A stretch of 64,000 bases of DNA from the NCBI GenBank assembly GCA_016932235.1, contig JAFGDF010000242.1, forward strand, positions 1 through 64,000. Reading direction: 5' to 3'. Within the stretch, counting starts at the first letter, position 1. Every line of letters starts with the position of its first letter. The translations under genes were made by a program, and so were the position numbers. The notes under the pieces were generated by a model, which saw only the letters and a program-made list of their open reading frames with translations, did not search any database and had not been told where the DNA came from. Below, piece by piece: positions 1 to 64,000 of the stretch. The stretch comes from Deltaproteobacteria bacterium. GTDB taxonomy: Bacteria; Desulfobacterota; DSM-4660; Desulfatiglandales; HGW-15.

Positions 1-10
1 CAAACCATCT

Positions 11-180
11 CAGTCGTCGTCAGGGCCAGATTAAGGTTGAACAACCGAGGAGGATTCCGCCCGCCTGGCATGCACCTTACGCTATTACTTTGCTACCCGG
101 GTCTTCGCCGTTAAAAGGGCGCCCCAGGCCACGGCCCTGAGGCCACATGGTGCTATTTTTATGCATTATGGAGGCCCAGA
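11..180. repeat. Dispersed ~175-nt repeat, copy A
   Basis: This stretch aligns along its length with 39402-39584. The best conserved block is 51-126, which shares CCGCCCGCC, GCATG, CACCT, TTCGCCG and TAAAA blocks at nearly constant spacing, and both copies end in CCCAGA. Neither strand carries a convincing open frame. Both copies lie in the same orientation, just upstream of a plus-strand gene (otsB here, the M14 peptidase at copy B). It may be a structured leader RNA or an inactive mobile repeat; I do not recognise a named family. The left end may extend beyond the window. Confidence 0.6.
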
Positions 181-189
181 GGGCCATGA

Positions 190-987
190 GTGTTTATAAT
201 GAAAATACTGAAACCCGGAACAGACCTTGACCTTTTCTGCAGGCAATTAAAAACTTCTCCCAATAAGCTGCTTATTCTTGACTATGATGGAACGCTTGCA
301 CCTTTCCAGATCGACCCCGGCAAAGCGAGGCCTTATCCTGGTGTTATCGAGAAACTTAATGAAATCATGGAACACCCGAATACCAATCTGGTTATAGTAA
401 GCGGGAGATGGACAAGAGACCTTCTCCCTCTTTTACGGCTGAACCGTATGCCTGAGCTATGGGGTTCCCATGGGCTTGAACGATTGAAAAAGGACGGGAA
501 TTATGAGGTTTTCAATATGGATGAGAAAGGCCTTGACGGCCTTGTTTTAGCGGATGAGTCCGTTGAGCAGATGGGGCTTTCCGGGCGTTTCGAGAAAAAG
601 CCCGGCTGCCTGGCGGTTCATTGGCGCGGCGTGAACCAGCGAAAAGCCGGTGAAATGAAAGCGCTGATTATGAAGAAATGGGCGCTTATTGCGATGTCAT
701 ACGGGCTCCTGTTAAAAGAATTTGATGGGGGCATGGAATTGCGGGTCCCGGGCCGAAATAAAGGAGACGCGGTTAAAATACTCCTGAGCGAATCCCCTCG
801 TCATACAGTCGCAGCATATCTTGGTGATGATCTTACCGATGAAGACGCCTTTAATGCGATCGATGATAAGGGAATAAGCGTCCTGGTTCGTGAAAAGCTG
901 CGTAAGACCCGTGCTGATATATGGATAAAGCCGCCGGAGGAACTGCTTGACTTCCTCTCTCTTTGGATTTCCGGAAAGAATTGGTAA
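190..987 (+). CDS. otsB: Trehalose-6-phosphate phosphatase
   Basis: HAD-superfamily phosphatase that removes phosphate from trehalose 6-phosphate in the cytoplasm. The nucleophile motif DYDGTLAPF is near residue 31, SGRW (motif II) near residue 70, and the metal-binding motif GDDLTDEDAF near residue 216. The length of 265 aa is normal for the family. The start is GTG at 190, preceded by AGAGGG at good spacing; ATG at 199 is possible. The next gene, otsA, starts 4 nt after the stop, so the two are surely cotranscribed and make trehalose as a compatible solute. Family assignment is firm; the exact sugar specificity is inferred from the otsA partner. Confidence 0.93.
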   Translation: MFIMKILKPGTDLDLFCRQLKTSPNKLLILDYDGTLAPFQIDPGKARPYPGVIEKLNEIMEHPNTNLVIVSGRWTRDLLPLLRLNRMPELWGSHGLERLKKDGNYEVFNMDEKGLDGLVLADESVEQMGLSGRFEKKPGCLAVHWRGVNQRKAGEMKALIMKKWALIAMSYGLLLKEFDGGMELRVPGRNKGDAVKILLSESPRHTVAAYLGDDLTDEDAFNAIDDKGISVLVREKLRKTRADIWIKPPEELLDFLSLWISGKNW

Positions 988-991
988 AGGA

Positions 992-2731
992 ATGAATGAT
1001 CTTCTAATTGTTTCAAACAGAGGGCCTTTTAGTTTTTCGGATGACCTGTTTAACGAGACCCGTGAAAAGCTTAAAAACAACCTGCAACCGCCAAGGCCAA
1101 GCTTCGGAGAAGGTGGACTTGTGCAGTCGATGGCAGGGCTTTTAAGGTCGAACAGGTGGAATACCACATGGATCGGGGCATCAATGGGCGATAGGGATAT
1201 CGATGTGGCCAGAGGGAATTATAGAAGCTTTTTTAAGATGCTTAAGAGGCATGGTTATGCTCCGGAGCGATTTCCACAGATCGATATCTACCCCGATTCA
1301 CGAATGCGTTTCCGCTTCAAGGACTATGATTTTCATATGCGGTTCGTATTCTTTGATACCAGCCATATGCGCAGTTATTATCGCAAATTTGCCAACGGGT
1401 TCCTCTGGCCCCTCATGCATCTTACAAGGTCGCCTCTTTTTTATAAAAAGGGAGTGGTCTTTCCGCGACCCTCTTTTACAAAGAATGATTTTGTTCAGTG
1501 TACAAGCAGCAGCGTGACTTTTGCAAACGCGATAATCGATGAAATCTGCTCGAGTCAAATGCCGGCTCGTAAAAATGAGGAGATCGTGGTCTGGAATCAG
1601 GATTATCATTTAATGCAGATTGCAGAAATACTGAAGGCTTTACTCCAAGAAGAGAACCTTCCTAAAGAGGTGAGAAAAAAAATCAGTATAGGTCACTTCA
1701 TGCACACGCCATTTTTTAATATCCATGAGATTCAAGGTCTTATAAGGAGCGACAAACGAAAAAGAGTGAAGGATCAAATCTATGACCCCTTTGCTGAAAA
1801 CATAGAAACAGTTCTGAAAAAGCTTACATGGGGCATGCTTTCAAACGATTTCGTCGGTTTTCACACAAAAGAATATTGCGATAACTACCTTGAAGCGCTT
1901 GAAGAATGGTTTCCCGTAGAAATAAAAATCGCCGGAGGATTTTATGAAATTATCTATCAGGATCATATCACGACCATTGGGCCCTTTCCTATAGGTCTGG
2001 ATGTGGAAAAGATCCTCTCCGAAGTGTCGGGGAATAAACCCCTTAAATACAGATTAGGCAGGGAATCGCTGCTAAAAAAGATGAACAAGGATAAAGAACA
2101 GGGGATGTACGTCTTCGGTGGTCTGGAAAGATGCGATTATACGAAAGGGCTCATCGAACGCCTCGGCATTTTCCAACACACTCTCAATAACCTGAAAAAT
2201 TTAAAAAAAGATGCCAGGTTATACCAGGTTACATCACCCAGCAGGTTGGGTAACCCGGATTACCAGAAACTCAAAAAGATAATTGATTACGAGATATCCT
2301 CACTGAATCGCAAACTCCGGCGTAAACGGATAATCCATCTTGATGAAGGGATTTCGGTACCTCAGAACTACCGTTTTATGAAGGAAGTTGACGTCATGCT
2401 GGTAACACCCCTTGAGGATGGAATGAATCTGGTAGCCCTGGAATATATACTATCACAAAAATACCGTGAAATCCCGCGCAGGGGAGTGCTTGTTTTAAGC
2501 CAGAGCGGAGCCGCAAGGGTTCTTAAAGAAAAGCGTTTTGGCGAGGATGACGGCATCGTTTACGTTAATCCTTTAAGGCCTAAAGATGCCGGCGATAAGT
2601 TATTCCAGGCGCTGAAGAAAGGAAGGCATATTTCAGAACGGGTTATTGAATATGTGGAGGCCGAACACAGGGTTGACAAATGGGCGGATATGAACATAAA
2701 TGCTATTTTGAACTGCAAAAAATCCGCATAA
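992..2731 (+). CDS. otsA: Trehalose-6-phosphate synthase (GT20 family)
   Basis: GT20 glycosyltransferase that joins a nucleotide-activated glucose to glucose 6-phosphate to give trehalose 6-phosphate. The protein opens with LLIVSNRGPFSF, the family's N-terminal signature, and has VVWNQDYHLM, GFHTKEYCDNY and, near the C-terminus, TPLEDGMNLVALEY, the donor-binding region. I chose ATG at 992 over the longer frame from 947, because homologues start at the SNR strand and the longer start overlaps otsB. The product is 579 aa, longer than the ~470 aa E. coli enzyme. A related GT20 activity such as glucosylglycerol-phosphate synthase cannot be fully excluded, but linkage to a phosphatase supports otsA. 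The 3' end is 8 nt from the convergent moaC. Confidence 0.88.
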   Translation: MNDLLIVSNRGPFSFSDDLFNETREKLKNNLQPPRPSFGEGGLVQSMAGLLRSNRWNTTWIGASMGDRDIDVARGNYRSFFKMLKRHGYAPERFPQIDIYPDSRMRFRFKDYDFHMRFVFFDTSHMRSYYRKFANGFLWPLMHLTRSPLFYKKGVVFPRPSFTKNDFVQCTSSSVTFANAIIDEICSSQMPARKNEEIVVWNQDYHLMQIAEILKALLQEENLPKEVRKKISIGHFMHTPFFNIHEIQGLIRSDKRKRVKDQIYDPFAENIETVLKKLTWGMLSNDFVGFHTKEYCDNYLEALEEWFPVEIKIAGGFYEIIYQDHITTIGPFPIGLDVEKILSEVSGNKPLKYRLGRESLLKKMNKDKEQGMYVFGGLERCDYTKGLIERLGIFQHTLNNLKNLKKDARLYQVTSPSRLGNPDYQKLKKIIDYEISSLNRKLRRKRIIHLDEGISVPQNYRFMKEVDVMLVTPLEDGMNLVALEYILSQKYREIPRRGVLVLSQSGAARVLKEKRFGEDDGIVYVNPLRPKDAGDKLFQALKKGRHISERVIEYVEAEHRVDKWADMNINAILNCKKSA

Positions 2732-2738
2732 AGCCCGT

Positions 2739-3170
2739 CTATTCTTTCTTCTTTTCTATTACTTTAATATCACTGATCCTTGTTGCAGGATACTGCCCTG
2801 ATTTATCTTTTTCAAGGTACTTCACCATGTCCCATATGGTGTTCAACGCTACCGAGACTCCAAGGAGCGCTTCCATCTCTACGCCTGTCCTTGCCTGGGC
2901 GCGTACGAAACAGCGTGCCTCCAAATAGTCTTCCTGTATAAGGAAATCCAGCTGAACCATATCAAGAGGTATCTGGTGACAATGGGGAATAAGAAGATGC
3001 GTCTGCTTCGCTGCGTTCATGCCGGCCACTTCGGCCACAGGCAGGGGGTTTCCTTTTCTGATGTGTCCTTCCTTGATGGCCTTAATTGTCTCGCCGGATA
3101 AAAATATTTTGCCTGATGTTTCCGCGCTCCTGCGGATAACGGGTTTTTCAGTGACATCTATCATACCCAT
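2739..3170 (-). CDS. moaC: Cyclic pyranopterin monophosphate synthase
   Basis: MoaC converts the MoaA product to cyclic pyranopterin monophosphate, an early step of molybdenum cofactor synthesis. Diagnostic motifs are AGMNAAKQTHLLIPHCHQIP (residues ~47-66, with the active-site His/Cys/His segment) and GVEMEALLGVSVALNTIWDM (~96-115). The 143-aa length is a little short of the ~160 aa usual for the family. It is transcribed towards otsA and is separated from the MoaE-like gene at 3470 by about 300 nt, so the two molybdopterin genes are neighbours but not clearly one operon. Confidence 0.93.
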   Translation of the reverse strand: MGMIDVTEKPVIRRSAETSGKIFLSGETIKAIKEGHIRKGNPLPVAEVAGMNAAKQTHLLIPHCHQIPLDMVQLDFLIQEDYLEARCFVRAQARTGVEMEALLGVSVALNTIWDMVKYLEKDKSGQYPATRISDIKVIEKKKE

Positions 3171-3438
3171 AATATCCCTACCCTTTCGGAATAATGATTT
3201 TTAGAATCTAGTTCGCTTCGCCCACAATCGGAATAATGGAACAGTTGAATAATGGAATATCGGGTCGCCAACTATATCCCGGCATAAATATGGTGACGCT
3301 CAGTGAACTCTGCGAAATCCCTTCCCGCATCCCTTTGAAAAAGGGAGAAGAACCATATTTTTCCCCTTCGTTACCGGCTGCGATGAATAGGATCAGAAAT
3401 AAATATTACCAAAAACAAATGAAAATCCAAATCTTGCC

Positions 3439-3471
3439 AGGAGACTGTCGGATAAAGTCCGACAGTCTCCT
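3439..3471. repeat. Perfect 14-bp inverted repeat at a stop codon (copy 1)
   Basis: The arm AGGAGACTGTCGGA (3439-3452) and its exact complement (3458-3471) enclose the loop TAAAG. The right arm overlaps the TAG stop of the minus-strand MoaE-like gene. Related elements lie at 21149-21187 and 32298-32330, each at the 3' end of a minus-strand gene. On the minus strand the hairpin is followed by a T-rich stretch, so it could end transcription. Sequence outside the hairpin is shared with copy 3 (AAATCTT block), which suggests a dispersed element. The rest of 3171-3438 shows no gene that I believe. Confidence 0.75.
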
Positions 3472-3826
3472 AGACGAAGAACTCTTTTTTCCTGCTCCCG
3501 TCCTTTTTAATACGCTCAACGGTCTTAGAGAGAGCAGGAAAGACATTGTCCCTCACATCGCCGCCAATTGCAACAAACATAATAATATCACCGATTTTCA
3601 AGGCTCCTTCATTAAATTCAGCTATCACATCAACTATACCTGGTAATGATTTGGTTTCATTGATAATATCGTTAAGAATCTCGTGATTACAAACCACTTC
3701 AATACCGGATACCTCACGCCCGTTTCGGGAATTTCCCCTCACAATTCCAAGATGGGTCGCAATCATGCCGATCCTTTCGGATTCAGGGTGATTTCTTATT
3801 TTCGCGATTATCCTGTTTATATCCAT
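3470..3826 (-). CDS. moaE: MoaE-like molybdopterin synthase catalytic subunit
   Basis: A 118-aa protein resembling MoaE, which with MoaD inserts the dithiolene sulfurs into precursor Z. The visible family pattern is GIVRGNSRNGREV near residue 28, the glycine-rich KIGDIIMFVAI strand near residue 79, and a C-terminal lysine pair in SRKKEFF corresponding to the active-site KRE/KKE region. The usual HR motif of the catalytic loop is not evident, and the N-terminal and C-terminal extensions are shortened, so this is a divergent form. ATG at 3826 has GGAGC upstream and shares one base with the hemA stop (TGATG), indicating translational coupling. It is the last gene of a haem-biosynthesis operon, an unexpected place. 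Confidence 0.72.
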   Translation of the reverse strand: MDINRIIAKIRNHPESERIGMIATHLGIVRGNSRNGREVSGIEVVCNHEILNDIINETKSLPGIVDVIAEFNEGALKIGDIIMFVAIGGDVRDNVFPALSKTVERIKKDGSRKKEFFV

Positions 3827-5121
3827 CAACTGCTCCTTTCTTTATTGTCATCCTGATCAAGTTCAAACAGTTTGCGGGTTGCGTCAAGGAAGGTATCCCT
3901 AGATGATCTGCCAGCCTTCCTCTTCAAGGTAAGAATAGGGTCATTGATAATCTTGTTTGCAAGGGATAATGTCAGATTCTCCAGAGCCTGAACCTGAGAA
4001 GGACTAAGATCGCCCAGACCGTGCATGCTTTTTGAGATCTCAGCCTTTCTGATACCTTCAACCTTTTCCTTCAGTGACTTTATTGTGGGGACCACGTCAA
4101 GGGTTTTCATCCATTTTTCAAATTTGAGAACCTCTTCCGTTATAATCCGCTCTGCTCTCACAGCCTCCCTCTGACGCTGGACGGCGTTTTCTTCCACAAC
4201 ACCCTTAAGATCATCTATGTCATACACGTAGACATTTCCTAGTCCGTTCACTCTTGGTTCCACATCTCTCGGGACAGCGATATCAACGAAAAACAATGGC
4301 CGGCTGCGTCTCTTACGTAAGTATTTTTTTACCTCATCATGTGTTATCACATAACCCGGAGCTCCTGTGGAGGCTATGATAATATCAGCGGTTACAAGCT
4401 GCTCATTAATCTCATCAAACAGAATTGCCTTGCCATTGAAGCGTTCTGCAAGGTTTACCGCCCGATCAAAACTCCGATTCGCCACAACAAGATTTTTTAT
4501 GCCATGGGCCATGAGATGTTGGGCGGCAAGCTCAGCCATCTCCCCAGCGCCTACGAGAAGTATCGTCTTGTTCTCAAGATCGTAAAATATCTTTTTTGCC
4601 AGCTCCACAGCCGCGTAACTTACAGATACCGCGGCTTCCGATATCCCTGTTTCAGTCCTGATCCTCTTCGCTACATGAAACGCCTTATGCATCAGCCGGT
4701 TGATAATGACACCCGATGTCTTCTCTTTAATCGCGGCCAGAGAATAGGCGTCCTTGATCTGTCCCAGTATCTGCGGTTCACCAATTATCATGGAGTCCAG
4801 GCTGGAGGCCACCCTGAATACATGTCTTACTGCTTCAGCGTCCCCAAAAACATACAGATTCGGCAAAAATTTCTCTTCGGGCATATCTCCCAGTCTCGCC
4901 AGCATAGATATTACTGCCGCCCCGGCCCGATCAGGATCGTCGGTAGTGTATAACGCTTCCACCCTGTTGCAGGTTGAAAGAAAAAGTCCTTCCCTGATGT
5001 ATTCAGATTCCCTCATGAACGCCAACGCTCTATCGCAGTTGGATGGTTCTCGCGCGATGCATTCTCTCATTTCTACGGGAGCTGTTTCGTGGTTCATTCC
5101 AATGGTTACAATCTTTATCAT
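3826..5121 (-). CDS. hemA: Glutamyl-tRNA reductase
   Basis: HemA reduces glutamyl-tRNA to glutamate-1-semialdehyde, the first committed step of C5 tetrapyrrole synthesis. The catalytic-cysteine segment FLSTCNRVEALY is near residue 47, the conserved SLDSMIIGEPQILGQIKDAY near residue 106, the NADPH-binding LLVGAGEMAELAAQHL near residue 188, and a C-terminal dimerisation helix follows. The 431-aa length is typical. It starts 5 nt after the ccsA-like gene and overlaps the next gene by one base. The order precorrin-2 dehydrogenase, ccsA/hemX, hemA is a known arrangement in delta-type bacteria. Confidence 0.96.
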   Translation of the reverse strand: MIKIVTIGMNHETAPVEMRECIAREPSNCDRALAFMRESEYIREGLFLSTCNRVEALYTTDDPDRAGAAVISMLARLGDMPEEKFLPNLYVFGDAEAVRHVFRVASSLDSMIIGEPQILGQIKDAYSLAAIKEKTSGVIINRLMHKAFHVAKRIRTETGISEAAVSVSYAAVELAKKIFYDLENKTILLVGAGEMAELAAQHLMAHGIKNLVVANRSFDRAVNLAERFNGKAILFDEINEQLVTADIIIASTGAPGYVITHDEVKKYLRKRRSRPLFFVDIAVPRDVEPRVNGLGNVYVYDIDDLKGVVEENAVQRQREAVRAERIITEEVLKFEKWMKTLDVVPTIKSLKEKVEGIRKAEISKSMHGLGDLSPSQVQALENLTLSLANKIINDPILTLKRKAGRSSRDTFLDATRKLFELDQDDNKERSS

Positions 5122-5126
5122 GTTTC

Positions 5127-5957
5127 TTACTGGCTCTTCAGGCTTTCAAAGCTGTGGTAATCGCTTAGCCATAAGCTTCCTCCTAGAAATGTAAATATCA
5201 GTATCAGGAAACAGGCTATGGAAACAACAGCCGCCCTGCGTCCCCTCCACCCTACGGCAAGTCTTTCATGAAGCAGGACAGCGTAAGCTATCCAGGTAAT
5301 AAGGGACCACACCTCTTTCGGATCCCATCTCCAGTAGCTGCCAAGCACGGATTGAGCATAGAAAGCGCCTGTAATCATTCCAAAGGTCATAAAAGGAAAG
5401 CCCCATTTCAGTGAATAGGCATTTATTGAATCAAGTGTCTCCAGCGACGGCAGTCTTGTATATAGTGAACCCCTTTTCTTAATCTTTATGTGCCTCTCCT
5501 GGAGCAGATACATCACAGCGGCCATAAAGGCGATGGTGAACATCCCGTCCCCTATGAAAATGCTGATCACATGGACGGGCAGCCAAATATTTTTTAACAT
5601 TGGTCTTGCTGAGACATCCATTCCCGGGATGGAAAGGGACACAATAAGCAGAACCGCAGTCAATGGGATGATGAAAGACCCCAGCACCATCAACCGGAAT
5701 CTCCATTGGAGAATCAGGTATAACCCTATGATTACCCACGCAAAGAACGAAAGAGATGATTTAAGACTGAGGGCGGGCACGATTCCGAGTCTGTAATATT
5801 GCATGCAAAGCGAGGCGGAAAGGAACACAAAACCGGTTACTAAAATCCTGGTGGACCATGTGTATGCGATCTTTCTCTGTCTGATGATGTATATAAGAGA
5901 TCCGCCCGTGGCAAGGAGAATAAAGAAGAGCGATATTCCAAAAGAAAGCTTTTCCAT
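5127..5957 (-). CDS. CcsA/HemX-type cytochrome c assembly membrane protein
   Basis: Integral membrane protein of 276 aa with about eight hydrophobic segments. The family hallmark is the tryptophan-rich motif YWRWDPKEVWSLITW near residue 210, with conserved histidines such as HVISIF near 128 and HERLAV near 234, features of CcsA/CcmC/ResC haem-handling proteins. In Bacillus the similar HemX lies next to hemA and influences HemA level, and this gene sits directly upstream of hemA. It could be a cytochrome c biogenesis haem exporter or a HemX-like regulator; the sequence cannot decide between them. Confidence 0.85.
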   Translation of the reverse strand: MEKLSFGISLFFILLATGGSLIYIIRQRKIAYTWSTRILVTGFVFLSASLCMQYYRLGIVPALSLKSSLSFFAWVIIGLYLILQWRFRLMVLGSFIIPLTAVLLIVSLSIPGMDVSARPMLKNIWLPVHVISIFIGDGMFTIAFMAAVMYLLQERHIKIKKRGSLYTRLPSLETLDSINAYSLKWGFPFMTFGMITGAFYAQSVLGSYWRWDPKEVWSLITWIAYAVLLHERLAVGWRGRRAAVVSIACFLILIFTFLGGSLWLSDYHSFESLKSQ

Positions 5958-5963
5958 TTTAAA

Positions 5964-6632
5964 CTAGACCTCTAAATAATCTTTAATATCATCGCATCTG
6001 ACAGTGTGGCCGAGCAGACTGCTTAGAATTGAAGCGACCCTTTCCCAGTCTTCATCCTTTACCGCGTCGAGTACGGATGAATTTACAATCTCATTGAAAA
6101 TCCTGCTTTTATCATCAGTTGAGGCGGACATCTCAAGGATCTTGTCACGAAGCTTTCCCATGATGACAAGAAACGTCTCATAGTGGGATCCAAACTGTTT
6201 GTCAAGATCCTCACGCAGTTTTTTGGCGAGGGCGGGACTTTTACCGGATGTTGAAACAGCTATCTGGAGATCACCTTTTCTGACGATTGATGGGACTATA
6301 AAACTGCAATCCGCCGGCTGATCCACCACATTTACCATTATTCCAGCCTTCTTTGCCGAGTTTCCTATCCTGCTGTTCAGGATCTGATTGTCGGTTGCGG
6401 CCACTATAAATACCGCGCCGGTCATCGATTCCTCAGTGAATTCATTCCCGACAAGCTTGATCCTTCCCTCCTTCACGTATCTGTCCAGCCTGGGGGTCAA
6501 CTCTTCGGAGATAACATGGACAGATGCGCCATATTGGAGGAATGTTTCTACTTTTCTTTGTGCAACCTTTCCGCCTCCGACAACAAGGACCTTCTTCTGG
6601 TTAAGATCAACAAAGATGGGGTAATAAGACAT
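5964..6632 (-). CDS. Precorrin-2 dehydrogenase / sirohydrochlorin ferrochelatase (Met8/CysG-N type)
   Basis: The 222-aa protein matches the N-terminal half of CysG and yeast Met8. It begins with YYPIFVDLNQKKVLVVGGGK, a Rossmann NAD site (GGGKVAQRK), and has the Met8 segment CSFIVPSIVRKGDLQIAVST near residue 110 with the SGKSPALAKKLRE signature after it. It oxidises precorrin-2 to sirohydrochlorin and may also insert iron to give siroheme, which dissimilatory sulfite reductase needs. In organisms of this group the route can continue to haem. First gene of the four-gene minus-strand operon, with GGAGA before its ATG. Confidence 0.92.
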   Translation of the reverse strand: MSYYPIFVDLNQKKVLVVGGGKVAQRKVETFLQYGASVHVISEELTPRLDRYVKEGRIKLVGNEFTEESMTGAVFIVAATDNQILNSRIGNSAKKAGIMVNVVDQPADCSFIVPSIVRKGDLQIAVSTSGKSPALAKKLREDLDKQFGSHYETFLVIMGKLRDKILEMSASTDDKSRIFNEIVNSSVLDAVKDEDWERVASILSSLLGHTVRCDDIKDYLEV

Positions 6633-6722
6633 TCAATGTCTCCATTTTAGCTTTAAGGTTCTTCTCCAATTTAGCTGAAGAAATCAGTCATAAATATACA
6701 CCAGGCTTGTATTTAGCCTGAT

Positions 6723-7883
6723 CTAAATATATTGATCGGCCATCTCGCATAACAATCGTTCAAATCCCATGTCGCCCTTTTCTTTGATCACGGTATTTAT
6801 CGCCGCTTCAAGCTGTTTTCTTAATTCTGGATTACTATCGATATCGTCCACAGATCTGAACACCCCGCTCCTTCTCCCCGCCCTATAGACAAGTTTATCA
6901 AGCTCCGGGAGATCCTTGTATTTTTTTATAACTTGCAGCATCTTATCCTTGTCTTCAGAAAACTTACCGCCCACTTCCTCCAAAAGGTTCATGATATGAT
7001 CGCTGGTTATCCTGCTCGTGATTCCGTCCAGTTTCTCTATGAACAGTTCAATCTCATTCACGATCATATCATCGGTCTGGATCGTGAATTCACCCTGTCT
7101 TACTTTTTCCGCAAGAGGCACCCTGTATGGTATCCTGAGGCTTCGAAGTCTAATAAAATGGGGATTTATCCTGTTAAGGGTTTCAGCGGTTGCCTGGGCG
7201 TGTTCTCGCCACATCTCCTGACCTCCGAGACCCGGCATCACATACTCGGAAAGCTCAATGCCTGCCCCGATAACATTTCGTCCTGCCTGTATGTGCTGCT
7301 CGGAAGTTACTCCTTTTTTTACCATTTTCAAAACAGGATCATATCCGCTCTCAAGTCCGACGTGTATTCTGTCAAGCCCGGCTTCCTTCAATCTTTTAAG
7401 CGAGTCAACCGGCTTTCTGATAATGGTCCTGGACCTTGAATAGGTTGTAACCCTCTTTACTTCAGGAAATTTTTCCCTTAAATAATCAAGCACTTCGATC
7501 AGATCGTCAGTCTTCATCAGGAGGTTGTCCGCGTCCTGTAAAAAACAGGCCCCGGTGTCATGATACAGCCATGCCGCCATATTTTTATAGCTGAGGCCGT
7601 ATTTTCCGCTGTTGAAAACATAGTTGATTACCTGTGCATTAATATCCCCGTAAAAACCCAGATTCCTGGATAATTTTACAATTTCTTCCCGTATATACCG
7701 AGCGGTCTGGATATCCTTTTTTATCTCTTCAACTGACCTCAGGGAAAATTTTTTTCCCTTATAGATGGGGCAGAAAAGGCACTGATTCCATGGGCAATTT
7801 CGAGTTACCCGCAAAAGAAAGCTGGAAGCTTCATTTGGAGGCCTGATAGGGCCTTGTTCAAAACGCAAAGATCTTGTTTCCAT
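6723..7883 (-). CDS. Radical SAM protein with a CX4CX2C cluster motif
   Basis: The sequence RNCPWNQCLFCPIYKGKKF (residues ~30-48) gives a CX4CX2C cysteine set rather than the usual CX3CX2C, as in Elp3-like and some tagless radical SAM families. A later segment, AGLDRIHVGLESGYDPVLK (~180), is typical of the HemN/Elp3-like barrel. I chose ATG at 7883, giving 386 aa, because AGAAGGG precedes it at proper spacing and homology starts soon after; the open frame extends upstream to 7937. Substrate unknown. It stands alone, divergent from a methyltransferase at 8088. Confidence 0.82.
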   Translation of the reverse strand: METRSLRFEQGPIRPPNEASSFLLRVTRNCPWNQCLFCPIYKGKKFSLRSVEEIKKDIQTARYIREEIVKLSRNLGFYGDINAQVINYVFNSGKYGLSYKNMAAWLYHDTGACFLQDADNLLMKTDDLIEVLDYLREKFPEVKRVTTYSRSRTIIRKPVDSLKRLKEAGLDRIHVGLESGYDPVLKMVKKGVTSEQHIQAGRNVIGAGIELSEYVMPGLGGQEMWREHAQATAETLNRINPHFIRLRSLRIPYRVPLAEKVRQGEFTIQTDDMIVNEIELFIEKLDGITSRITSDHIMNLLEEVGGKFSEDKDKMLQVIKKYKDLPELDKLVYRAGRRSGVFRSVDDIDSNPELRKQLEAAINTVIKEKGDMGFERLLCEMADQYI

Positions 7884-8087
7884 AAAAACCCTTCTATTTC
7901 TGCGAGTCATATATCTTGTGTGAAGCCTTGCACACAAAGTGTCCTTCTTTTAAGGTCACGGGGCTTATCTATATGACATAATCTTTATCATATCAAATAA
8001 TCATTGACTATTCGATATTTAATGGATACAGGAATTTTCTGAAATCTGTTAAAAATCTTTCAGTGTTCGCATAAAGAAATCATCCCA

Positions 8088-8906
8088 ATGAATAACTTTG
8101 ATACATATATAATGGAGAATATCGAAGAGGCGATCCGGCTTGACATCAAGACAGACCCGGAAGCAGTTGTGCGGCAGGCCATATTCTGTGGCATTGTTCC
8201 AGGTTTGAGGGTCCTTGACGCAGGGTGCGGGTCGGGAAAAGTAACATCGATCCTCCATGGAATGCTCCAGCCGTGCGGTGAAATAACGGGGATAGATTAC
8301 TCGGCGTCCAGGATATCTTACGCGAAAGAACATTTTGGAAATAAATCAGGGATCGAATTTCATGTCCACGATCTGATGAGCCCTCCCGCAGCACTGGGAG
8401 ATTTTGATATGATCTGGGTAAGATTTTTTCTGGAGTATTTCCGAAAGGAAGGTTTTGACATCGTGAAAAACCTGTCGTCTGTTCTGAAACCTGGTGGTTG
8501 CATGTGTCTTATTGATCTCGATTACAATTGTCTTAACCACTACGAACTGCCCTCCAGGATTGAAAAACAATTAATCAAAATTATCACAAGGCTCGAGAAA
8601 AAGCACAACTTCGACCCCTACGCGGGAAGAAAGCTTTATTCATTCCTTTACGATCTTGGATATAAGGATATAAAGATTGACCTGATGGCCCACCATCTTT
8701 TATATGGTGAAATAAACGAAGAAGTGTTGTTCAACTGGTCTAAGAAAGTGGAGATAGCCTCAAAAAAAACACAGGATCTTTTTTATGATTACCCTGGCGG
8801 GTCTGAGGGATTCTTCATGGATTATAAAAATTTTTTCCTCGACCCGAGGAGTTTTACCTACACGCCGGTTATTATATGCAAAGGATCGAAACCTTTGGCT
8901 TTATGA
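8088..8906 (+). CDS. Class I SAM-dependent methyltransferase
   Basis: Rossmann-fold methyltransferase of 272 aa. The SAM-binding motif I, LRVLDAGCGSGKVTSIL, is near residue 40; the acidic end of strand beta2, EITGIDYSASRI, near 63; and the post-motif LSSVLKPGGCMCLIDLDY near 129. The substrate cannot be told from the sequence. There is no clear ribosome-binding site before ATG 8088. The 3' end faces the adenylate cyclase gene with a 2-nt gap. The 150-nt AT-rich spacer between it and the radical SAM gene probably carries divergent promoters. Confidence 0.85.
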   Translation: MNNFDTYIMENIEEAIRLDIKTDPEAVVRQAIFCGIVPGLRVLDAGCGSGKVTSILHGMLQPCGEITGIDYSASRISYAKEHFGNKSGIEFHVHDLMSPPAALGDFDMIWVRFFLEYFRKEGFDIVKNLSSVLKPGGCMCLIDLDYNCLNHYELPSRIEKQLIKIITRLEKKHNFDPYAGRKLYSFLYDLGYKDIKIDLMAHHLLYGEINEEVLFNWSKKVEIASKKTQDLFYDYPGGSEGFFMDYKNFFLDPRSFTYTPVIICKGSKPLAL

Positions 8907-8908
8907 GA

Positions 8909-10948
8909 TTATTTTATCTGTTCATCATATCTGTATTTCAATCCGAAAGTTTCGACTTTCTCCTTCTTTCCCCTGATCTCCTGCATTCCCAGGCTATCGA
9001 CGGAATCACGATATGGATTTCCCTCATCAATCTTTTCCCACACGTCCCTGCTCATAATTAACGGATAATCCGGAAATACTTTAGTCAGTTCCTGGAGTCT
9101 GGCCGTGGTGTTGACCGTGTCACCAATTGCTGTATATTCCATTTTAGTCCTGGAACCGAGATTGCCTAATATGGCCTTTCCCGAATGGAGACCGATCCCT
9201 ATCTCCATGCGTTTATCCCCGAGGATGAACTTGCCGGTATGCTCAAGTATCCTGCATACGGATCGAAATCCCATCTCGATATGATTCTCAAGCGGTTCAG
9301 GAGCGCCGAAGATGGCTAAAAACCCATCCCCTGTGTATTTATTAATGTGGCCGTGTTCTTCGCTGATAATTTGAGAACATTCCTCAAAATATTTATTGAG
9401 AAGTGAAACAACATCCGCCGGATCCATCTCTTCAGAGCTTGAGGTAAATCCCCTGATATCCAGAAAAAGGGCTGTGATAAAAGACTCATCACCGCTGAAA
9501 AGGTCCACATCCCCCGATGAATAACGCTGTATGACGGAGGAAGGAACATATTTTTCAAACAACTTTCTGAGGTTCCTTTCTCGCGATTTACTTATTTGCA
9601 ACGCCTGATACGACATCGCATTATGAATGCTTATGGCAATCTGAGGGGCAATACCCATTAATAGCGATAGATGGCTCTCAGTAAGTGTCTTTTTTGACTT
9701 AAGGTTATCGACCATCAGCAGACCAAGGGAGTTTCTTTTAAAGACGATCGGAACACAAATAAAGGACTGGGATCCCATCGATCGCACAAAGTCGAGGCTG
9801 GCACCCGAAAGATTCCCCTCGATCTCCAGGAGATTATTGACCAGGTACGGCTTTCTCATTTTAAAGGCCTGAACCGCGACCCCCTTGGATTCAGGATTAT
9901 CCAGGCTGAAATGCTTTGATCTCAACAGGTTTTCCAGGTCGCTGTCATAGCCATAGCCGCATTTCCATACCAGGTTTTTCCGGTTCTTATCCGCCATCCA
10001 TATCCCGCCGCGATCAAAATCAAGCCTCTTTTCCATTACGCTTATAATGGATCCCAGGAGACGGTCCGTGTCCATAAGCATCGAGGTCGCCTGACCTATC
10101 TCTTTTACCAGTAGAGCGTTGTTATACCTTGTGTTGATTTCGTCCAGAAGATCCTTGGCTGCATTGCCTTGGGATTCAATAGAGGTTATAAGCTCGCGTT
10201 TTTCAAGGTGCTCTGAATAGAAAAAGAGGATTATTGTTATACACGCAAAGAATATTGTAAACGTTATCCATTTATTTAATGTGAAAATAAAAATAGATGA
10301 TAGTGATATAATTATGCTTAATAATAGGAAATATAAGCTGATTCTTCGCCATAAAACAGAAGGGGTTTTTGCCCATGTCACAATATATCTGCAATATTCT
10401 TGACCTTTATGCAGGCAGGAAGGGTGTTCAATACGCGCATACTCCCGGGTGAATAATTTTGCCAGTGATTCAAATATTCCTATTCGATTTTCACACTGAT
10501 AAGGCTTCTCGTTTACCCCAGGTTTGGGCGTGGATATGATCTCAACCTTGTTGGCGCCGAGTTTTTTTGTTTTGATAATCGCGGCGCGGCTTAGAATGGG
10601 ATAGAGCTTTTCCATGAGGAGATAAACAGAGACGGGGTTCATCAGACCCATTAAATATTGTCTCTGTACGCTCTGCGAAGAAACCGCATACCTTCCAGCT
10701 TTTCGGGGGATAGTCCTGTCACCGGTACTCTTTAGGACAAGTTCCGAAAAACGGTCTACCTGCCATTGACTGAACCAATGACCCGGATCTTCAATCTCGT
10801 ACGTGTTTATCCAGGACTGGGTCAGGATCTTATTTATATCCACCTCTGGATGATATAGAGATATATAATCCACAAATATCTGTATGATTTTACTGTTATA
10901 CAGGGGTTCATCAATCTTTGCCCCTGTTTTCTCTGGAGTAGGTTGCAT
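8909..10948 (-). CDS. Membrane-bound class III adenylate cyclase with V4R-like and GAF sensor domains
   Basis: The 679-aa protein has four parts. Residues ~1-190 resemble the V4R/haem-NO-binding-associated fold, ending in HPSCLHKGQEYCRYIVTW. Residues ~200-245 form two membrane segments. A GAF domain spans ~280-440. A class III cyclase domain spans ~475-650, with the metal aspartate in FLDIRGFTSSSE, NKYTGDGFLAIFGAPEP (substrate lysine and second metal Asp) and IGDTVNTTARLQEL. The Lys and Asp substrate-selecting residues point to ATP rather than GTP, so cAMP is the likely product. A neighbouring PilZ/GNAT-like gene lies upstream in the same direction. The V4R assignment is tentative; the cyclase domain is certain. 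Confidence 0.88.
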   Translation of the reverse strand: MQPTPEKTGAKIDEPLYNSKIIQIFVDYISLYHPEVDINKILTQSWINTYEIEDPGHWFSQWQVDRFSELVLKSTGDRTIPRKAGRYAVSSQSVQRQYLMGLMNPVSVYLLMEKLYPILSRAAIIKTKKLGANKVEIISTPKPGVNEKPYQCENRIGIFESLAKLFTREYARIEHPSCLHKGQEYCRYIVTWAKTPSVLWRRISLYFLLLSIIISLSSIFIFTLNKWITFTIFFACITIILFFYSEHLEKRELITSIESQGNAAKDLLDEINTRYNNALLVKEIGQATSMLMDTDRLLGSIISVMEKRLDFDRGGIWMADKNRKNLVWKCGYGYDSDLENLLRSKHFSLDNPESKGVAVQAFKMRKPYLVNNLLEIEGNLSGASLDFVRSMGSQSFICVPIVFKRNSLGLLMVDNLKSKKTLTESHLSLLMGIAPQIAISIHNAMSYQALQISKSRERNLRKLFEKYVPSSVIQRYSSGDVDLFSGDESFITALFLDIRGFTSSSEEMDPADVVSLLNKYFEECSQIISEEHGHINKYTGDGFLAIFGAPEPLENHIEMGFRSVCRILEHTGKFILGDKRMEIGIGLHSGKAILGNLGSRTKMEYTAIGDTVNTTARLQELTKVFPDYPLIMSRDVWEKIDEGNPYRDSVDSLGMQEIRGKKEKVETFGLKYRYDEQIK

Positions 10949-11040
10949 TAAATCATATCAAATTCAAAGGTGAACAGCATCATTCAGGTTGTCAAGCTTG
11001 GGTGAGGAAAACACGGGTTCAGGCAAAAGAGTACATATCC

Positions 11041-13143
11041 TTAATTTTTTTTAAAATAATTCATCCTGAATCTTTCATGCATATACTCCATGTATTCATT
11101 CCCATATTGCACATTCAGCACCCATAGTGTGTACAGTTTTTCAAAAGGGACATCATTTGCCCTGACATACTCGACCGGCGAGAAGAGCACCGGAACTCTG
11201 GTTATTTCAAACTCCCTTGTTAACTTTGAAATGGCAACCGAAAGCACATTCCAAGGCAGATCGGCGGATTTGACCACGATCACTGTAATCCCGCTCAATA
11301 ATTCCGACAGGTTTATGCCGAGATCCGACTGGTTCATAATGAAAACGGCATGTAGATCACCGTTCTTTAAAAGTGCGTAGGAATCGGATTTTCTCTTAAA
11401 TCCCAGTCGCGCATATATTTTTTCAAGCGGCTCAGTACCGTTTGTTTGCTGGCCGATTCCTATCGCATCGATAAGGAGACCGCCGGATATGTGTTTATAA
11501 TGCCTTTTGAGATTCCAGATATCCATAGGTGAACTTTTTATAAGGATCCAACCTTCCGGAAGATTGCTGTCAATAGAAAGTCTTGTATGCGGGAGGTAGG
11601 CAAAGATATCCGTTGAGCAGCCGTTCTTGTCATTTATCGCCTTTTCGAAACCGCCGAAGACCCTCTCCGGGAATCTGTTCTCAGGTCTGAAATACGCCAT
11701 CAGATAGTCCATTTTCGCTGAAGGCAGTCGATACATATCATTGATATAGTTAATGAATTGTTTTAATACGATAAAACCTGTGCGCTTATTCCCTATGCCT
11801 TTGGCCGCATGATGCTGGACCATCCAGGTTCGTTCATAAGCTCTTAACATGGAGATATGACCAAAGACCTTGCCATTTATCTGGTAGGTAAAATGTTTGG
11901 CGATCTCAGGGTTTTCCTGGTACAATTTTCTGTATGTCTCCTTAAAACTATTCCTGTGGGACTGAATAAGCCTGTATTTTTTCGGATAAATAAATCCCGT
12001 TTCAAAAAAGAATTCCCAGAGGGCATCCATATCAAGTTCGTTCGCGATATAACTGTCGGGTTCTATGATATTACACAATATCTGTGTAAGGCTGCTATAT
12101 GAATTAATATCCATATCAAGAATTGCAACTCCACATCTGACTTTATCGCTTTCTCGAATACAGTATATAACCTGAGCAGTACAGATAATTTTAAGCGTGC
12201 CCGGGAATTGAATGTTAAGCCTGGGTATAACCATTCCAGGCATAAGGACGCTTTCGTCCGGCTCTTCATATACCAGAAATCCTGAAGTCGACATGTCTCT
12301 GCACTTGAGTTCAATCCTTTTATCCAGTATGGGATGATCAAAAACAAGATTTGGAGAAGGGAGAATCTCGAGACGAATAGTGCGTGGCTGCTTTTTTTTA
12401 TATCTCTGAATCCTGTCATTTACAGGTGATAAAACGATTTCCATACTCTGATTTAGGCATTTTCTACGAATGTATCTGCATCTCCCCGAAAAAACAACCT
12501 GCTGACTTTTCTTCAGACAAATATTTACAGGTTCATCAGTATTTAACCAGCGAAAAGATGAATGGGGATCAGGATTAACAACGATCCGGAACCCAGCCGG
12601 ATTAAAATCCACCATCTCGCCTTCAGCAAAAAAACCGTTCTGTGATACCTCGGCTATAACATTATTGCATCTGTAACGCGTGTTTTCTCGCTGGCTTATA
12701 TGGTAACTTTTTTCAGATAATCGAAGCGATATTCTGTCTCTGTTTATTTCAATGGCTTTGGATGGAGAGAGAATCAGGGACTTACCGTCATCAATTGCCA
12801 AATACTGAAACCGATACTGATCGAGTTTAAGATGTTCAAAATTATCATCGCACCAATGGCATGTGAGTTCTTCTGAAAGACATGGTTCAGGAACGATTCT
12901 TACTATAATACTCTCCTCATACCTTGGGTCAAATAACCAGGCCATCATGCACTGGTCCGTAAAATGTATGTGATTGATGATATTAGTAAGGTTTTCTCTG
13001 TCTAACTCCCTGGTATGAACGCGAACGTCAATCAGATTCAGCTGTCTGAAAAGGGATGCGGGCAATAACGGTTCTTCATCATGACTTTTCCTGTCTCTTT
13101 CGTTGAAACCATGCATGGCTTTTATCGGCAGTCCTATTTCCAT
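11041..13143 (-). CDS. PilZ-repeat protein with a C-terminal GNAT-like region
   Basis: Large 700-aa protein, probably cytoplasmic. Around residues 150-260 a PilZ-type domain is suggested by QRENTRYRC and VDFNPAGFRIVV (RXXXR and DXXXXG elements of c-di-GMP binding). A second, weaker copy near 280-370 has RDMSTSGFLVYE. Residues ~380-560 look like an acyltransferase (GNAT) fold, including GHISMLRAYERTW and KGIGNKRTGFIVL. ATG at 13143 is preceded by AGGAGGCGG, a strong site. The function is not established; c-di-GMP control of a GNAT-like output is an inference. It lies between the cyclase and the MerR-like regulator. Confidence 0.7.
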   Translation of the reverse strand: MEIGLPIKAMHGFNERDRKSHDEEPLLPASLFRQLNLIDVRVHTRELDRENLTNIINHIHFTDQCMMAWLFDPRYEESIIVRIVPEPCLSEELTCHWCDDNFEHLKLDQYRFQYLAIDDGKSLILSPSKAIEINRDRISLRLSEKSYHISQRENTRYRCNNVIAEVSQNGFFAEGEMVDFNPAGFRIVVNPDPHSSFRWLNTDEPVNICLKKSQQVVFSGRCRYIRRKCLNQSMEIVLSPVNDRIQRYKKKQPRTIRLEILPSPNLVFDHPILDKRIELKCRDMSTSGFLVYEEPDESVLMPGMVIPRLNIQFPGTLKIICTAQVIYCIRESDKVRCGVAILDMDINSYSSLTQILCNIIEPDSYIANELDMDALWEFFFETGFIYPKKYRLIQSHRNSFKETYRKLYQENPEIAKHFTYQINGKVFGHISMLRAYERTWMVQHHAAKGIGNKRTGFIVLKQFINYINDMYRLPSAKMDYLMAYFRPENRFPERVFGGFEKAINDKNGCSTDIFAYLPHTRLSIDSNLPEGWILIKSSPMDIWNLKRHYKHISGGLLIDAIGIGQQTNGTEPLEKIYARLGFKRKSDSYALLKNGDLHAVFIMNQSDLGINLSELLSGITVIVVKSADLPWNVLSVAISKLTREFEITRVPVLFSPVEYVRANDVPFEKLYTLWVLNVQYGNEYMEYMHERFRMNYFKKN

Positions 13144-13172
13144 TTCCGCCTCCTGATCTTGACAGCATAATA

Positions 13173-13193
13173 AAAAGTCCCGAAACGACTTTT
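13173..13193 (-). terminator. Possible small terminator hairpin
   Basis: AAAAGTC and GACTTTT pair around a 7-nt loop, and on the minus strand the hairpin runs into TTTTTATT. It would serve the MerR-like gene ending at 13351, though 158 nt downstream of it. The stem is AT-rich and weak. The remaining bases of 13144-13350 show no gene. Confidence 0.3.
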
Positions 13194-13350
13194 ATGGCAT
13201 TCTCGCTTTAGCTGAAATACAGCAAATTCAAATACTTCCGGATGACGGACCAGGTCCGGAGTGAAGGTGAGTGAAACTTTTTACGGCTTCATTGATTTTA
13301 TCCATGAAGATTCCCTAGAATGAAACTAATCTGGATTACCGGTACTTTTT

Positions 13351-14175
13351 TCAGATCAAACGGTTAGATGGTGCATAAACGAAAAGCATGCCTTCCTTGA
13401 AAAAGATAGTATAAACCCGATATCTTTCAGTGGAACCATCTTCTTTTAAGATATTTATCTGGGTGTCACTTATTGTCCTTCCATGTGACGTGAGTACTTC
13501 GTCATAGATATTTTCGAGTACCATGGCCTCATTACGGGTAATACCCTTATAGAGTTTAGCCAGCCATGTTTTTGAGTATTTCATTTTTGCAAACGCCATG
13601 TGAAAGGAGACAAGATCCCGCCAGTTTTTAACATTCGAATGAAATTTCCAGTTGAAAAAGAAGCTGAAAATATTTCTATTTTCATCAGATCCAGAGCGCC
13701 ATACAATCTGATTCAGTATCCTGTTTTCAGCCCTGCTGTTTATCCACTCAAGTTCAAAATCAAAATTCACGAGATATGCCGGGTATGAAATATCGTCAAG
13801 CGTAAGTTTAAGTTCTTCTTTAAATTTACATTCGTCCTCTTTACGATACTTGACTTTATCCCCTTTTTCTCCTTCGTGGGAGGGGGTTATTACATCCATT
13901 GTCCTTTCAGCAGGCGGATTAGCAAGAATATGTATGATTTCATTCATGGAGTTCCCTTGCTTCTTCATGGTCTTAACGTGTTCAATTCTTTCCATTACAG
14001 ACTGAGGGAAATATCCGAGATTTTTGATCTTTGTGCCGCTGTTGACAGGTTTTCGAACAATTGGACGAGGAAGTATCCCCATCCTGATATAATTATTGAG
14101 AGTAGCTCTCGATATGCCAGTCTTTTCAAGAACCTCTTTGCTGCTTACGAAATGTTCAACTTCCTGGCTTAACAT
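13351..14175 (-). CDS. MerR-like helix-turn-helix regulator with a PAS-like domain
   Basis: The N-terminus SSKEVLEKTGISRATLNNYI (residues 11-30) is a winged helix-turn-helix of MerR/AlpA type, followed by the recognition-wing region and a coiled segment (MERIEHVKTMKKQGNSMNEI, ~61-80). Residues ~125-270 resemble the PAS-like ligand domain found after small HTH domains (YPAYLVNFDFELEWINSRAE), ending in a beta sheet. It probably binds DNA and senses a small ligand. It is upstream of the PilZ/GNAT gene and cyclase on the same strand and could control them. A long AT-rich region lies ahead of its start. Confidence 0.75.
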   Translation of the reverse strand: MLSQEVEHFVSSKEVLEKTGISRATLNNYIRMGILPRPIVRKPVNSGTKIKNLGYFPQSVMERIEHVKTMKKQGNSMNEIIHILANPPAERTMDVITPSHEGEKGDKVKYRKEDECKFKEELKLTLDDISYPAYLVNFDFELEWINSRAENRILNQIVWRSGSDENRNIFSFFFNWKFHSNVKNWRDLVSFHMAFAKMKYSKTWLAKLYKGITRNEAMVLENIYDEVLTSHGRTISDTQINILKEDGSTERYRVYTIFFKEGMLFVYAPSNRLI

Positions 14176-14638
14176 AAATGAAAACCATAAGTTATACTGT
14201 CTAATTTAGCTATATAAATAGCTTAATAAGTGTTTTAATTTTTAACTTATAAATGCTTGAATGTCAAGAAAAAATATATTTGTATAATTTTTTTATCTGT
14301 ATAATTTGACTGTTTATAATTCATAAGAAACGTATGCCCATTTCCCCGGTTGCATAGGATGTGAAAAAACCAGGCAGGTGAATTCGGCGCAAATCACCCT
14401 GAAGGCCTTGTGGTAAAAACATGACCTTCTCTAATCGCCCTGCCCTTCTCACTGCCCATGCATTATTGAAGACCATATGGACACTTTTTCTTAGGGCCTG
14501 ATAATCTTTTTTTGATGCGTCCATGTGCCTTTCTTTGACCTTGACACAATAAGCCAGATCACCTAGACTCCCTGACAGAAAGATATTAATTCTCAACCTT
14601 AACATTAACAACGCCACAAAACAGGAGGGCTTAATGCG
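14176..14638. other. 463-nt intergenic region, AT-rich on its left side
   Basis: Bases 14176-14330 are strongly AT-rich, with several TATAAT-like and TGTATAATT strings, and probably carry promoters of the leftward MerR-like gene and of rightward transcription into the cupin gene. The right part holds a weak minus-strand open frame, listed separately, and the ribosome-binding site AGGAGGG of the cupin gene. Confidence 0.4.
14321..14524 (-). CDS. Uncertain small protein, 67 aa
   Basis: Minus-strand frame with ATG at 14524 and GAAAGG just upstream. The predicted peptide is basic (MDASKKDYQALRKS at the start) and ends in TSYATGEMGIRFL. I recognise no domain. It lies alone in an intergenic region and could be a chance frame. 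The frame remains open upstream to 14617. Confidence 0.25.
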   Translation of the reverse strand: MDASKKDYQALRKSVHMVFNNAWAVRRAGRLEKVMFLPQGLQGDLRRIHLPGFFTSYATGEMGIRFL

Positions 14639-15043
14639 ATGAGCGATTCAAAGTATGCAAAATATATATTGAAGGAACCCAAAGGGCTTTTACATGATGG
14701 AAAGGAGTTCGAAGGTTTTTTGGCGAGCCCCGAAAAAATAGGTCTTGACTGCCAGATATTATTTTCTGCGATAGTAAAAGAGAACCTTGAGGGGGATGAA
14801 TCCGAGCCTCATGTGCATGATTTCCCTCATGTAATGTGCTTTTTTGGAAGCAACCCGCTGGACATCCACGATTTTGATGCTGAAATCGAATTCTATATGG
14901 ATGGAGAAAAACAGGTAATCGAAGCGCCCTCGATAGTAACTGTACCGGCAGGATTAGTCCATTGTCCTTTGATCTTCAAGCGAATCGGGAAACCGGTTAT
15001 GTGGGTGGAAATTATGCTCACATCCCATTATGGCAGAAAATAG
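14639..15043 (+). CDS. Cupin-fold protein
   Basis: Small 134-aa protein with a single cupin-like barrel: EPHVHDFPHVMCFF near residue 60 carries the first set of metal-ligand histidines and VTVPAGLVHCPLIF near residue 101 the second. The catalytic or ligand-binding role is unknown. ATG at 14639 follows AGGAGGG at about 10 nt; an ATG 5 nt earlier opens a two-codon frame only. It is followed by the pyruvate-kinase-C-like gene 101 nt later on the same strand, so the two may be cotranscribed. Confidence 0.8.
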   Translation: MSDSKYAKYILKEPKGLLHDGKEFEGFLASPEKIGLDCQILFSAIVKENLEGDESEPHVHDFPHVMCFFGSNPLDIHDFDAEIEFYMDGEKQVIEAPSIVTVPAGLVHCPLIFKRIGKPVMWVEIMLTSHYGRK

Positions 15044-15144
15044 CAAATATTTTTTTCAGTCCGTTTTTCATTCAGCCAATAAAATTGAGACGGTCAAGAT
15101 TAATTCTCTCTACCATTAATAACAAGCACGGAGGATTTTACCGG

Positions 15145-15732
15145 ATGGAATCAAAAATCACTTACTTTGAAGAGCCTGGAGGGCTTAATACCAACGAGGT
15201 TTTACTAATCGCCGAAGAACGCGCGAATGAACTTGGAATCGGGAAGATTGTAATAGCATCCAATACAGGCGATACGGCGGTTAAGGCCGTCAAGATTTTT
15301 AAAGGACGAAAGGTTATAAATGTAACTCACAGCGTGGGATTCAAGGAAAACAACGTCAGTGAATTCAAAGAGGAAAACAGGGCGATAATAGAAAGCGGCG
15401 GAGGTTGTGTGCTTACTGCTACCCATGTGTTCGGTGGCATAAGCCGCGCAATGCGTCAGAGTGAGATACCAGGATGCGGCCAGACTTATGTCGTGGGTGA
15501 TATCGCTGCCACTACCCTCAAATGTTTCGGTCAAGGCATGAAGGTTGTGGTGGAGATAGCCGCCATGGCAGCCGACGCGGGCCTGGTCCGGACTGACGAG
15601 GAGGTTATTTCTATCGCCGGAACCGGTAAATTGGGAGGAGGAAGTGACACTGCAATAGTGCTTCAACCCGCACATGCACATAATCTCTTTGATACAAAGA
15701 TAAAGGAGATACTGTGCAAACCGAGACTTTAA
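15145..15732 (+). CDS. Stand-alone pyruvate-kinase alpha/beta (C-terminal) domain-like protein
   Basis: The 195-aa product resembles only the C-terminal allosteric domain of pyruvate kinase: IVIASNTGDTAVKAVKIFKG (~35-54) and a late ISIAGTGKLGGGSDTAIVLQ (~155-174). There is no catalytic barrel, so it cannot be a pyruvate kinase by itself. Free-standing versions are known in anaerobes without an assigned reaction. I chose ATG at 15145 because GGAGG lies 10 nt upstream; the frame extends to 14962 inside the cupin gene. The many glycines and the nucleotide-type fold suggest ligand binding. Function unknown. Confidence 0.72.
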   Translation: MESKITYFEEPGGLNTNEVLLIAEERANELGIGKIVIASNTGDTAVKAVKIFKGRKVINVTHSVGFKENNVSEFKEENRAIIESGGGCVLTATHVFGGISRAMRQSEIPGCGQTYVVGDIAATTLKCFGQGMKVVVEIAAMAADAGLVRTDEEVISIAGTGKLGGGSDTAIVLQPAHAHNLFDTKIKEILCKPRL

Positions 15733-16141
15733 CACGAAAATAAACTTAATATTTATCTGCATGAAATTCAGCGTTATGTCTCAAGATCACGGCATGGAAG
15801 GCCACGAGTGTTTCGTAAATTTTATTCATTGATTAGCCTGCAGACATTCCGCTCCTGTTTTATCCCCCCTGTTGCAAGCCGGGCATCCATGACGCCAGCC
15901 ATCGGACGTTAATCTGATGCCAATTGTCATGTAAAAATGGGATATGGAAAACCATCTTCTGTCAAGGGCATGTCTCTGTTATCGTATCAAATGATCAATC
16001 ACCCTGGCAGGGATTTCCTATTCAACCCGGGTGCATGTATCATGGAAGTTACCCAGTCAAGTTTATGCGCGATACCAGGATCCTGAAGCGCGAGATGGAA
16101 CCAAGACTTGAACTGCTGCATAACAAGGAAGGCTCAATGAA
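15733..16141. other. 409-nt region without a credible gene
   Basis: A 73-codon frame (15924-16145) overlaps the MFS start but has no ribosome-binding site and no recognisable content. No strong hairpin with a T-tract was seen. AAGGAAGG near 16126 is the likely ribosome-binding site of the MFS gene. Promoters for the MFS/frd block presumably lie here. Confidence 0.4.
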
Positions 16142-17416
16142 GTGATCGATGCGCAAAAGTCAAAACCGTTCTTCGGGTATATCGTAGCCGCCGCCGGATT
16201 CTGGATATGGTTTATTCTGTATGGGGCATATTGCACTTTCGGTGTCTTTTTTGTCCCTGTTTCCGCAGAATTCGGATGGAGCCGCGCAGACACTTCCCTG
16301 GCTTTATCTTTGAACGGACTCATATCAGGGCTACTTTCCCTTATTATGGGCCTGTTGACCGATAAACTCGGGCCCAGGATTGTTGTCATCTTTTTTGGGT
16401 CTTTTTCCGGAATTGCCTATTTGTTACTTTCCCATACCACAACATTATGGCAATTCATCCTGTACCACGCCCTCTTCTCGAGCATAGGCATAAGCACAGT
16501 CAGCATTCCTATCATGGCCACGGTTTCCCGCTGGTTTATAAAGCGGCGCGGCTTGATGTCGGGCATTGTTCAATCCGGTCTGAGCATCGGGGGATTTATC
16601 ATCCTGCCGGTTACAGGCTGGATCATTACAGGTTATGGTTGGCGGACGGCCTACGTTGCACTGGGAATCTTCACTCTTGCCGGCACAGCTCTTTCAGGCC
16701 TGTTCCTGCGGCGTGATCCACAGAGTATGGGACTATTTCCCGACAACGCCAGAGCAAAAAGTGACCCTGGAAACAAAAAATCAGCCGCTGAATTAACCCC
16801 TGCATCCCTCAGCGTAAGGCAGATATTTTTTACCAGCCAGTTCTGGGTTCTTGCCGGCCTTTATTTCTCCTTCGGTTTCTGCAGGTCGACCTTTATCACC
16901 CACATCGCTCCTCATGTTCAGGACCTTGGCTTCACACTTGCACAAGGAGCAAATGTCCTGGCAATCATCAATCTCTCAAGCATCCTGGGTCGTATTGCCA
17001 TGGGCCGTTGCGGCGATGTTATGGGCATCCGTAAAGCTATGATGATAAGCTATACTGCTACCGTTGTGGATATATTATGGGGTCTCTATACCAGGAGCCT
17101 ATGGGGACTTTACTGTTATGCAGTGATATTCGGTTTCGGCTGGGGAGCTCAGGCGGTCTTGAGGTTCCCGGCAACCGTAGAGGCTTTTGGACTGCATTCA
17201 ACAGGTTTTATTATGGGCATTCTGGGTGTATTTGAGAACGTCGTTGCAGCATCCGTAGGGATATGGATCGGCGGATATATATTCGATTCAGTCGGAAACT
17301 ACTGGCCAATTTACTGGACCGGGCTTGTCATCTCTATCGTCGCAGTCATTCTTGCGAGCATGGTAAAGCCCCTGCCCTATTCTGAATCCTTTGCCAAACC
17401 CGAAGAATCGATATAG
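16142..17416 (+). CDS. MFS transporter (oxalate/formate or monocarboxylate type)
   Basis: The 424-aa protein has 12 predicted membrane segments in two halves. The MFS loop motif between TM2 and TM3 reads GLLTDKLGPRIVVIF (~residues 75-89), and a matching loop in the second half reads GRIAMGRCGDVMGIRKAMMI. The opening PFFGYIVAAAGFWIWFILYG and overall pattern fit the oxalate/formate antiporter-like and monocarboxylate families. The start is GTG at 16142 after AAGGAAGG. Next to frdCAB it could bring in fumarate or another carboxylic acid, but the substrate is an inference from context only. Confidence 0.85.
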   Translation: MIDAQKSKPFFGYIVAAAGFWIWFILYGAYCTFGVFFVPVSAEFGWSRADTSLALSLNGLISGLLSLIMGLLTDKLGPRIVVIFFGSFSGIAYLLLSHTTTLWQFILYHALFSSIGISTVSIPIMATVSRWFIKRRGLMSGIVQSGLSIGGFIILPVTGWIITGYGWRTAYVALGIFTLAGTALSGLFLRRDPQSMGLFPDNARAKSDPGNKKSAAELTPASLSVRQIFFTSQFWVLAGLYFSFGFCRSTFITHIAPHVQDLGFTLAQGANVLAIINLSSILGRIAMGRCGDVMGIRKAMMISYTATVVDILWGLYTRSLWGLYCYAVIFGFGWGAQAVLRFPATVEAFGLHSTGFIMGILGVFENVVAASVGIWIGGYIFDSVGNYWPIYWTGLVISIVAVILASMVKPLPYSESFAKPEESI

Positions 17417-17791
17417 GTCTCCAATCTTTGTCTGGGCAAATGAATACAGAAAGGGGCTTGACAATAGAAATCGAAATAGACTATTAGTCTGTCGAGTGTC
17501 AAAGAGTCGATCTTTTACTCCGCCATTCTCTCCATTTTACCCGCCCTTCACAAGAGCTGATGTGACCGTAAATTCATACAGAACCGATCCGGTCGCCGCG
17601 TTTATGGAGGCTGCCGTAAGACTCGGATGGGACGCATTTTTGATCGTACCGGTGGTGGTATCAAATATCGTCAAGCGATGGCAGATTGCCGCCGGTTGCG
17701 GAGTTGAAGTATCTTGGCATTCTTATCAAATTAAAAGAATTCAATCAGGAAAGATCTTGAACAATTCGTAAATCCAAATCGGGGCATAATA
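17417..17791. other. 375-nt region upstream of frdC with an uncertain small frame
   Basis: The frame 17604-17771 would encode a 55-aa peptide with a hydrophobic stretch (AFLIVPVVVSNIV), ending 20 nt before frdC. It lacks a ribosome-binding site and I do not recognise it. It could be a gene remnant or chance. The region otherwise shows no repeat, and the frd promoter probably lies here. Confidence 0.3.
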
Positions 17792-18448
17792 ATGGCTATC
17801 GACACCACCATATATGTTCAATCACAAAAGGCTGTATCTGCATACCTGGACTGGCTTCAAATGCTCACGGGAGCAGGTTTGATCCTGTTTATGTGGAGTC
17901 ATATGATCATGGTCGCAAGCGTGAATATAGGCGCAGATGTCATGAACGCGCTTGCGGTATTTCTCGAGCGGTATTACCTGGCTCAGGTCGGTGGTCCGCT
18001 GATCGGAGCGATCTTTCTGGTGCATTTTGTCCTCGCAGCAAGGAAAATCCCCTTCCGGATGGAACAACAGACCGCCATATGGAAGCACAGCAAGATGCTG
18101 CACCACCATGATACATGGCTCTGGATGATTCAGGCGGGGACAGCCATGATCATCCTCATTATGGGCGCGGCTCACATGTGGACTGTTCTCTCCGATCTTC
18201 CCATTAGGGCCCAGAAGAGTGCAGCCCGCATCCAGGGAGGCTTCTGGCTGGTATACTATCTGATCCTGCTGCCCATGATAGAGCTTCATGTCGGGATCGG
18301 ATTTTACCGGATAGGGGTTAAATGGGGAGTTATCAAGCGACGCAACCGAACGTTCTTTAAACGATTTGAAAACATGCTGACATTGGTTTTCATTCTGATC
18401 GGATTGGTAACTATATTCAATTTCTATTTCATCGTGAAGGTTGGGTAG
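17792..18448 (+). CDS. frdC: Fumarate reductase / succinate dehydrogenase dihaem cytochrome b subunit
   Basis: Membrane anchor of a Wolinella-type quinol:fumarate reductase, 218 aa with five membrane helices. Histidines placed to bind two b haems are visible in FMWSHMIMVAS (~residue 36), AIFLVHFVLAARK (~75), IMGAAHMWTVL (~129) and MIELHVGIGFYRIG (~165). It passes electrons between the menaquinone pool and FrdB. The gene order C-A-B matches epsilon- and delta-type enzymes. In this setting the enzyme may run as succinate dehydrogenase or fumarate reductase. Confidence 0.93.
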   Translation: MAIDTTIYVQSQKAVSAYLDWLQMLTGAGLILFMWSHMIMVASVNIGADVMNALAVFLERYYLAQVGGPLIGAIFLVHFVLAARKIPFRMEQQTAIWKHSKMLHHHDTWLWMIQAGTAMIILIMGAAHMWTVLSDLPIRAQKSAARIQGGFWLVYYLILLPMIELHVGIGFYRIGVKWGVIKRRNRTFFKRFENMLTLVFILIGLVTIFNFYFIVKVG

Positions 18449-18462
18449 AGGGGTTTAATCCA

Positions 18463-20301
18463 GTGGAAATAATTTACACGGATCTTTTAAGCATCGGTGC
18501 CGGGCTGGCAGGGGAAAGGGTTGCTGTGGAAGCCGCGACAGCAGGCTTTGAAAGCATATGCCTTAGTATTGTCCCCCCCAGGCGTTCCCATTCATCAGCC
18601 GCCCAGGGCGGCATGCAGGCATCCCTGGGAAACTGCGCCAAGGGGGATGGTGACTGCCCGGATGTTCACTTTCAGGATACGGTCAAAGGATCGGACTGGG
18701 GATGCGACCAGGAGGTGGCCCGCCTTTTTGCCGAAACCGCACCCATCGCGGTTCGTGAAATGGCGTTTTGGGGCCTGCCATGGAATCGTGTTGTATCAGG
18801 AAAATCCACGTATTTTAAGGGCGGCAAGAAATTCGAGAAGATAGAATCCAAGGCAAAGGAAGGGCTAATCACTGCCAGGGACTTTGGCGGAACAGCCAAA
18901 TGGCGCACCTGTTACACTTCTGATGGCACAGGACACACCCTGCTATATACCATGGACAACAAGGCCGTGGAACTGGGAGTTAAGGTTCACGACCGCATGG
19001 AGGTCATATCCCTTATTCATGACACTGAAGCGTGCATGGGCGCTGTTGCCAGGTGCATGAAGACCGGGAGATTACGGGTATATCTGGCCAAGGCGACTCT
19101 TATCGCAACAGGGGGCTATGGCCGGATCTACCGCGAGACTACCAATGCGGTCATCAATGATGGCGGAGGCGCCATCATTGCTTTGGATACCGGCATTGTG
19201 CCCATTGGAAATCCCGAAGCCGTCCAGTTTCATCCCACCGGAATTGTTCCCACCCATATACTGGTTACGGAGGGATGCCGTGGAGACGGAGGAACCCTTC
19301 TGGATGTGCACCAAAAGCGTTTTATGAATGCCTATGAGCCGGAAAAGGCTGAACTGGCATCACGCGATGTGGTGTCGAGGTGGATGATCCACCACATCCG
19401 GGAGGGACATGGCGTGCCCAGTCCTTATGGAGATCATCTCTGGCTGGATATCCGCCATCTTGGGTCAACCCATATCAAGACCAAACTCAGAGAAGTTGAA
19501 GAGATATGCAATAACTTTCTGGGAGTGGATCCCATCACACAGCTGATACCTGTCCGGCCTGCGCAGCATTATACCATGACAGGGGTAAGAACCAACAAGG
19601 ATGGCGCGGCCTATGGCCTGAAAGGGCTTTTTTCGGCCGGAGAGGCCGCATGTTGGGATTTACACGGGTTCAATCGACTGGGAGGGAATTCACTGGCAGA
19701 GACCATTGTCGCGGGGCGGATTGTCGGAACGAAGGTGGTGGAATTTTTGCAGGGCTATGAATGTGAGTTTTCCACCAGCCTGATCAGGGATCGCTTTGCC
19801 AAAGACGAAGAGCGAATTAAGAGGCTGATATCCGGCAAGGACGGAAAAGAAAATGTTTACACCATCAGGAACGCCATGCAGGATGAACTTATGGACCGGG
19901 TAGGTATATTCAGAAACGGGAAAGACCTACAAACCGCTGTGAATAAACTGCAGGAAATTCATGACCGCTCAAAAAAAGTGGGGATTCAATCGAATGGGAT
20001 CGGCGCCAGCCATGAACTGAGCCTTGCCATCAAAATCCAGAGCATGCTAAAACTGGCACTCTGCGTGGCCTGTGGGGCTCTTGCCCGCACGGAAAGCCGT
20101 GGCTGTCATTCCCGGGAGGACTACAAGGCCAGGAACGACCGGGATTGGCTGAACCGTACACTGGCTAGATGGAAAGAAGGGGCCGACCTCCCGACACTGA
20201 ATTACGAACCTGTTTCAAAAATAATGGAACTTCCTCCTGGCAGCCGTGGTTACGGTCAGTGTGAAATCATCGGATGCGATGGCGAGATTGTAGGAGCTTA
20301 G
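18463..20301 (+). CDS. frdA: Fumarate reductase / succinate dehydrogenase flavoprotein subunit
   Basis: FAD-carrying catalytic subunit, 612 aa. The dinucleotide-binding start is IGAGLAGERVAVEAA, the covalent-flavin histidine lies in SHSSAAQGGMQASLG (~residues 42-56), and the active-site regions include QFHPTGIVPTH (~258) and HYTMTGVRTN (~367). The start is GTG at 18463, 14 nt after frdC. The C-terminal domain is complete. Interconverts fumarate and succinate on the cytoplasmic side together with FrdB and FrdC. Confidence 0.96.
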   Translation: MEIIYTDLLSIGAGLAGERVAVEAATAGFESICLSIVPPRRSHSSAAQGGMQASLGNCAKGDGDCPDVHFQDTVKGSDWGCDQEVARLFAETAPIAVREMAFWGLPWNRVVSGKSTYFKGGKKFEKIESKAKEGLITARDFGGTAKWRTCYTSDGTGHTLLYTMDNKAVELGVKVHDRMEVISLIHDTEACMGAVARCMKTGRLRVYLAKATLIATGGYGRIYRETTNAVINDGGGAIIALDTGIVPIGNPEAVQFHPTGIVPTHILVTEGCRGDGGTLLDVHQKRFMNAYEPEKAELASRDVVSRWMIHHIREGHGVPSPYGDHLWLDIRHLGSTHIKTKLREVEEICNNFLGVDPITQLIPVRPAQHYTMTGVRTNKDGAAYGLKGLFSAGEAACWDLHGFNRLGGNSLAETIVAGRIVGTKVVEFLQGYECEFSTSLIRDRFAKDEERIKRLISGKDGKENVYTIRNAMQDELMDRVGIFRNGKDLQTAVNKLQEIHDRSKKVGIQSNGIGASHELSLAIKIQSMLKLALCVACGALARTESRGCHSREDYKARNDRDWLNRTLARWKEGADLPTLNYEPVSKIMELPPGSRGYGQCEIIGCDGEIVGA

Positions 20302-20302
20302 A

Positions 20303-21049
20303 ATGGACAGAAAACTGACATTTCATATATTCCGTTATAACCCTCAAGACCCGGATTCCGTTCCCCATACGGACACCTTTTATCTGGGTGAGACCGATAA
20401 GATGACCCTCTACATTGCCCTTACCCGGATCAGGGAAGAACAGGACCCATCTCTGATATTTGACTTCTGCTGCCGGGCAGGAATATGCGGGGCCTGCGCC
20501 ATGGTCATCAATGGCAGGCCTGGTCTGGCATGTAAAACTCTCACCAGTGAACTGCCGGATGAGAACACCCTGATGCCGCTACCCGTATTTAAGCTGATTG
20601 GGGATCTTTCTGTGGATACCGGAACCTGGTTCAGGGCTATGAATGAAAAGGTTGAGTCCTGGATACATACAGACAAGAAAATGGACCCAACGATCCCGGA
20701 GGAACGTATGGACAATGGCCTTGCCGAACAGATATATGAACTGGAACGTTGTGTGGAATGCGGTTGCTGTGTGGCGGCCTGTGGCACAGCCAATATGCGT
20801 GAGGACTTTATCGGCGCTGTAGCGCTGAACCGTATCGCGCGCTTTGCGATGGATCCGAGGGACAATCGGACGGATCGAGAATATTTCGAGATCGTCGGCA
20901 CGGACGAAGGTATCTTCGGATGTATGGGTCTCTTAGGCTGTGAGGATGTGTGCCCCAAGAACCTTCCCCTGCAGGACCAGCTGGGAATCCTGCGCAGGAA
21001 GATGGGATGGGTCGCCGTCAAGAATCTGTTATTCAGATTTTCTAAATAG
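20303..21049 (+). CDS. frdB: Fumarate reductase / succinate dehydrogenase iron-sulfur subunit
   Basis: The 248-aa protein carries three clusters. The [2Fe-2S] site is FCCRAGICGACAMVINGRPG followed by a cysteine (~54-77), a [4Fe-4S] site is CVECGCCVAACG (~150), and the last set is CMGLLGCEDVCPKNLP (~212). It links the flavin of FrdA to the haems of FrdC. It begins one base after the frdA stop codon. The operon ends here, and the 3' flank carries inverted repeats. Confidence 0.96.
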   Translation: MDRKLTFHIFRYNPQDPDSVPHTDTFYLGETDKMTLYIALTRIREEQDPSLIFDFCCRAGICGACAMVINGRPGLACKTLTSELPDENTLMPLPVFKLIGDLSVDTGTWFRAMNEKVESWIHTDKKMDPTIPEERMDNGLAEQIYELERCVECGCCVAACGTANMREDFIGAVALNRIARFAMDPRDNRTDREYFEIVGTDEGIFGCMGLLGCEDVCPKNLPLQDQLGILRRKMGWVAVKNLLFRFSK

Positions 21050-21083
21050 AACTATCCCGGTCAGCAATCCGTCTGATTTTGGT

Positions 21084-21187
21084 CGACAGTCTCCTAAAAA
21101 GTTATTCAATTAGTATCTTATTCTGATTAGATTATATAATGATATATTCCTAGAAGTTTGTCGGGCAAAGTCCGACAAACTTCTAGG
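21084..21187. repeat. Half-copy and perfect 16-bp inverted repeat at a stop codon (copy 2)
   Basis: At 21149-21164 and 21172-21187 two exact 16-base complements (CCTAGAAGTTTGTCGG on the left) enclose the loop GCAAAGT. The core TGTCGG/CCGACA is as in copies 1 and 3, but the outer stem differs on both sides in a compensating way. The right arm covers the TAG stop of the minus-strand gene ending at 21183. A lone right arm, CGACAGTCTCCT, lies at 21084-21095 between frdB and this hairpin. It could act as a terminator between converging genes. Confidence 0.72.
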
Positions 21188-21410
21188 GTGTTTTCTTCGT
21201 GATAAATCTTACCCGCCGTAATTTTTCATATTTACCCGATAGGGCATAACCCAGCTCTCCCAGCAGAAATCTCATGTATGATATTTTATCCGGTAAGTCC
21301 TTCTGACCGGATATATAACTCTCTTCCATCTCTTCTAAAGTCTCCGTCATCTCATCAATGATATCATACTCCGTATCCATTTCTGTGCTATCTATTTCAA
21401 GCTCATTCAT
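21183..21410 (-). CDS. Small acidic protein of unknown function
   Basis: A 75-aa protein, rich in Glu and Asp in its first half (MNELEIDSTEMDTEYD, then LEEMEESYIS), with a basic C-terminal tail (KLRRVRFITKKT). ATG at 21410 follows GAGG at 6 nt, and the gene overlaps the cNMP/PilZ gene by 8 nt, so the two are translationally coupled. No domain is recognised. It may be a partner of the cNMP/PilZ protein. The frame is open to 21464, but that start has no ribosome-binding site. Confidence 0.65.
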   Translation of the reverse strand: MNELEIDSTEMDTEYDIIDEMTETLEEMEESYISGQKDLPDKISYMRFLLGELGYALSGKYEKLRRVRFITKKTP

Positions 21411-22116
21411 TTCGATCCTCATTTCGGTAAAGATTAAGGTTGATTTTCTTAACATAATTCTCAATATGTTTGATATTTTCGTCAGTCTCGGAAAATTTGA
21501 TACGCATCCCTGGGGGAAAGTTGGCAGGATCGTCTGAGTGTCTTCTTGTCCACTCCACTTCGCTTTTTATCTTTACGGGTTTAGTCAAATCTGGCAATTG
21601 AAGTTTTAGAAGAATCTTTTCCCCCTTTTTTAATGGATTTTTAGTCTTTATAAAGAGACCTCCCTTGCTGTATTCATTAGTGTAAGCCCTGTCAAATGCC
21701 TGAGGATCTTTGAATGTTAGCGATAACATTTTCAGTGCGCTATTATCCGTCGCAGATAAAGATTTGGAAAATTCATCGATCAGAACCTCATATCTTTTTG
21801 CCATATTTATTATTATTGTCCTGAAATCACCGGGAAGCCGGTTAAATTCATGATCCAATGAATGCCGATCCAATAAGCCCAAGGTTGTATTACCGACAGC
21901 TATGGCAGTAGTCGTGCGTTTTGATCCGCTGAAGAATGAAAGCTCGCCAAAGACATCCTCTGACTTTAATACCGCCAAGTTCAGTTTTTTTCCTTCTATA
22001 GTTCTGGATATCTCAACAGCACCCGAAATAACTATGTATATCCAATCTCCAGAGCTACCCTCTTTGAAAATCAGTTCACCATCCATATATGATTTCTCTG
22101 TGGCTATATTGAACAT
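21403..22116 (-). CDS. Cyclic-nucleotide-binding domain protein with PilZ domain
   Basis: The 237-aa protein joins two second-messenger domains. Residues ~8-110 are a CRP-like cNMP-binding barrel: LIFKEGSSGDWIYIVISGAV, then VFGELSFFSGSKRTTTAIAV, the phosphate-binding cassette with the ribose-binding Glu. Residues ~125-225 are PilZ-like (GGLFIKTKNPLKKGEKILLK, then EVEWTRRHSDD). There is no DNA-binding helix-turn-helix, so it is not a transcription factor. It may integrate cAMP, made by the cyclase at 8909-10948, with c-di-GMP; that link is an inference. Confidence 0.85.
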   Translation of the reverse strand: MFNIATEKSYMDGELIFKEGSSGDWIYIVISGAVEISRTIEGKKLNLAVLKSEDVFGELSFFSGSKRTTTAIAVGNTTLGLLDRHSLDHEFNRLPGDFRTIIINMAKRYEVLIDEFSKSLSATDNSALKMLSLTFKDPQAFDRAYTNEYSKGGLFIKTKNPLKKGEKILLKLQLPDLTKPVKIKSEVEWTRRHSDDPANFPPGMRIKFSETDENIKHIENYVKKINLNLYRNEDRNE

Positions 22117-22395
22117 AAAGCTACCTCAATAATTAATAATGAATTGAATATCCGCATTTTTATCTTTGGTGTTCACAATACTTCGATACGGCGGACCATC
22201 TTTTCTGATCAGTATGAAGCAACAAGTATGCCAGAAGTTGATAATCGTCATATATGCTGTAATATCAATTATTTAAGTAAATATGAAAGGGGCTTGTTTT
22301 CACTTTACTGTGCACAACTATATACATATCCTTTTATATGTGTATATAATTAGATAGCCAAAAGAACGATCATCGCAAATCCTATCCGCCTAATG

Positions 22396-22437
22396 AAAAA
22401 AGGGGTTGCAGACTCTTTTTAAGAGTTGTAACCCCTT
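22396..22437 (-). terminator. Rho-independent terminator of tRNA-Leu
   Basis: On the minus strand a stem from AAGGGGTT and its complement encloses an inner stem CTCTT/AAGAG and is followed by six T residues. It begins 9 nt after the CCA end of the tRNA. The layout is typical of a strong intrinsic terminator. Confidence 0.9.
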
Positions 22438-22445
22438 GATATCAC

Positions 22446-22533
22446 TGGTGCCTGGGACGGGAATCGAACCCGTACACACTTAAAGTGCGAGGGATTTTAA
22501 GTCCCTTGCGTCTACCAATTCCGCCACCCAGGC
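22446..22533 (-). tRNA. tRNA-Leu (anticodon UAA)
   Basis: The minus strand folds into a class II tRNA with acceptor stem GCCTGGG/CCCAGGC, a D-loop with GGTAGAC, an anticodon loop CTTAAAA (anticodon TAA), a long variable arm and the T-loop GGTTCGATTCC. The 3' CCA is encoded. Reads UUA and UUG leucine codons. Confidence 0.97.
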
Positions 22534-22811
22534 ATATACTTTTTAATCTTATGCTTCAATAGGTTAATGAAACCCCTTTATAATCAATGGATTCCTTATT
22601 TCGCTCTACTTGCCCGGAATAACAAAAGGGTGGAACTTTTCGCTCATTCAGAGGCATAGCTGGATTCTTACCCGATTGGAATTATAAAATCAAGCAAATT
22701 GCTGATTGCATGGCGATCACAGTCATCGGTTTTGGAAATACTCCAAGCGCACGATCGTCCGGTATTTCGGGCTTGAAATCGACCTGGCAACCTGTCCGAC
22801 CGGCTCCTTGA

Positions 22812-23864
22812 CTACCGCAAATAGATAGGATTTGTGAATATCCATGGCCGCCATCCGAATACGGGCAGATGGCGATAAACCTCGACCCTGTAAACGCCCT
22901 TCTCCTTTACAGGATACACCACCTCGGAGCTCCGCCATCTTCCTGCTACTATTCCGTCTTTATAAATCCTGGTCTCTCCCGATTCCGGCAGCTCCACGAT
23001 GATACTGCCGGTATGAAACTTTCCTTCCTCACCCATTACAAGATCTGATCCGTCATCGGATAAGAAGAAAAACCTGAATCCCTTTGATGCACACAGGCTA
23101 TCATGGGCTATAAAAAGCCTGCCTTCCTTCAAGGCATCATAGATATCCGTCTTTGCGGTGCTAAAATCACCGTGGATCTTTCTACGGATAAGGACATGGA
23201 CGTTTATCGTGTTGAAAAGGAAATCATAGGTAAGCGGGATAAACCTTATGGGCCCAATCCTGAATTCAGCGCCATGCGCATCCGAGGTCCCGATCGCCAC
23301 CACTCTTCTCGTCCGGTTTAATCCGTCCCAGAATGAGATGGTTTCACGGCTCGGTCCCTTTAACATCTGGCTTTTGAATGCCAGGAAAAATATGCCGTGA
23401 AATATGGTTTTTACACGCTCTTTCCACCTCGATGAAAAATTCCAGATACTCAGGCCCGTGAACCCTTTTACAGAAAGATCATTCCAGGTATAAGCAACGG
23501 ATTTTTCCCTGTAAGGCATGCCTTTTTCGAACGGGTGGGCGAGAAATCCGAAGCCTCCCTTTTCATTCACTCTATCTATAACTTCCTGCGGTCCAATGCC
23601 TTCGGAATTCACCATTTCCTCGATACCGTATGCGAGATAGTGGTGAAAACGTTTTCCGATTTCAAGCCCAGTCAGTACAAGAAGATTTCCATAAAAACCC
23701 TCTTCTCCGAGGTCGAATGAATCCCTCATATATTCATGATCATTAATGCAGATAAAATCCAGGCCTGCCAGTGAAGCTAATTCAGCTATCTCTCTCGTGG
23801 ACATCCCGCCGTCCGAATGACGGGAATGGATATGAAGATTTCCTGTGTATTCGAAGTCAAACAT
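22812..23864 (-). CDS. PHP-domain metal-dependent phosphoesterase
   Basis: A 350-aa protein. The PHP metal site opens with NLHIHSRHSDGGMSTREIAE near residue 8; FICINDHEYMRDS (~38), LTGLEIGKRFHHYL (~65) and FLAHPFEKGMP (~105) supply further His/Asp/Glu ligands, and IGTSDAHGAEF (~190) is the last metal motif. The C-terminal half is beta-rich and ends in WIFTNPIYLR, usual for this family. ATG at 23864 follows AGGT and lies 4 nt after the permease stop. Substrate unknown. It is the last gene of the ABC exporter operon. Confidence 0.85.
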   Translation of the reverse strand: MFDFEYTGNLHIHSRHSDGGMSTREIAELASLAGLDFICINDHEYMRDSFDLGEEGFYGNLLVLTGLEIGKRFHHYLAYGIEEMVNSEGIGPQEVIDRVNEKGGFGFLAHPFEKGMPYREKSVAYTWNDLSVKGFTGLSIWNFSSRWKERVKTIFHGIFFLAFKSQMLKGPSRETISFWDGLNRTRRVVAIGTSDAHGAEFRIGPIRFIPLTYDFLFNTINVHVLIRRKIHGDFSTAKTDIYDALKEGRLFIAHDSLCASKGFRFFFLSDDGSDLVMGEEGKFHTGSIIVELPESGETRIYKDGIVAGRWRSSEVVYPVKEKGVYRVEVYRHLPVFGWRPWIFTNPIYLR

Positions 23865-23868
23865 CTTT

Positions 23869-25563
23869 TTACCTATAATTTTCAAGGGCCGCGGATCCCA
23901 TTTTCATGAATTTGTAAACCGTGAATAGATTCATAACCAGAACTAAGGTGAAGGCAGGAATGATCATAATCCACTGAAACAAGCTTATCTCCGTGCCTTT
24001 TAGATCCGCCATGAAAAGGATATAGACCGGTCCAGCTTCAAGAACTATAATAAAAGCAACAAGAACCGCACTTAATATCATATACATTAAACCCCCGAAT
24101 CCCGTTGCGACTTGGGATATATTCTCGTATTTGAAATTAGGATACATGGCGCCGAATCCTACTCCCATCGCCACAATGCTGAACACAATTAAAAACATCG
24201 TAATAGAGGAAAGGAACATCATCAGGCTGGTCACATGCAGGAGGCAATTTGTGGTAATAATCAATATCCCGCCAAGAGAAAGCATGGGAATGATATACAA
24301 CGCGAATTTTCCCCAGAGGAATCTTTCATTGGAAAGAGGAGAAGACCTTATAATCCAGAAGGCTCCCCCCTCTGAACTCACAGCAGGAAAGATAAAACGA
24401 ACCGAAACCGCTGCAAGAACAAAACCGGCAAGTCCCATATTGAGAAAAGCTATTTCATTCTGAAGAAAATCCAGCCGTATGGGGCTTCTCTCCAGGGGCA
24501 GGACGCTGAAATTGTATATATATACTATTATCAAGGCTCCAAGGAGCAGGAGCTGTGACCACTGGGTATTGTCGCGGAAAAAGTTTCGAATATCCTTTTC
24601 CAGCATGGCTCCGGTATCAGGAGCCAAAGGCTTTTTGATAAATCCCACAATAATATCGAGGATACCACGCCCCCTTCTTCTTCTCTTCGCCTCCTGGGAT
24701 TTTGAGAATCCGCTAAAATATATAATGCCTGCAATCCATACATTTATGACAAATATCGCCGACGCGCTGCTCCATAAAAGCAGCACATTAAATGCGGCAT
24801 TATGACCTTTTGTATCACCAAGTCGGGACCACAAGATTTCCGTGGCCCAGTGTGTGGGCAAATATGGCGAATCTGTAACCTGAAGCGCCGTTACATACTG
24901 CATTATACTGAAGAAGGCGTCGGGATTCACCAGCCTCTCAGGCCTCAGAAATCTGAACAAAAGGTAAAGGGCAATGATCACGAGAATGACCATCAGCATA
25001 ATGATATCTCTGGTCCTCTGAGCGGGGAAAATACTCACCATGATCATCGTAAAAATAATTCCCAGGCCGGCCGCAATAATTGTCACGGCAAGGGGCACAT
25101 GTAAAAGGGCGATATAAAAACCTGGGCCGGGTTTGTAGACATAAGCATAGGCCAGCATTACAGGCAGGCCGAATACAATCACCATCCATGAACTGTCAAC
25201 CATGGTATATACTGCTCTGCTGATAAAAAGATTCTCAATATCTACAGGAGATGAATAACAGAGCTCAAGATCTGCCGATAGATAAAGGTTTGAAAGCGCC
25301 GTGATAACGTGGCTGAAGATGAGAAGAGAAAAGAATGTCAAGAGGACCATTGCCAGTAAATGGCGTGCCAAAATATCCCCGATTAACTCGACAGACTGGA
25401 AATAGATCAAGACACGGCAGAAGATGAGAAACATTAACAGCCAGAAGAAAAGCCCAACCACGGACATGATCACGGCCTTTCTTCTTGTCCCGCGTGTGTT
25501 GTCAAAAAAGATATTCCTGATGCCAAGCAGTCGCGGGCTAAGAAGTAGATAGAGGTCTTTCAT
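23869..25563 (-). CDS. ABC exporter membrane subunit (ABC-2-like)
   Basis: The 564-aa protein has about a dozen hydrophobic segments and no periplasmic domain. A basic cluster AKRRRRGRG lies near residue 290 between the halves. It overlaps the ATPase gene by 26 nt and must be the membrane part of the same exporter. The large size and two-fold repetition fit single-gene permeases of Desulfobacterota and Firmicutes ABC-2 systems. Substrate unknown. Confidence 0.82.
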   Translation of the reverse strand: MKDLYLLLSPRLLGIRNIFFDNTRGTRRKAVIMSVVGLFFWLLMFLIFCRVLIYFQSVELIGDILARHLLAMVLLTFFSLLIFSHVITALSNLYLSADLELCYSSPVDIENLFISRAVYTMVDSSWMVIVFGLPVMLAYAYVYKPGPGFYIALLHVPLAVTIIAAGLGIIFTMIMVSIFPAQRTRDIIMLMVILVIIALYLLFRFLRPERLVNPDAFFSIMQYVTALQVTDSPYLPTHWATEILWSRLGDTKGHNAAFNVLLLWSSASAIFVINVWIAGIIYFSGFSKSQEAKRRRRGRGILDIIVGFIKKPLAPDTGAMLEKDIRNFFRDNTQWSQLLLLGALIIVYIYNFSVLPLERSPIRLDFLQNEIAFLNMGLAGFVLAAVSVRFIFPAVSSEGGAFWIIRSSPLSNERFLWGKFALYIIPMLSLGGILIITTNCLLHVTSLMMFLSSITMFLIVFSIVAMGVGFGAMYPNFKYENISQVATGFGGLMYMILSAVLVAFIIVLEAGPVYILFMADLKGTEISLFQWIMIIPAFTLVLVMNLFTVYKFMKMGSAALENYR

Positions 25564-26296
25564 GCGCGATTCTTTTCCCTTCTGTCAGCTTTAGGAATAT
25601 TTTTTCCAGATCCCCGTCGATTCCCGCTTCCCTCTGAAGTTCTTTTGGACTCCCTTTTGCCAGGATCTTTCCAGCCTGTATAATCGCAATTTCCTGGCAC
25701 AGCTCCTCGGCGACTTCAAGGGAATGGGTTGACATGAAAACTGTCGTGCCGTTCATACTCTGTTCCCTGAACACATCTTTAACGAGTCTTGCACCCTTCG
25801 GATCAAGGCCCACCATCGGTTCATCCACAATAAGGACCCTAGGCCGATGCAGTAAGGCACCGCACATTACAAGCCTCTGCTTCATTCCATGCGAATAACT
25901 CTCTATCATCTCATCGCACCAGTGGTCCAGCTCAAACATTTCCAGGAGATCCATTATATGATTATTGTTAGATGAACAACGATCCATTCCATAAAGACCG
26001 GCGATAAAATTCAGGAACTCCAAACCTGTAAGTTTCTCATAAAGGAAAGGCCGGTCCGGGATAAAGCCGATTGAACGTTTGACTTCTGACGGTTCTTTCG
26101 CTATATCCATACCGTTAATAATTATCCTGCCTCCTGTGGGCTTTAAAACACCGGCCATCATTTTAATGGTCGTGGTCTTTCCGGCTCCATTCGGGCCCAG
26201 AAAGCCAAAAACCTTGCCCTTCCCCACTTCCAGATTCAGGTTGTCAACGGCCTTAACCCCCTTGTAATTCTTTGTGAGATCGGTTAACTTAATCAT
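25538..26296 (-). CDS. ABC transporter ATP-binding protein
   Basis: A single nucleotide-binding domain, ~252 aa. The Walker A box is FLGPNGAGKTTTIK (~32), the signature YSHGMKQRLVMCGALLHRP (~136) and the Walker B box VLIVDEPMVGLDPKGARLVK (~156), with the H-loop in MSTHSLEVAEEL (~189). It is of the CcmA/NatA class, pairing with the membrane protein downstream. ATG at 26296 overlaps the stop region of the transglutaminase gene by 8 nt; an upstream TTG at 26308 is possible. Powers export together with the permease. Confidence 0.95.
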   Translation of the reverse strand: MIKLTDLTKNYKGVKAVDNLNLEVGKGKVFGFLGPNGAGKTTTIKMMAGVLKPTGGRIIINGMDIAKEPSEVKRSIGFIPDRPFLYEKLTGLEFLNFIAGLYGMDRCSSNNNHIMDLLEMFELDHWCDEMIESYSHGMKQRLVMCGALLHRPRVLIVDEPMVGLDPKGARLVKDVFREQSMNGTTVFMSTHSLEVAEELCQEIAIIQAGKILAKGSPKELQREAGIDGDLEKIFLKLTEGKRIAHERPLSTS

Positions 26297-27797
26297 AGCT
26301 GTAATCAATTAACTTCAATGATATTTTCCCAATCACGCCGGCGATCTCTATCTGTTTTTCAAGATTGCCGTGCATGAGACTTATATGACTGACATCCGCC
26401 GGTATCTGGTTAAGGGTAGCATCCATCGACACCCATTTCCCGAAATAGGCTTCTGACCAGGCATGATAAAAAAATCTATCCTGATTATATACCAGCCCCA
26501 CGCAAATCCGTGAGGGAATCCCCGACGCCCTGAGGAATGCGGTTAGAAGCGTGGCATGTTCATTACAATCACCTGTTCTCGTTCTCAAAACTTCAAGAGC
26601 GCTCGGAATGCTTATAACCGGTTTTTTTTCTATATTTTCATAGACCCATTTCATTAACCTCTTTGCCGCCTCGAAATTGTTTGTTTCACCGCTTACAATA
26701 TTCTTTGCGGCTTCCATCACCTCTTCTGAGTCACTTTCAATATTATATTCCGGCGCCAAATACGGCTTTAGATTCTCAGCAGGACCCTTGTCCGGGTCTG
26801 AAAACCCGATATCTGACGGGAGGTTTTCCATTGCAATCGTGAGGATGCCTTCATTATAATTCTGCCTGCCGGTATTGAGTATTTCAAGGATCATCGGCAT
26901 ATTATCCAGGCCCTCCACGCGGAACCTTACACTTTTAAGTCTTTCAGGATCAGGCATGATCCTGTCAAGAGGAACTGCGACCTTTTCGTAGAAGTCCTCA
27001 ATATCTTCCATTTCAATATTCAGCGGAGCATTTGCGGCACTGGATTTTATGGTGCTGAGCCCCATAAATCCTTCTTCCTTCAACGTGGATCCATCCTCGT
27101 CCAGCCAGAATGTCATTCGATTACCCCACATTTCCGCTTCAATGCGGAAAGAATCATAGGTGATATTGTTGATTTCGATCTTTTCCTTCGCAACTACCCT
27201 GAAGTGAGCATCTTTTTCAGCCATCGTGGATGGATCAAATAGCGGAAGCATAAAATCATCTCCCACCTTTATTTCTCTGGCCTGAAAGAAGAACCCCATT
27301 CCCGCTCCGATCATGGGCTCTTTATCAAGATAGATTTTTTGAATCTTTTTTCTCCTGCCGGTCCCGGATTCGATCACGAGATGTTTCCCCTCTAATTTTC
27401 CGGAGATAGCAAATCTGACGATACCCGAGGTCATTTGAAAATAGAAATTGTTTAACCTGAAATCCGCATCAAGCACTGATCTGGTTACAGTGTGAACATT
27501 TCTTGCCATCCCCATCAGGTTGAGTTTCAGAAATACATCTTCATGAATCAAGTATCCTTTCTCGAAAGGATTGATCCTGCTCACGCTGTATCCCACCTTC
27601 TTATCATCTAAAAATATCTCTTTCCATTCCCTGGTGTCGGACGTTATTGCGATCATGCTGCTTTCATCTTCCTCGCTTTTGCCTTGACTGCCGGAATGCT
27701 CTTTCTTGATTAGTAAAAACATCATTGAAAGCCAGAAAGAAATTATAATAATGCCGGTGATATTCAACACAAGCTTCTTTTTATTTGACAAGATCAT
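26289..27797 (-). CDS. Membrane-anchored transglutaminase-like protein
   Basis: The 502-aa protein has one N-terminal membrane anchor (LVLNITGIIIISFWLSMMFL, residues ~9-28) and a large outside part. The transglutaminase/protease-like triad is visible near the C-terminus: Cys in TRTGDCNEHATLL (~410), His in FFYHAWSEAYFGKW (~446) and Asp in VSMDATLNQ (~460). The long middle domain is beta-rich and has no known motif. First gene of a set with an ABC exporter and a PHP protein, which suggests a role in peptide or envelope processing, but no substrate is known. Confidence 0.85.
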   Translation of the reverse strand: MILSNKKKLVLNITGIIIISFWLSMMFLLIKKEHSGSQGKSEEDESSMIAITSDTREWKEIFLDDKKVGYSVSRINPFEKGYLIHEDVFLKLNLMGMARNVHTVTRSVLDADFRLNNFYFQMTSGIVRFAISGKLEGKHLVIESGTGRRKKIQKIYLDKEPMIGAGMGFFFQAREIKVGDDFMLPLFDPSTMAEKDAHFRVVAKEKIEINNITYDSFRIEAEMWGNRMTFWLDEDGSTLKEEGFMGLSTIKSSAANAPLNIEMEDIEDFYEKVAVPLDRIMPDPERLKSVRFRVEGLDNMPMILEILNTGRQNYNEGILTIAMENLPSDIGFSDPDKGPAENLKPYLAPEYNIESDSEEVMEAAKNIVSGETNNFEAAKRLMKWVYENIEKKPVISIPSALEVLRTRTGDCNEHATLLTAFLRASGIPSRICVGLVYNQDRFFYHAWSEAYFGKWVSMDATLNQIPADVSHISLMHGNLEKQIEIAGVIGKISLKLIDYSYD

Positions 27798-27878
27798 ATG
27801 TCAGGGCCCTTAAGTTATCTAACACTTTAAAAATAGACAGGATTAGAGAAAGCAGGGACTCATGCCAGACATGGTTTT

Positions 27879-28535
27879 TCAGAGAGGATATCCTATTCGT
27901 TCCAACAGTTGAAGGGAATTGGATAAGAGTGTTTTCAGGTAATGGGACGGCAATCCCGCTCCTTCAACGACCTTTTTTGCAAAATTCTCCGTCATTGGAT
28001 CACCAATGGAATGAGTATCCGAATTGAGAACAAGCCTTGCGCCGCAATCAACAGACAATCGCGCCACATGTCCGTTTGAAAGGCTGTGGCCTTTTCGGGA
28101 TGTCAGTTCAAGAAATACTTCCTTTTTGGCTGCAAGTTTAACTTCCTCCTCGGAGATTAATCCCGGATGTGCCAGTATATCCGCGCCGGCTTCAATTGCA
28201 GCCCTGTTAGTTCCCTCGGGTACCGGTTCCACAACGCTTTCACCATGAACCACAATGAGCTTTGCTCCAAGCTCCCTGGCTTTATTAACGTAGGCGGCTA
28301 TTAAATCAGGCGGTACGAAAGTAAGTTCAATGCCCGGAATCACTTTTACAGGCTGAGACCCATTCAGTTCCGCGGCAAATTTGACAATATTTGTTATGAT
28401 AAAATCAAGGTTGGAAGGGTCGGCATGATCCGTGATTCCAACAGCGGAATAACCAAGCACTTCGAACCTTCTAACAAGTTCCGACGGAATAAGTTCCCCA
28501 TCGCTGAATAGAGAATGTGTATGCATATCTATCAT
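27879..28535 (-). CDS. PHP-domain phosphoesterase (histidinol-phosphatase-like)
   Basis: Compact 218-aa PHP protein: MIDMHTHSLFSDGELIPSEL at the start, VGITDHADPSN near residue 32, VIPGIELTFVP (~64), DILAHPGLIS (~118) and LVLNSDTHSIGDPM (~169) give the metal-binding set. Family members hydrolyse phosphoesters; histidinol phosphatase activity is possible, but no his genes are near. It lies 10 nt from the DUF151 gene on the same strand, so the two are probably cotranscribed. Confidence 0.85.
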   Translation of the reverse strand: MIDMHTHSLFSDGELIPSELVRRFEVLGYSAVGITDHADPSNLDFIITNIVKFAAELNGSQPVKVIPGIELTFVPPDLIAAYVNKARELGAKLIVVHGESVVEPVPEGTNRAAIEAGADILAHPGLISEEEVKLAAKKEVFLELTSRKGHSLSNGHVARLSVDCGARLVLNSDTHSIGDPMTENFAKKVVEGAGLPSHYLKTLLSNSLQLLERIGYPL

Positions 28536-28545
28536 TTTTAATATC

Positions 28546-29043
28546 TCACATCTTATATTTTCCGAAGTCCTCGGGATTCAGCCTTTCCAGTATATCCTGC
28601 CATTTTTTTCCCTGTTCTGATTTATCCTCGGGCTCGGCCTTTAGATCAATCTGTCTCGACTTATCTATCACTTCCTCAGCCACAAAAATAGGCGCGTCCA
28701 CCCTGAGGGAAAGCGCCAGAGCATCACTGGGTCTGGCATCTATGGTCATTTCCTTGCCCTTGTGCGAAACATGGATCAGGGCGTAATAGGTATTGCTTTT
28801 CAGATCACAGACCTCTATCTTGATAACCTTCACATCAATCATTTCAAGTATGTTTTTCAATAAATCATGGGTCATTGGTCTTGAAAATTGAATACCCTCA
28901 AGTTCGCTTGCAATTGCCGTTGCCTCAAGCAGACCTATCCATATTGGCAGGGTCTTTTGACCGTCTATCTCTTTTAAAATAACTATAGGGCTGTTTGTTA
29001 ACGGGTCCACGGTTAATCCTGAAATGATCATGGGCTTAAACAT
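28546..29043 (-). CDS. Bifunctional nuclease family protein (DUF151)
   Basis: The 165-aa protein fits DUF151: it opens with MFKPMIISGLTVDPLTNSPI, has LPIWIGLLEATAIASEL near residue 34, THDLLKNILE (~58) and the signature DARPSDALALSLRVDAPIFV near 101. Homologues are reported as nucleases of moderate activity. I chose ATG at 29043 since GGGGAGGT precedes it by 6 nt; the open frame to 29076 adds 11 poorly conserved residues. Probably cytoplasmic. Confidence 0.9.
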   Translation of the reverse strand: MFKPMIISGLTVDPLTNSPIVILKEIDGQKTLPIWIGLLEATAIASELEGIQFSRPMTHDLLKNILEMIDVKVIKIEVCDLKSNTYYALIHVSHKGKEMTIDARPSDALALSLRVDAPIFVAEEVIDKSRQIDLKAEPEDKSEQGKKWQDILERLNPEDFGKYKM

Positions 29044-29250
29044 GCACACCTCCCCGAATCTTTTAAAATTACGCATATATCATTAAACATACCAACTCTT
29101 TTGTCAATACAAGTTTATGAAATACATTTAAATCATAGCTGGAAATTTTCCACGCTATGATATATAAATATTTTTTTGGTACATCGTAAAAAAAGTTTGT
29201 TTATCGTCGCTATCTTTTCTTTTTACTATAATTTGCAGGCCGAGATAATA

Positions 29251-31818
29251 ATGTCAGATGTGAATGAAGAAATATTATATCCATACGTGCTCGACTATAA
29301 ACCCAAACTATTTTTTAACTGGATACTCTATCAGCTTTTTAAAAGAGTCGACATCGACAACAGCATGAAGAATTCCCTGAAGGAGATGCAGAGAAAAGGA
29401 ACAGTTGTCTATGCCAGCAAATACAAAGGATTGCTTGATTACATACTCTATCATGATGTTTACCGAAGGAAGCGTCTTCCATATCCCAAGATTACCTTTG
29501 ATCTCAATCTGTCTCTCGCTTTACCATTTTCCAGGCTAATACGGGTTCTTCTGTCTCAGACTTCCTGCTTTGTAAAATATGGCAAGATCCCAAGCCCTTA
29601 CACAACCGGTTTTTATAAAAAAGCCATACAGCAAAAAAAAGTTGCCCTGATCTCTCTCATCGATCCAAAAAGTTTTATTAAATCCTTCATTTACGCAAGG
29701 AAGGATCACCTCCAATTCCTTATTGAAACACAGAAAGATATGGAGATGCCGATTTTTATCGTTCCTCAGCTTACTCTCCTGCAGAAAGACCCTGAAAAGG
29801 AAGACAAGAGCCTCAGCAGCATGATCTTCGGATATAGAGATCACATGAGTGTTTTTCGGAAGATCGCGTTGTTTTTTCGCAACTATTGCCGCGCGTACAT
29901 CGACTTTGGCAAGCCTCTAAATCTAAAAGAGTATCTGGAAAATCAGCCTCCCTCCAGACCGATTGAAGATATGGCCTCTGAGCTAAGGCAGATGCTTATT
30001 GAACGTATAGATAATCAGAAGAGAATCATCCTGGGGCCTATAATGAAATCGCGGCAGCAGCTCAAAGAAATGGTCCTTACAGATAAAAAGGTTGTGGAAC
30101 AGATCGAACGAATGGCCGCAGGGGAACCGAAAAAACTCAAAGAATTGCGAAAAAAAGCGGGTGAATATTTTGAGGAGATTGCCGCTGATTTTAGTATGCT
30201 CTACATCGGGTTTTTCAGAAAGGCATTGAAATGGTTCTGGAACAAGCTTTATGAGGGGATTGAGGTTGATCCGGCAGGTTCGGCTAAGGTTAGAGAATGG
30301 GCGAGAAAGGGACCGCTGATCTATATCCCCTCTCACAAAAGCCATATCGATTACCTTGTATTGAACAATGCGTTATTTGACCATCATATGCATCTGCCCA
30401 GGATCGCGGCAGGTCAGAATCTCGCGTTCTGGCCGATGGGTCATATCTTCAGAAAATGCGGTGCATTCTTTATCCGCAGATCCTTCAAAGGAGCAAAACT
30501 CTATTCAGAGGTTTTTTCAAGATATATCAAGATTCTCCTGCAAGAAGGCCATCCGATTGAATTCTACATAGAGGGAGGTCGAAGCCGGAATGGCAAACTT
30601 GTTTTTCCAAAAACAGGGTTTCTCTCCATCCTCCTGCAGGCATATAAAGAAGGCTTTTGCAGGGATCTGATCTTTGTTCCAACATCCATTATCTATGATA
30701 GGATCATGGAGGAAAAAGCGTACCTTAATGAGTTAAACGGAGGCACAAAAGAGAAAGAGAATATCAAACAGGTTATAAAAGCAGGACGTTTTCTTAAGAA
30801 AAGATATGGTAAGATATACATTGGATTTAATGAACCTTTTTCCCTCAGAGAATACCTCTCAGGCACAGGAAAAATCGAGAGGAACGTTCCCCGTGATCTT
30901 GCATTGTATATGGTGAAAGCGATAAATGAAGTTTCTGTGGTCACACCCCTTTCACTTGTATCCACTGCAATTCTGACCGCTCATCGTCGAGGATTCAATA
31001 TCTCATGGCTCATGGAAACCATTGGTATTTATATGGACTTTCTGAAAAGAGAAAAGGCGCCGATCGCCAATTCCCTGAATGACCCAGATTCAGCCGTCCA
31101 GGACACCATTTCACTCCTCATGAACCTGAAGATCGTAAACTTTATGGAAGACGCACCAGGTGATGAAGAGATATTCTACTATGTTGAAGATGAGAGGAAG
31201 ATGGAACTGGAATATTATAAGAACAACATCATCCATTTTTTCATCCATCATTCATTTGTAGCCACCTCATTTTTAACCGGAAAGGATGAGGCAAAAGAAA
31301 AATCATCAGTGATCGCGGATTATATGTTTCTTAAATACTGCATGGAAAATGAATTTGTTTTCTATGATGATAAGGATGTGGATGAAAAAATACATTTGAT
31401 AATAGAGTATTTTCAAGGTCTTGGATATCTAAGTTATGCGTCGCTCGACAAAGGCTACAAATTAACCAAACTCGGGTTTGAAAAATTCCCAATGTGGGCG
31501 GCCTTTGCCAGGACCTTTATAGAATCATACTGGATAGCGGCACAGGTCATCTGCAATCAAAAACAAAACCCATTGAAAGGAGCTAATCTATTGAAATCAA
31601 TCACTTATATGGGAAAAAGATTTCATAAAATGGGGATAGTCGACCATGTCGGAGCGCTTTCCCAGATAAATTTTCAAAACGCGGTGAACTGCATAAACAA
31701 AAAGGCGCTCAGCTGCGACAGCAGGACCTTTCCATCGGATACTAGCTCACCGTTCGAAAACCTTTCATATTTCACATCGCGTTTGTATGACTTTTCCCAT
31801 TTCAGCCCCCACAGATAA
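29251..31818 (+). CDS. plsB: PlsB-type glycerol-3-phosphate acyltransferase
   Basis: PlsB transfers an acyl chain to sn-glycerol 3-phosphate, the first step of phospholipid synthesis, at the inner membrane. Catalytic block I is SHKSHIDYLV (HX4D, ~residue 358), with NLAFWPMGHIFRKCGAFFIR (~389), FYIEGGRSRNGKLVFPKTG (~440) and LIFVPTSIIYDR (~475) as further blocks. The first ~260 residues look like a second, degenerate acyltransferase fold in which VYASKYKGLLDYI lacks the catalytic His. At 855 aa it is close to the E. coli enzyme. I chose ATG 29251 over TTG 29176. Strongly supported as a PlsB relative. Confidence 0.88.
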   Translation: MSDVNEEILYPYVLDYKPKLFFNWILYQLFKRVDIDNSMKNSLKEMQRKGTVVYASKYKGLLDYILYHDVYRRKRLPYPKITFDLNLSLALPFSRLIRVLLSQTSCFVKYGKIPSPYTTGFYKKAIQQKKVALISLIDPKSFIKSFIYARKDHLQFLIETQKDMEMPIFIVPQLTLLQKDPEKEDKSLSSMIFGYRDHMSVFRKIALFFRNYCRAYIDFGKPLNLKEYLENQPPSRPIEDMASELRQMLIERIDNQKRIILGPIMKSRQQLKEMVLTDKKVVEQIERMAAGEPKKLKELRKKAGEYFEEIAADFSMLYIGFFRKALKWFWNKLYEGIEVDPAGSAKVREWARKGPLIYIPSHKSHIDYLVLNNALFDHHMHLPRIAAGQNLAFWPMGHIFRKCGAFFIRRSFKGAKLYSEVFSRYIKILLQEGHPIEFYIEGGRSRNGKLVFPKTGFLSILLQAYKEGFCRDLIFVPTSIIYDRIMEEKAYLNELNGGTKEKENIKQVIKAGRFLKKRYGKIYIGFNEPFSLREYLSGTGKIERNVPRDLALYMVKAINEVSVVTPLSLVSTAILTAHRRGFNISWLMETIGIYMDFLKREKAPIANSLNDPDSAVQDTISLLMNLKIVNFMEDAPGDEEIFYYVEDERKMELEYYKNNIIHFFIHHSFVATSFLTGKDEAKEKSSVIADYMFLKYCMENEFVFYDDKDVDEKIHLIIEYFQGLGYLSYASLDKGYKLTKLGFEKFPMWAAFARTFIESYWIAAQVICNQKQNPLKGANLLKSITYMGKRFHKMGIVDHVGALSQINFQNAVNCINKKALSCDSRTFPSDTSSPFENLSYFTSRLYDFSHFSPHR

Positions 31819-31860
31819 TCTTCATGCATATTATAAGAACACTAAGTATCTTGGAATTCC

Positions 31861-32190
31861 TCATGAATCTCTCCTAAAAGGGATTATTTTCCCTGGTCTT
31901 GCCTCTTCTTCCCCTGTTCTGGGGCCTTCCAGAGAAGCATCATGATCACGATTCTTTGGAGTCCTTTTAACCGCTTTGATGGTTATCGGCACACCACCCA
32001 TCGTGAAAGGTTCTCCGCTGATGTATTCTTCTCTTAAAATCCATGTTACTGGTTGAGGTGGCATTGTTAGCAACAAGAAAGTGACATGATACCAGCCCTT
32101 TTTTATATCGGGTTCAATAGCTTCTATGCGTGCATACATCGCGGGTTCATTTTGATAACTTATGAGGACTACGGATCCTTCAGTGTTCAT
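31861..32190 (-). CDS. Conserved-looking hypothetical protein
   Basis: A 109-aa protein, ATG at 32190 with GGAGAAAAA ahead. It has a beta-rich body (VVLISYQNEPAMYARIEAIE, then WYHVTFLLLTMPPQPVTWIL) and a disordered, charged tail (TPKNRDHDASLEGPRTGEEE). The ending GKIIPFRR recalls a docking tail. No domain recognised. On the same strand as the small cysteine-rich gene at 32334, with repeat copy 3 between them. Confidence 0.7.
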   Translation of the reverse strand: MNTEGSVVLISYQNEPAMYARIEAIEPDIKKGWYHVTFLLLTMPPQPVTWILREEYISGEPFTMGGVPITIKAVKRTPKNRDHDASLEGPRTGEEEARPGKIIPFRRDS

Positions 32191-32297
32191 TTTTTCTCCA
32201 TCTTGAGCAGTTTACCGAACGTTGCCCGACAAACCGCTATAATGAATAAGATCGGACATAATTATCGCGAAAGCACAAATAAAATCTAAATCTTACG

Positions 32298-32330
32298 AGG
32301 AGAGTGTCGGATACAGTCCGACAGTCTCCT
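32298..32330. repeat. Inverted repeat at a stop codon (copy 3)
   Basis: AGGAGAGTGTCGGA (32298-32311) faces TCCGACAGTCTCCT (32317-32330) around the loop TACAG, with one mismatch. The element and its left flank (AAATCTT) match copy 1 at 3431-3471. It ends 3 nt before the TGA of the minus-strand gene 32334-32531. Confidence 0.7.
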
Positions 32331-32333
32331 AGA

Positions 32334-32531
32334 TCAATAGAACCTTTCCTTGTAGTTCGGGCACTTGTAGCCGGGAGGGGTTGGGCTGGCATTTTCAACC
32401 CATTTTCCATCTTCGTAACAACCGTCTTCACTGAATATGCAGACGTTTGATAAGGCACTTCTCAGGATGGCGGGCTCGTTATCCCCTTTGGCGATATAAT
32501 ATCTACAGTTCCAGCAGCAATCCTTTGCCAT
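32334..32531 (-). CDS. Small cysteine-rich protein
   Basis: A 65-aa protein with six cysteines, beginning MAKDCCWNCRYYIAKGDNEP and ending GYKCPNYKERF. The CX2C-type spacing and the later single cysteines suggest a metal-binding (zinc or iron-sulfur) fold. It lacks a known family, and its ribosome-binding site is weak. Downstream of it are repeat copy 3 and another small gene on the same strand. Confidence 0.6.
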   Translation of the reverse strand: MAKDCCWNCRYYIAKGDNEPAILRSALSNVCIFSEDGCYEDGKWVENASPTPPGYKCPNYKERFY

Positions 32532-32672
32532 TGCATCGCATCCGGATAAAGGGAATCATATCGATTTTATTCTTCATGACCCCTCTTATTTTTATATTTA
32601 TTTATCTCAGATAATAACACCATTTTTTCTAGAATGGCACTTCTTTTTGACATGAGGTAATGAAAAAAAATT

Positions 32673-32697
32673 AAATCCAGTAAAAACCGGATTTTTT
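32673..32697. terminator. Hairpin with flanking T-tract in the hdrA upstream region
   Basis: AAATCC and GGATTT pair, with an inner GT/AC, and TTTTTTC follows on the plus strand (T-rich also on the minus strand). No gene on either strand ends near it, so it could be an attenuator in the leader of the downstream operon or a bidirectional terminator. The rest of 32532-32877 shows TTGACA-like boxes at 32647 and 32699 and no gene. Confidence 0.4.
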
Positions 32698-32698
32698 C

Positions 32699-32724
32699 TT
32701 GACACTGCCATAACCGGTATGGCA
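32699..32724 (+). promoter_or_regulatory. TTGACA box with overlapping dyad operator
   Basis: TTGACA at 32699-32704 is followed by the dyad TGCCATAACCGGTATGGCA (32706-32724), whose outer seven base pairs are perfect. No good -10 box follows at 16-18 nt. The dyad is a plausible regulator-binding site for the hdrA-mvhD-metV-metF operon starting 154 nt downstream. Confidence 0.4.
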
Positions 32725-32877
32725 TGAAACATAGCCGTAGCAACAGAGCGTAAAAATTACCCAAACGGGACGAATTACCTTCGCAACGCCTTCCGCCTAT
32801 TATTTTTACTTGATACTCTCCGTTTGTAAATTGGACATTATTAGTTGGACGCAAATGTAAATAACAGGAGTAATAAA

Positions 32878-35800
32878 ATGCCCAGGGATACAAAAAAAGG
32901 TTCCGTAATGGTCATCGGTGCTGGAATAGCAGGTATTCAGGCCTCCTTGGATCTGGCTGATTCAGGATACCTGGTCCATCTGATCGAAAAAAAATCCGCC
33001 ATTGGCGGTATAATGGCACAGCTGGATAAAACATTCCCCACCAACGATTGCTCCATGTGCATCATCTCACCCAAACTTGTTGAATGCGGCAGGCATCTTA
33101 ACATAGACCTTCACACAATGACAGAAGTCCTGGCGGTGGAAGGAAAATCCGGGAACTTCAGGGTTCGACTGCTGGAAAAACCAAGATTCATAGATATTTC
33201 AAAGTGCACGTCTTGCGGCGAATGCGCCAAGGCATGTCCTATCGAAGTTCCGGACCTTTTCAACGAGAGACTTGATAAAAGGCATGCGGCCTATAAACTA
33301 TACCCCCAGGCCATGCCCAGCGCATTTGCTATTGATAAAAGAGGTACAGCTCCCTGTAAAGCGACCTGCCCCGCGCATGTCAGTATTCAGGGATATGTGG
33401 CGCTGATCAATCAGGGGAAGTATCGCGAAGCCCTGGAACTTTTTAAAAAGGATCATCCCTTCCCGGCCATATGCGGCCGTGTATGCCATCATCCTTGTGA
33501 AGCGGAATGCACGAGAGGTTCAGTTGATGCGCCGATCTCCATACAGTATCTTCACCGATTTCTGGCTGATACGGAGCTCAAGGAAAAAAACAGGTATGTC
33601 CCTGAAGTCGCTGAAAAGAAAAACGAGAAAATAGCCGTCATCGGTTCGGGACCGGCAGGACTTACGGCGGCATACTGCCTTGCAAGAGAAGGCTATCAGG
33701 TCTCTGTCTTTGAGAAACTGTCTGTCGCCGGAGGAATGATGTCCGTTGGTATCCCTGAATACAGGCTTCCAAGAGACATAATATCCGCCGAGATCCAGAC
33801 AATCAGGGATATGGGAGTCGAAATCAGAACCAATGCCGTCTTTGGAACAGACATTTCTCTGGAAAGCCTGAAGAAAGACGGCTTTGAAGCTGTTTTCCTG
33901 GCTACCGGCTTGCACCTCAGCCGCAGATTGAATGTGGAAGGTGAAGAGCTTCCTGGAGTGCTTAAAGGCGTGGATTTGCTTAGGGACGCATCCCTGGGTA
34001 ATAGGGTGGAAATCGGAAGAGACGTGTCAGTCATCGGTGGCGGCAATGTCGCCATAGACGTTGCTCTCACTGCCAAACGCCTGGGAGCAAAGGAGGTCAC
34101 CCTTGTCTGTCTGGAAAAACGGGAAGAGATGCCAGCCTGGGATTACGAGATAGAAGAGGCGCTTGAAGAAGGCATCAAGGTCATAAACAGTCTCGGACCG
34201 AAAAGATTTATCGGGGAAAACGGACGGCTCACAGGAATAGAATTTATGTCATGTACCTCCGTTTTCGATGATCAGTGCGTTTTTAATCCCCGGTATGACG
34301 AATCAGACCTGACGATGTTGGAATGTGATACGGCTATCGTAGCGATCGGACAAGCGGGTGATCTGTCCTTTGCAGACAAGGAAGGGATATCCATAACTCC
34401 AAGAGGAGGGATTGAAGCCGACTCCGTCACATTGCAAACGCCCCTGGAATGGGTTTTCGCGGGAGGAGATGCGGTTTATGGTCCCAAATCAGTCGTAGAG
34501 GCAGTTGCCTGTGGGAAAGAGGCTGCTGAAAGTATAATGAGGTACCTCGAAGGGAAAGATCTCAAGGAAAACAGGGAAAAAGACTGGTCGTTTGAAAGAC
34601 CTGATACGTCGGACAGAAATATTCTGCCACGAGTCCCCATGCGAAAGCTGCCTCTTTCTGAGAGGGATAGAAACTTCCGTGAAATATCCCTGGGATTCAG
34701 CGAGGAAGAGGCCAGGGAAGAATCCCGCAGGTGTCTTGAATGCGGCATATGCTCCGAGTGTTTTCAATGTGTTAAGGCCTGTCTCGCTAACGCGGTGGAT
34801 CATGATATGCGTCCAAGAGAATATACTGTCGAAGTGGGTGGAATAATACTCGCACCCGGTTATGAACCATTTGATCCGAGCAAATTTGACACATACGGTT
34901 ATTCAAGTCATCCCAATGTTGTCACAAGCATGGAATTTGAGCGCATTCTGTCCGCGTCCGGTCCTTTCGAAGGTCACCTGGTAAGGCCATCTGATCGCAA
35001 GGACCCTGAAAGAATAGCATGGATCCAGTGTGTGGGTTCCAGAGACCTTAACCGGTGCGACCACAGTTACTGTTCCGCCGTCTGCTGCATGTATGCAATC
35101 AAGGAGGCGGTGATCGCTAAAGAGCACAGCCCCAAAGAACTGGACACCACGATTTTTTACATGGACATGAGGACATATGGAAAGGACTTCGAAGAATATT
35201 TTGACCGGGCAAGGGATGAGCGTGGCGTTAATTTTATCCGTTCACGAATCCATTCAATTGACCCCATTGAGAATGACAATCTAAGTATTAGATATGTAAC
35301 GGAATATGGGGAGGTCAAGGAAGACACCTTTGACATGGTAGTCCTTTCCATAGGTCTTTCTCCGCCTGCCGATGTGATCGGGCTTGCAGAGAGGCTCGGT
35401 ATAAGGCTGAATGAACATCAATACGCATTGACCGACAGCTTCAATCCGGTGAGCACCACCAGGGACGGGATATACGTATGCGGTGTATTTCAGGGTCCCA
35501 AGGATATCCCCCATTCTGTAATGGAGGCTTCGGCCTCGGCAGCCGTATCGACACAGGTCCTTTCCAATGTCAGGGGAACCATGACACGGGTAAAGGAACT
35601 GCCTCCGGAGCTGGACGTCTCCGGTGAAGAACCCAGAATAGGCGTGTTTGTATGCAACTGCGGTATTAATATAGGCGGGGTCGCAGATGTCCCCGCCATA
35701 AGGGAATACGCCCGGACCCTTCCCGGCGTAATTCACGTGGAGGACAACCTGTTCACATGCTCCCAGGACACCCAGGACAAGATGAAGCAGGTTATCAAGG

Positions 35801-37308
35801 ATCAGAGAATAAACCGCGTTGTCGTAGCGTCCTGTTCAACCAGGACGCATGAACCCCTTTTCCAGGAAACAATCAGGGATGCGGGTTTGAATAAATACCT
35901 GTTTGAAATGGCCAATATCCGGGATCAGGATACATGGGTCCACATGAATGATCCTGAAAAAGCGACGGAGAAGGCAAAGGATCTTGTCCGAATGGCGGTC
36001 GCAAAAGCCGCCCTGGTTGAACCCCTTCCCCAGTTCAGCCTTAACGTGAAAAAGGAGGTCCTGGTTATAGGTGGCGGTGTAGCCGGAATGGAGGCGGCCA
36101 TAGGGGTGGCCCGTCAGGGCCACAAGGCTTATGTCGTTGAAAGAACTGGTGAACTTGGCGGTGTTGCCAGGAAGTTGAGAACAACGTGGAAAGGTGAGGA
36201 TATAGAAGAGTATCTCGACAGACTTATTGAAGAAATTAATGCCAACCCTAATATCGAATTATATATCGAATCAGAGATAGAATCTACAGTCGGCATAATA
36301 GGCAATTTTACGACCACAATCAGGTCCCGCCATGGGAAGACTCCACCTATATCCGTAGAACACGGCGCAACCATAATAGCGACCGGCGGTACCGAATACA
36401 GGCCTGTTGAATATCTCTACGGTGAGCACCCGGGAGTCATGACGCATCTCGATCTTGACGGTGCCATCAAGAAAATGGATAGCCGTGTCCGGGAAGCTAA
36501 AACCGCCGTGTTTATCCAATGTGTTGGATCAAGGATCCCTGAAAGACCATACTGCAGCAAGATATGCTGCACGCACAGTCTTGAGTCCGCACTGACCCTT
36601 AAGGAGATAAACCATGACATGCGGATATTTATTATTTACCGGGACCTTCGCGCGTACGGGTTCCGTGAGGATCTTTATCGAAAGGCAAGGGAAAAAGGCG
36701 TAGCCTTTATCAGGTATGAGCTAGATGATAAACCGAAAGTCACTTCGGATGATAGGGGATCTCTTTCCCTGGAGATAACTGACCATATACTCGGAAGGCC
36801 CATCAGAATAGCTCCGGACCTGGTTATTCTCGCTACGGCTATCATCCCCAATGAAAATAAAAAACTATTTGAGGCCTTTAAAGTGCCTGTTAATAATAAG
36901 GGGTTTCTGATCGAGGCCCACATGAAACTCAGACCGGTGGATTTCGCTTCTGAAGGCCTGTTTATGGCAGGGCTTGCCCATTACCCCAAACCCATAGATG
37001 AGAGCATAACTCAGGCAAAGGCTGCCGTGGCAAGGGCCATGACAATAGTCTCCAAAGATGTTATTGAACTGGGAGGCGTGGTGGCGGTTGTTAACCCGGA
37101 TCTGTGCGCGGTCTGCCTGACCTGCGTCAGGACATGTCCCTATGGCTCTCCCAAGATAGGAAGCGAAGGGCACGCGGTAATAGAACCCGCTGAATGCAGG
37201 GGATGCGGGGCATGCGTGGCAGAATGCCCCGGAAAGGCTATAAGCCTTCAGCATTTTACCGACCATCAAATTATTGCAAAGACTCGCGCATTGTTCACAG
37301 CACAATAA
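32878..37308 (+). CDS. HdrA fused to a GltD/NfnB-like NAD(P)H dehydrogenase module
   Basis: The 1476-aa protein starts as HdrA: FAD site VMVIGAGIAGIQASL (~10), the cysteine segment [19 protein letters not shown] (56-73), and a ferredoxin motif CTSCGECAKACP (110-121). An inserted block (~155-600) has the GltD-type Fe-S region CKATCPAHVSIQGYV with CGRVCHHPCEAEC, a second FAD site IGSGPAGLTAA (255-265) and an NAD(P) site VIGGGNVAIDVA (~385). HdrA then resumes, with another HdrA flavin module and two final ferredoxin motifs (CAVCLTCVRTCPYG and CRGCGACVAECPG). It probably oxidises or reduces NAD(P)H while bifurcating electrons to ferredoxin and, through MvhD, to MetV-MetF. ATG 32878 has AGGAG ahead. 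Confidence 0.9.
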   Translation: MPRDTKKGSVMVIGAGIAGIQASLDLADSGYLVHLIEKKSAIGGIMAQLDKTFPTNDCSMCIISPKLVECGRHLNIDLHTMTEVLAVEGKSGNFRVRLLEKPRFIDISKCTSCGECAKACPIEVPDLFNERLDKRHAAYKLYPQAMPSAFAIDKRGTAPCKATCPAHVSIQGYVALINQGKYREALELFKKDHPFPAICGRVCHHPCEAECTRGSVDAPISIQYLHRFLADTELKEKNRYVPEVAEKKNEKIAVIGSGPAGLTAAYCLAREGYQVSVFEKLSVAGGMMSVGIPEYRLPRDIISAEIQTIRDMGVEIRTNAVFGTDISLESLKKDGFEAVFLATGLHLSRRLNVEGEELPGVLKGVDLLRDASLGNRVEIGRDVSVIGGGNVAIDVALTAKRLGAKEVTLVCLEKREEMPAWDYEIEEALEEGIKVINSLGPKRFIGENGRLTGIEFMSCTSVFDDQCVFNPRYDESDLTMLECDTAIVAIGQAGDLSFADKEGISITPRGGIEADSVTLQTPLEWVFAGGDAVYGPKSVVEAVACGKEAAESIMRYLEGKDLKENREKDWSFERPDTSDRNILPRVPMRKLPLSERDRNFREISLGFSEEEAREESRRCLECGICSECFQCVKACLANAVDHDMRPREYTVEVGGIILAPGYEPFDPSKFDTYGYSSHPNVVTSMEFERILSASGPFEGHLVRPSDRKDPERIAWIQCVGSRDLNRCDHSYCSAVCCMYAIKEAVIAKEHSPKELDTTIFYMDMRTYGKDFEEYFDRARDERGVNFIRSRIHSIDPIENDNLSIRYVTEYGEVKEDTFDMVVLSIGLSPPADVIGLAERLGIRLNEHQYALTDSFNPVSTTRDGIYVCGVFQGPKDIPHSVMEASASAAVSTQVLSNVRGTMTRVKELPPELDVSGEEPRIGVFVCNCGINIGGVADVPAIREYARTLPGVIHVEDNLFTCSQDTQDKMKQVIKDQRINRVVVASCSTRTHEPLFQETIRDAGLNKYLFEMANIRDQDTWVHMNDPEKATEKAKDLVRMAVAKAALVEPLPQFSLNVKKEVLVIGGGVAGMEAAIGVARQGHKAYVVERTGELGGVARKLRTTWKGEDIEEYLDRLIEEINANPNIELYIESEIESTVGIIGNFTTTIRSRHGKTPPISVEHGATIIATGGTEYRPVEYLYGEHPGVMTHLDLDGAIKKMDSRVREAKTAVFIQCVGSRIPERPYCSKICCTHSLESALTLKEINHDMRIFIIYRDLRAYGFREDLYRKAREKGVAFIRYELDDKPKVTSDDRGSLSLEITDHILGRPIRIAPDLVILATAIIPNENKKLFEAFKVPVNNKGFLIEAHMKLRPVDFASEGLFMAGLAHYPKPIDESITQAKAAVARAMTIVSKDVIELGGVVAVVNPDLCAVCLTCVRTCPYGSPKIGSEGHAVIEPAECRGCGACVAECPGKAISLQHFTDHQIIAKTRALFTAQ

Positions 37309-37364
37309 TCATTGGAAGTTTTCATTTAAATTATTGATCTGTACTGATATTATAAGGAGGACAT

Positions 37365-37787
37365 ATGTCGGATTTTGAACCCAGGATACTCGCTTTCTGT
37401 TGTAAATACTGAGCATATGAGGCCGCGGACCTGGCAGGTTCCATGAGACTCTCGTATCCGAGTAATATTAAGATCATTCAGGTGCCCTGCACAGGCAGGG
37501 TGGATATCATCCACCTGCTTAACGCCATTGAAAGCGGCGCGGACGGGGTCTATGTGGCAGGATGTCTTGAGGGGGACTGTCACTACATCTCTGGGAATAT
37601 CAAGGCCAAAAAAAGGGTTCAATATGTCAAGAAAGTTCTTGAGGAACTGGGAATAGAACCCGGGCGGGTGGAGATGTTCAACCTGTCAGCGGGAGATGGA
37701 CCCAGGTTTGCCGAGATAGCAATTGAGATGAATAATCGTATAAAAGAACTTGGTCCCACTCCGGTAAAGATTAAAAAAGCTGCATAA
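37365..37787 (+). CDS. mvhD: MvhD-like iron-sulfur subunit, selenoprotein (in-frame TGA = Sec16)
   Basis: ATG at 37365 follows AAGGAGG. The reading frame meets TGA at 37410-37412 and then runs on unbroken to 37787. The peptide around it is RILAFCCKY-U-AYEAADLAG, which matches the conserved CNWCSYAGADLAG of MvhD with Sec in place of a redox cysteine. Later motifs VPCTGRVD and GCLEGDCHYISGN complete the MvhD pattern. The full product is 140 aa; a conventional call starts at ATG 37443 and loses the essential N-terminus. MvhD passes electrons from a partner to HdrA. It lies 56 nt after hdrA and 12 nt before metV. Confidence 0.88.
37427..37442 (+). promoter_or_regulatory. Candidate bacterial SECIS hairpin of mvhD
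   Basis: GGACCT and AGGTTCC pair (one bulged T) around the loop GGC, 14 nt after the TGA. The position and bulged T fit a SelB-binding element, but the loop is small. Support is moderate. Confidence 0.45.
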
Positions 37788-37799
37788 AGGGGTAGAATT

Positions 37800-38471
37800 A
37801 TGATAGTGGCAGATAGAAAAGATATTAATGAAATATTGGATATGATAAAGGACTGCAAAAAGGTTCTGATCGCAGGATGCAAGGGTTGTGTTACCGTGTG
37901 TAATGTCGGCGGAGCAAAGGAGGTAGGGATACTGGCCTCTATCATAAAAATCGCCAGGAAAAAAGATGGTCTGCCCATAGAAGTGGATGAGGTAACACTG
38001 GAACGACAATGCGACCCTGAATATTTGGAAAAGATCAAGGAGACAGTCGGTACATATGATGCCGTCCTTTCAATGGCATGCGGTGTAGGTCCTCAATTTT
38101 TATCCGAGGCCTATCCGGATCAGCGCTTTTTCCCCGCTGTAAACACCACATTCTTTGGCGGGGCGGTTCAGCACGGAATATGGGAAGAGAGATGCGCCGG
38201 TTGCGGTAATTGCATCATCCACTATTTTGACGGTATATGTCCGATTGCCAGATGTTCCAAGAGCCTTTTAAACGGCCCATGTGGAGGTTCGTCCAACGGA
38301 AAGTGTGAAATATCAAAGGAAGTGGACTGTGTGTGGGATATGATAGTGAAAAAGAAAATGAAACAGGGCCGTATCGAAGATTTGCTTGCGTTCATGCCCG
38401 CCAAAGACTGGCGTACGGCAAGGGATGGAGGACCGCGAAAGAGTGTGAGGGAGGAACTTGTTAATGGCTGA
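37800..38471 (+). CDS. metV: MetV: methylene-tetrahydrofolate reductase zinc/iron-sulfur partner subunit
   Basis: The 223-aa protein has the MTHFR C-terminal-domain signature: CAGCGNCIIHYFDGICPIAR (~128-147) followed by CSKSLLNGPCGGSSNGKCE (~148-166). The N-terminal half has GCKGCVTVCNVGGAKEVG near residue 24, a nucleotide/Fe-S-like segment. In acetogens and sulfate reducers MetV binds MetF and links it to an electron donor complex. It sits between mvhD and metF, and metF overlaps its 3' end by 8 nt. Confident by both motif and context. Confidence 0.9.
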   Translation: MIVADRKDINEILDMIKDCKKVLIAGCKGCVTVCNVGGAKEVGILASIIKIARKKDGLPIEVDEVTLERQCDPEYLEKIKETVGTYDAVLSMACGVGPQFLSEAYPDQRFFPAVNTTFFGGAVQHGIWEERCAGCGNCIIHYFDGICPIARCSKSLLNGPCGGSSNGKCEISKEVDCVWDMIVKKKMKQGRIEDLLAFMPAKDWRTARDGGPRKSVREELVNG

Positions 38472-39396
38472 TTATAGATCAGGAAGTAATCTGGAAAAGA
38501 TATTGAAAGCAGGGCACTTCGCGTTCACAGGAGAATGCGGTCCCCCTCAGGGCGCTAATGTGGAGCATCTTAAGGAAAAGGCCCACCACCTAAAAGGCAG
38601 CGTGGACTGTGTAAATGTGACCGATAACCAGACTGCCGTGGTCCGCATGTCAAGCTGGGCCGCATCCCTTATCCTTTTGCAGGAAGGCCTTGAGCCGAAT
38701 TTCCAGATGGTGTGCCGGGACAGAAACCGGTTGGCGATTCAAAGCGACATACTTGGAGTCTATTCACTCGGAATCAGAAACATGCTCTGCCTTTCAGGTG
38801 ATCATCAAAAATTCGGGAACCACCCAGAGGCCAAGAATGTCTTTGATATTGACTCCATGCAATTAATTAATCTGGTCAGGACAATGAGGGATGAGGGCAA
38901 GTTTATCAATGGTCAGGACATAGACGTCCGGCCGGAACTGTTTATCGGCGCCGCTTCCAATCCCTTTGCCGAACCATTTGATTTCAGGCCTCACAGGCTT
39001 GCAAAAAAAATTGCGGCAGGCGCTGATTTTGTTCAAACCCAGTGTATCTATAACATGGAAAAATTCAGGGAATTTATGAAACGCGTTGTGGACATGGGTC
39101 TTCATGAGAAATGTTATATCCTCGCAGGTGTTACCCCTATGAAAAGCGTAGGTATGGCAAGTTATATGGCAAAATCCGTGCCCGGAATGGATGTCCCTGA
39201 CTCTCTGATTGAACGACTGCGTGGGGCGGGAAAAGGCAAGGTTGCTGAAGAAGGCATTAAATTCGCCATTGAACAGATCAACGAATTCAAGGAGGTGGAA
39301 GGTGTTGCAGGGGTTCATCTGATGGCGATTGAATGGGAACACAGGGTATCCGAAATAGCGGAAAGAGCGGGGATGTTGCCCAGACCGGTGGTTTAA
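38464..39396 (+). CDS. metF: Methylene-tetrahydrofolate reductase
   Basis: The 310-aa flavin barrel protein reduces methylene-THF to methyl-THF in the methyl branch of the Wood-Ljungdahl pathway. Recognisable segments are HFAFTGECGPPQGANVEHLK (~18-37; the catalytic Glu), LCLSGDHQKFGNHPEAKN (~108-125), and GADFVQTQCIYNMEKF (~184-199). I chose ATG 38464, with GGAGG 9 nt upstream, over the TTG at 38458. It lacks the eukaryotic regulatory domain and gets electrons through MetV. Last gene of the operon with the HdrA fusion and MvhD. Confidence 0.93.
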   Translation: MADYRSGSNLEKILKAGHFAFTGECGPPQGANVEHLKEKAHHLKGSVDCVNVTDNQTAVVRMSSWAASLILLQEGLEPNFQMVCRDRNRLAIQSDILGVYSLGIRNMLCLSGDHQKFGNHPEAKNVFDIDSMQLINLVRTMRDEGKFINGQDIDVRPELFIGAASNPFAEPFDFRPHRLAKKIAAGADFVQTQCIYNMEKFREFMKRVVDMGLHEKCYILAGVTPMKSVGMASYMAKSVPGMDVPDSLIERLRGAGKGKVAEEGIKFAIEQINEFKEVEGVAGVHLMAIEWEHRVSEIAERAGMLPRPVV

Positions 39397-39401
39397 TCCT
39401 T

Positions 39402-39584
39402 CAGTCGCAGTCGGGACTAAATAAGATTGAAAAATCGAGAAGCATGCCGCCCGCCAAGCATGTGCACCTCATGCGATTATTCTGCTTCCAGGGTTTTCGC
39501 CGGTAAAAAGAGTTCCCCATACTGCGTTTCCGCCAACCGGGTATTGGATTATTTCTATTAAAAATGTTTATAAAATGACCCAGA
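39402..39584. repeat. Dispersed ~175-nt repeat, copy B
   Basis: Second copy of the element at 11-180, starting 6 nt after the metF stop and ending 19 nt before the peptidase start. The conserved core is 39441-39519 (CCGCCCGCC, GCATG, CACCT, TTCGCCG, TAAAA and CCCCA blocks at the same spacing); small insertions separate the copies. A 74-codon minus-strand frame runs through it, but copy A does not preserve that frame. Confidence 0.6.
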
Positions 39585-39602
39585 AAGCAAACACCGTCGG
39601 TT

Positions 39603-40571
39603 ATGCGTCTTTCATGCAACCACATTAAGTCTCTATACAGGCCCTTTTATTTTGCCCGACCTTTTACCTGTCTTTTAAGTATTTCAGTGTTTATACTTTT
39701 TTTCACGGTCATTCGACCTGCTCCGGCCGAAGAGCAACCGGTAACCCTGGAACAGACCTACGGACAAATCTCGGATAAACTGGCAAGCGTTGCATTAAGG
39801 GATTGCCTCGATGGCGGATTTATTTTGTCAGGAGGTTATTCCAACAAAAGAGTCCCCATACTGGTCAGGGAATACGGGCCTATGAAAAATCGCAAACCCC
39901 GGGCAAAGGTACTTTTGGTGGGAGGGACCCATGGCGATGAGTATGCCTCGGTGAGCGTTGTTTTCAAGTGGATGCAGATACTTAATATTCACCACTCGGG
40001 ACTCTTTCACTGGATTTTCATTCCCCTTTTGAACCCTGACGGCCTGCTGCAGTCAAAGTCTACTCGGACCAACGCCAGAGGGGTCGATCTTAACCGGAAC
40101 CTGCCGGGGCCAACCTGGCTTGAGGCCGGCTACGGACGCTGGCAGGGAAAGGCAGGGAGAAATCCACGCTATTATCCAGGACCGTGCCCCATGAGCGAGC
40201 CTGAGACCCGCTTTCTGGTTAACATCATTAATGATTTCAGGCCTGACGTTATTGTTTCCCTTCATTCACCGCTGAACCTGGTGGACTATGACGGGCCGGG
40301 CAAGCCTCCCTCCAGTCTGGGCAGCCTGAAGCTCCGGAGACTGGGAAACTTTCCCGGAACCCTTGGTAATTACGGAGGTGTTCAGAACAAGACCCCCGTG
40401 ATCACGATTGAACTGGCCTCTTCTTCAAGGATGCCCTCCGGCGAAGAGATTTCATCCATGTGGCGGGATCTGGTGAAATGGCTAACCAACAACGCTCCGG
40501 TTGAGCCTCTGGATGGCCGGATATACACTGCTCAGGAAGATGTTCTGATTGATGAATTAGAAGGGGAATGA
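39603..40571 (+). CDS. Secreted zinc carboxypeptidase, M14 family (MpaA-like)
   Basis: The 322-aa precursor has an N-terminal signal sequence (TCLLSISVFILFFTVIRPAP, ~22-41). The zinc ligands appear as HGDEY in GGTHGDEYAS (~108) and the His of SLHSPLNLVDYDG (~216); NARGVDLNRNLPGP (~155) supplies the substrate-binding Arg/Asn, and VITIELASSS (~263) the catalytic Glu. Likely a periplasmic murein-peptide amidase or carboxypeptidase. The ribosome-binding site before ATG 39603 is weak. It stands between two opposing Hdr loci and has no visible link with them. Confidence 0.85.
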   Translation: MRLSCNHIKSLYRPFYFARPFTCLLSISVFILFFTVIRPAPAEEQPVTLEQTYGQISDKLASVALRDCLDGGFILSGGYSNKRVPILVREYGPMKNRKPRAKVLLVGGTHGDEYASVSVVFKWMQILNIHHSGLFHWIFIPLLNPDGLLQSKSTRTNARGVDLNRNLPGPTWLEAGYGRWQGKAGRNPRYYPGPCPMSEPETRFLVNIINDFRPDVIVSLHSPLNLVDYDGPGKPPSSLGSLKLRRLGNFPGTLGNYGGVQNKTPVITIELASSSRMPSGEEISSMWRDLVKWLTNNAPVEPLDGRIYTAQEDVLIDELEGE

Positions 40572-40641
40572 GGTCTTTAAATCTCTCGTCTTCGCCGCAG
40601 GCAAAATAAGCGTTCTTTAAAAAATGCCCGGTAAAACAGGC

Positions 40642-43600
40642 CTAATGCATGGCCGTATCTATCATGGTGATTATCTGTGATGCGTCAAATCCATGCATCC
40701 TGATCGCCCCTGAACGGCATGACGCGACGCATAGACCGCAACCTTTGCACAAGGTGGACTCGACAAATGCCCTGCCGGTCTTTTCATCAAAACGAGGTGC
40801 TGAGTAGGGGCATATTTCGACACACACACCGCAGCTGCTGCAAAAGGCCGGATCCACATATGCCACATTTCCGCTTACATGCACCGTTTTCGCGGAGAGG
40901 AGAGTCACGGCTCTGGCGGAAGCAGCCAGGGCCTGCGTTATGGTCTCATCTATTGGTTTGGGTGAATGAGCCAGCCCGCACACAAAAATGCCGTCGGTGG
41001 CACAATCAACGGGTCGCAGTTTCACATGGGCCTCCACAAAAAAACCATCCTCATTCTGCGGCACTTTAAAAAATCCCGAGATCGGGTTTTTCTTCTCGGT
41101 AACAATAGCTGAAGCCAGTACCAACAGGTTGGTGCCGATCCTCATCCTTCGTCTCAAGACAAAATCGGTAAATGATACACTGAGGTCGCCGCGATTTCGG
41201 TCAACAGACAGTCCTTTCTCAAAATCATAGCGCACGAAGGCTATACCCTTTGACCTTGCCTCCCGGTACAGATCTTCCCGCAGTCCATAAGGCCTCATGT
41301 CCCTATAGACGATATATATTTTCACATCAGGGTTGATTTTCTTTAATTGAAGAGCGCTCTTGATGGATTCAGTGCAGCAGACCTTGGAGCAGTAAGGCCT
41401 CTCCGGTATTCGTGAGCCGACGCACTGTAAAAACAGTGCGGTGCTTATCTCTTTAAGATTTTGATTATTATCTATAAAGCTTTTCTGCAGTTCCAGGCCG
41501 GTCACCACGCGTTCATCTTCCCCGTATAGAAACTCCTCCGGCTTTAACTCCATTGCCCCTGATGCAATCAGGGTGACGCCGTGTTCCAGGGCAACCCTCT
41601 TCCCTTCTTTTTCAATCATGGTGGTAAAAGCTCCGACAAACCCGTCAACTTTGGTTATCGTAGCATTAAGATACAGGTCGATATTAGGGTTTTCCTCTAT
41701 ATCTCTAATAAGGCCGGCCAGGTATTCCTGTACAGGCTCTCCTTTCCAGGTCTCATGAATAAACCTCGCCTGCCCTCCAAGCGAGTCGCTTTTCTCTATG
41801 AGATGAGTCTTATATCCCTGGTTTCCCAGGTTCCTGGCTGCCACCATCCCCGCTATGCCGCCTCCGATAACAAGAGCGCTCTGCTGTATGTCCAGCACCG
41901 GCTCATGCAGCGGCTCATGCAGGGTCGCTTTGGCTACGGCCATCCTGACAAGATCCTTTGCCTTATCCGTGGCAAGCTTCGGATCATCCCTGTGTACCCA
42001 GGAGCATTGGTTTCTTATATTCGCCATCTCCAGCATGTATTTGTTCAGGCCCGCGTTTGCAAGCGTCTCTTCAAAGAGGGCTCCATGGGTCTTGGGAGTG
42101 CAGGCGGAGATAACGACTCTGTTGAGATTCTTTTCCTTTATCGTGCCAGCTATCTTGTCAAGGGAATCCTGGGCGCAACTGAAAAGATTCTTTTCCGCAT
42201 ACACAACCCCAGGAAGGGTTTCCGCGTATTCAACAACCGCGGGCACATCAACAATACCTGCAATATTTGTCCCGCAGCAGCATATAAATACCCCAATGCG
42301 CAAAGGCTCCCCCCTCATATCCCTAATCTGAGGGGCAGTCTTAACCCTTGTAAGGGTCCATTTTGACTGAGAAAGGCTTTCTCCGACGGCGCCAGCTGCC
42401 GCGCTGGAATCGATTACGGATGAGGGAATATCCTTTGGAGAATGGAATGAACCACAGACATAGATACCTGGCCTGTTGCTATTTACAGGAGCAAAGCTGC
42501 TTGTATTCGGATAATTATAATGGTTCAGGGCAAGACCCATCCTTTTCGCAAGATCCGCACCGCTTTCCGTAACAGACAGACCAACGGAAAGAACAACAAT
42601 ATCAAAATCTTCTTCCCGCCTCTTCCCGGTTTCATCAATGTAACTGATGAGGTGTCTTCCTGTCCCGTCCACTGGCAAAAGTCCTGTCACCTTGCTCTTG
42701 ATAAAACGAACTCCGATTTCTCGCGCGCGGTTATAGTATTTCTCAAAATCCTTTCCGGATGTTCGAATATCAATATAAAAAATTGCGGCATCAAGGCCTT
42801 TCAGATGTTCTTTAGCGATCATTGCCTCTTTTACGGCATAGGTGCAGCAGACACCTGAGCAGTATCCTCTCGCACCCAGGTGTTCATCCCGTGATCCTAT
42901 GCATTGAAGCCACGCAATCTTCCGGGGCTCTTTTTTATCCGAGGGACGAACAAGATGTCCCCTGTAAGGACCTGCCGCGGAAAGCATCCTTTCAAATTCA
43001 AGGCTGGTGACTATGTTGGGATTTTCCTTATAGCCGAAGGTATCGTGAGATAAGGGATCAAAGACCTCGCCTCCATGGGCCAGGATGATTGATCCCACAT
43101 CCAATGTGATATCTTTCTTTTTGTCATCAAAGTTTATTGCCCCGGCGGGGCAATATTTCTCACACGCGCGGCATTTTCCCTTGAGAAAATAGATACAGTT
43201 TTCCTCATCAATGCAATATTTCAGAGGGACAGCCTGTTCATATTTGACGTAGATAGCCTTTCTCTGGGCAAGTCCTTCATCATGCTCACTCGGAACTTTT
43301 TTCGGACACTTCTCAGCGCAAAGCCCGCACGCAATACATTTTTCGACATCCACATACCTGGGATTCTGTGTTATGCCAACCCTGAATTTACCCTCTTCCC
43401 CGGAGACTTCCCTTAGTTCTGAAAGGGTAAGGAGTTCTATGTTGGTATGCCGGCCGACCTCGACCAGTTTCGGGGAGATAATTCACATGGCGCAGTCGTT
43501 TGTAGGAAATGTCTTGTCAAGCTGGGACATCATCCCGCCGATGGAGCCGAAACGCTCAACCAGATAGACATAATAACCGGAATCAGCCAGATCAAGGGCG

Positions 43601-43662
43601 GCCTGCATGCCTGTGATACCGCCGCCGACAACCAATACTGATCCGATTTTTTCCTTATTCAT
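40642..43662 (-). CDS. hdrA: HdrA selenoprotein (in-frame TGA = Sec60)
   Basis: From ATG 43662 (AGGG ahead) the frame reads [20 protein letters not shown], then [17 protein letters not shown] with TGA at 43483-43485, and continues without a break to 40642: 1006 aa. The other HdrA in the window has cysteine at this position. Ferredoxin motifs follow ([12 protein letters not shown] at 109-120 and [11 protein letters not shown]), then a second flavin site [15 protein letters not shown] and two C-terminal [4Fe-4S] motifs ([14 protein letters not shown] and [14 protein letters not shown]). Catalyses electron transfer between Hdr partners and probably ferredoxin. It starts 3 nt after hdrB. A standard call begins at 43353 and loses the FAD and Sec region. 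Confidence 0.9.
43452..43465 (-). promoter_or_regulatory. Candidate SECIS hairpin of the selenocysteine hdrA
   Basis: On the minus strand GGTCG and CGGCC pair around the tetraloop AGGT, with flanking CT/GG able to extend the stem, 17 nt after the TGA. The loop matches the AGGU of the E. coli fdhF element bound by SelB. The hairpin lies within coding sequence, as bacterial SECIS do. Confidence 0.6.
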
Positions 43663-43665
43663 CTT

Positions 43666-44541
43666 CTATCCCTCGCTTACATAGGAACTGATATCGCTGA
43701 TCGCGATTCTATTCATATCAATCCCCAATTTCTTATAATCAAGTCCCATGCTTAATCCCAGAAGTTGAGGATAAAGAATGGACCCTATTGTTTCTTTATC
43801 TTCTTTATCCAAAATGATCATCTTCTGCACCGTATCAAACTGGATATGGCAGTATGGACATGCGACCGTAATAAAATTAGCGCCCGACCTCCTTGCATCA
43901 TCCAGTTTTTTCCCGGCCAGTATCATGGATAAACCATCATTCACGCCCGTTGCGTGTGAACCGCAGCATTCAAGTTTCAGAGGCCAACTGATACTCTTAG
44001 CGCCCGTTATCTCCACAAGCTCATCAAAGATGACAGGCTTAACAGGATCATCAAATTGTGTGACCTTGCTTGGTCTTAATATATGACATCCATAATGTGT
44101 AGCAATATTAAGATTTTTGAAAGGTTTTTTGATGCTTTCCTTTATTTTATTTACGCCTACCTTTTTGTGTAAAACAGATAGGAAATGGTTTATCTCTGCT
44201 CCGTTTCCATATTCAATACCTTGCCGTGAAAGCAGGCCGAGGATCTTCTCCCGAAGATCCCCATCCTCCTTCATCATATATTCGGCCCTTTTCAGGCTCC
44301 CGTAGCAGCATTTGCACAAGACCAGCATGGGATGGCCTGATTGGCCGGCAAGCGCAATGTTCCTGGCCGAAGACAGCATAAAAGACTCAGGATCGCTGTC
44401 CCGCATGGGATATCCGCAGCAATTAAACTGTTTTATATCAACAACTTCTATGCCCAGATTCTTTAAGACCTCCCTTGCGGCTGATTCATACTGCCTGACG
44501 CGGGCAGGTATCTGGCACCCTATAAATAACGCGTATTTCAT
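43666..44541 (-). CDS. hdrB: Heterodisulfide reductase subunit B
   Basis: The 291-aa protein has two cysteine-rich CCG-type domains. The first shows FIGCQIPARV (~7), FNCCGYPMRD (~39) and LVLCKCCYGSLK (~74). The second shows THYGCHILRPSK (~149), LECCGSHATGV (~189) and ACPYCHIQFD (~225), the usual ligands of the noncubane iron-sulfur cluster pair. It is the subunit where HdrABC splits heterodisulfides or equivalent substrates. Its stop lies 3 nt before hdrA, and hdrC precedes by 12 nt; the order C-B-A on this strand forms one operon. Confidence 0.92.
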   Translation of the reverse strand: MKYALFIGCQIPARVRQYESAAREVLKNLGIEVVDIKQFNCCGYPMRDSDPESFMLSSARNIALAGQSGHPMLVLCKCCYGSLKRAEYMMKEDGDLREKILGLLSRQGIEYGNGAEINHFLSVLHKKVGVNKIKESIKKPFKNLNIATHYGCHILRPSKVTQFDDPVKPVIFDELVEITGAKSISWPLKLECCGSHATGVNDGLSMILAGKKLDDARRSGANFITVACPYCHIQFDTVQKMIILDKEDKETIGSILYPQLLGLSMGLDYKKLGIDMNRIAISDISSYVSEG

Positions 44542-44553
44542 CCGTATAATCCT

Positions 44554-46305
44554 TTACCTGTTACTCCGAACAGCAAATCCTTTAACTGCATCATTTTTCA
44601 GATCATAAAGAATATCCGTCACCTTGACTCCCTGAGGGCAATGCTCCTGGCACTGATAACAGGTGACGCAGTCCCATAACATATCCGGCCCCATGGCCAG
44701 TTCCGTAAGGCCCAGTCCAAGGCAGCACATTATCTGATGAGGCAGCAGTCCAAGCCTTTTTTGGGGATCATCAAATGCATTTACCACAGGACAAACAGTC
44801 GTACAGTTCTGGCAGCCGAAGCAGAAGGCGAAGGTATCATCTTTTTTTATTGCGGAGACATTCATCCGGTTATTCCCTGCGGGAAATTCAATTGAAATAC
44901 CCGGATCGGATAATTCGTCAAATCGACCGGCCAGGGCTTTACGCGCCGTATCAAGCGGTTTCGAATATTCATTTTCGTTTATCTCATCACGGTTCAATCC
45001 ACGTACAAGCGATAAAGGCGAAAGGACCAGCGGCTCAGGGACGCCCTTTAGAGCTATCCTTTCCCTCGCTGCTTCCCAGAGATCCTTAAGGTTGATTCCC
45101 GACGGACATACAACAGTGCACCTGTCGCAGTTTGTGCACAGATATACACCTTCCTGAAGTGCGCTGAAAGCCTTCTCGTCTATTTGACGACCGGCAATAA
45201 ATCGCCGTAAAAAAACCATTTTCTCCGATGGAAGGATATAGTCATTTCCTTTTGCCGTATGGGCCATCATTGCAGAGCAGTACAGGCTGCATGTGCCGCA
45301 ATGGGTGCATGCGTCAAGCTCCATAACCTGTCGGGTCGCTATGTTCATTTTGTCCGATACCCCTTTTTCCATCACGCTGTTTGCTAAGAGGCACAGGGGA
45401 GTGACAATGATGTGCAACATTTTGCTAAAAGGGAGATACGCTAGACCGAAAAAGCAGGCTATTATATGAAAATAATACAGGAAAACGTCCAGGCCTTCCT
45501 CATCTATCGTCTTCGATACAGGCCGTATCAGCGAAGCAACAGTGTATCCGACAAATGCGTATTTTGCCGGCGAATGGCACCCGGCGCAGTTCATCTCATG
45601 CACCTCCTCGCCCTTTTCGAGAGTTACCCTGTCAAAAGGGCCTTGGAGTCTTAAAGGAGCCAAGCCGAATTCTTCTACCCACAAGCTCTCAAGCGCGGTC
45701 AAATCCAAATCTTCTTGTGTGTCAGAGTAATCTTCCACCATTCTGACAAAGGCCTTTCGCGATGTTATCTTTGCCCCTTCGAGCAATATCCCGGAAAACA
45801 GAATCACGACAATAAGGATGATGGCGTAGAGATCCATCGCACTTGTCTTCAATCGCGGGATTTTCAGTATTATTCTTCGGAAAAAAGCGATTACTATCCC
45901 GATAATCACCAGAAGGCCGAAAAGATCTCTCAGTAAAAAATACGGATTCACGGTGGAATAATAGTCGCTGAAAATGGATGCAGTGATTACGCTGCCAAGG
46001 GCATGCATCAGGAGAAGCATTATAAATCCCGTGTAAATGCATATATGCATTATCCACCTGAGAAAGTCTTGACGCAGGATCCTCACCTGGAGGATCACAT
46101 CCAGGACAAAGGAAGCCGTCAGTCTGAGAAACCTTTTGCTGAAAAAGACATTAACGGAGGATTGGACAAAAGAGAAAAACCTCTTGGAGGCTGTTGCCTC
46201 GTCTGGTAGAATGGAGACCGTTCGAGTGAACCAGGTTGATATCTTGTAGATAAGCCCCAGGACAAAAAAAGTCATGGAAATAAAGAGGAGAAGATTAAGA
46301 AACAT
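44554..46305 (-). CDS. Membrane HdrC-like protein with c-haem motif and four iron-sulfur motifs
   Basis: The 583-aa protein begins with a NarI/DsrM-type membrane domain of about five helices (~1-175). A single CXXCH motif in MNCAGCHSPAKY (239-250) would hold a c-type haem in an outside loop, and another membrane region follows (~275-312). Cytoplasmic motifs are CTHCGTCSLYC (333-343), CTNCDRCTVVCP (390-401), CFGCQNCTTVCP (~497) and CVTCYQCQEHCP (~553). It combines HdrC with a quinone-reactive anchor, as in HmeCD or DsrMK. With hdrB and the selenocysteine HdrA it probably moves electrons between the membrane quinone pool and a soluble partner. Confidence 0.88.
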   Translation of the reverse strand: MFLNLLLFISMTFFVLGLIYKISTWFTRTVSILPDEATASKRFFSFVQSSVNVFFSKRFLRLTASFVLDVILQVRILRQDFLRWIMHICIYTGFIMLLLMHALGSVITASIFSDYYSTVNPYFLLRDLFGLLVIIGIVIAFFRRIILKIPRLKTSAMDLYAIILIVVILFSGILLEGAKITSRKAFVRMVEDYSDTQEDLDLTALESLWVEEFGLAPLRLQGPFDRVTLEKGEEVHEMNCAGCHSPAKYAFVGYTVASLIRPVSKTIDEEGLDVFLYYFHIIACFFGLAYLPFSKMLHIIVTPLCLLANSVMEKGVSDKMNIATRQVMELDACTHCGTCSLYCSAMMAHTAKGNDYILPSEKMVFLRRFIAGRQIDEKAFSALQEGVYLCTNCDRCTVVCPSGINLKDLWEAARERIALKGVPEPLVLSPLSLVRGLNRDEINENEYSKPLDTARKALAGRFDELSDPGISIEFPAGNNRMNVSAIKKDDTFAFCFGCQNCTTVCPVVNAFDDPQKRLGLLPHQIMCCLGLGLTELAMGPDMLWDCVTCYQCQEHCPQGVKVTDILYDLKNDAVKGFAVRSNR

Positions 46306-46475
46306 GTGGCTCTCTTGTTTTTGGAGTAAAAAGATTATTTAAGGCCTCAAGAGATATAACAATCATGGATGTTTGTCAAAAATAAAACAGTTTTTTCTTG
46401 AAATGAATGTCAATTATCTATTAATATCCTTCTTAAAAAAAGTTTTAGACCCTCCTTTACTTATACAAATGTCTA

Positions 46476-46760
46476 ATGATTATAACGACCAAAAACGGGG
46501 GAAAGTACGATACCGAGACTGACCTGACCGCGTCAGAACGTCATCTCCTTCAGAAATTATTTCTCTGGGAATCCATGGCTTCAAGTGTGGAGGAATTTAA
46601 CCGAAAAAAAGAAGCTGCACTCCTTAAAGGATGGAACAATACCGGCCCTGTAAGAGAAAGCAATGCGTTAAGGGATATTGTCCGCGACCTGGCAAGAAAA
46701 GTCGCAGACAGAACAGGCCCCTATCAAAAACAAGAGATGGATCATGAAGAAAAACCGTAA
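46476..46760 (+). CDS. Small hypothetical protein before the histidine kinase
   Basis: The 94-aa frame, ATG at 46476, has no clear ribosome-binding site. It is helical and charged (SERHLLQKLFLWESMASSVE, then KEAALLKGWNNTGP). It overlaps the kinase start by 17 nt, consistent with a coupled operon. No domain recognised. It is transcribed away from the Hdr operon; the 170-nt spacer between them (46306-46475) is AT-rich and likely to hold divergent promoters. Confidence 0.5.
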   Translation: MIITTKNGGKYDTETDLTASERHLLQKLFLWESMASSVEEFNRKKEAALLKGWNNTGPVRESNALRDIVRDLARKVADRTGPYQKQEMDHEEKP

Positions 46761-48330
46761 AAAACGGGGATCAAATGATGTTTTACAAGAAAGCGCCGGA
46801 AGGGCGCTTGAAGATACCCAGGTCATTCTTGATTCTCTCCCGTATCGGATCATGGTTATAAATATGCACATGTTGATTGAGACCGTTAATCAAACCTTTC
46901 TGAAGGAATATGGATTCAATGCCGAAGAAGTCATAGGGAGAAAATGTTATGAAGTTATGAAGTATTTGAACAGACCATGCTTTGAGCTGGGAGCCGGATG
47001 TTATATCGAGGAACGTTTTGAAGAGATTAAGGAAAAGGGACTTTTCAGCACTATTAAGGAATACAAAGATAAAAACGGTAATACCCGCTTTGATACAATA
47101 GCATTATCTCCCATACTGGATGAGGAGGGAAATATAATTCAGATTCTTGAGGCATCACGAGACGTGACCGAGAGAATAACCCTTTCAAAGGATGCGGAGA
47201 AATCAAGGACATTTTTCGAGAATGTCATCCGGAGCACGGTTGACGGCATAGTGGTGGTGGACACAAAAGGTAATGTCCTAATATTTAATGAAGGAATGGA
47301 GAGGCTCACAGGATATTCATCAGATGATATCGTTTCCAGCGGACACTTGAGCAGTTTTTATGACATGGACACCGCGAAGGAAAACATGAAAAAGATGAGA
47401 AGCAGTCATCATGGGCCGGAAGGGATGCTGAATCCCACAAGTATGACAATTACTACAAAAACAGGTGATGAGATACCCGTAACCTTATCCGCATCCATTA
47501 TCAAGGTCGATGGCAGGGAAATAGGAAGCGTGGGCGTTTTTACCGATATGAGAGAGGTACTCCAGATGCGCAAGGACCTTGAAGAAGCTCACCTTCAGTT
47601 GGTGCAATCGGAAAAAATTGCCTCAGTAGGCAGGATGGCGGCCGGTGTGGCTCATGAGATAAACAATCCTCTTTCCGGCATATTGATCTACGCTGAATTA
47701 CTAAAGAACAGCCTAAAAGATAACCCGCAAAATGCCAGTGATGCCCAGGAAATAATTGATCAGACAATGCGATGCAAAAAAATTGTATCAGATTTACTTG
47801 AATTCAGCAGACAATCCATAGGTAAGGTTTCTCATTTTAAGTTAAATGACATAATTAACAAGGCCCTGAATATACTCGTCAATCAGGCCATCTTTCAGGA
47901 TATCGAGATTGTTAAAGACTTTGAAGAAGATATGCCCGACATGGCCGGAGACATAGGTCAGTTCCAGCAGGTCTTCATAAACCTTTTCATCAATGCCGCC
48001 GACGCGATGGAAGGGAGAGGTAAATTAAAGATCAAAACCCGTTTTGATTCGAAGAACAGCCAGTTTATCATCTCTGTCTCCGATACAGGCCCGGGAATTT
48101 CCGAAGACCTGAGAGAGAAAATATTCGACATCTTTTTCTCCACAAAACCGGTAGGCAAAGGCACAGGTCTTGGCCTGAGCATCTCGCTGAACATTATTAA
48201 GCTACATGGAGGATCTATCTCCGTCATATGTCCACCGGAAGGAGGAACAAGCTTTATCATACAGGTCCCACTCGGGTACATGGGGCAACCTGTCGAAGAA
48301 CCCGTATTTATCGGATCGGATGAATATTGA
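46744..48330 (+). CDS. PAS-domain sensor histidine kinase
   Basis: The 528-aa protein has no membrane segment. Two PAS domains (~28-145 and ~150-275) precede a HisKA domain with the phosphoacceptor His in GVAHEINNPLSGILI (~302) and a HATPase domain with FINLFINAADAM (N box, ~416), SDTGPGISEDL (G1) and GKGTGLGLSISL (G2). The first PAS has the cysteine-bearing YLNRPCFELGAGC, which might bind a cofactor. ATG 46744 was chosen over the frame from 46678. It overlaps the following receiver-kinase hybrid (TGATG). Confidence 0.93.
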   Translation: MKKNRKKRGSNDVLQESAGRALEDTQVILDSLPYRIMVINMHMLIETVNQTFLKEYGFNAEEVIGRKCYEVMKYLNRPCFELGAGCYIEERFEEIKEKGLFSTIKEYKDKNGNTRFDTIALSPILDEEGNIIQILEASRDVTERITLSKDAEKSRTFFENVIRSTVDGIVVVDTKGNVLIFNEGMERLTGYSSDDIVSSGHLSSFYDMDTAKENMKKMRSSHHGPEGMLNPTSMTITTKTGDEIPVTLSASIIKVDGREIGSVGVFTDMREVLQMRKDLEEAHLQLVQSEKIASVGRMAAGVAHEINNPLSGILIYAELLKNSLKDNPQNASDAQEIIDQTMRCKKIVSDLLEFSRQSIGKVSHFKLNDIINKALNILVNQAIFQDIEIVKDFEEDMPDMAGDIGQFQQVFINLFINAADAMEGRGKLKIKTRFDSKNSQFIISVSDTGPGISEDLREKIFDIFFSTKPVGKGTGLGLSISLNIIKLHGGSISVICPPEGGTSFIIQVPLGYMGQPVEEPVFIGSDEY

Positions 48331-49808
48331 TGAATGAAGACATGAAAATACTTCTCGCGGATGATGAAAAAGTAGTTAGAGACGGTTGCTGCCGCGTTCT
48401 TGAAGGAAAAGGTTACCATGTATGGACCGCAGAAAACGGACAGTTTGCAATCGATATTCTTAAAAAAGAAGAAATTGATATTATTCTGCTTGACCTTAAA
48501 ATGCCTGTTATAGGCGGGGAGGAAGTGCTCGAATGGTCTAGCGTTAATTTACCGGATATTCCCGTGATTATCATTACGGGACATGGAACAATTGACCAAG
48601 CGGTGGAATGTATGAAAAAGGGCGCCTATGATTTTGTCACAAAGCCCTTCCGGACTGATGAATTTCTGATAACCGTCGCCAGGGCAAGGGATAAGAGACT
48701 GATTGAGCAAAGAGCAAGATTATTTGAAAAAGAGCACTCAAAGAATCTCTATGATCTGAACCTCGAGAAGAGCAGGCTGAAAACAATTATCAACTGCATG
48801 GCAAACGGCGTCATGGTCGCAAACCTGAATATGGAATTAGTGCTGCATAACCCTGCCCTGATGAGGCTTTTGGAAATAAAGGGCGACATTGACGACCATG
48901 TTGCTCTTTCAAAAGTCATCAATCATGAAGCGCTGCTGGAAACACTCAGGCTGCTTCAATCAAAGGGATCTTCGATGGGTGAATGCATATCCCAGGAATT
49001 AAGGATTGCGGGCAAATGCCTACGAGCAATATCCGCTCCCGCCGTCGTCCCCGCTGAAGGTTCCGTGGGAACGGTTACGGTCCTTGAAGACATCACGGCC
49101 TTCAAGAAACTTGATGAAATGAAATCAGACTTCGTCGATATGGTGGCGCATGAGCTTCGAAGCCCGCTGGTCTCCATAAGGCAACAGAACAGTATCCTTC
49201 TGGAGGGGCTGGCCGGTCCATTGGGAAAAAAGCAGGAGGAACTCATTGGCAGGGGTATGAAGAAAATCGATCAGCTCCTCTCTCTTATCTCCGAACTCCT
49301 TGATATCTCAAGGATGGAGGCGGGGCAACACATTCAGCGCCGTGTTCCCACTGACGTTGAACAGGTGATAAATGATATAATAGCCCTCATCGGGCCAAGG
49401 GCCATGGAAAAAGGTATTAAACTTTCTTTCATATGCGAGAACCTGAAGCCAATATATGCCGATCCGAAAGGCATAGAGGAAATATTTAATAACCTTATTA
49501 CAAATGCCATAAATTATTCGCCTGACAGCGGCAGTGTCAGAGTTAGTGCGATCGGACAGGGAGAATATATCGAAATAAAGGTAAGTGATACCGGGGTCGG
49601 GATTGAACCTGAAGAACTGCCAAAGATATTTGATAAATTTTACAGGATAAAACATCCAAAAACCCGTCAGGTGATGGGAAGCGGCCTTGGTCTTTCAATC
49701 GTAAAAGCTATTGTCGATTTCCATCACGGAACGATCGACGTCAAGAGCGAACCTGATAAAGGCACAATCTTCCGAATACTCCTTCCGGCGATAAAACCCG
49801 ATGAATGA
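48330..49808 (+). CDS. Response-regulator / PAS / histidine-kinase hybrid
   Basis: The 492-aa protein opens with a receiver domain: ILLADDEKVVRDG (acidic pair), phospho-Asp in DIILLDLKMPVIGG (~52), Thr in IIITGHGTIDQA and Lys in FVTKPFRTDEF. A PAS-like linker (~135-250) leads to a HisKA site, VDMVAHELRSPLVSI (~273), and a HATPase domain (NNLITNAINYSPDSG, DTGVGIEPEEL, GSGLGLSIVKAIVDF). It likely takes phosphate from the upstream kinase and relays it. The start codon overlaps the previous stop. The output regulator is not identified. Confidence 0.93.
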   Translation: MNEDMKILLADDEKVVRDGCCRVLEGKGYHVWTAENGQFAIDILKKEEIDIILLDLKMPVIGGEEVLEWSSVNLPDIPVIIITGHGTIDQAVECMKKGAYDFVTKPFRTDEFLITVARARDKRLIEQRARLFEKEHSKNLYDLNLEKSRLKTIINCMANGVMVANLNMELVLHNPALMRLLEIKGDIDDHVALSKVINHEALLETLRLLQSKGSSMGECISQELRIAGKCLRAISAPAVVPAEGSVGTVTVLEDITAFKKLDEMKSDFVDMVAHELRSPLVSIRQQNSILLEGLAGPLGKKQEELIGRGMKKIDQLLSLISELLDISRMEAGQHIQRRVPTDVEQVINDIIALIGPRAMEKGIKLSFICENLKPIYADPKGIEEIFNNLITNAINYSPDSGSVRVSAIGQGEYIEIKVSDTGVGIEPEELPKIFDKFYRIKHPKTRQVMGSGLGLSIVKAIVDFHHGTIDVKSEPDKGTIFRILLPAIKPDE

Positions 49809-49902
49809 TTTTAGAAAAATAATGCATGCACCGGTTATAGATGATGAGGCTGTCGTCAGAAACATGGTGAGCCTGAAAGCATTCAGGGTCGTCATTATAT
49901 GA
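49801..49902 (+). pseudogene. Truncated receiver-domain remnant
   Basis: ATG 49801, overlapping the end of the hybrid kinase, gives a 33-codon frame with APVIDDEAVVRNMVSLKAF, the start of a response-regulator receiver domain (VIDDE acidic pair), then stops at TGA 49900. No phosphorylation-site part follows before purB. It is best read as what is left of a third, deleted response-regulator gene; a short regulatory peptide is the alternative. Confidence 0.55.
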
Positions 49903-49973
49903 AGATCAGGAGATGCCAACTTTATTAGCAGTCTGCCGGAAAAGGTTTACGAGACTGCGGGGAGGAATTTTAT

Positions 49974-51326
49974 ATGGTACTAACGACATTGAATGCAGTA
50001 TCACCTATAGACGGCCGTTATAGGGGGATTATCTCCGAACTCTCCGGCTTCTTTTCCGAAGGGGCTCTTATCAGATACAGGATCAGAATTGAAATAGAAT
50101 ATTTTATCGCCCTTTGTGAACTTCCCCTTAAACATCTCATGGGCCTGGATAAAAACATATTCGGGCAGTTGAGAGATATCTATATCAATTTCTCCGAACA
50201 GGACGCGGTGAGAGTGAAAGATATAGAAAAAATCACCAACCACGATGTAAAGGCCGTTGAGTATTTCTTAAAGGAACGTATGGAAAGACTCAACCTCAGG
50301 GATTATAAGGAATTTATTCACCTGGGTTTGACTTCCCAGGATATTAACAACACCGCGTTGCCTCTCGCTTTAAAGGAAGCGTGGAATGTGGTCCTGCTTC
50401 CCCTCCTGGACCGTGTAACCATGGCGCTTAAGAACAGGGCCATGGAATGGAAAGAGGTTCCCATGCTTGCCAGGACTCACGGGCAACCTGCTTCTCCAAC
50501 AAGCCTTGGAAAAGAGATATATGTTTTTCGCGATCGTTTGGACAAACAGATGGGACTTATCAGGGGTATCCCTTTCTCGGCGAAATTCGGCGGCGCGACC
50601 GGTAATTTTAATGCCCACCATATAGCATACCCTGATATAGACTGGATAGGTTTTGGAAACAACTTTGTAAATAATATTCTTGGCCTTGAACGCTCGAGAG
50701 TGACAACACAGATTGAGCATTATGATAACCTGGCCGCCTTCTGCGACGGTATGAAAAGGATCAACAACATCCTTATTGATCTTTGCAGGGATGCATGGAC
50801 ATATATTTCCATGGATTATTTTAAGCAGAAAATTACTGAAGGGGAAGTTGGTTCGTCCGCGATGCCGCATAAGGTCAATCCGATTGATTTCGAGAACGCT
50901 GAAGGAAACCTGGGCGTTGCGAATGCAATTTTCGAGCACCTGGCGGCAAAACTGCCTGTTTCAAGGCTTCAAAGAGACCTTACCGATTCAACCGTCACAA
51001 GAAACCTGGGAGTTCCGTTAGGTCACACCATGATATCCCTTAAGTCGATACTGAAAGGCCTGGATAAGCTGATCCTTAACCGCGAAGCCGTCAGTAACGA
51101 TCTTCTCAATAACTGGTCGGTGATATCCGAAGCCATTCAGACCATTCTGCGCCGTGAGGGATACCCGGAACCCTATGAATCCTTAAAAAAATTGACCCGC
51201 ACGCATTCCACAATAGATCGGAAAACCATATCAGACTTTCTTGAAAAGCTCGATATAAGTGAAGATGTCAAGGCGGAAATAAGAAGGATCACGCCTGAAA
51301 ATTATACCGGGATATACGATTTTTAG
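49974..51326 (+). CDS. purB: Adenylosuccinate lyase
   Basis: PurB cleaves adenylosuccinate and SAICAR in purine synthesis. Fumarase/aspartase-superfamily signatures are visible: HLGLTSQDINNTALPLALKE (~106-125), ARTHGQPASPTSLGKE (~165) and the strong EGEVGSSAMPHKVNPIDFEN (~290-309), with the catalytic Ser loop. Its 450 aa are typical of the longer E. coli-type enzyme. ATG 49974 follows GGGGAGGAAT. After it, 51327-51561 contains no gene. The nearby permease, 5'-nucleotidase and PurB all touch purine metabolism, which may be coincidence. Confidence 0.97.
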   Translation: MVLTTLNAVSPIDGRYRGIISELSGFFSEGALIRYRIRIEIEYFIALCELPLKHLMGLDKNIFGQLRDIYINFSEQDAVRVKDIEKITNHDVKAVEYFLKERMERLNLRDYKEFIHLGLTSQDINNTALPLALKEAWNVVLLPLLDRVTMALKNRAMEWKEVPMLARTHGQPASPTSLGKEIYVFRDRLDKQMGLIRGIPFSAKFGGATGNFNAHHIAYPDIDWIGFGNNFVNNILGLERSRVTTQIEHYDNLAAFCDGMKRINNILIDLCRDAWTYISMDYFKQKITEGEVGSSAMPHKVNPIDFENAEGNLGVANAIFEHLAAKLPVSRLQRDLTDSTVTRNLGVPLGHTMISLKSILKGLDKLILNREAVSNDLLNNWSVISEAIQTILRREGYPEPYESLKKLTRTHSTIDRKTISDFLEKLDISEDVKAEIRRITPENYTGIYDF

Positions 51327-51561
51327 CCTGGTATTTGCAACACAGGTGAACTGAAAAACATGCCCGCAATCTCTTTTGATTCCGATTTCAAAACAATGGG
51401 GCTTACCACTATTTCCTGATCATCCGCAGGGATGTGGATTTACTTTTCACAGAAAATCACAACCATCTTTTTTGCCTGAGAATCCCGTTAGATTCTCCAT
51501 ATTTGGTACCCCAAAACCTGCGCCTATCAAAGTCATCAAAATTCATTCAAAGGTCTGCGGC

Positions 51562-53280
51562 TCACCTTACCTCAACCCTGAACTGCACGTAGTGATATCC
51601 GCTGATCGTGGTATGTTCGATATGTGTGCCGACTTTCGCCAGCAGGGATAGCCCCAGTCTCTGTAAGTCTTGTTCGGACAATTTTTCCAGTTGTGCCGGT
51701 GCAGGGGTTATATCCACATCACTGAGGACGCCACAGGCGGATATTTCGGTGATGATATAATCGGGGTGGTATTTCCAGCAAAAAACCAGATTTGCAGTGT
51801 CTGGATTCTGCTGGCAAAAAAAGGAAAAGACCTCCTCGCAGGCGAGCTGGAGCGCATACTTCTGTTTTTCGGTCATGCGGAACCGATCCTGAAAGGTGTC
51901 GATTTTATGGTTCAGATCGGCCAAACGCTGGATATGGGCTGAAATGGACAGGGTTTCGGTTTTACGGATTTTGTAGATAAAAAAGATATTGAGAATCAAG
52001 GCTGAGAGCCCACCTAGGGTGAGGATGTCCGAAGCCATAAACCGGAATTGATCTGGAAATAGTTCGGGGAAAAATTTACCGATGCATGCCAGCAGTCCCA
52101 TGGTCAGGCCGGTTCCTATGACGATTCCATTTTCGGTGTTCACCTCTGCTGAGGCTGCAACCTTGAACCCCTCTCCAAACAGGATAACCATGAATCCGAT
52201 GGACATTCCTCCCATCACTGGGGCCGGGATGCTCAAGAAGAAATAGGCGATTTTGGGCAGGAAGGCTATCAGCAGCATCATCAGAGCGGCATAGTAACCG
52301 ACTACCCGTGCGGAGACACGGGTAAGCTGGATAACAGGCATCACAGTGCTATAGGTCGTGTTGGCGGTAACCCCTGAAAGACCTCCGAGCATGCTTCCCA
52401 CCGCGTCAACATACATCCCTCCCTGAATTCGGTCATACTTGATTTTATTGAATTTTCCCTCAGAAACAGACTGCAGGGCGACGGTATCTCCAAAGGTCTC
52501 GATGGTACTTGTGATGGTGGCCATCAGGAATGATATAAACAGGGGAATGTGCCGCCAGGACAGGTGAAGATCTAGTCCTGGCCAGCCTGATCCTGGCAAT
52601 GCGACAACCGGATATTCACTGATTTGTGAAAAATCAGCGATTCCAAAGCTAAACGCGGTAAACACGCCCAGCAGGACCCCGATAATCGGGCTCCACAGTC
52701 TGACCAATGCCCTGTCGCTGATACAGGAACCTAGGATGACCAGCATGGGTAACAGGCCGCTCAGAAAATAGGCCGGTGAGTTGTATAGGGGGTCATCCGG
52801 CTCACCAGACCACATGCCGATGGTCAGGGGAATAATGAGCATTGCCACCAGCATGATGACTGTTCCGCCCAGGGCTGGCGTGAAAATCTTACGCACAAAC
52901 CGGATGAGATAAGAGATCATGACTTCCAGCGGCGCTGAAAGCAGGGTCATGATCCCGAGAAGCGGCAAACCGCCCATATTCACCGCGTAGATACTGCAGG
53001 CGATGAATGCGCCGCTGGGTCCCAATATCATGAGGTAACCGGAGCCGATTTTCCCGACCTGGAAGACCTGGATAAACGTACTAATGGCGCTGACAAGAAG
53101 GGTGGCGAAGATAAAATACTCGGTTTGAGCCAAGTCCAATCCGCAGGCCCTGCTGATGATGATCGGCGTCAGCATCATGCTTCCGATGTTTAAAAGGGTA
53201 TACTGAAAGGCCAAAGAAACCGAGGTTAAGAAGGGAGGTTTATCATCGACGCCATAAAGTAAGGTGCTGTTTTTCCCCAT
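51562..53280 (-). CDS. Xanthine/uracil-type (NCS2) permease with C-terminal degenerate RsbW-like domain
   Basis: Residues ~1-440 are a 14-helix NCS2/NAT transporter: LLYGVDDKPPF at the start, ILGPSGAFIACS (~85), IETFGDTVALQSVSEG (~268), and a changed family signature in GVTANTTYSTVMPVIQLTRV (~306). The last ~130 residues form a soluble domain that resembles an RsbW/SpoIIAB HATPase: YALQLACEEVFSFFCQQ aligns with the N box, ISACGVLSDVDI with G1 and RLGLSLLAKVG with G2. The Mg-binding Asn and the G1 Asp are missing, so it is probably not a kinase. I chose ATG 53280 (GGAT ahead); 53328 is possible. Behind its own promoter at 53412-53440. Confidence 0.85.
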   Translation of the reverse strand: MGKNSTLLYGVDDKPPFLTSVSLAFQYTLLNIGSMMLTPIIISRACGLDLAQTEYFIFATLLVSAISTFIQVFQVGKIGSGYLMILGPSGAFIACSIYAVNMGGLPLLGIMTLLSAPLEVMISYLIRFVRKIFTPALGGTVIMLVAMLIIPLTIGMWSGEPDDPLYNSPAYFLSGLLPMLVILGSCISDRALVRLWSPIIGVLLGVFTAFSFGIADFSQISEYPVVALPGSGWPGLDLHLSWRHIPLFISFLMATITSTIETFGDTVALQSVSEGKFNKIKYDRIQGGMYVDAVGSMLGGLSGVTANTTYSTVMPVIQLTRVSARVVGYYAALMMLLIAFLPKIAYFFLSIPAPVMGGMSIGFMVILFGEGFKVAASAEVNTENGIVIGTGLTMGLLACIGKFFPELFPDQFRFMASDILTLGGLSALILNIFFIYKIRKTETLSISAHIQRLADLNHKIDTFQDRFRMTEKQKYALQLACEEVFSFFCQQNPDTANLVFCWKYHPDYIITEISACGVLSDVDITPAPAQLEKLSEQDLQRLGLSLLAKVGTHIEHTTISGYHYVQFRVEVR

Positions 53281-53411
53281 ATCATCCGATCTACTATCTA
53301 TAATGCCAAAATTCCACGGTGACCACATTAAGAGTTGCAGCAGAATAAGGAACGCTTATTGTATGAAAATATTATTTTGGTTTTGATAAGTACTTGCTTT
53401 TTGCTAAATGA

Positions 53412-53440
53412 AATGTAGGGAATAACGCACTGTATGTCAA
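53412..53440 (-). promoter_or_regulatory. Sigma70-type promoter of the permease gene
   Basis: On the minus strand TTGACA (53440-53435) and TACATT (53417-53412) are spaced 17 nt apart. The 52-nt stretch 53396-53447 matches 62308-62359 without gaps at 43 of 52 positions, and the other copy has the same box spacing. It overlaps the stop of the metallo-beta-lactamase-fold gene. Confidence 0.7.
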
Positions 53441-53447
53441 ACAAAAT

Positions 53448-54404
53448 CTAGATCTCTATCATCATACCGTCCCTGGCGACACTGACCCGGACGGTGCCCC
53501 CTTCGTGAAGCAGCGAGGCCAGTTTCTCAGAATCCTCGGAAAGTTTATCAAGGGCATCATCCCTTGCAACGGGATCCTGGTGGAAGAGACACAGATGTCT
53601 GACCCCAGCTTTTTGTGCCAGTTCGGTCCCTATCACGTTATTGGAATGCCCCCAGTCTTCCTTGACGGTCCAGGAATCAGCCAGTGTGTACTGGGCATCG
53701 AATATAAGCAAGTTTGCCGCTCTGAAGAATGCCACAAAGGGCTCCAGATCCTCCTGGCATTCATCTTTGTGCTCCGAATCGGTGGAGTAGACGACGGCCT
53801 TTCCCCCTCTTTCAATGCGATATCCGAAAGATATGCCCGGATGTTTCTGCTCCTTTGGGAGGATTCTGAAACCGGCAATATCATGCCAGCACCCTGGTGA
53901 CAGGATTTTAAATTCAATATCGGCTGCAAGGTCTTTGAGATCCACAGGGAACATGGGGATGCTCTGCTGGATGGAAAAGGCCTTCCTGACTTCGGGATGG
54001 CAGCTATAAATGGTGATTTTATTGCCCTCCAGGTACGCGGGAACAAAAAAAGGGAACCCCTGGATATGGTCCCAGTGGATATGTGAAAGGACAATGTGAA
54101 AGTTGCGCGGAGATGAAAATCCATAAGTTTTAATGAAGTTATTCCCGAAGTCCCGAAGCCCTGAACCGGCGTCAAACAGGACCGCATCGCCATCATCCCG
54201 TATTTCAACACAGGGCGTGTTGGTCCCGTAAGATCCACGGACCCAGAAGGGAAGTTTCTCATCCATAAACGCGTCAAGGTCGCTATCAGGACCAAGCCTT
54301 TCTTGAACGGCGATAACGAGGGCTGCCTTGACCTTCTTTCGAATATCCGCAGTGGCGAGGGAGGCGGGCAAGCCGCCTCTCGTCCCCCAGAATTGTACTT
54401 CCAT
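53448..54404 (-). CDS. Metallo-beta-lactamase-fold hydrolase
   Basis: A 318-aa protein. The metal-binding HXHXDH motif is VLSHIHWDHIQGFPFF (~105-120), with later ligands in VVYSTDSEHKDE (~207), DWGHSNNVIGTEL (~247) and LFHQDPVARDDALD (~273). It opens with VQFWGTRGG, as in RNase Z-like and phosphodiesterase-type members that cleave cyclic or phosphodiester substrates. In this cluster it could hydrolyse a small nucleotide signal, but that is a guess. GGGAGAA precedes ATG 54404. It follows the phosphatase gene by 41 nt. Confidence 0.85.
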   Translation of the reverse strand: MEVQFWGTRGGLPASLATADIRKKVKAALVIAVQERLGPDSDLDAFMDEKLPFWVRGSYGTNTPCVEIRDDGDAVLFDAGSGLRDFGNNFIKTYGFSSPRNFHIVLSHIHWDHIQGFPFFVPAYLEGNKITIYSCHPEVRKAFSIQQSIPMFPVDLKDLAADIEFKILSPGCWHDIAGFRILPKEQKHPGISFGYRIERGGKAVVYSTDSEHKDECQEDLEPFVAFFRAANLLIFDAQYTLADSWTVKEDWGHSNNVIGTELAQKAGVRHLCLFHQDPVARDDALDKLSEDSEKLASLLHEGGTVRVSVARDGMMIEI

Positions 54405-54445
54405 GTGAATTCTCCCATGTATCCTGTCTTTTGATAAGGGACTTG

Positions 54446-56374
54446 CTACATTTTGGCGTTATTTCCGAAATAGCTCAAAACCATCATAGTAATATCATCT
54501 GTCTGGGGAAGGTCCTGAGAGAATGCGCTTACGTTATCGATAATATTACTCACTATTTCGGGTAGTGTACATTTCCTCAAACATCTCAGATCCTTTTCCA
54601 GCCGTCCTTCCGAGTATAATTCATCAAGCTTGTCAGCGGCCTCGGTCACACCGTCCGTGTACAGAAAAATTTTGTCGCCGGCATTCAATTTAATCCTGTT
54701 TGATTTATATACAAAGTCTCCTACAATACCCAGCGCCATTCCATTTGTGGTGGGCAATGTCTCAATCCCTCCATCCGTTTTGATAAGATAGGGAGGATTA
54801 TGGCCCCCGTTGCAGTATTCCAGCTCACCGGTCTTCAAATCAAGTATCCCCAGGAATAACGTCACAAACATCAAAGAAGGATTATCTATTGAGAGGTCCT
54901 CGTTTACGCCTTTCAGTATTCTTTCTGCCGAGAGACCCTGGGTTCCTTTGTTCTTTATCAGTGTTTTGGTTATGGCCATGAATATTGCCGCGGGGACACC
55001 CTTGCCGGACACGTCGCCCACGGTGAAGCAGAGCCGATCTTCATCCATCAGAAAGAAATCGTAAAGGTCCCCGCCTACTTCCTTTGCAGGTAACAGGGTA
55101 GCGTATATATCGAATTCAGTCCTGCCTGGAAACGGGGGGAATTTTTTTGGAAGAATGCCCATCTGTATCTTGTGGGCAACCTTGAGATCGCTTTCTATCC
55201 TTTCTCTTTCAGCGGTAGCCTCTGTCAGCTCGACAATATACTTTTTAAGTGATGTCTTCATATATTCAAAGGACTCAGCGAGTTTTCCGACCTCGTCCCT
55301 TGAATTTATACGGGGAATCTCAATATCAAAATCCCCCGTGGCGATTTCCTCTAGCGCCCCGGAAAGCGCCCTTAACGGCCTGGTGATGGATCTGGCGATC
55401 CATATGGTAACGATCAGGATTATAAGAAATCCCAAGAAGCTTATATAGAGCACGGTATGGCTGAGGCGTGAAATGTCGGCCATCAGTTCATCCTGAGGAA
55501 AAAGTACGCCAAGAGACCATCCGTTGGATGACAGCGGAGTGTACACCATCCAGCATTCCTTATTCGTCATTATGCTTGTAAAAGGGGTAAATCCCGTGTT
55601 TCCCCTTATCATTTTCCTGCCAAGTTCCCGTATACTCTCATTCCCCATTGCCTCCGCCACACTGAAGATAGTCTCATTCATGACAAGGGCTGAATCAGGA
55701 TGAGTCACAAAAGTCCCGTTTCCGGAGAGTAAAAAACCATAACCGGTCTGACCGATTTTGATTGAAGAGATTATTTCCTGGAGCCACGAGAGAGAAATGT
55801 CTGCTGTAACCACTCCCATAAATACCCTTTTACCGTTGACAGCCTTGTAAAAGGGCATGGAATAGGTAACCATAATGATATTACCGGCACCCTTATCAAA
55901 ATAAGGCTCTGTCCAGGCCGGCCTGTTCAATTCCTTGGGTATCTGGTACCAGTCATGGTAGATATAGTCGTATGAAATGGATGTGGTAACAATATCATCT
56001 TTACTTCTGTAGACATACGGGGCAAAGCGTGGGGTGTTTACGTTGCAGGCGTATGGCTCAAAGGCGATGGTCGTGCCGTAGATCTCAGGATTATTTTTCA
56101 CCACCGATCGAAGAAGGTCAATCAATTCCGCTCCTTCCGGGTGCACATCCTCATAAAAATAGGCCAGGTTCCGCGGCACTTTTTCTACGGCCATGAGAAC
56201 CGTATCAATTCTGTTGACGGTTGACTGGGCAAGGTTTCTGGCATTTTTTTCCACATTTTCAGAAATAATCCTGCGTGAAAAAAAATAATTATAGGTGAAA
56301 ACAACAGAAAAAATAATCGTAATACTTATGAGTATGAGAAGAACTAGTTTTAAGGCTATTCCTCTATTTTTCAT
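54446..56374 (-). CDS. Cache-HAMP-SpoIIE (PP2C) phosphatase, RsbU-like
   Basis: The 642-aa membrane protein has an N-terminal helix (LVLLILISITIIFSVVFTYN, ~9-28), a periplasmic Cache-type sensor (~40-290), a second helix and a HAMP domain (ARSITRPLRALSGALEEIAT, ~325), then a SpoIIE/PP2C phosphatase. Metal-binding aspartates lie in AKEVGGDLYDFFLMD (~430) and CFTVGDVSGKGVPAA (~450), and later in TDGVTEAADK. RsbU-type enzymes dephosphorylate STAS-domain antagonists; the likely targets are the STAS proteins at 57017 and 59001. ATG at 56374 is used; GTG at 56383 is an alternative. Confidence 0.9.
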   Translation of the reverse strand: MKNRGIALKLVLLILISITIIFSVVFTYNYFFSRRIISENVEKNARNLAQSTVNRIDTVLMAVEKVPRNLAYFYEDVHPEGAELIDLLRSVVKNNPEIYGTTIAFEPYACNVNTPRFAPYVYRSKDDIVTTSISYDYIYHDWYQIPKELNRPAWTEPYFDKGAGNIIMVTYSMPFYKAVNGKRVFMGVVTADISLSWLQEIISSIKIGQTGYGFLLSGNGTFVTHPDSALVMNETIFSVAEAMGNESIRELGRKMIRGNTGFTPFTSIMTNKECWMVYTPLSSNGWSLGVLFPQDELMADISRLSHTVLYISFLGFLIILIVTIWIARSITRPLRALSGALEEIATGDFDIEIPRINSRDEVGKLAESFEYMKTSLKKYIVELTEATAERERIESDLKVAHKIQMGILPKKFPPFPGRTEFDIYATLLPAKEVGGDLYDFFLMDEDRLCFTVGDVSGKGVPAAIFMAITKTLIKNKGTQGLSAERILKGVNEDLSIDNPSLMFVTLFLGILDLKTGELEYCNGGHNPPYLIKTDGGIETLPTTNGMALGIVGDFVYKSNRIKLNAGDKIFLYTDGVTEAADKLDELYSEGRLEKDLRCLRKCTLPEIVSNIIDNVSAFSQDLPQTDDITMMVLSYFGNNAKM

Positions 56375-56443
56375 AGGTTTCACCGTACTCTCTGTAAAAG
56401 TCGGATAGGTCCGGAATTTTTCGCGACGAGCATGAGCGCGGAT

Positions 56444-56566
56444 TTACGCATTGTCTGGGCGATGTTCAAAACAGGAATAAAGATCGCCTGGCTCATCGGC
56501 AACCGCCTGAACGGCTGTAAACATGGCTGTAAGTAAAAATATCAGGGCCGAGCTTACAGGTGCCAT
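56444..56566 (-). CDS. Possible small exported peptide, 40 aa
   Basis: ATG 56566 lies one base after the TAG of the RsbW-like gene. The peptide is a plausible signal sequence (MAPVSSALIFLLTAMFTAVQ plus AVA) followed by 17 residues, DEPGDLYSCFEHRPDNA. It might be a tiny secreted protein or the remains of a longer periplasmic binding protein, since frames downstream stop soon. No family is recognised. Confidence 0.4.
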   Translation of the reverse strand: MAPVSSALIFLLTAMFTAVQAVADEPGDLYSCFEHRPDNA

Positions 56567-56567
56567 G

Positions 56568-56981
56568 CTATGACTGCCGCCTGAGAATCATGGTCAAAAT
56601 GTTCTGATTATCCTTTCGTTCATATTTAATCTCATCCATCAATTTTTTAATGAAAAATATACCCAGGCCTCCTGCTTTACGTTCCGACACGCCCAATGAG
56701 ATATCAGGATCCTCATGGGTAAAAATGTCAAAGGGTACGCCGCTGTCCGTAATCCTGATCATCAGATCATTCTTTCCGTCCATGATTAAAGAGATCTCAA
56801 TCTTTCCATCGGGATCATCCGGGTAGGCGTAATTACAGATGTTCACGACAGCCTCTTCGAGACAGAGGGTGATCCGGTCCGTCTGGCCTTTTGAAAATCC
56901 ATGTCCCTCCGCGAAGGCAGTTACAAATTCTATAAATCTGCCGAGGTTTTCAAGCCTTGCAGGCAAATTGATCCGATCCAT
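56568..56981 (-). CDS. RsbW/SpoIIAB-like serine kinase (anti-sigma-type HATPase)
   Basis: The 137-aa GHKL-fold protein has the N-box ITLCLEEAVVNICNYAYPDD (~42-61; Glu and Asn present), G1 IRITDSGVPFDIFT (~80) and the G2 loop AGGLGIFFIKKLMDEIKYER (~103-122). All nucleotide-binding residues seem intact. In partner-switching systems such kinases phosphorylate STAS antagonists. No sigma factor gene is nearby, so its usual partner may be something else. It sits between the STAS gene and the phosphatase gene. Confidence 0.92.
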   Translation of the reverse strand: MDRINLPARLENLGRFIEFVTAFAEGHGFSKGQTDRITLCLEEAVVNICNYAYPDDPDGKIEISLIMDGKNDLMIRITDSGVPFDIFTHEDPDISLGVSERKAGGLGIFFIKKLMDEIKYERKDNQNILTMILRRQS

Positions 56982-57016
56982 GTAATTACCCGGCCCTGTC
57001 TCAGAGTATGGATAAA

Positions 57017-57349
57017 TTAAACTTTTAAAAGAGCGGTTTCCACGGATTCATATATAGGCAGTATGGCGCTGAATCCGGAAATCTCGAATACCTCCCTGAC
57101 CACATCTTTCAGGGACGTAAGGATGATATTACCGCCTTCTCCCTTTATCGTTTTTGAGGCTGAAAGCATGCTGCGAAGACCTGCGCTGCTTATGTAATCG
57201 AGACCGGATAAATCAATAATGATCAATTTTTCCTCCTTCCCTATTATCTCCCCGATCTCTTTGTCAAATTCAGTGGCGGTTATAGCGTCCATTCTTCCTC
57301 TGACCGTCATAATAACAACCTTTCCTTCTTTCCTGCTTGCTATCTCCAT
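57017..57349 (-). CDS. STAS-domain anti-sigma-factor antagonist
   Basis: A 110-aa single STAS domain: KVVIMTVRGRMDAITATEFD near the start and the phosphorylation-site loop IIIDLSGLDYISSAGLRSML (~43-62), in which the second Ser is the expected phospho-acceptor. The partner kinase gene lies 36 nt downstream, and the phosphatase follows. GGGGGGAAAA precedes ATG 57349. It is the switch protein, free or bound depending on phosphorylation. Confidence 0.93.
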   Translation of the reverse strand: MEIASRKEGKVVIMTVRGRMDAITATEFDKEIGEIIGKEEKLIIIDLSGLDYISSAGLRSMLSASKTIKGEGGNIILTSLKDVVREVFEISGFSAILPIYESVETALLKV

Positions 57350-57378
57350 TTTTCCCCCCGTTTCTGTTTATATCTGTT

Positions 57379-58962
57379 TCAATTTATAATTGTCAGGCGA
57401 CCTTCAACCATTGGCTTCACTTTGCCAGCTTTTTCAATGTATTCCCGCAGCGCATCGGCATCCACAAATCCGGTGTCGGTTTTAGGCAGGTCTTTCAGCA
57501 TCGCATAGCCATCACCGCCTCCGCCCATAAAGTTATTCGTCACCACAGTATAGGTTTTTTCCAACTCAATAGGCGTATTACCCACCATCACATTTTCAGG
57601 AACTTTTTTGTTGTTGGTCCAGCTCAAACCTGAGACATGCAGGAATGCTCCCTGACCATCCTCAACCATTGCAGCATACGTAAGCAGTTTCATGATCTGA
57701 GCGCCCGTCATTTTTATAATCACAAGCGTATTACCGAACGATTGGACCGTCAAGAGATCACGATAGGTAATAGTGCCCGCCTCTATCGATGCACGGATAC
57801 CGCCGCCATTTTGGAAGGCAATGTCAGCTCCGGTTTTCACGCGCATCGCGTCGGTTATCAGGTTCCCCATGTTCGTCTCCTGTGAACGCACCAGCTTTCT
57901 GTCACCATCAAGCCTTAGTAATGCTTCGCCAATCGGCCGCGAGAGGAGTTCATCGGACCGGGCCAGGTAAGGTGATAACAGCTCAACAATCTGAGGATCT
58001 TCGACATAGGCTGTGCCGACATACATGTAGTAGTTTTTATCATTGTAAGTGATCCGTTTCGTTCTGTTCACGGGCAGTAGGTTGTAGGTATGCTCAGTCA
58101 CGGTATTTGCATCGCTGTCAACAGTCAAATCCAATCGGCCGACATATTTTCCGTATTCACCGGCCTGCACAATCAGGGTATTGCAAACAACTTCCGGTTG
58201 CTCCAGGGCGTCGTGTGTATGCCCGCCAACAATCACGTCTATGCCCTGAACGGCCCCGGCCAGCTCAACATCGCTCGTTGCATCAAAGCCTATATAACCA
58301 TATCCGCCTTCTTTAAACCCGAGGTGGGTCAGGGCGATAACGATGTCAGCTTCTCCACGCAACTTTGGCACCAGTATTTTTGCCGTATCAATGGCATTTT
58401 TGAATTCCAGATCTTCCACATACTCCGGCGTGGCTATGATCGGAACTTCTTCGGTCGTCAGGCCGAAAATCGCTACTTTTAAGCCCTCAAACTGTTTGAT
58501 GATATATGGTTCTACAAGGGGTTCCCCTGTGGCCTGATTTATAACATTTGCCGATAATAACGGAAATTCAGCCCATCCAATCTGTTTCAGCAGCACTTCT
58601 TTATAGAGTTTGTCAAATTCGTGATTCCCAAGCGCCATAGCATCATAGCCTATCATATTCATGGCCTTGAAATCAGGCTCGGCATCAAGCATATCCGATT
58701 CCGGAGTGCCCCGGTTTACATCCCCTGCTGAAAGCAGCAGTGTATGGCCGCCGGCTTCGGCAACTTCCGCCCTCACAATATTCACCAGTGTTGATTGGGC
58801 CGCCACTCCTCCCGTGTAATTGGAAGTCCTGAAATGTCCATGCTGATCGTTAGTGTGCAGGATGGTCAGCTTATAGGTTTTTGACAATGCCGCGGAGGAA
58901 AATACAAGCAGGGAAACAAGCACGAGGGTGATGATGAAGCGTAAAGGTTTCGAGATTTTCAT
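57379..58962 (-). CDS. 5'-nucleotidase / UDP-sugar hydrolase family, secreted
   Basis: The 527-aa precursor has a signal peptide (FIITLVLVSLLVFSSAALS, ~9-27). The metallophosphatase core shows LTILHTNDQHGHF (~32), LLLSAGDVNRGT (~75), MALGNHEFDKL (~112) and IVGGHTHDALEQP (~236). The C-terminal substrate domain has IAFQNGGGIRASI (~386) and GGGGDGYAML. It would release nucleosides from nucleotides in the periplasm, fitting with a purine-type permease in the same cluster. The coding position between STAS genes is unusual for this enzyme. Confidence 0.92.
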   Translation of the reverse strand: MKISKPLRFIITLVLVSLLVFSSAALSKTYKLTILHTNDQHGHFRTSNYTGGVAAQSTLVNIVRAEVAEAGGHTLLLSAGDVNRGTPESDMLDAEPDFKAMNMIGYDAMALGNHEFDKLYKEVLLKQIGWAEFPLLSANVINQATGEPLVEPYIIKQFEGLKVAIFGLTTEEVPIIATPEYVEDLEFKNAIDTAKILVPKLRGEADIVIALTHLGFKEGGYGYIGFDATSDVELAGAVQGIDVIVGGHTHDALEQPEVVCNTLIVQAGEYGKYVGRLDLTVDSDANTVTEHTYNLLPVNRTKRITYNDKNYYMYVGTAYVEDPQIVELLSPYLARSDELLSRPIGEALLRLDGDRKLVRSQETNMGNLITDAMRVKTGADIAFQNGGGIRASIEAGTITYRDLLTVQSFGNTLVIIKMTGAQIMKLLTYAAMVEDGQGAFLHVSGLSWTNNKKVPENVMVGNTPIELEKTYTVVTNNFMGGGGDGYAMLKDLPKTDTGFVDADALREYIEKAGKVKPMVEGRLTIIN

Positions 58963-59000
58963 GATCTACATCCTTATCTCAATCACGCATAAACCTGGAT

Positions 59001-61271
59001 TCAGGGTATGCATCTTTTTAATGACAAGACTCTTTCCGCAGTATCCGGGGCATGAAAAAAACTTGATATCCTTTCCAGCAGAATCGAAGCGGCCACCATT
59101 GAAAGCACCTTCCGGTTTATCGGCACTGAAAAACAGACGATGGGCAGGACCCATTCGATCAAGGCAAAATAGTATGGAATCATGTCTGTATTCCCCTCTA
59201 CACTGGCAAGGGCATAGCGTCTCATCTTCCGGCTTAATACAACGCATCGGTTTACCAATTCCGGTTTTTCCCCGCTGTAACTAATCTCGGGAGACTCGTT
59301 CAAAGAAATGGCATGGTAAAATTCAGTCAATAACTGGATGGATTCATGCAACTCCTTTTTTGTGTCAACCGGCATTGATTCAATCATGAAAATCGCCTCC
59401 AACCTGGCAAAATCGGACACGGCTGAACGGGGCATTGTTTCCGAAAAGTCGATCAGATATACATTCATGTTGTCATCGAGAAGTATGTTCCGCATGTTGA
59501 GGTCGCCATGACAGATCGATGTGTAATAATCAACGGTTGTTTCCCGCAATTCAGGGTAACGGTGTTTCAGATACCAATAGGGATTAAAGATTTTTACTCC
59601 GGTTTTCTGGAGCATGGCCTCGGGATCATCACATGAAACACCTGAAAAAGTTTCGGCTTTTTCGAAGATATGAGGGAAAAAGGTCAGGGAAGGATCATGT
59701 TCTCTGAATGGATGGATGGTCCCTTTTGCCGACTGGCCATACCAGGGTTTGAGAATTTGGAGAAATATCTTATCGAAAAGCGGTTCAAGCCGATCAACAG
59801 GCCATTCCTGAAATAGTTGGGTAAGCCACTTCAACCTTGTCTCCTCGCCGCTGATCCCGACAAAGTTGTAGCGCAGGGCCCCAATATCACCGCAAAGCTC
59901 CGTTCCAAGAACCATGGCGCTGTTATTCATGATGAATGGGAGCGCATACTTCCGACACCGTTCGGCTTCACGGGTGATCATCTCTCCGGGTCCAATTTTC
60001 AGGACGGTCGGTCGCAGCTTCCGGCCCTGTTGATCGAATGATTCAACCTGAAAGGTCTGCGCCGCGTAACCTCCGTGCAGGGCCTTCACAACCAGTCTCG
60101 ATGAATCGGCATACAAACGTCTCGTCAGGAACGGCTTTTGGGGCGGATGTTCAAATCCCTCAGGAGAATCGATTCGAATACGCTGAATCGTGGCATCCTC
60201 GGTCTGGTTGGCCGTGAACAGCCAAGCCACCGGCAGGGTCACAGATATCAAATATCCTGTTGCCCTCGCCTCGATGATGTTTTCGAAAGTCATGGCCTCG
60301 TTTAACTGGTTAACAGGATCGTTTCCATCCATTGATCGATCAAGCCCGGCAAGCCTGTACTCAAAACAACCTGCCTGACGATCTGACGCTCTGAAAAAGG
60401 GATGGTTGATCAGTTCAAACGGATGATCAGTCAGTTCCCGGTCAAGTCCCCGGGTCAACAGCCCCGTGATGACAGACGGCTCATCCTGGTCGTAATTGAA
60501 TAAGATGAATGAAGCCAGTTTGGATTCAGGAAAATAATGAGCAATAATTTTTTCGATATGACCTAACATCTGTTCAAATGGAATGGGATCAGCCCGTCGT
60601 GTAGTGATCTGACATGTCGGTGTATGTCCGAAAGACACTGCTTCAGCCACCATAATGCCTGTTTGAGATGGATGATGGGACAGCCGGAAATCACAGGTCA
60701 GATCCTTATCATCGGGTAAAAAGATGGCACTATTGAAGGTCGTTAAAAACATCCCCGTCAAGTCGGTATTTTCATCAATCCGGCCTATGCCAAATGCCAG
60801 ACCAAGCTCGTTGTAGGCGGCCAGACCTTGCCGGTGCCATATTCTGGCTGTAATGCCTTCATTTTTTAACAGGGATATATCATAGGTTATTTCATCGAAC
60901 TCCATACTGCTTGAGAATGAAGCAGATTGCCGGTGTTTCTCAATCCATGCTACGGCCTGTTCTTCCGTATCTACGATGTGAAAAATATTTTGAAGTCCCG
61001 CCACTTCTATTACCTGAACCATGCCGGCCGGCATTCCGAAAATGATCAGGGATCCCTTTCTCTGGGCCAGGATTTTCGCTGTTATGAGAAGTGAACGAAT
61101 ACCCGAACTGGACAGGTAGGGACATTTTGAAAAATCGGCTGCAATAAAATCCTTGTTGTCAATGATTGGTTGGATATCATGCTCGAATTGTGCACTTGTA
61201 ACGGTGTCGAGTCGGCCATGAACCTGGATAATGGTCAGGTTGCCGTATTCTTTTATGCTGATTACCTTCAT
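59001..61271 (-). CDS. STAS domain fused to a large protein with a C-terminal APH-like kinase domain
   Basis: The 756-aa protein begins with a STAS domain: IIQVHGRLDTVTSAQFEHDI (14-33) and SKCPYLSSSGIRSLLITAKI (48-67) with the acceptor Ser. Residues ~125-330 have no recognised motif. From ~400 the protein is kinase-like: VLKIGPGEMITREAERC (ATP lysine region), catalytic HGDLNMRNILLD (~611-622) and metal-binding VYLIDFSETMPRSA. This resembles the APH-type ternary-complex-associated kinase families. ATGA overlap with the Cache gene ahead. Probably a switch protein that joins STAS control to kinase activity. Confidence 0.78.
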   Translation of the reverse strand: MKVISIKEYGNLTIIQVHGRLDTVTSAQFEHDIQPIIDNKDFIAADFSKCPYLSSSGIRSLLITAKILAQRKGSLIIFGMPAGMVQVIEVAGLQNIFHIVDTEEQAVAWIEKHRQSASFSSSMEFDEITYDISLLKNEGITARIWHRQGLAAYNELGLAFGIGRIDENTDLTGMFLTTFNSAIFLPDDKDLTCDFRLSHHPSQTGIMVAEAVSFGHTPTCQITTRRADPIPFEQMLGHIEKIIAHYFPESKLASFILFNYDQDEPSVITGLLTRGLDRELTDHPFELINHPFFRASDRQAGCFEYRLAGLDRSMDGNDPVNQLNEAMTFENIIEARATGYLISVTLPVAWLFTANQTEDATIQRIRIDSPEGFEHPPQKPFLTRRLYADSSRLVVKALHGGYAAQTFQVESFDQQGRKLRPTVLKIGPGEMITREAERCRKYALPFIMNNSAMVLGTELCGDIGALRYNFVGISGEETRLKWLTQLFQEWPVDRLEPLFDKIFLQILKPWYGQSAKGTIHPFREHDPSLTFFPHIFEKAETFSGVSCDDPEAMLQKTGVKIFNPYWYLKHRYPELRETTVDYYTSICHGDLNMRNILLDDNMNVYLIDFSETMPRSAVSDFARLEAIFMIESMPVDTKKELHESIQLLTEFYHAISLNESPEISYSGEKPELVNRCVVLSRKMRRYALASVEGNTDMIPYYFALIEWVLPIVCFSVPINRKVLSMVAASILLERISSFFHAPDTAERVLSLKRCIP

Positions 61272-61780
61272 AGGTAGTATCCGCTACCGACAATCCATCC
61301 GAATGGTTCAAACAGGAGCACATAGGATCGCTTGGGTTGCTCTGTGGTTTGGCCCTTCTTCGGAAACCAATATTCGACATAACCGCCGCCGGCCTTACCT
61401 TTTGCCACGAATTCCTTTACGTAAAATGTGCCCTTTTGGTCCTTGTCTTCCAGCCGATTCCGTCCCTCCACATCTTTTCGACCGTAGAGAACCACGTTGA
61501 CGCCTTCCATTGTATCGGCCCAGAAATACCCGTCGGTCCCATACCGAAGCTCCCGCAGGAGGTCGGCTCCAAGCTCCTTTGCCTTCTCAAGTGTCATTGC
61601 CCCCTGTTTATGCTTGGTAAAGACGGTTCGAAGCATACTGACCGCAGTTTCGACTTCACTCTTGACGAGCATGTCCTGAGCCGATAAATTTTCCTGTTTA
61701 TGATATTGTGCTCCGGCAGATAGACCCAGAAACTCCACACTCAGAACGACTATACACAGCATCATCAATAGCCGTTTCAT
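61268..61780 (-). CDS. Secreted single-Cache-domain sensor protein
   Basis: The 170-aa protein has a signal peptide (LLMMLCIVVLSVEFLGLSAG, ~4-23). The Cache-2 hallmark LRYGTDGYFWADTMEGVNVV is near residue 77, and PFGWIVGSGYYL closes the protein. There is no output domain, so it acts as a periplasmic ligand-binding module. ATG 61780 follows GGAGGAG at 6 nt. Its stop overlaps the start of the STAS-kinase gene. In such clusters a free Cache protein may feed the membrane phosphatase, an inference. Confidence 0.86.
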   Translation of the reverse strand: MKRLLMMLCIVVLSVEFLGLSAGAQYHKQENLSAQDMLVKSEVETAVSMLRTVFTKHKQGAMTLEKAKELGADLLRELRYGTDGYFWADTMEGVNVVLYGRKDVEGRNRLEDKDQKGTFYVKEFVAKGKAGGGYVEYWFPKKGQTTEQPKRSYVLLFEPFGWIVGSGYYL

Positions 61781-61875
61781 ATATTCTCCTCCTTTATCGC
61801 TTTCAATACCCAATATGAAAATCAGCGCCTTTGCTGCCGCTCTTTGCTCGTCGGGGTAGCTGTTACATTTAGTTG

Positions 61876-62280
61876 TTATGAGTTTGGTTTATAGATCAAT
61901 GTTGTTACGATACCGCAAACAATGAACTCTATTGTTCCATATATGAACCATTGCAACGCAAGGGTAAATGGAATAGGGTATGATGCATATTGATTAAACG
62001 CCCCAACAACATTCATCAGAAGGCCTATCAAAATACCATAGCGGATCCCTTCGCCAATCCCTTTTCCTTCATAATTTTTTGTAAAGATATACACAAATAA
62101 AACAGAAAATACTAACGCTGTGATATACATAATCCATGTTTTAGACATAAAGTCCGGACGCCATACACCCTTTAGATCCTTGTAGGTATTGAGTAAGATA
62201 AGGCTATGTATGACATAATCCAGAATCAGTATGGTAATGAATACACCGATGATTGCCACAACGAACCTTTTAACGTTCAT
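61876..62280 (-). CDS. Small four-helix membrane protein
   Basis: A 134-aa protein with four predicted membrane segments, starting MNVKRFVVAIIGVFITILIL and with TWIMYITALVFSVLFVYIFT (~47) and ALQWFIYGTIEFIVCGIVTT (~109). ATG 62280 follows GGAGG with proper spacing. It resembles uncharacterised small membrane proteins of the DUF-type seen in many bacteria. It is the first gene of the minus-strand operon, right after the promoter at 62324-62352. Confidence 0.75.
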   Translation of the reverse strand: MNVKRFVVAIIGVFITILILDYVIHSLILLNTYKDLKGVWRPDFMSKTWIMYITALVFSVLFVYIFTKNYEGKGIGEGIRYGILIGLLMNVVGAFNQYASYPIPFTLALQWFIYGTIEFIVCGIVTTLIYKPNS

Positions 62281-62323
62281 AACGCCTCCTTTCTTTGAAA
62301 AGAACCCGCTTTTTGATGAATGG

Positions 62324-62352
62324 AGTATAGAGAATAACTCATTGTACGTCAA
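62324..62352 (-). promoter_or_regulatory. Sigma70-type promoter heading the partner-switch operon
   Basis: On the minus strand TTGACG (62352-62347) and TATACT (62329-62324) have a 17-nt spacer. The surrounding 52 nt match the promoter before the permease gene, including most of the spacer, which suggests a shared operator. It lies 44 nt upstream of ATG 62280. Confidence 0.75.
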
Positions 62353-62359
62353 ACAAAAT

Positions 62360-62730
62360 TGGGAACCATCATACTGTGATAATTTGATTTTGGGTTTCTA
62401 CATAAATCCGTTTCCCGCGATCAAGCATGCTGAAGGAACACACTTTGTCGTGTCAGGCTTTTCGGCCACGACGGAGCGTGGCCCTCCATGAGACTTTTAG
62501 AGGCGATACAGAAAATATTCACCGCCGTTCTTCGTAAATGAAGAAGTTTCCTCATCGTTCAATCCGGGCTTTTTTGCATCCGGCGGCTGAGCTGGATTCC
62601 TCCAATGACTCCCACCCACAACAGCTCATGCCGGACAACAGACTCCCGCCATATAAAAAATACTTGATTTTGCGATGATTTATAGTAGATTGCGGTCTGT
62701 GAACGAAACACTCTATATTGCGGACAGCCT
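62360..62730. other. 371-nt intergenic region before cstA
   Basis: A GC-rich hairpin, GGCCACG with its exact complement at 62464-62483, has no T-tract. No gene-like frame was found on either strand. The cstA promoter presumably lies here, and leftward transcription starts just before it. Confidence 0.4.
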
Positions 62731-64000
62731 ATGTTGATATTTCTTTCAAGTGTCCTGTTGTTGATTGCAGGTTATTTAACTTATGGCCTTTTTGTTGAAA
62801 AGGTATTCGGCATCGACCGATCCCGTCCCACCCCGGCGATTGAATTGGCTGACGGCGTGGACTATGTTTCAATGCCGGCCTGGAAAACATATCTCATCCA
62901 GCTTTTAGATATTGCCGGTATTGGTCCGATTTTCGGCCCGATCATGGGCGCCCTTTATGGTCCCGAGGCGCTTTTGTGGATTGTTGTCGGATCAATCTTT
63001 GCCGGAGGCGTGCATGATTTTTTCAGCGGCATGCTGTCCGTACGAAACGGCGGTGAAAATTTACCGACAATCATGGGGCACACACTCGGCAGACATATGC
63101 GCAGTATTATGCTGGTGTTCGCCCTGCTGTTGCTCGTCCTGGTCGGAGTTGTATTTGTGCTTAGTCCGGCCAAAATGCTGGAAAATCTGACGCAAGTGAA
63201 TGTCGGCTATTACGTGGCCGCAATCTTTATCTATTACTTTGTCGCTACCATCGTGCCTATTGATAAGATAATCGGCCGATTTTATCCTTTTCTCGGCGGA
63301 CTGCTGTTGTTTATGACATTCGGCATATTTTTCGGCATGGTGTTCGGAGGGCATAAATTATTGCCCCATCTTAACTTTGTGCAAGTTCATCCGGACGAGT
63401 TGCCGATGTGGCCTTTGCTCTTTATTACGCTTTCCTGCGGCGCGATCAGCGGATTTCACTCAACACAGTCACCACTGATGAGTCGATGCATCAGTAACGA
63501 GAAATATGGTCGTTTTGTTTTTTACGGCGCAATGATTTCCGAGGGTATTATCGCCCTTCTTTGGGCAACCGTCGGCCTCTCGCTTTATGAGCCGGCAGTA
63601 TTACATGGCTTGATTGAACAGGGAACAGCCGCTTTCGTTGTAGATGAAACATCGCGGAATTTACTCGGCGCCGCCGGTGGATTCCTGGCCGTTCTCGGTG
63701 TCATTGTTCTGCCGATTACCAGCGGCGATACGGCCTTTCGAAGTGCGCGGTTGATTATCTCGGAGGCTGCGCATCTACCGCAAAAATCGATCGGCAGACG
63801 TCTTCTCATTGCCGTGCCGTTATTTGTTATCGGATTTATTGTTTCCCAGGTCCAATTTGATGTGATATGGCGCTATATGGGCTGGAGCAACCAGACCCTG
63901 GCGACACTGGTTTTATGGAGTGCAGCGTTTTATCTCGCTAAAAACAGCAAGTTTCATTGGATAGCTACCGTGCCGGCAGTGTTCCTGACCGGTGTTGTTG
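62731..64000 (+). CDS. cstA: CstA-family carbon starvation transporter (partial)
   Basis: The frame from ATG 62731 stays open to the window's end, giving 423 aa of an integral membrane protein. CstA signatures are AGYLTYGLFVEKVFGIDRS at the start, IAGIGPIFGPIMGALYGP (~63-80), GGVHDFFSGMLSVRNGGEN (~90-108), SGFHSTQSPLMSRCISNE (~242) and ITSGDTAFRSARLIISEAA (~330). CstA proteins take up pyruvate or peptides. The ribosome-binding site is weak. The 3' end is missing. It is divergent from the partner-switch operon. Confidence 0.92.
   Translation, partial: MLIFLSSVLLLIAGYLTYGLFVEKVFGIDRSRPTPAIELADGVDYVSMPAWKTYLIQLLDIAGIGPIFGPIMGALYGPEALLWIVVGSIFAGGVHDFFSGMLSVRNGGENLPTIMGHTLGRHMRSIMLVFALLLLVLVGVVFVLSPAKMLENLTQVNVGYYVAAIFIYYFVATIVPIDKIIGRFYPFLGGLLLFMTFGIFFGMVFGGHKLLPHLNFVQVHPDELPMWPLLFITLSCGAISGFHSTQSPLMSRCISNEKYGRFVFYGAMISEGIIALLWATVGLSLYEPAVLHGLIEQGTAAFVVDETSRNLLGAAGGFLAVLGVIVLPITSGDTAFRSARLIISEAAHLPQKSIGRRLLIAVPLFVIGFIVSQVQFDVIWRYMGWSNQTLATLVLWSAAFYLAKNSKFHWIATVPAVFLTGVV

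What the first reader, a model, noticed from the sequence alone, without database searches (positions are those of the whole stretch)
51562..53280. A purine-type permease carrying a degenerate anti-sigma (RsbW-like) domain
The last ~130 residues after the 14-helix NCS2 core align by eye with the RsbW-like protein encoded at 56568: CEEVFSFFC against LEEAVVNIC, SACGVLSDVD against TDSGVPFDIF, RLGLSLLAKV against GGLGIFFIKK. The Mg-binding Asn and the ATP-binding Asp are replaced, so the fold may serve only as a docking surface for a STAS protein. Known SulP carriers carry a STAS domain; a carrier with the opposite partner of the switch would be new to me.
Basis: partly seen in the sequence, partly recalled or inferred. 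Interest (0 to 1): 0.85.

Follow-up and report, generated by a model that had tools for sequence, protein, structure and literature searches.

The report
NCS2 permease with dead RsbW-like tail
A bacterial membrane carrier of the nucleobase-transporter family ends in a domain folded like an anti-sigma switch kinase that has lost its catalytic residues; the same fusion is found in many bacterial phyla, which suggests that a gene-regulation switch may act directly on a transporter.

The parts
51985..53280 (-). NCS2/UraA-fold transporter core, residues 1-432
   Evidence: PF00860 E 6e-49; Foldseek UapA 5i6c E 1.6e-17, UraA
51565..51975 (-). degenerate RsbW/SpoIIAB-like GHKL domain, residues 436-572
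51808..51870 (-). N-box helix, residues 471-491; Glu482/Glu483 kept, Mg-binding Asn replaced by Phe487
   Evidence: family counts, 130 sequences; helix in model
51712..51744 (-). G1-box equivalent ISACGVLSDVD, residues 513-523; ATP-contact Asp replaced by Ala515
51634..51657 (-). G2-box equivalent LGLSLLAK, residues 542-549; preceding glycine of the RsbW box lost
52318..52362 (-). TM10 NAT signature region NTTYSTVMPVIQLTR, residues 307-321; Q/E/P-N-x-G not present
56568..56981 (-). RsbW-like kinase; N-box, G1 and G2 read by eye as complete
   Evidence: PF13581 E 1.3e-29
57017..57349 (-). single-domain STAS protein, candidate partner
   Evidence: PF01740 E 3.3e-22
54446..56383 (-). dCache-HAMP-SpoIIE (PP2C) phosphatase, candidate switch input
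   Evidence: PF07228 E 4.5e-48, PF22673, PF02743, PF00672
59001..61271 (-). STAS protein with TCAD9 (kinase-like) C-terminal region
   Evidence: PF01740 E 3.8e-14, PF19974 E 2.1e-37
57379..58962 (-). 5'-nucleotidase (UshA-like); relatives lie near the fusion elsewhere
   Evidence: PF02872 E 3.8e-40; L133, L134, L007
53448..54404 (-). metallo-beta-lactamase-fold hydrolase between PP2C and permease
   Evidence: PF12706 E 4.1e-17

Best explanation
The gene encodes an NCS2/SLC23-fold carrier whose C-terminus is a pseudokinase of the RsbW/SpoIIAB type. SHOWN (by sequence or prediction): the fusion, the GHKL fold, the family-wide loss of the Mg-binding Asn with retention of the N-box Glu pair, conservation of types A and B as one clade in many phyla, and placement beside an intact-looking RsbW-STAS-PP2C module. 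INFERRED: the tail no longer phosphorylates; it is a fixed docking site for a STAS protein (the one at 57017, or the STAS-TCAD9 protein at 59001). The dCache-PP2C phosphatase and the RsbW kinase set the phosphorylation state of that STAS protein, and its binding to the tail gates, tethers or reads out the carrier, probably together with an ABC importer linked to a STAS-X protein in other genomes. My confidence is about 0.95 for fold and fusion and about 0.45 for the STAS-docking mechanism; the figure below is for the mechanism.
For: Fold. Profiles: PF13581 over its cut-off (27.4 bits) in P0024 (35.8) and P0018 (28.3), 2 of the 10 relatives scanned, and at E <= 0.1 in 27 of 37 tails; RsbW 6m36 E 7.1e-6; window RsbW against relatives' tails, best P0020 E 1.9e-10. 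Pseudokinase under constraint: Glu483 in 129/130, Asn at 487 in 1/130 (P0040), Asp at 515 in 34/130 (rows not weighted for redundancy). One clade: the 40 type A and B rows, SH-aLRT 100. Neighbours: window module (gaps 38, 29, 35, 184, 41, 167 bases); L010 has SpoIIE, RsbW and STAS within 4 kb; L008 has STAS-X, ABC permease, ABC ATPase and then the fusion in line, with PP2C and RsbW 8-10 kb on; L005 has STAS-X and the ABC genes divergent from the fusion. Co-occurrence: of 247 genomes of the phylum of G006, STAS-X in 13, type-A fusion in 6, both in 5; Fisher p 1e-6, or 1.6e-5 without the seed genome G006.
Against: No interaction was tested or modelled. With the window's STAS proteins as queries, a STAS gene was found in the fetched flanks of only 3 of 25 type-A loci (L005, L008, L010) and 2 of 55 type-B loci (L039, L058). 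Eight of the 13 STAS-X genomes of the first phylum and 7 of 8 of the second lack a detected type-A fusion, so STAS-X works without it. In the phylum of G007 only the seed genome has the type-A fusion, so that sample cannot test the link. The window's own 59001 protein could not be shown to carry domain X. No whole genome is held for the window. GHKL domains also dimerise without any STAS partner (recalled).
Confidence: 0.45

Rival explanations
1. The tail is a structural or dimerisation domain. NCS2 carriers and RsbW-type proteins both form dimers (recalled), and a catalytically dead GHKL domain could simply hold the carrier dimer together or stabilise it; PMC8256260 (passages) reports that the STAS domain of bacterial SLC26 carriers is needed for stability and function. 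STAS neighbours would be incidental.
For: 53 of 55 type-B loci and all ten Chloroflexi type-A loci (L015-L022, L025, L029) gave no STAS gene in the fetched flank with the window's STAS queries. Few residues are invariant in A3 (Glu pair, one Leu, one His).
Against: STAS-X co-occurrence in type-A genomes and the shared gene rows in L008 and L005 are not predicted.
Confidence: 0.25
2. Transceptor: the core no longer transports (its TM10 recognition motif is lost) but senses an external ligand, and the tail passes the signal by holding or releasing a STAS protein. This keeps the docking step and reverses the direction of information flow.
For: Q/E at the first TM10 signature position: 14 of 20 tail-less rows, 3 of 24 type A, 0 of 16 type B, 0 of 7 type C. 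TM8 E-x-x-G-D is kept (ETFGD).
Against: Six of the 20 tail-less rows (L122, L128, L130, L155, L156 and the long-branched P0069) have also lost it, so loss tracks the lineage rather than the tail; a changed substrate explains it equally.
Confidence: 0.15
3. The old ATP pocket still binds a small ligand (a nucleotide or nucleobase without Mg) and regulates the carrier allosterically in cis.
For: 5'-nucleotidase genes near the fusion: window, L133/L134 (near relatives of each other) and, 5 kb off, L007; background rate not measured. N-box Glu kept in 129/130.
Against: Asn position changed in 129/130, Asp position in 96/130; no ligand-binding test.
Confidence: 0.1
4. The tail is unrelated to RsbW and the reader's three matches are chance.
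For: Window tail against window RsbW has no BLASTP hit; Pfam does not call it in the window protein.
Confidence: 0.02

Closest known systems
SpoIIAB / RsbW / UsfX anti-sigma kinases (Pfam HATPase_c_2, PF13581)
   Different: Fused to a membrane carrier; the Mg-binding Asn and ATP-contact Asp are replaced.
SLC26/SulP carriers with C-terminal STAS domain
   Same: Related transporter fold (Foldseek hits to prestin, SLC26A11, SLC26Dg) with a C-terminal domain taken from the partner-switch toolkit.
   Different: Here the domain is the other side of the pair, GHKL, not STAS; the core is NCS2-type.
NCS2/NAT carriers UapA, UraA, XanQ
   Same: Core fold matches UapA and UraA, PF00860, TM8 motif E-x-x-G-D.
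   Different: TM10 signature absent, TM1 Gln-His reads Gln-Tyr; solved UraA chains have only 407-410 residues, so no comparable tail.
SiaB-SiaC kinase/STAS pair (6kko)
   Different: SiaB is a free, active kinase (recalled).

Membership tests
NCS2/NAT carriers | PF00860 profile | tested here: met
   E 6e-49, 167.2 bits against cut-off 27
NCS2/NAT carriers | NCBIfam TIGR00801 ncs2 curated cut-off | tested here: not met
   191.1 bits against 291.8
NCS2/NAT carriers | TM1 Gln-His motif | tested here: not met
   Q26-Y27 here; His in 23 of 130 relatives
[quoted passage not shown]
   ETFGD 261-265
NCS2/NAT carriers | TM10 signature Q/E/P-N-x-G-x4-T-G/R/K | tested here: not met
   T-V-M-P-VIQL-T-R
NCS2/NAT carriers | nucleobase transport | not testable with these tools
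   needs uptake assay
RsbW/SpoIIAB kinases | GHKL fold of the HATPase_c_2 type | tested here: met
   predicted model
RsbW/SpoIIAB kinases | PF13581 over gathering cut-off | tested here: not met
   window tail 11.9 bits against 27.4; relatives P0018 and P0024 pass
RsbW/SpoIIAB kinases | N-box Asn that binds Mg | tested here: not met
   Phe487; Asn in 1 of 130
RsbW/SpoIIAB kinases | N-box Glu | tested here: met
   Glu483, 129 of 130
RsbW/SpoIIAB kinases | G1 Asp that contacts the nucleotide | tested here: not met
   Ala515; Asp in 34 of 130
RsbW/SpoIIAB kinases | binds and phosphorylates a STAS antagonist | not testable with these tools
   needs binding and kinase assays
SLC26/SulP carriers | C-terminal STAS domain | tested here: not met
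   no STAS match in the permease; tail model matches GHKL

The most novel reading that the evidence does not exclude
A third output class of partner switching: membrane carriers are the direct target. A widespread clade of NCS2-fold proteins uses a pseudo-RsbW tail as the fixed receptor for dephosphorylated STAS or STAS-X proteins, coupling a secondary carrier or sensor to an ABC importer whose operon encodes the STAS-X protein. This is the mirror image of SLC26-STAS and gives the GHKL-STAS pair a role that needs no sigma factor.
Probability: 0.3. Interest if true: 0.85.

Novelty: new variant of a known kind. Interest (0 to 1): 0.62.

Why it matters
STAS domains occur both in anion carriers and in anti-sigma switches, and why the same domain sits in both has stayed open. 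A carrier family that instead carries the GHKL partner, in inactive form and under strong conservation, offers a direct test of whether carriers and partner switches talk to each other. It also points to a STAS-X/ABC-importer operon, for which I found no description, that tracks with it in one phylum, and it tells annotators that these 'xanthine permeases' lack residues on which that name rests.

Tried and rejected
Direct BLASTP of the tail against the window RsbW found nothing. Pfam's best weak hit for the window tail, DUF3874 (E 0.003), appears in 1 of 37 family tails and was set aside as chance.

I asked whether the window's 59001 protein is a STAS-X protein. BLASTP covers mainly the STAS domain, the X profile reaches only 3.4 bits over 46 residues and hhalign finds nothing. 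I do not claim it.

Purine sensing by the dCache-PP2C protein: from passages of PMC11245519, McpH's purine motif has Phe and Asp (or Asn) 27 and 29 residues after its Trp; by eye the window reads Val and Tyr. Not aligned by a program, so inconclusive and not used.

A second co-occurrence test around G001 failed because its group holds one genome. A test around G007 (240 genomes) gave type-A fusion only in the seed genome: 15 genomes matched at E 1e-60, loci were returned for the best ten, and of these only the seed's was positive with the tail profile.

Promoter-like and terminator-like scans gave 17 and 16 sites against 16.1 and 11.0 in shuffles, so they carry no weight. Literature: searches listed no title or abstract start that describes the fusion (searches listed 20 of 29 and 15 of 51 papers; two found none). 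Beyond listings I saw only passages of PMC11245519, PMC5972032, PMC6308229, PMC6597760 and PMC8256260. Most subscription papers are not in the library.

Structure: no tool for complexes was available. VIA-align's list is a second look at Foldseek's own hits.

Full report
What is there. On the minus strand, 53280 to 51562, lies a 572-residue protein. A longer start at 53328 is possible, but three close homologues begin where the 53280 start does. Residues 21-398 match PF00860. The full-length AlphaFold model (29-row alignment, mean pLDDT 86.7) matches UapA and UraA. Residues 436-572 follow as a separate domain.

Degenerate, but conserved. In an alignment of 130 relatives (79 of 80 loci, L011 left out for its masked tail, and 51 of 72 homologues, the others being under 540 residues or, for P0064, set aside), the N-box Glu corresponding to Glu483 is kept in 129, the Asn position is Asn in 1 (P0040), and the G1 Asp position is Asp in 34. 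The rows are redundant: 67 tails remain at 70% identity. So loss of the Mg-binding Asn is a property of the family. That the Glu pair and the fold persist argues for a selected non-catalytic role.

How widespread. A scan of representative genomes found 157 relatives, of which 80 loci were kept; in the 79 with readable sequence the reading frame runs on into a tail after the core (L030 is cut by its contig end). They come from genomes labelled, among others, Delongbacteria, Desulfoferrobacter, Roseivirga, Opitutales, Clostridia, Chloroflexi, Nitrospirota, Gemmatimonadota, Acidobacteria, Rhodothermales, Dadabacteria, Latescibacterota and Proteobacteria. By the tail I sort 25 loci as type A (like the window: L001-L022, L025, L029, L069) and 55 as type B. 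With the window's tail alone as query, 23 of 80 loci match at E <= 1e-3. The fusion is rare within a group: in the order of L008 only the seed genome itself, 1 of 194. A tree of the cores of 67 rows puts the 40 rows of types A and B together with SH-aLRT 100. A third type (C), in one member of which PF13581 scores E 5.5e-5 (L120; the five other type-C proteins scanned do not match), branches next to them, mixed with three tail-less rows. One fusion followed by losses, or two fusions, are both possible.

The carrier part is unusual too. PMC5972032 (passages) takes three motifs as criteria of canonical NAT carriers. Here the TM8 motif is intact, TM1 has Gln-Tyr for Gln-His, and the TM10 signature is gone. 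In my control rows the Gln/Glu of that signature is present in 14 of 20 tail-less, 3 of 24 type A, 0 of 16 type B and 0 of 7 type C proteins. Six tail-less rows have lost it as well, so the loss belongs to the lineage and not strictly to the tail. The substrate is therefore unknown, and a sensing role is possible.

Neighbours. In the window, seven minus-strand genes follow each other: STAS-TCAD9, 5'-nucleotidase, STAS, RsbW, dCache-HAMP-SpoIIE, a metallo-beta-lactamase-fold hydrolase, and the permease, with gaps of 38, 29, 35, 184, 41 and 167 bases. RsbW, STAS and the phosphatase look intact by eye. L010 (Syntrophobacterales) has SpoIIE, RsbW and STAS beside the fusion. L008 (Roseivirga) has, in line, an ABC_sub_bind protein, a 406-residue protein of STAS plus an unknown domain (STAS-X), an ABC permease, an ABC ATPase and then the fusion, with PP2C and RsbW further on. 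L005 (Methylococcaceae) has STAS-X and the ABC genes divergent from the fusion; the two STAS-X proteins are 37% identical over 391 columns. L011 has an RsbW-like gene divergent from the fusion. Seen over all loci the association is thin: with the window's STAS queries a STAS gene appears in the fetched flanks of 3 of 25 type-A and 2 of 55 type-B loci. STAS matches number 135 in 87.6 Mb of 25 such genomes, about 1.5 per Mb (my sums), so the type-A figure is a modest excess that I did not test formally. In L133 and L134 a 5'-nucleotidase and a VWA protein precede the fusion. The opitutal genome G007, which has the fusion on another contig, has RsbW, STAS, STAS-X and a dCache-HAMP-SpoIIE gene together.

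Co-occurrence. In 247 genomes of the phylum of G006 (the genome of Desulfoferrobacter, L006), STAS-X (E <= 1e-22) occurs in 13. Of 18 genomes with a permease match at E <= 1e-60, six match at E < 1e-160 and are positive with the tail profile: these are the type-A fusions. Five of the six have STAS-X; Fisher p is 1e-6, or 1.6e-5 without the seed genome. The one without, G258, has a tail cut short by a stop (534-residue frame). Of five genomes with type-C fusions that I could read, one (G233) has STAS-X; L123, L126 and L132 were not read or incomplete. Eight STAS-X genomes here, and seven of eight in the phylum of G007, have no detected type-A fusion. STAS-X lies next to an ABC_sub_bind or ABC permease gene in 15 of 16 loci examined (all but L150), with an ABC ATPase gene in the stretch in 10 of 16 (in L151 no STAS-X gene was recognised). 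In the 25 genomes first examined, matches reaching into domain X appear in 6 of 17 type-A genomes (those of G007 and G024 partial) and 0 of 8 type-B genomes.

Reading. The simplest mechanism that uses all of this is a fixed docking domain: RsbW and the dCache phosphatase set the phosphorylation of a STAS protein, and the pseudo-RsbW tail of the carrier binds one form of it. The binding step, its direction (carrier to switch or switch to carrier) and the substrate are inferred or unknown. A pure dimerisation or stability role is the main rival and fits the type-B loci better.

Known or new. PF00860 with PF13581 is visible in databases, and the few names given by sources for close relatives are xanthine/uracil permease, xanthine permease XanP or hypothetical protein. 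In six literature searches no listed paper described the fusion, within the limits of an open-access library and of truncated lists. I file it as a new variant of a known kind: a carrier with a C-terminal switch domain, like SLC26-STAS, but with the opposite partner in pseudokinase form.

Noticed in passing
window 59001-61271, minus strand: A STAS domain is joined to a TCAD9 (ternary complex associated domain 9) region with weaker kinase-like matches (APH) and an unassigned middle part; it heads the gene row that ends with the permease.
   Followed up: partly
L008:1316-2533, L005:1998-3254 and STAS-X genes in L138-L150, L152: A STAS-X protein (mostly about 405 aa; domain X without a Pfam match in the three scanned) is encoded next to an ABC_sub_bind importer whose binding and permease domains are often in one chain (mostly 940-980 aa; checked with Pfam in L141).
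   Followed up: partly
window 49974-51326, plus strand: Adenylosuccinate lyase (purB, PF08328) lies convergent to the permease gene; possibly incidental to a purine theme with the 5'-nucleotidase at 57379.
   Followed up: no
window 61268-61813, minus strand: A small sCache_2 protein with a signal-like start (by eye) lies directly upstream of the STAS-TCAD9 gene.
   Followed up: no
L119, L120, L121, L124, L127, L131 and P0061: A third, more divergent tail type on NCS2 carriers, in which the TM8 Glu is replaced mostly by Lys (5 of 7 type-C rows).
   Followed up: partly
L011:9283-9906 and 9983-11548: An RsbW-like gene lies divergent from, and about 76 bases off, a permease of this family; parts of both are masked in the record.
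   Followed up: no
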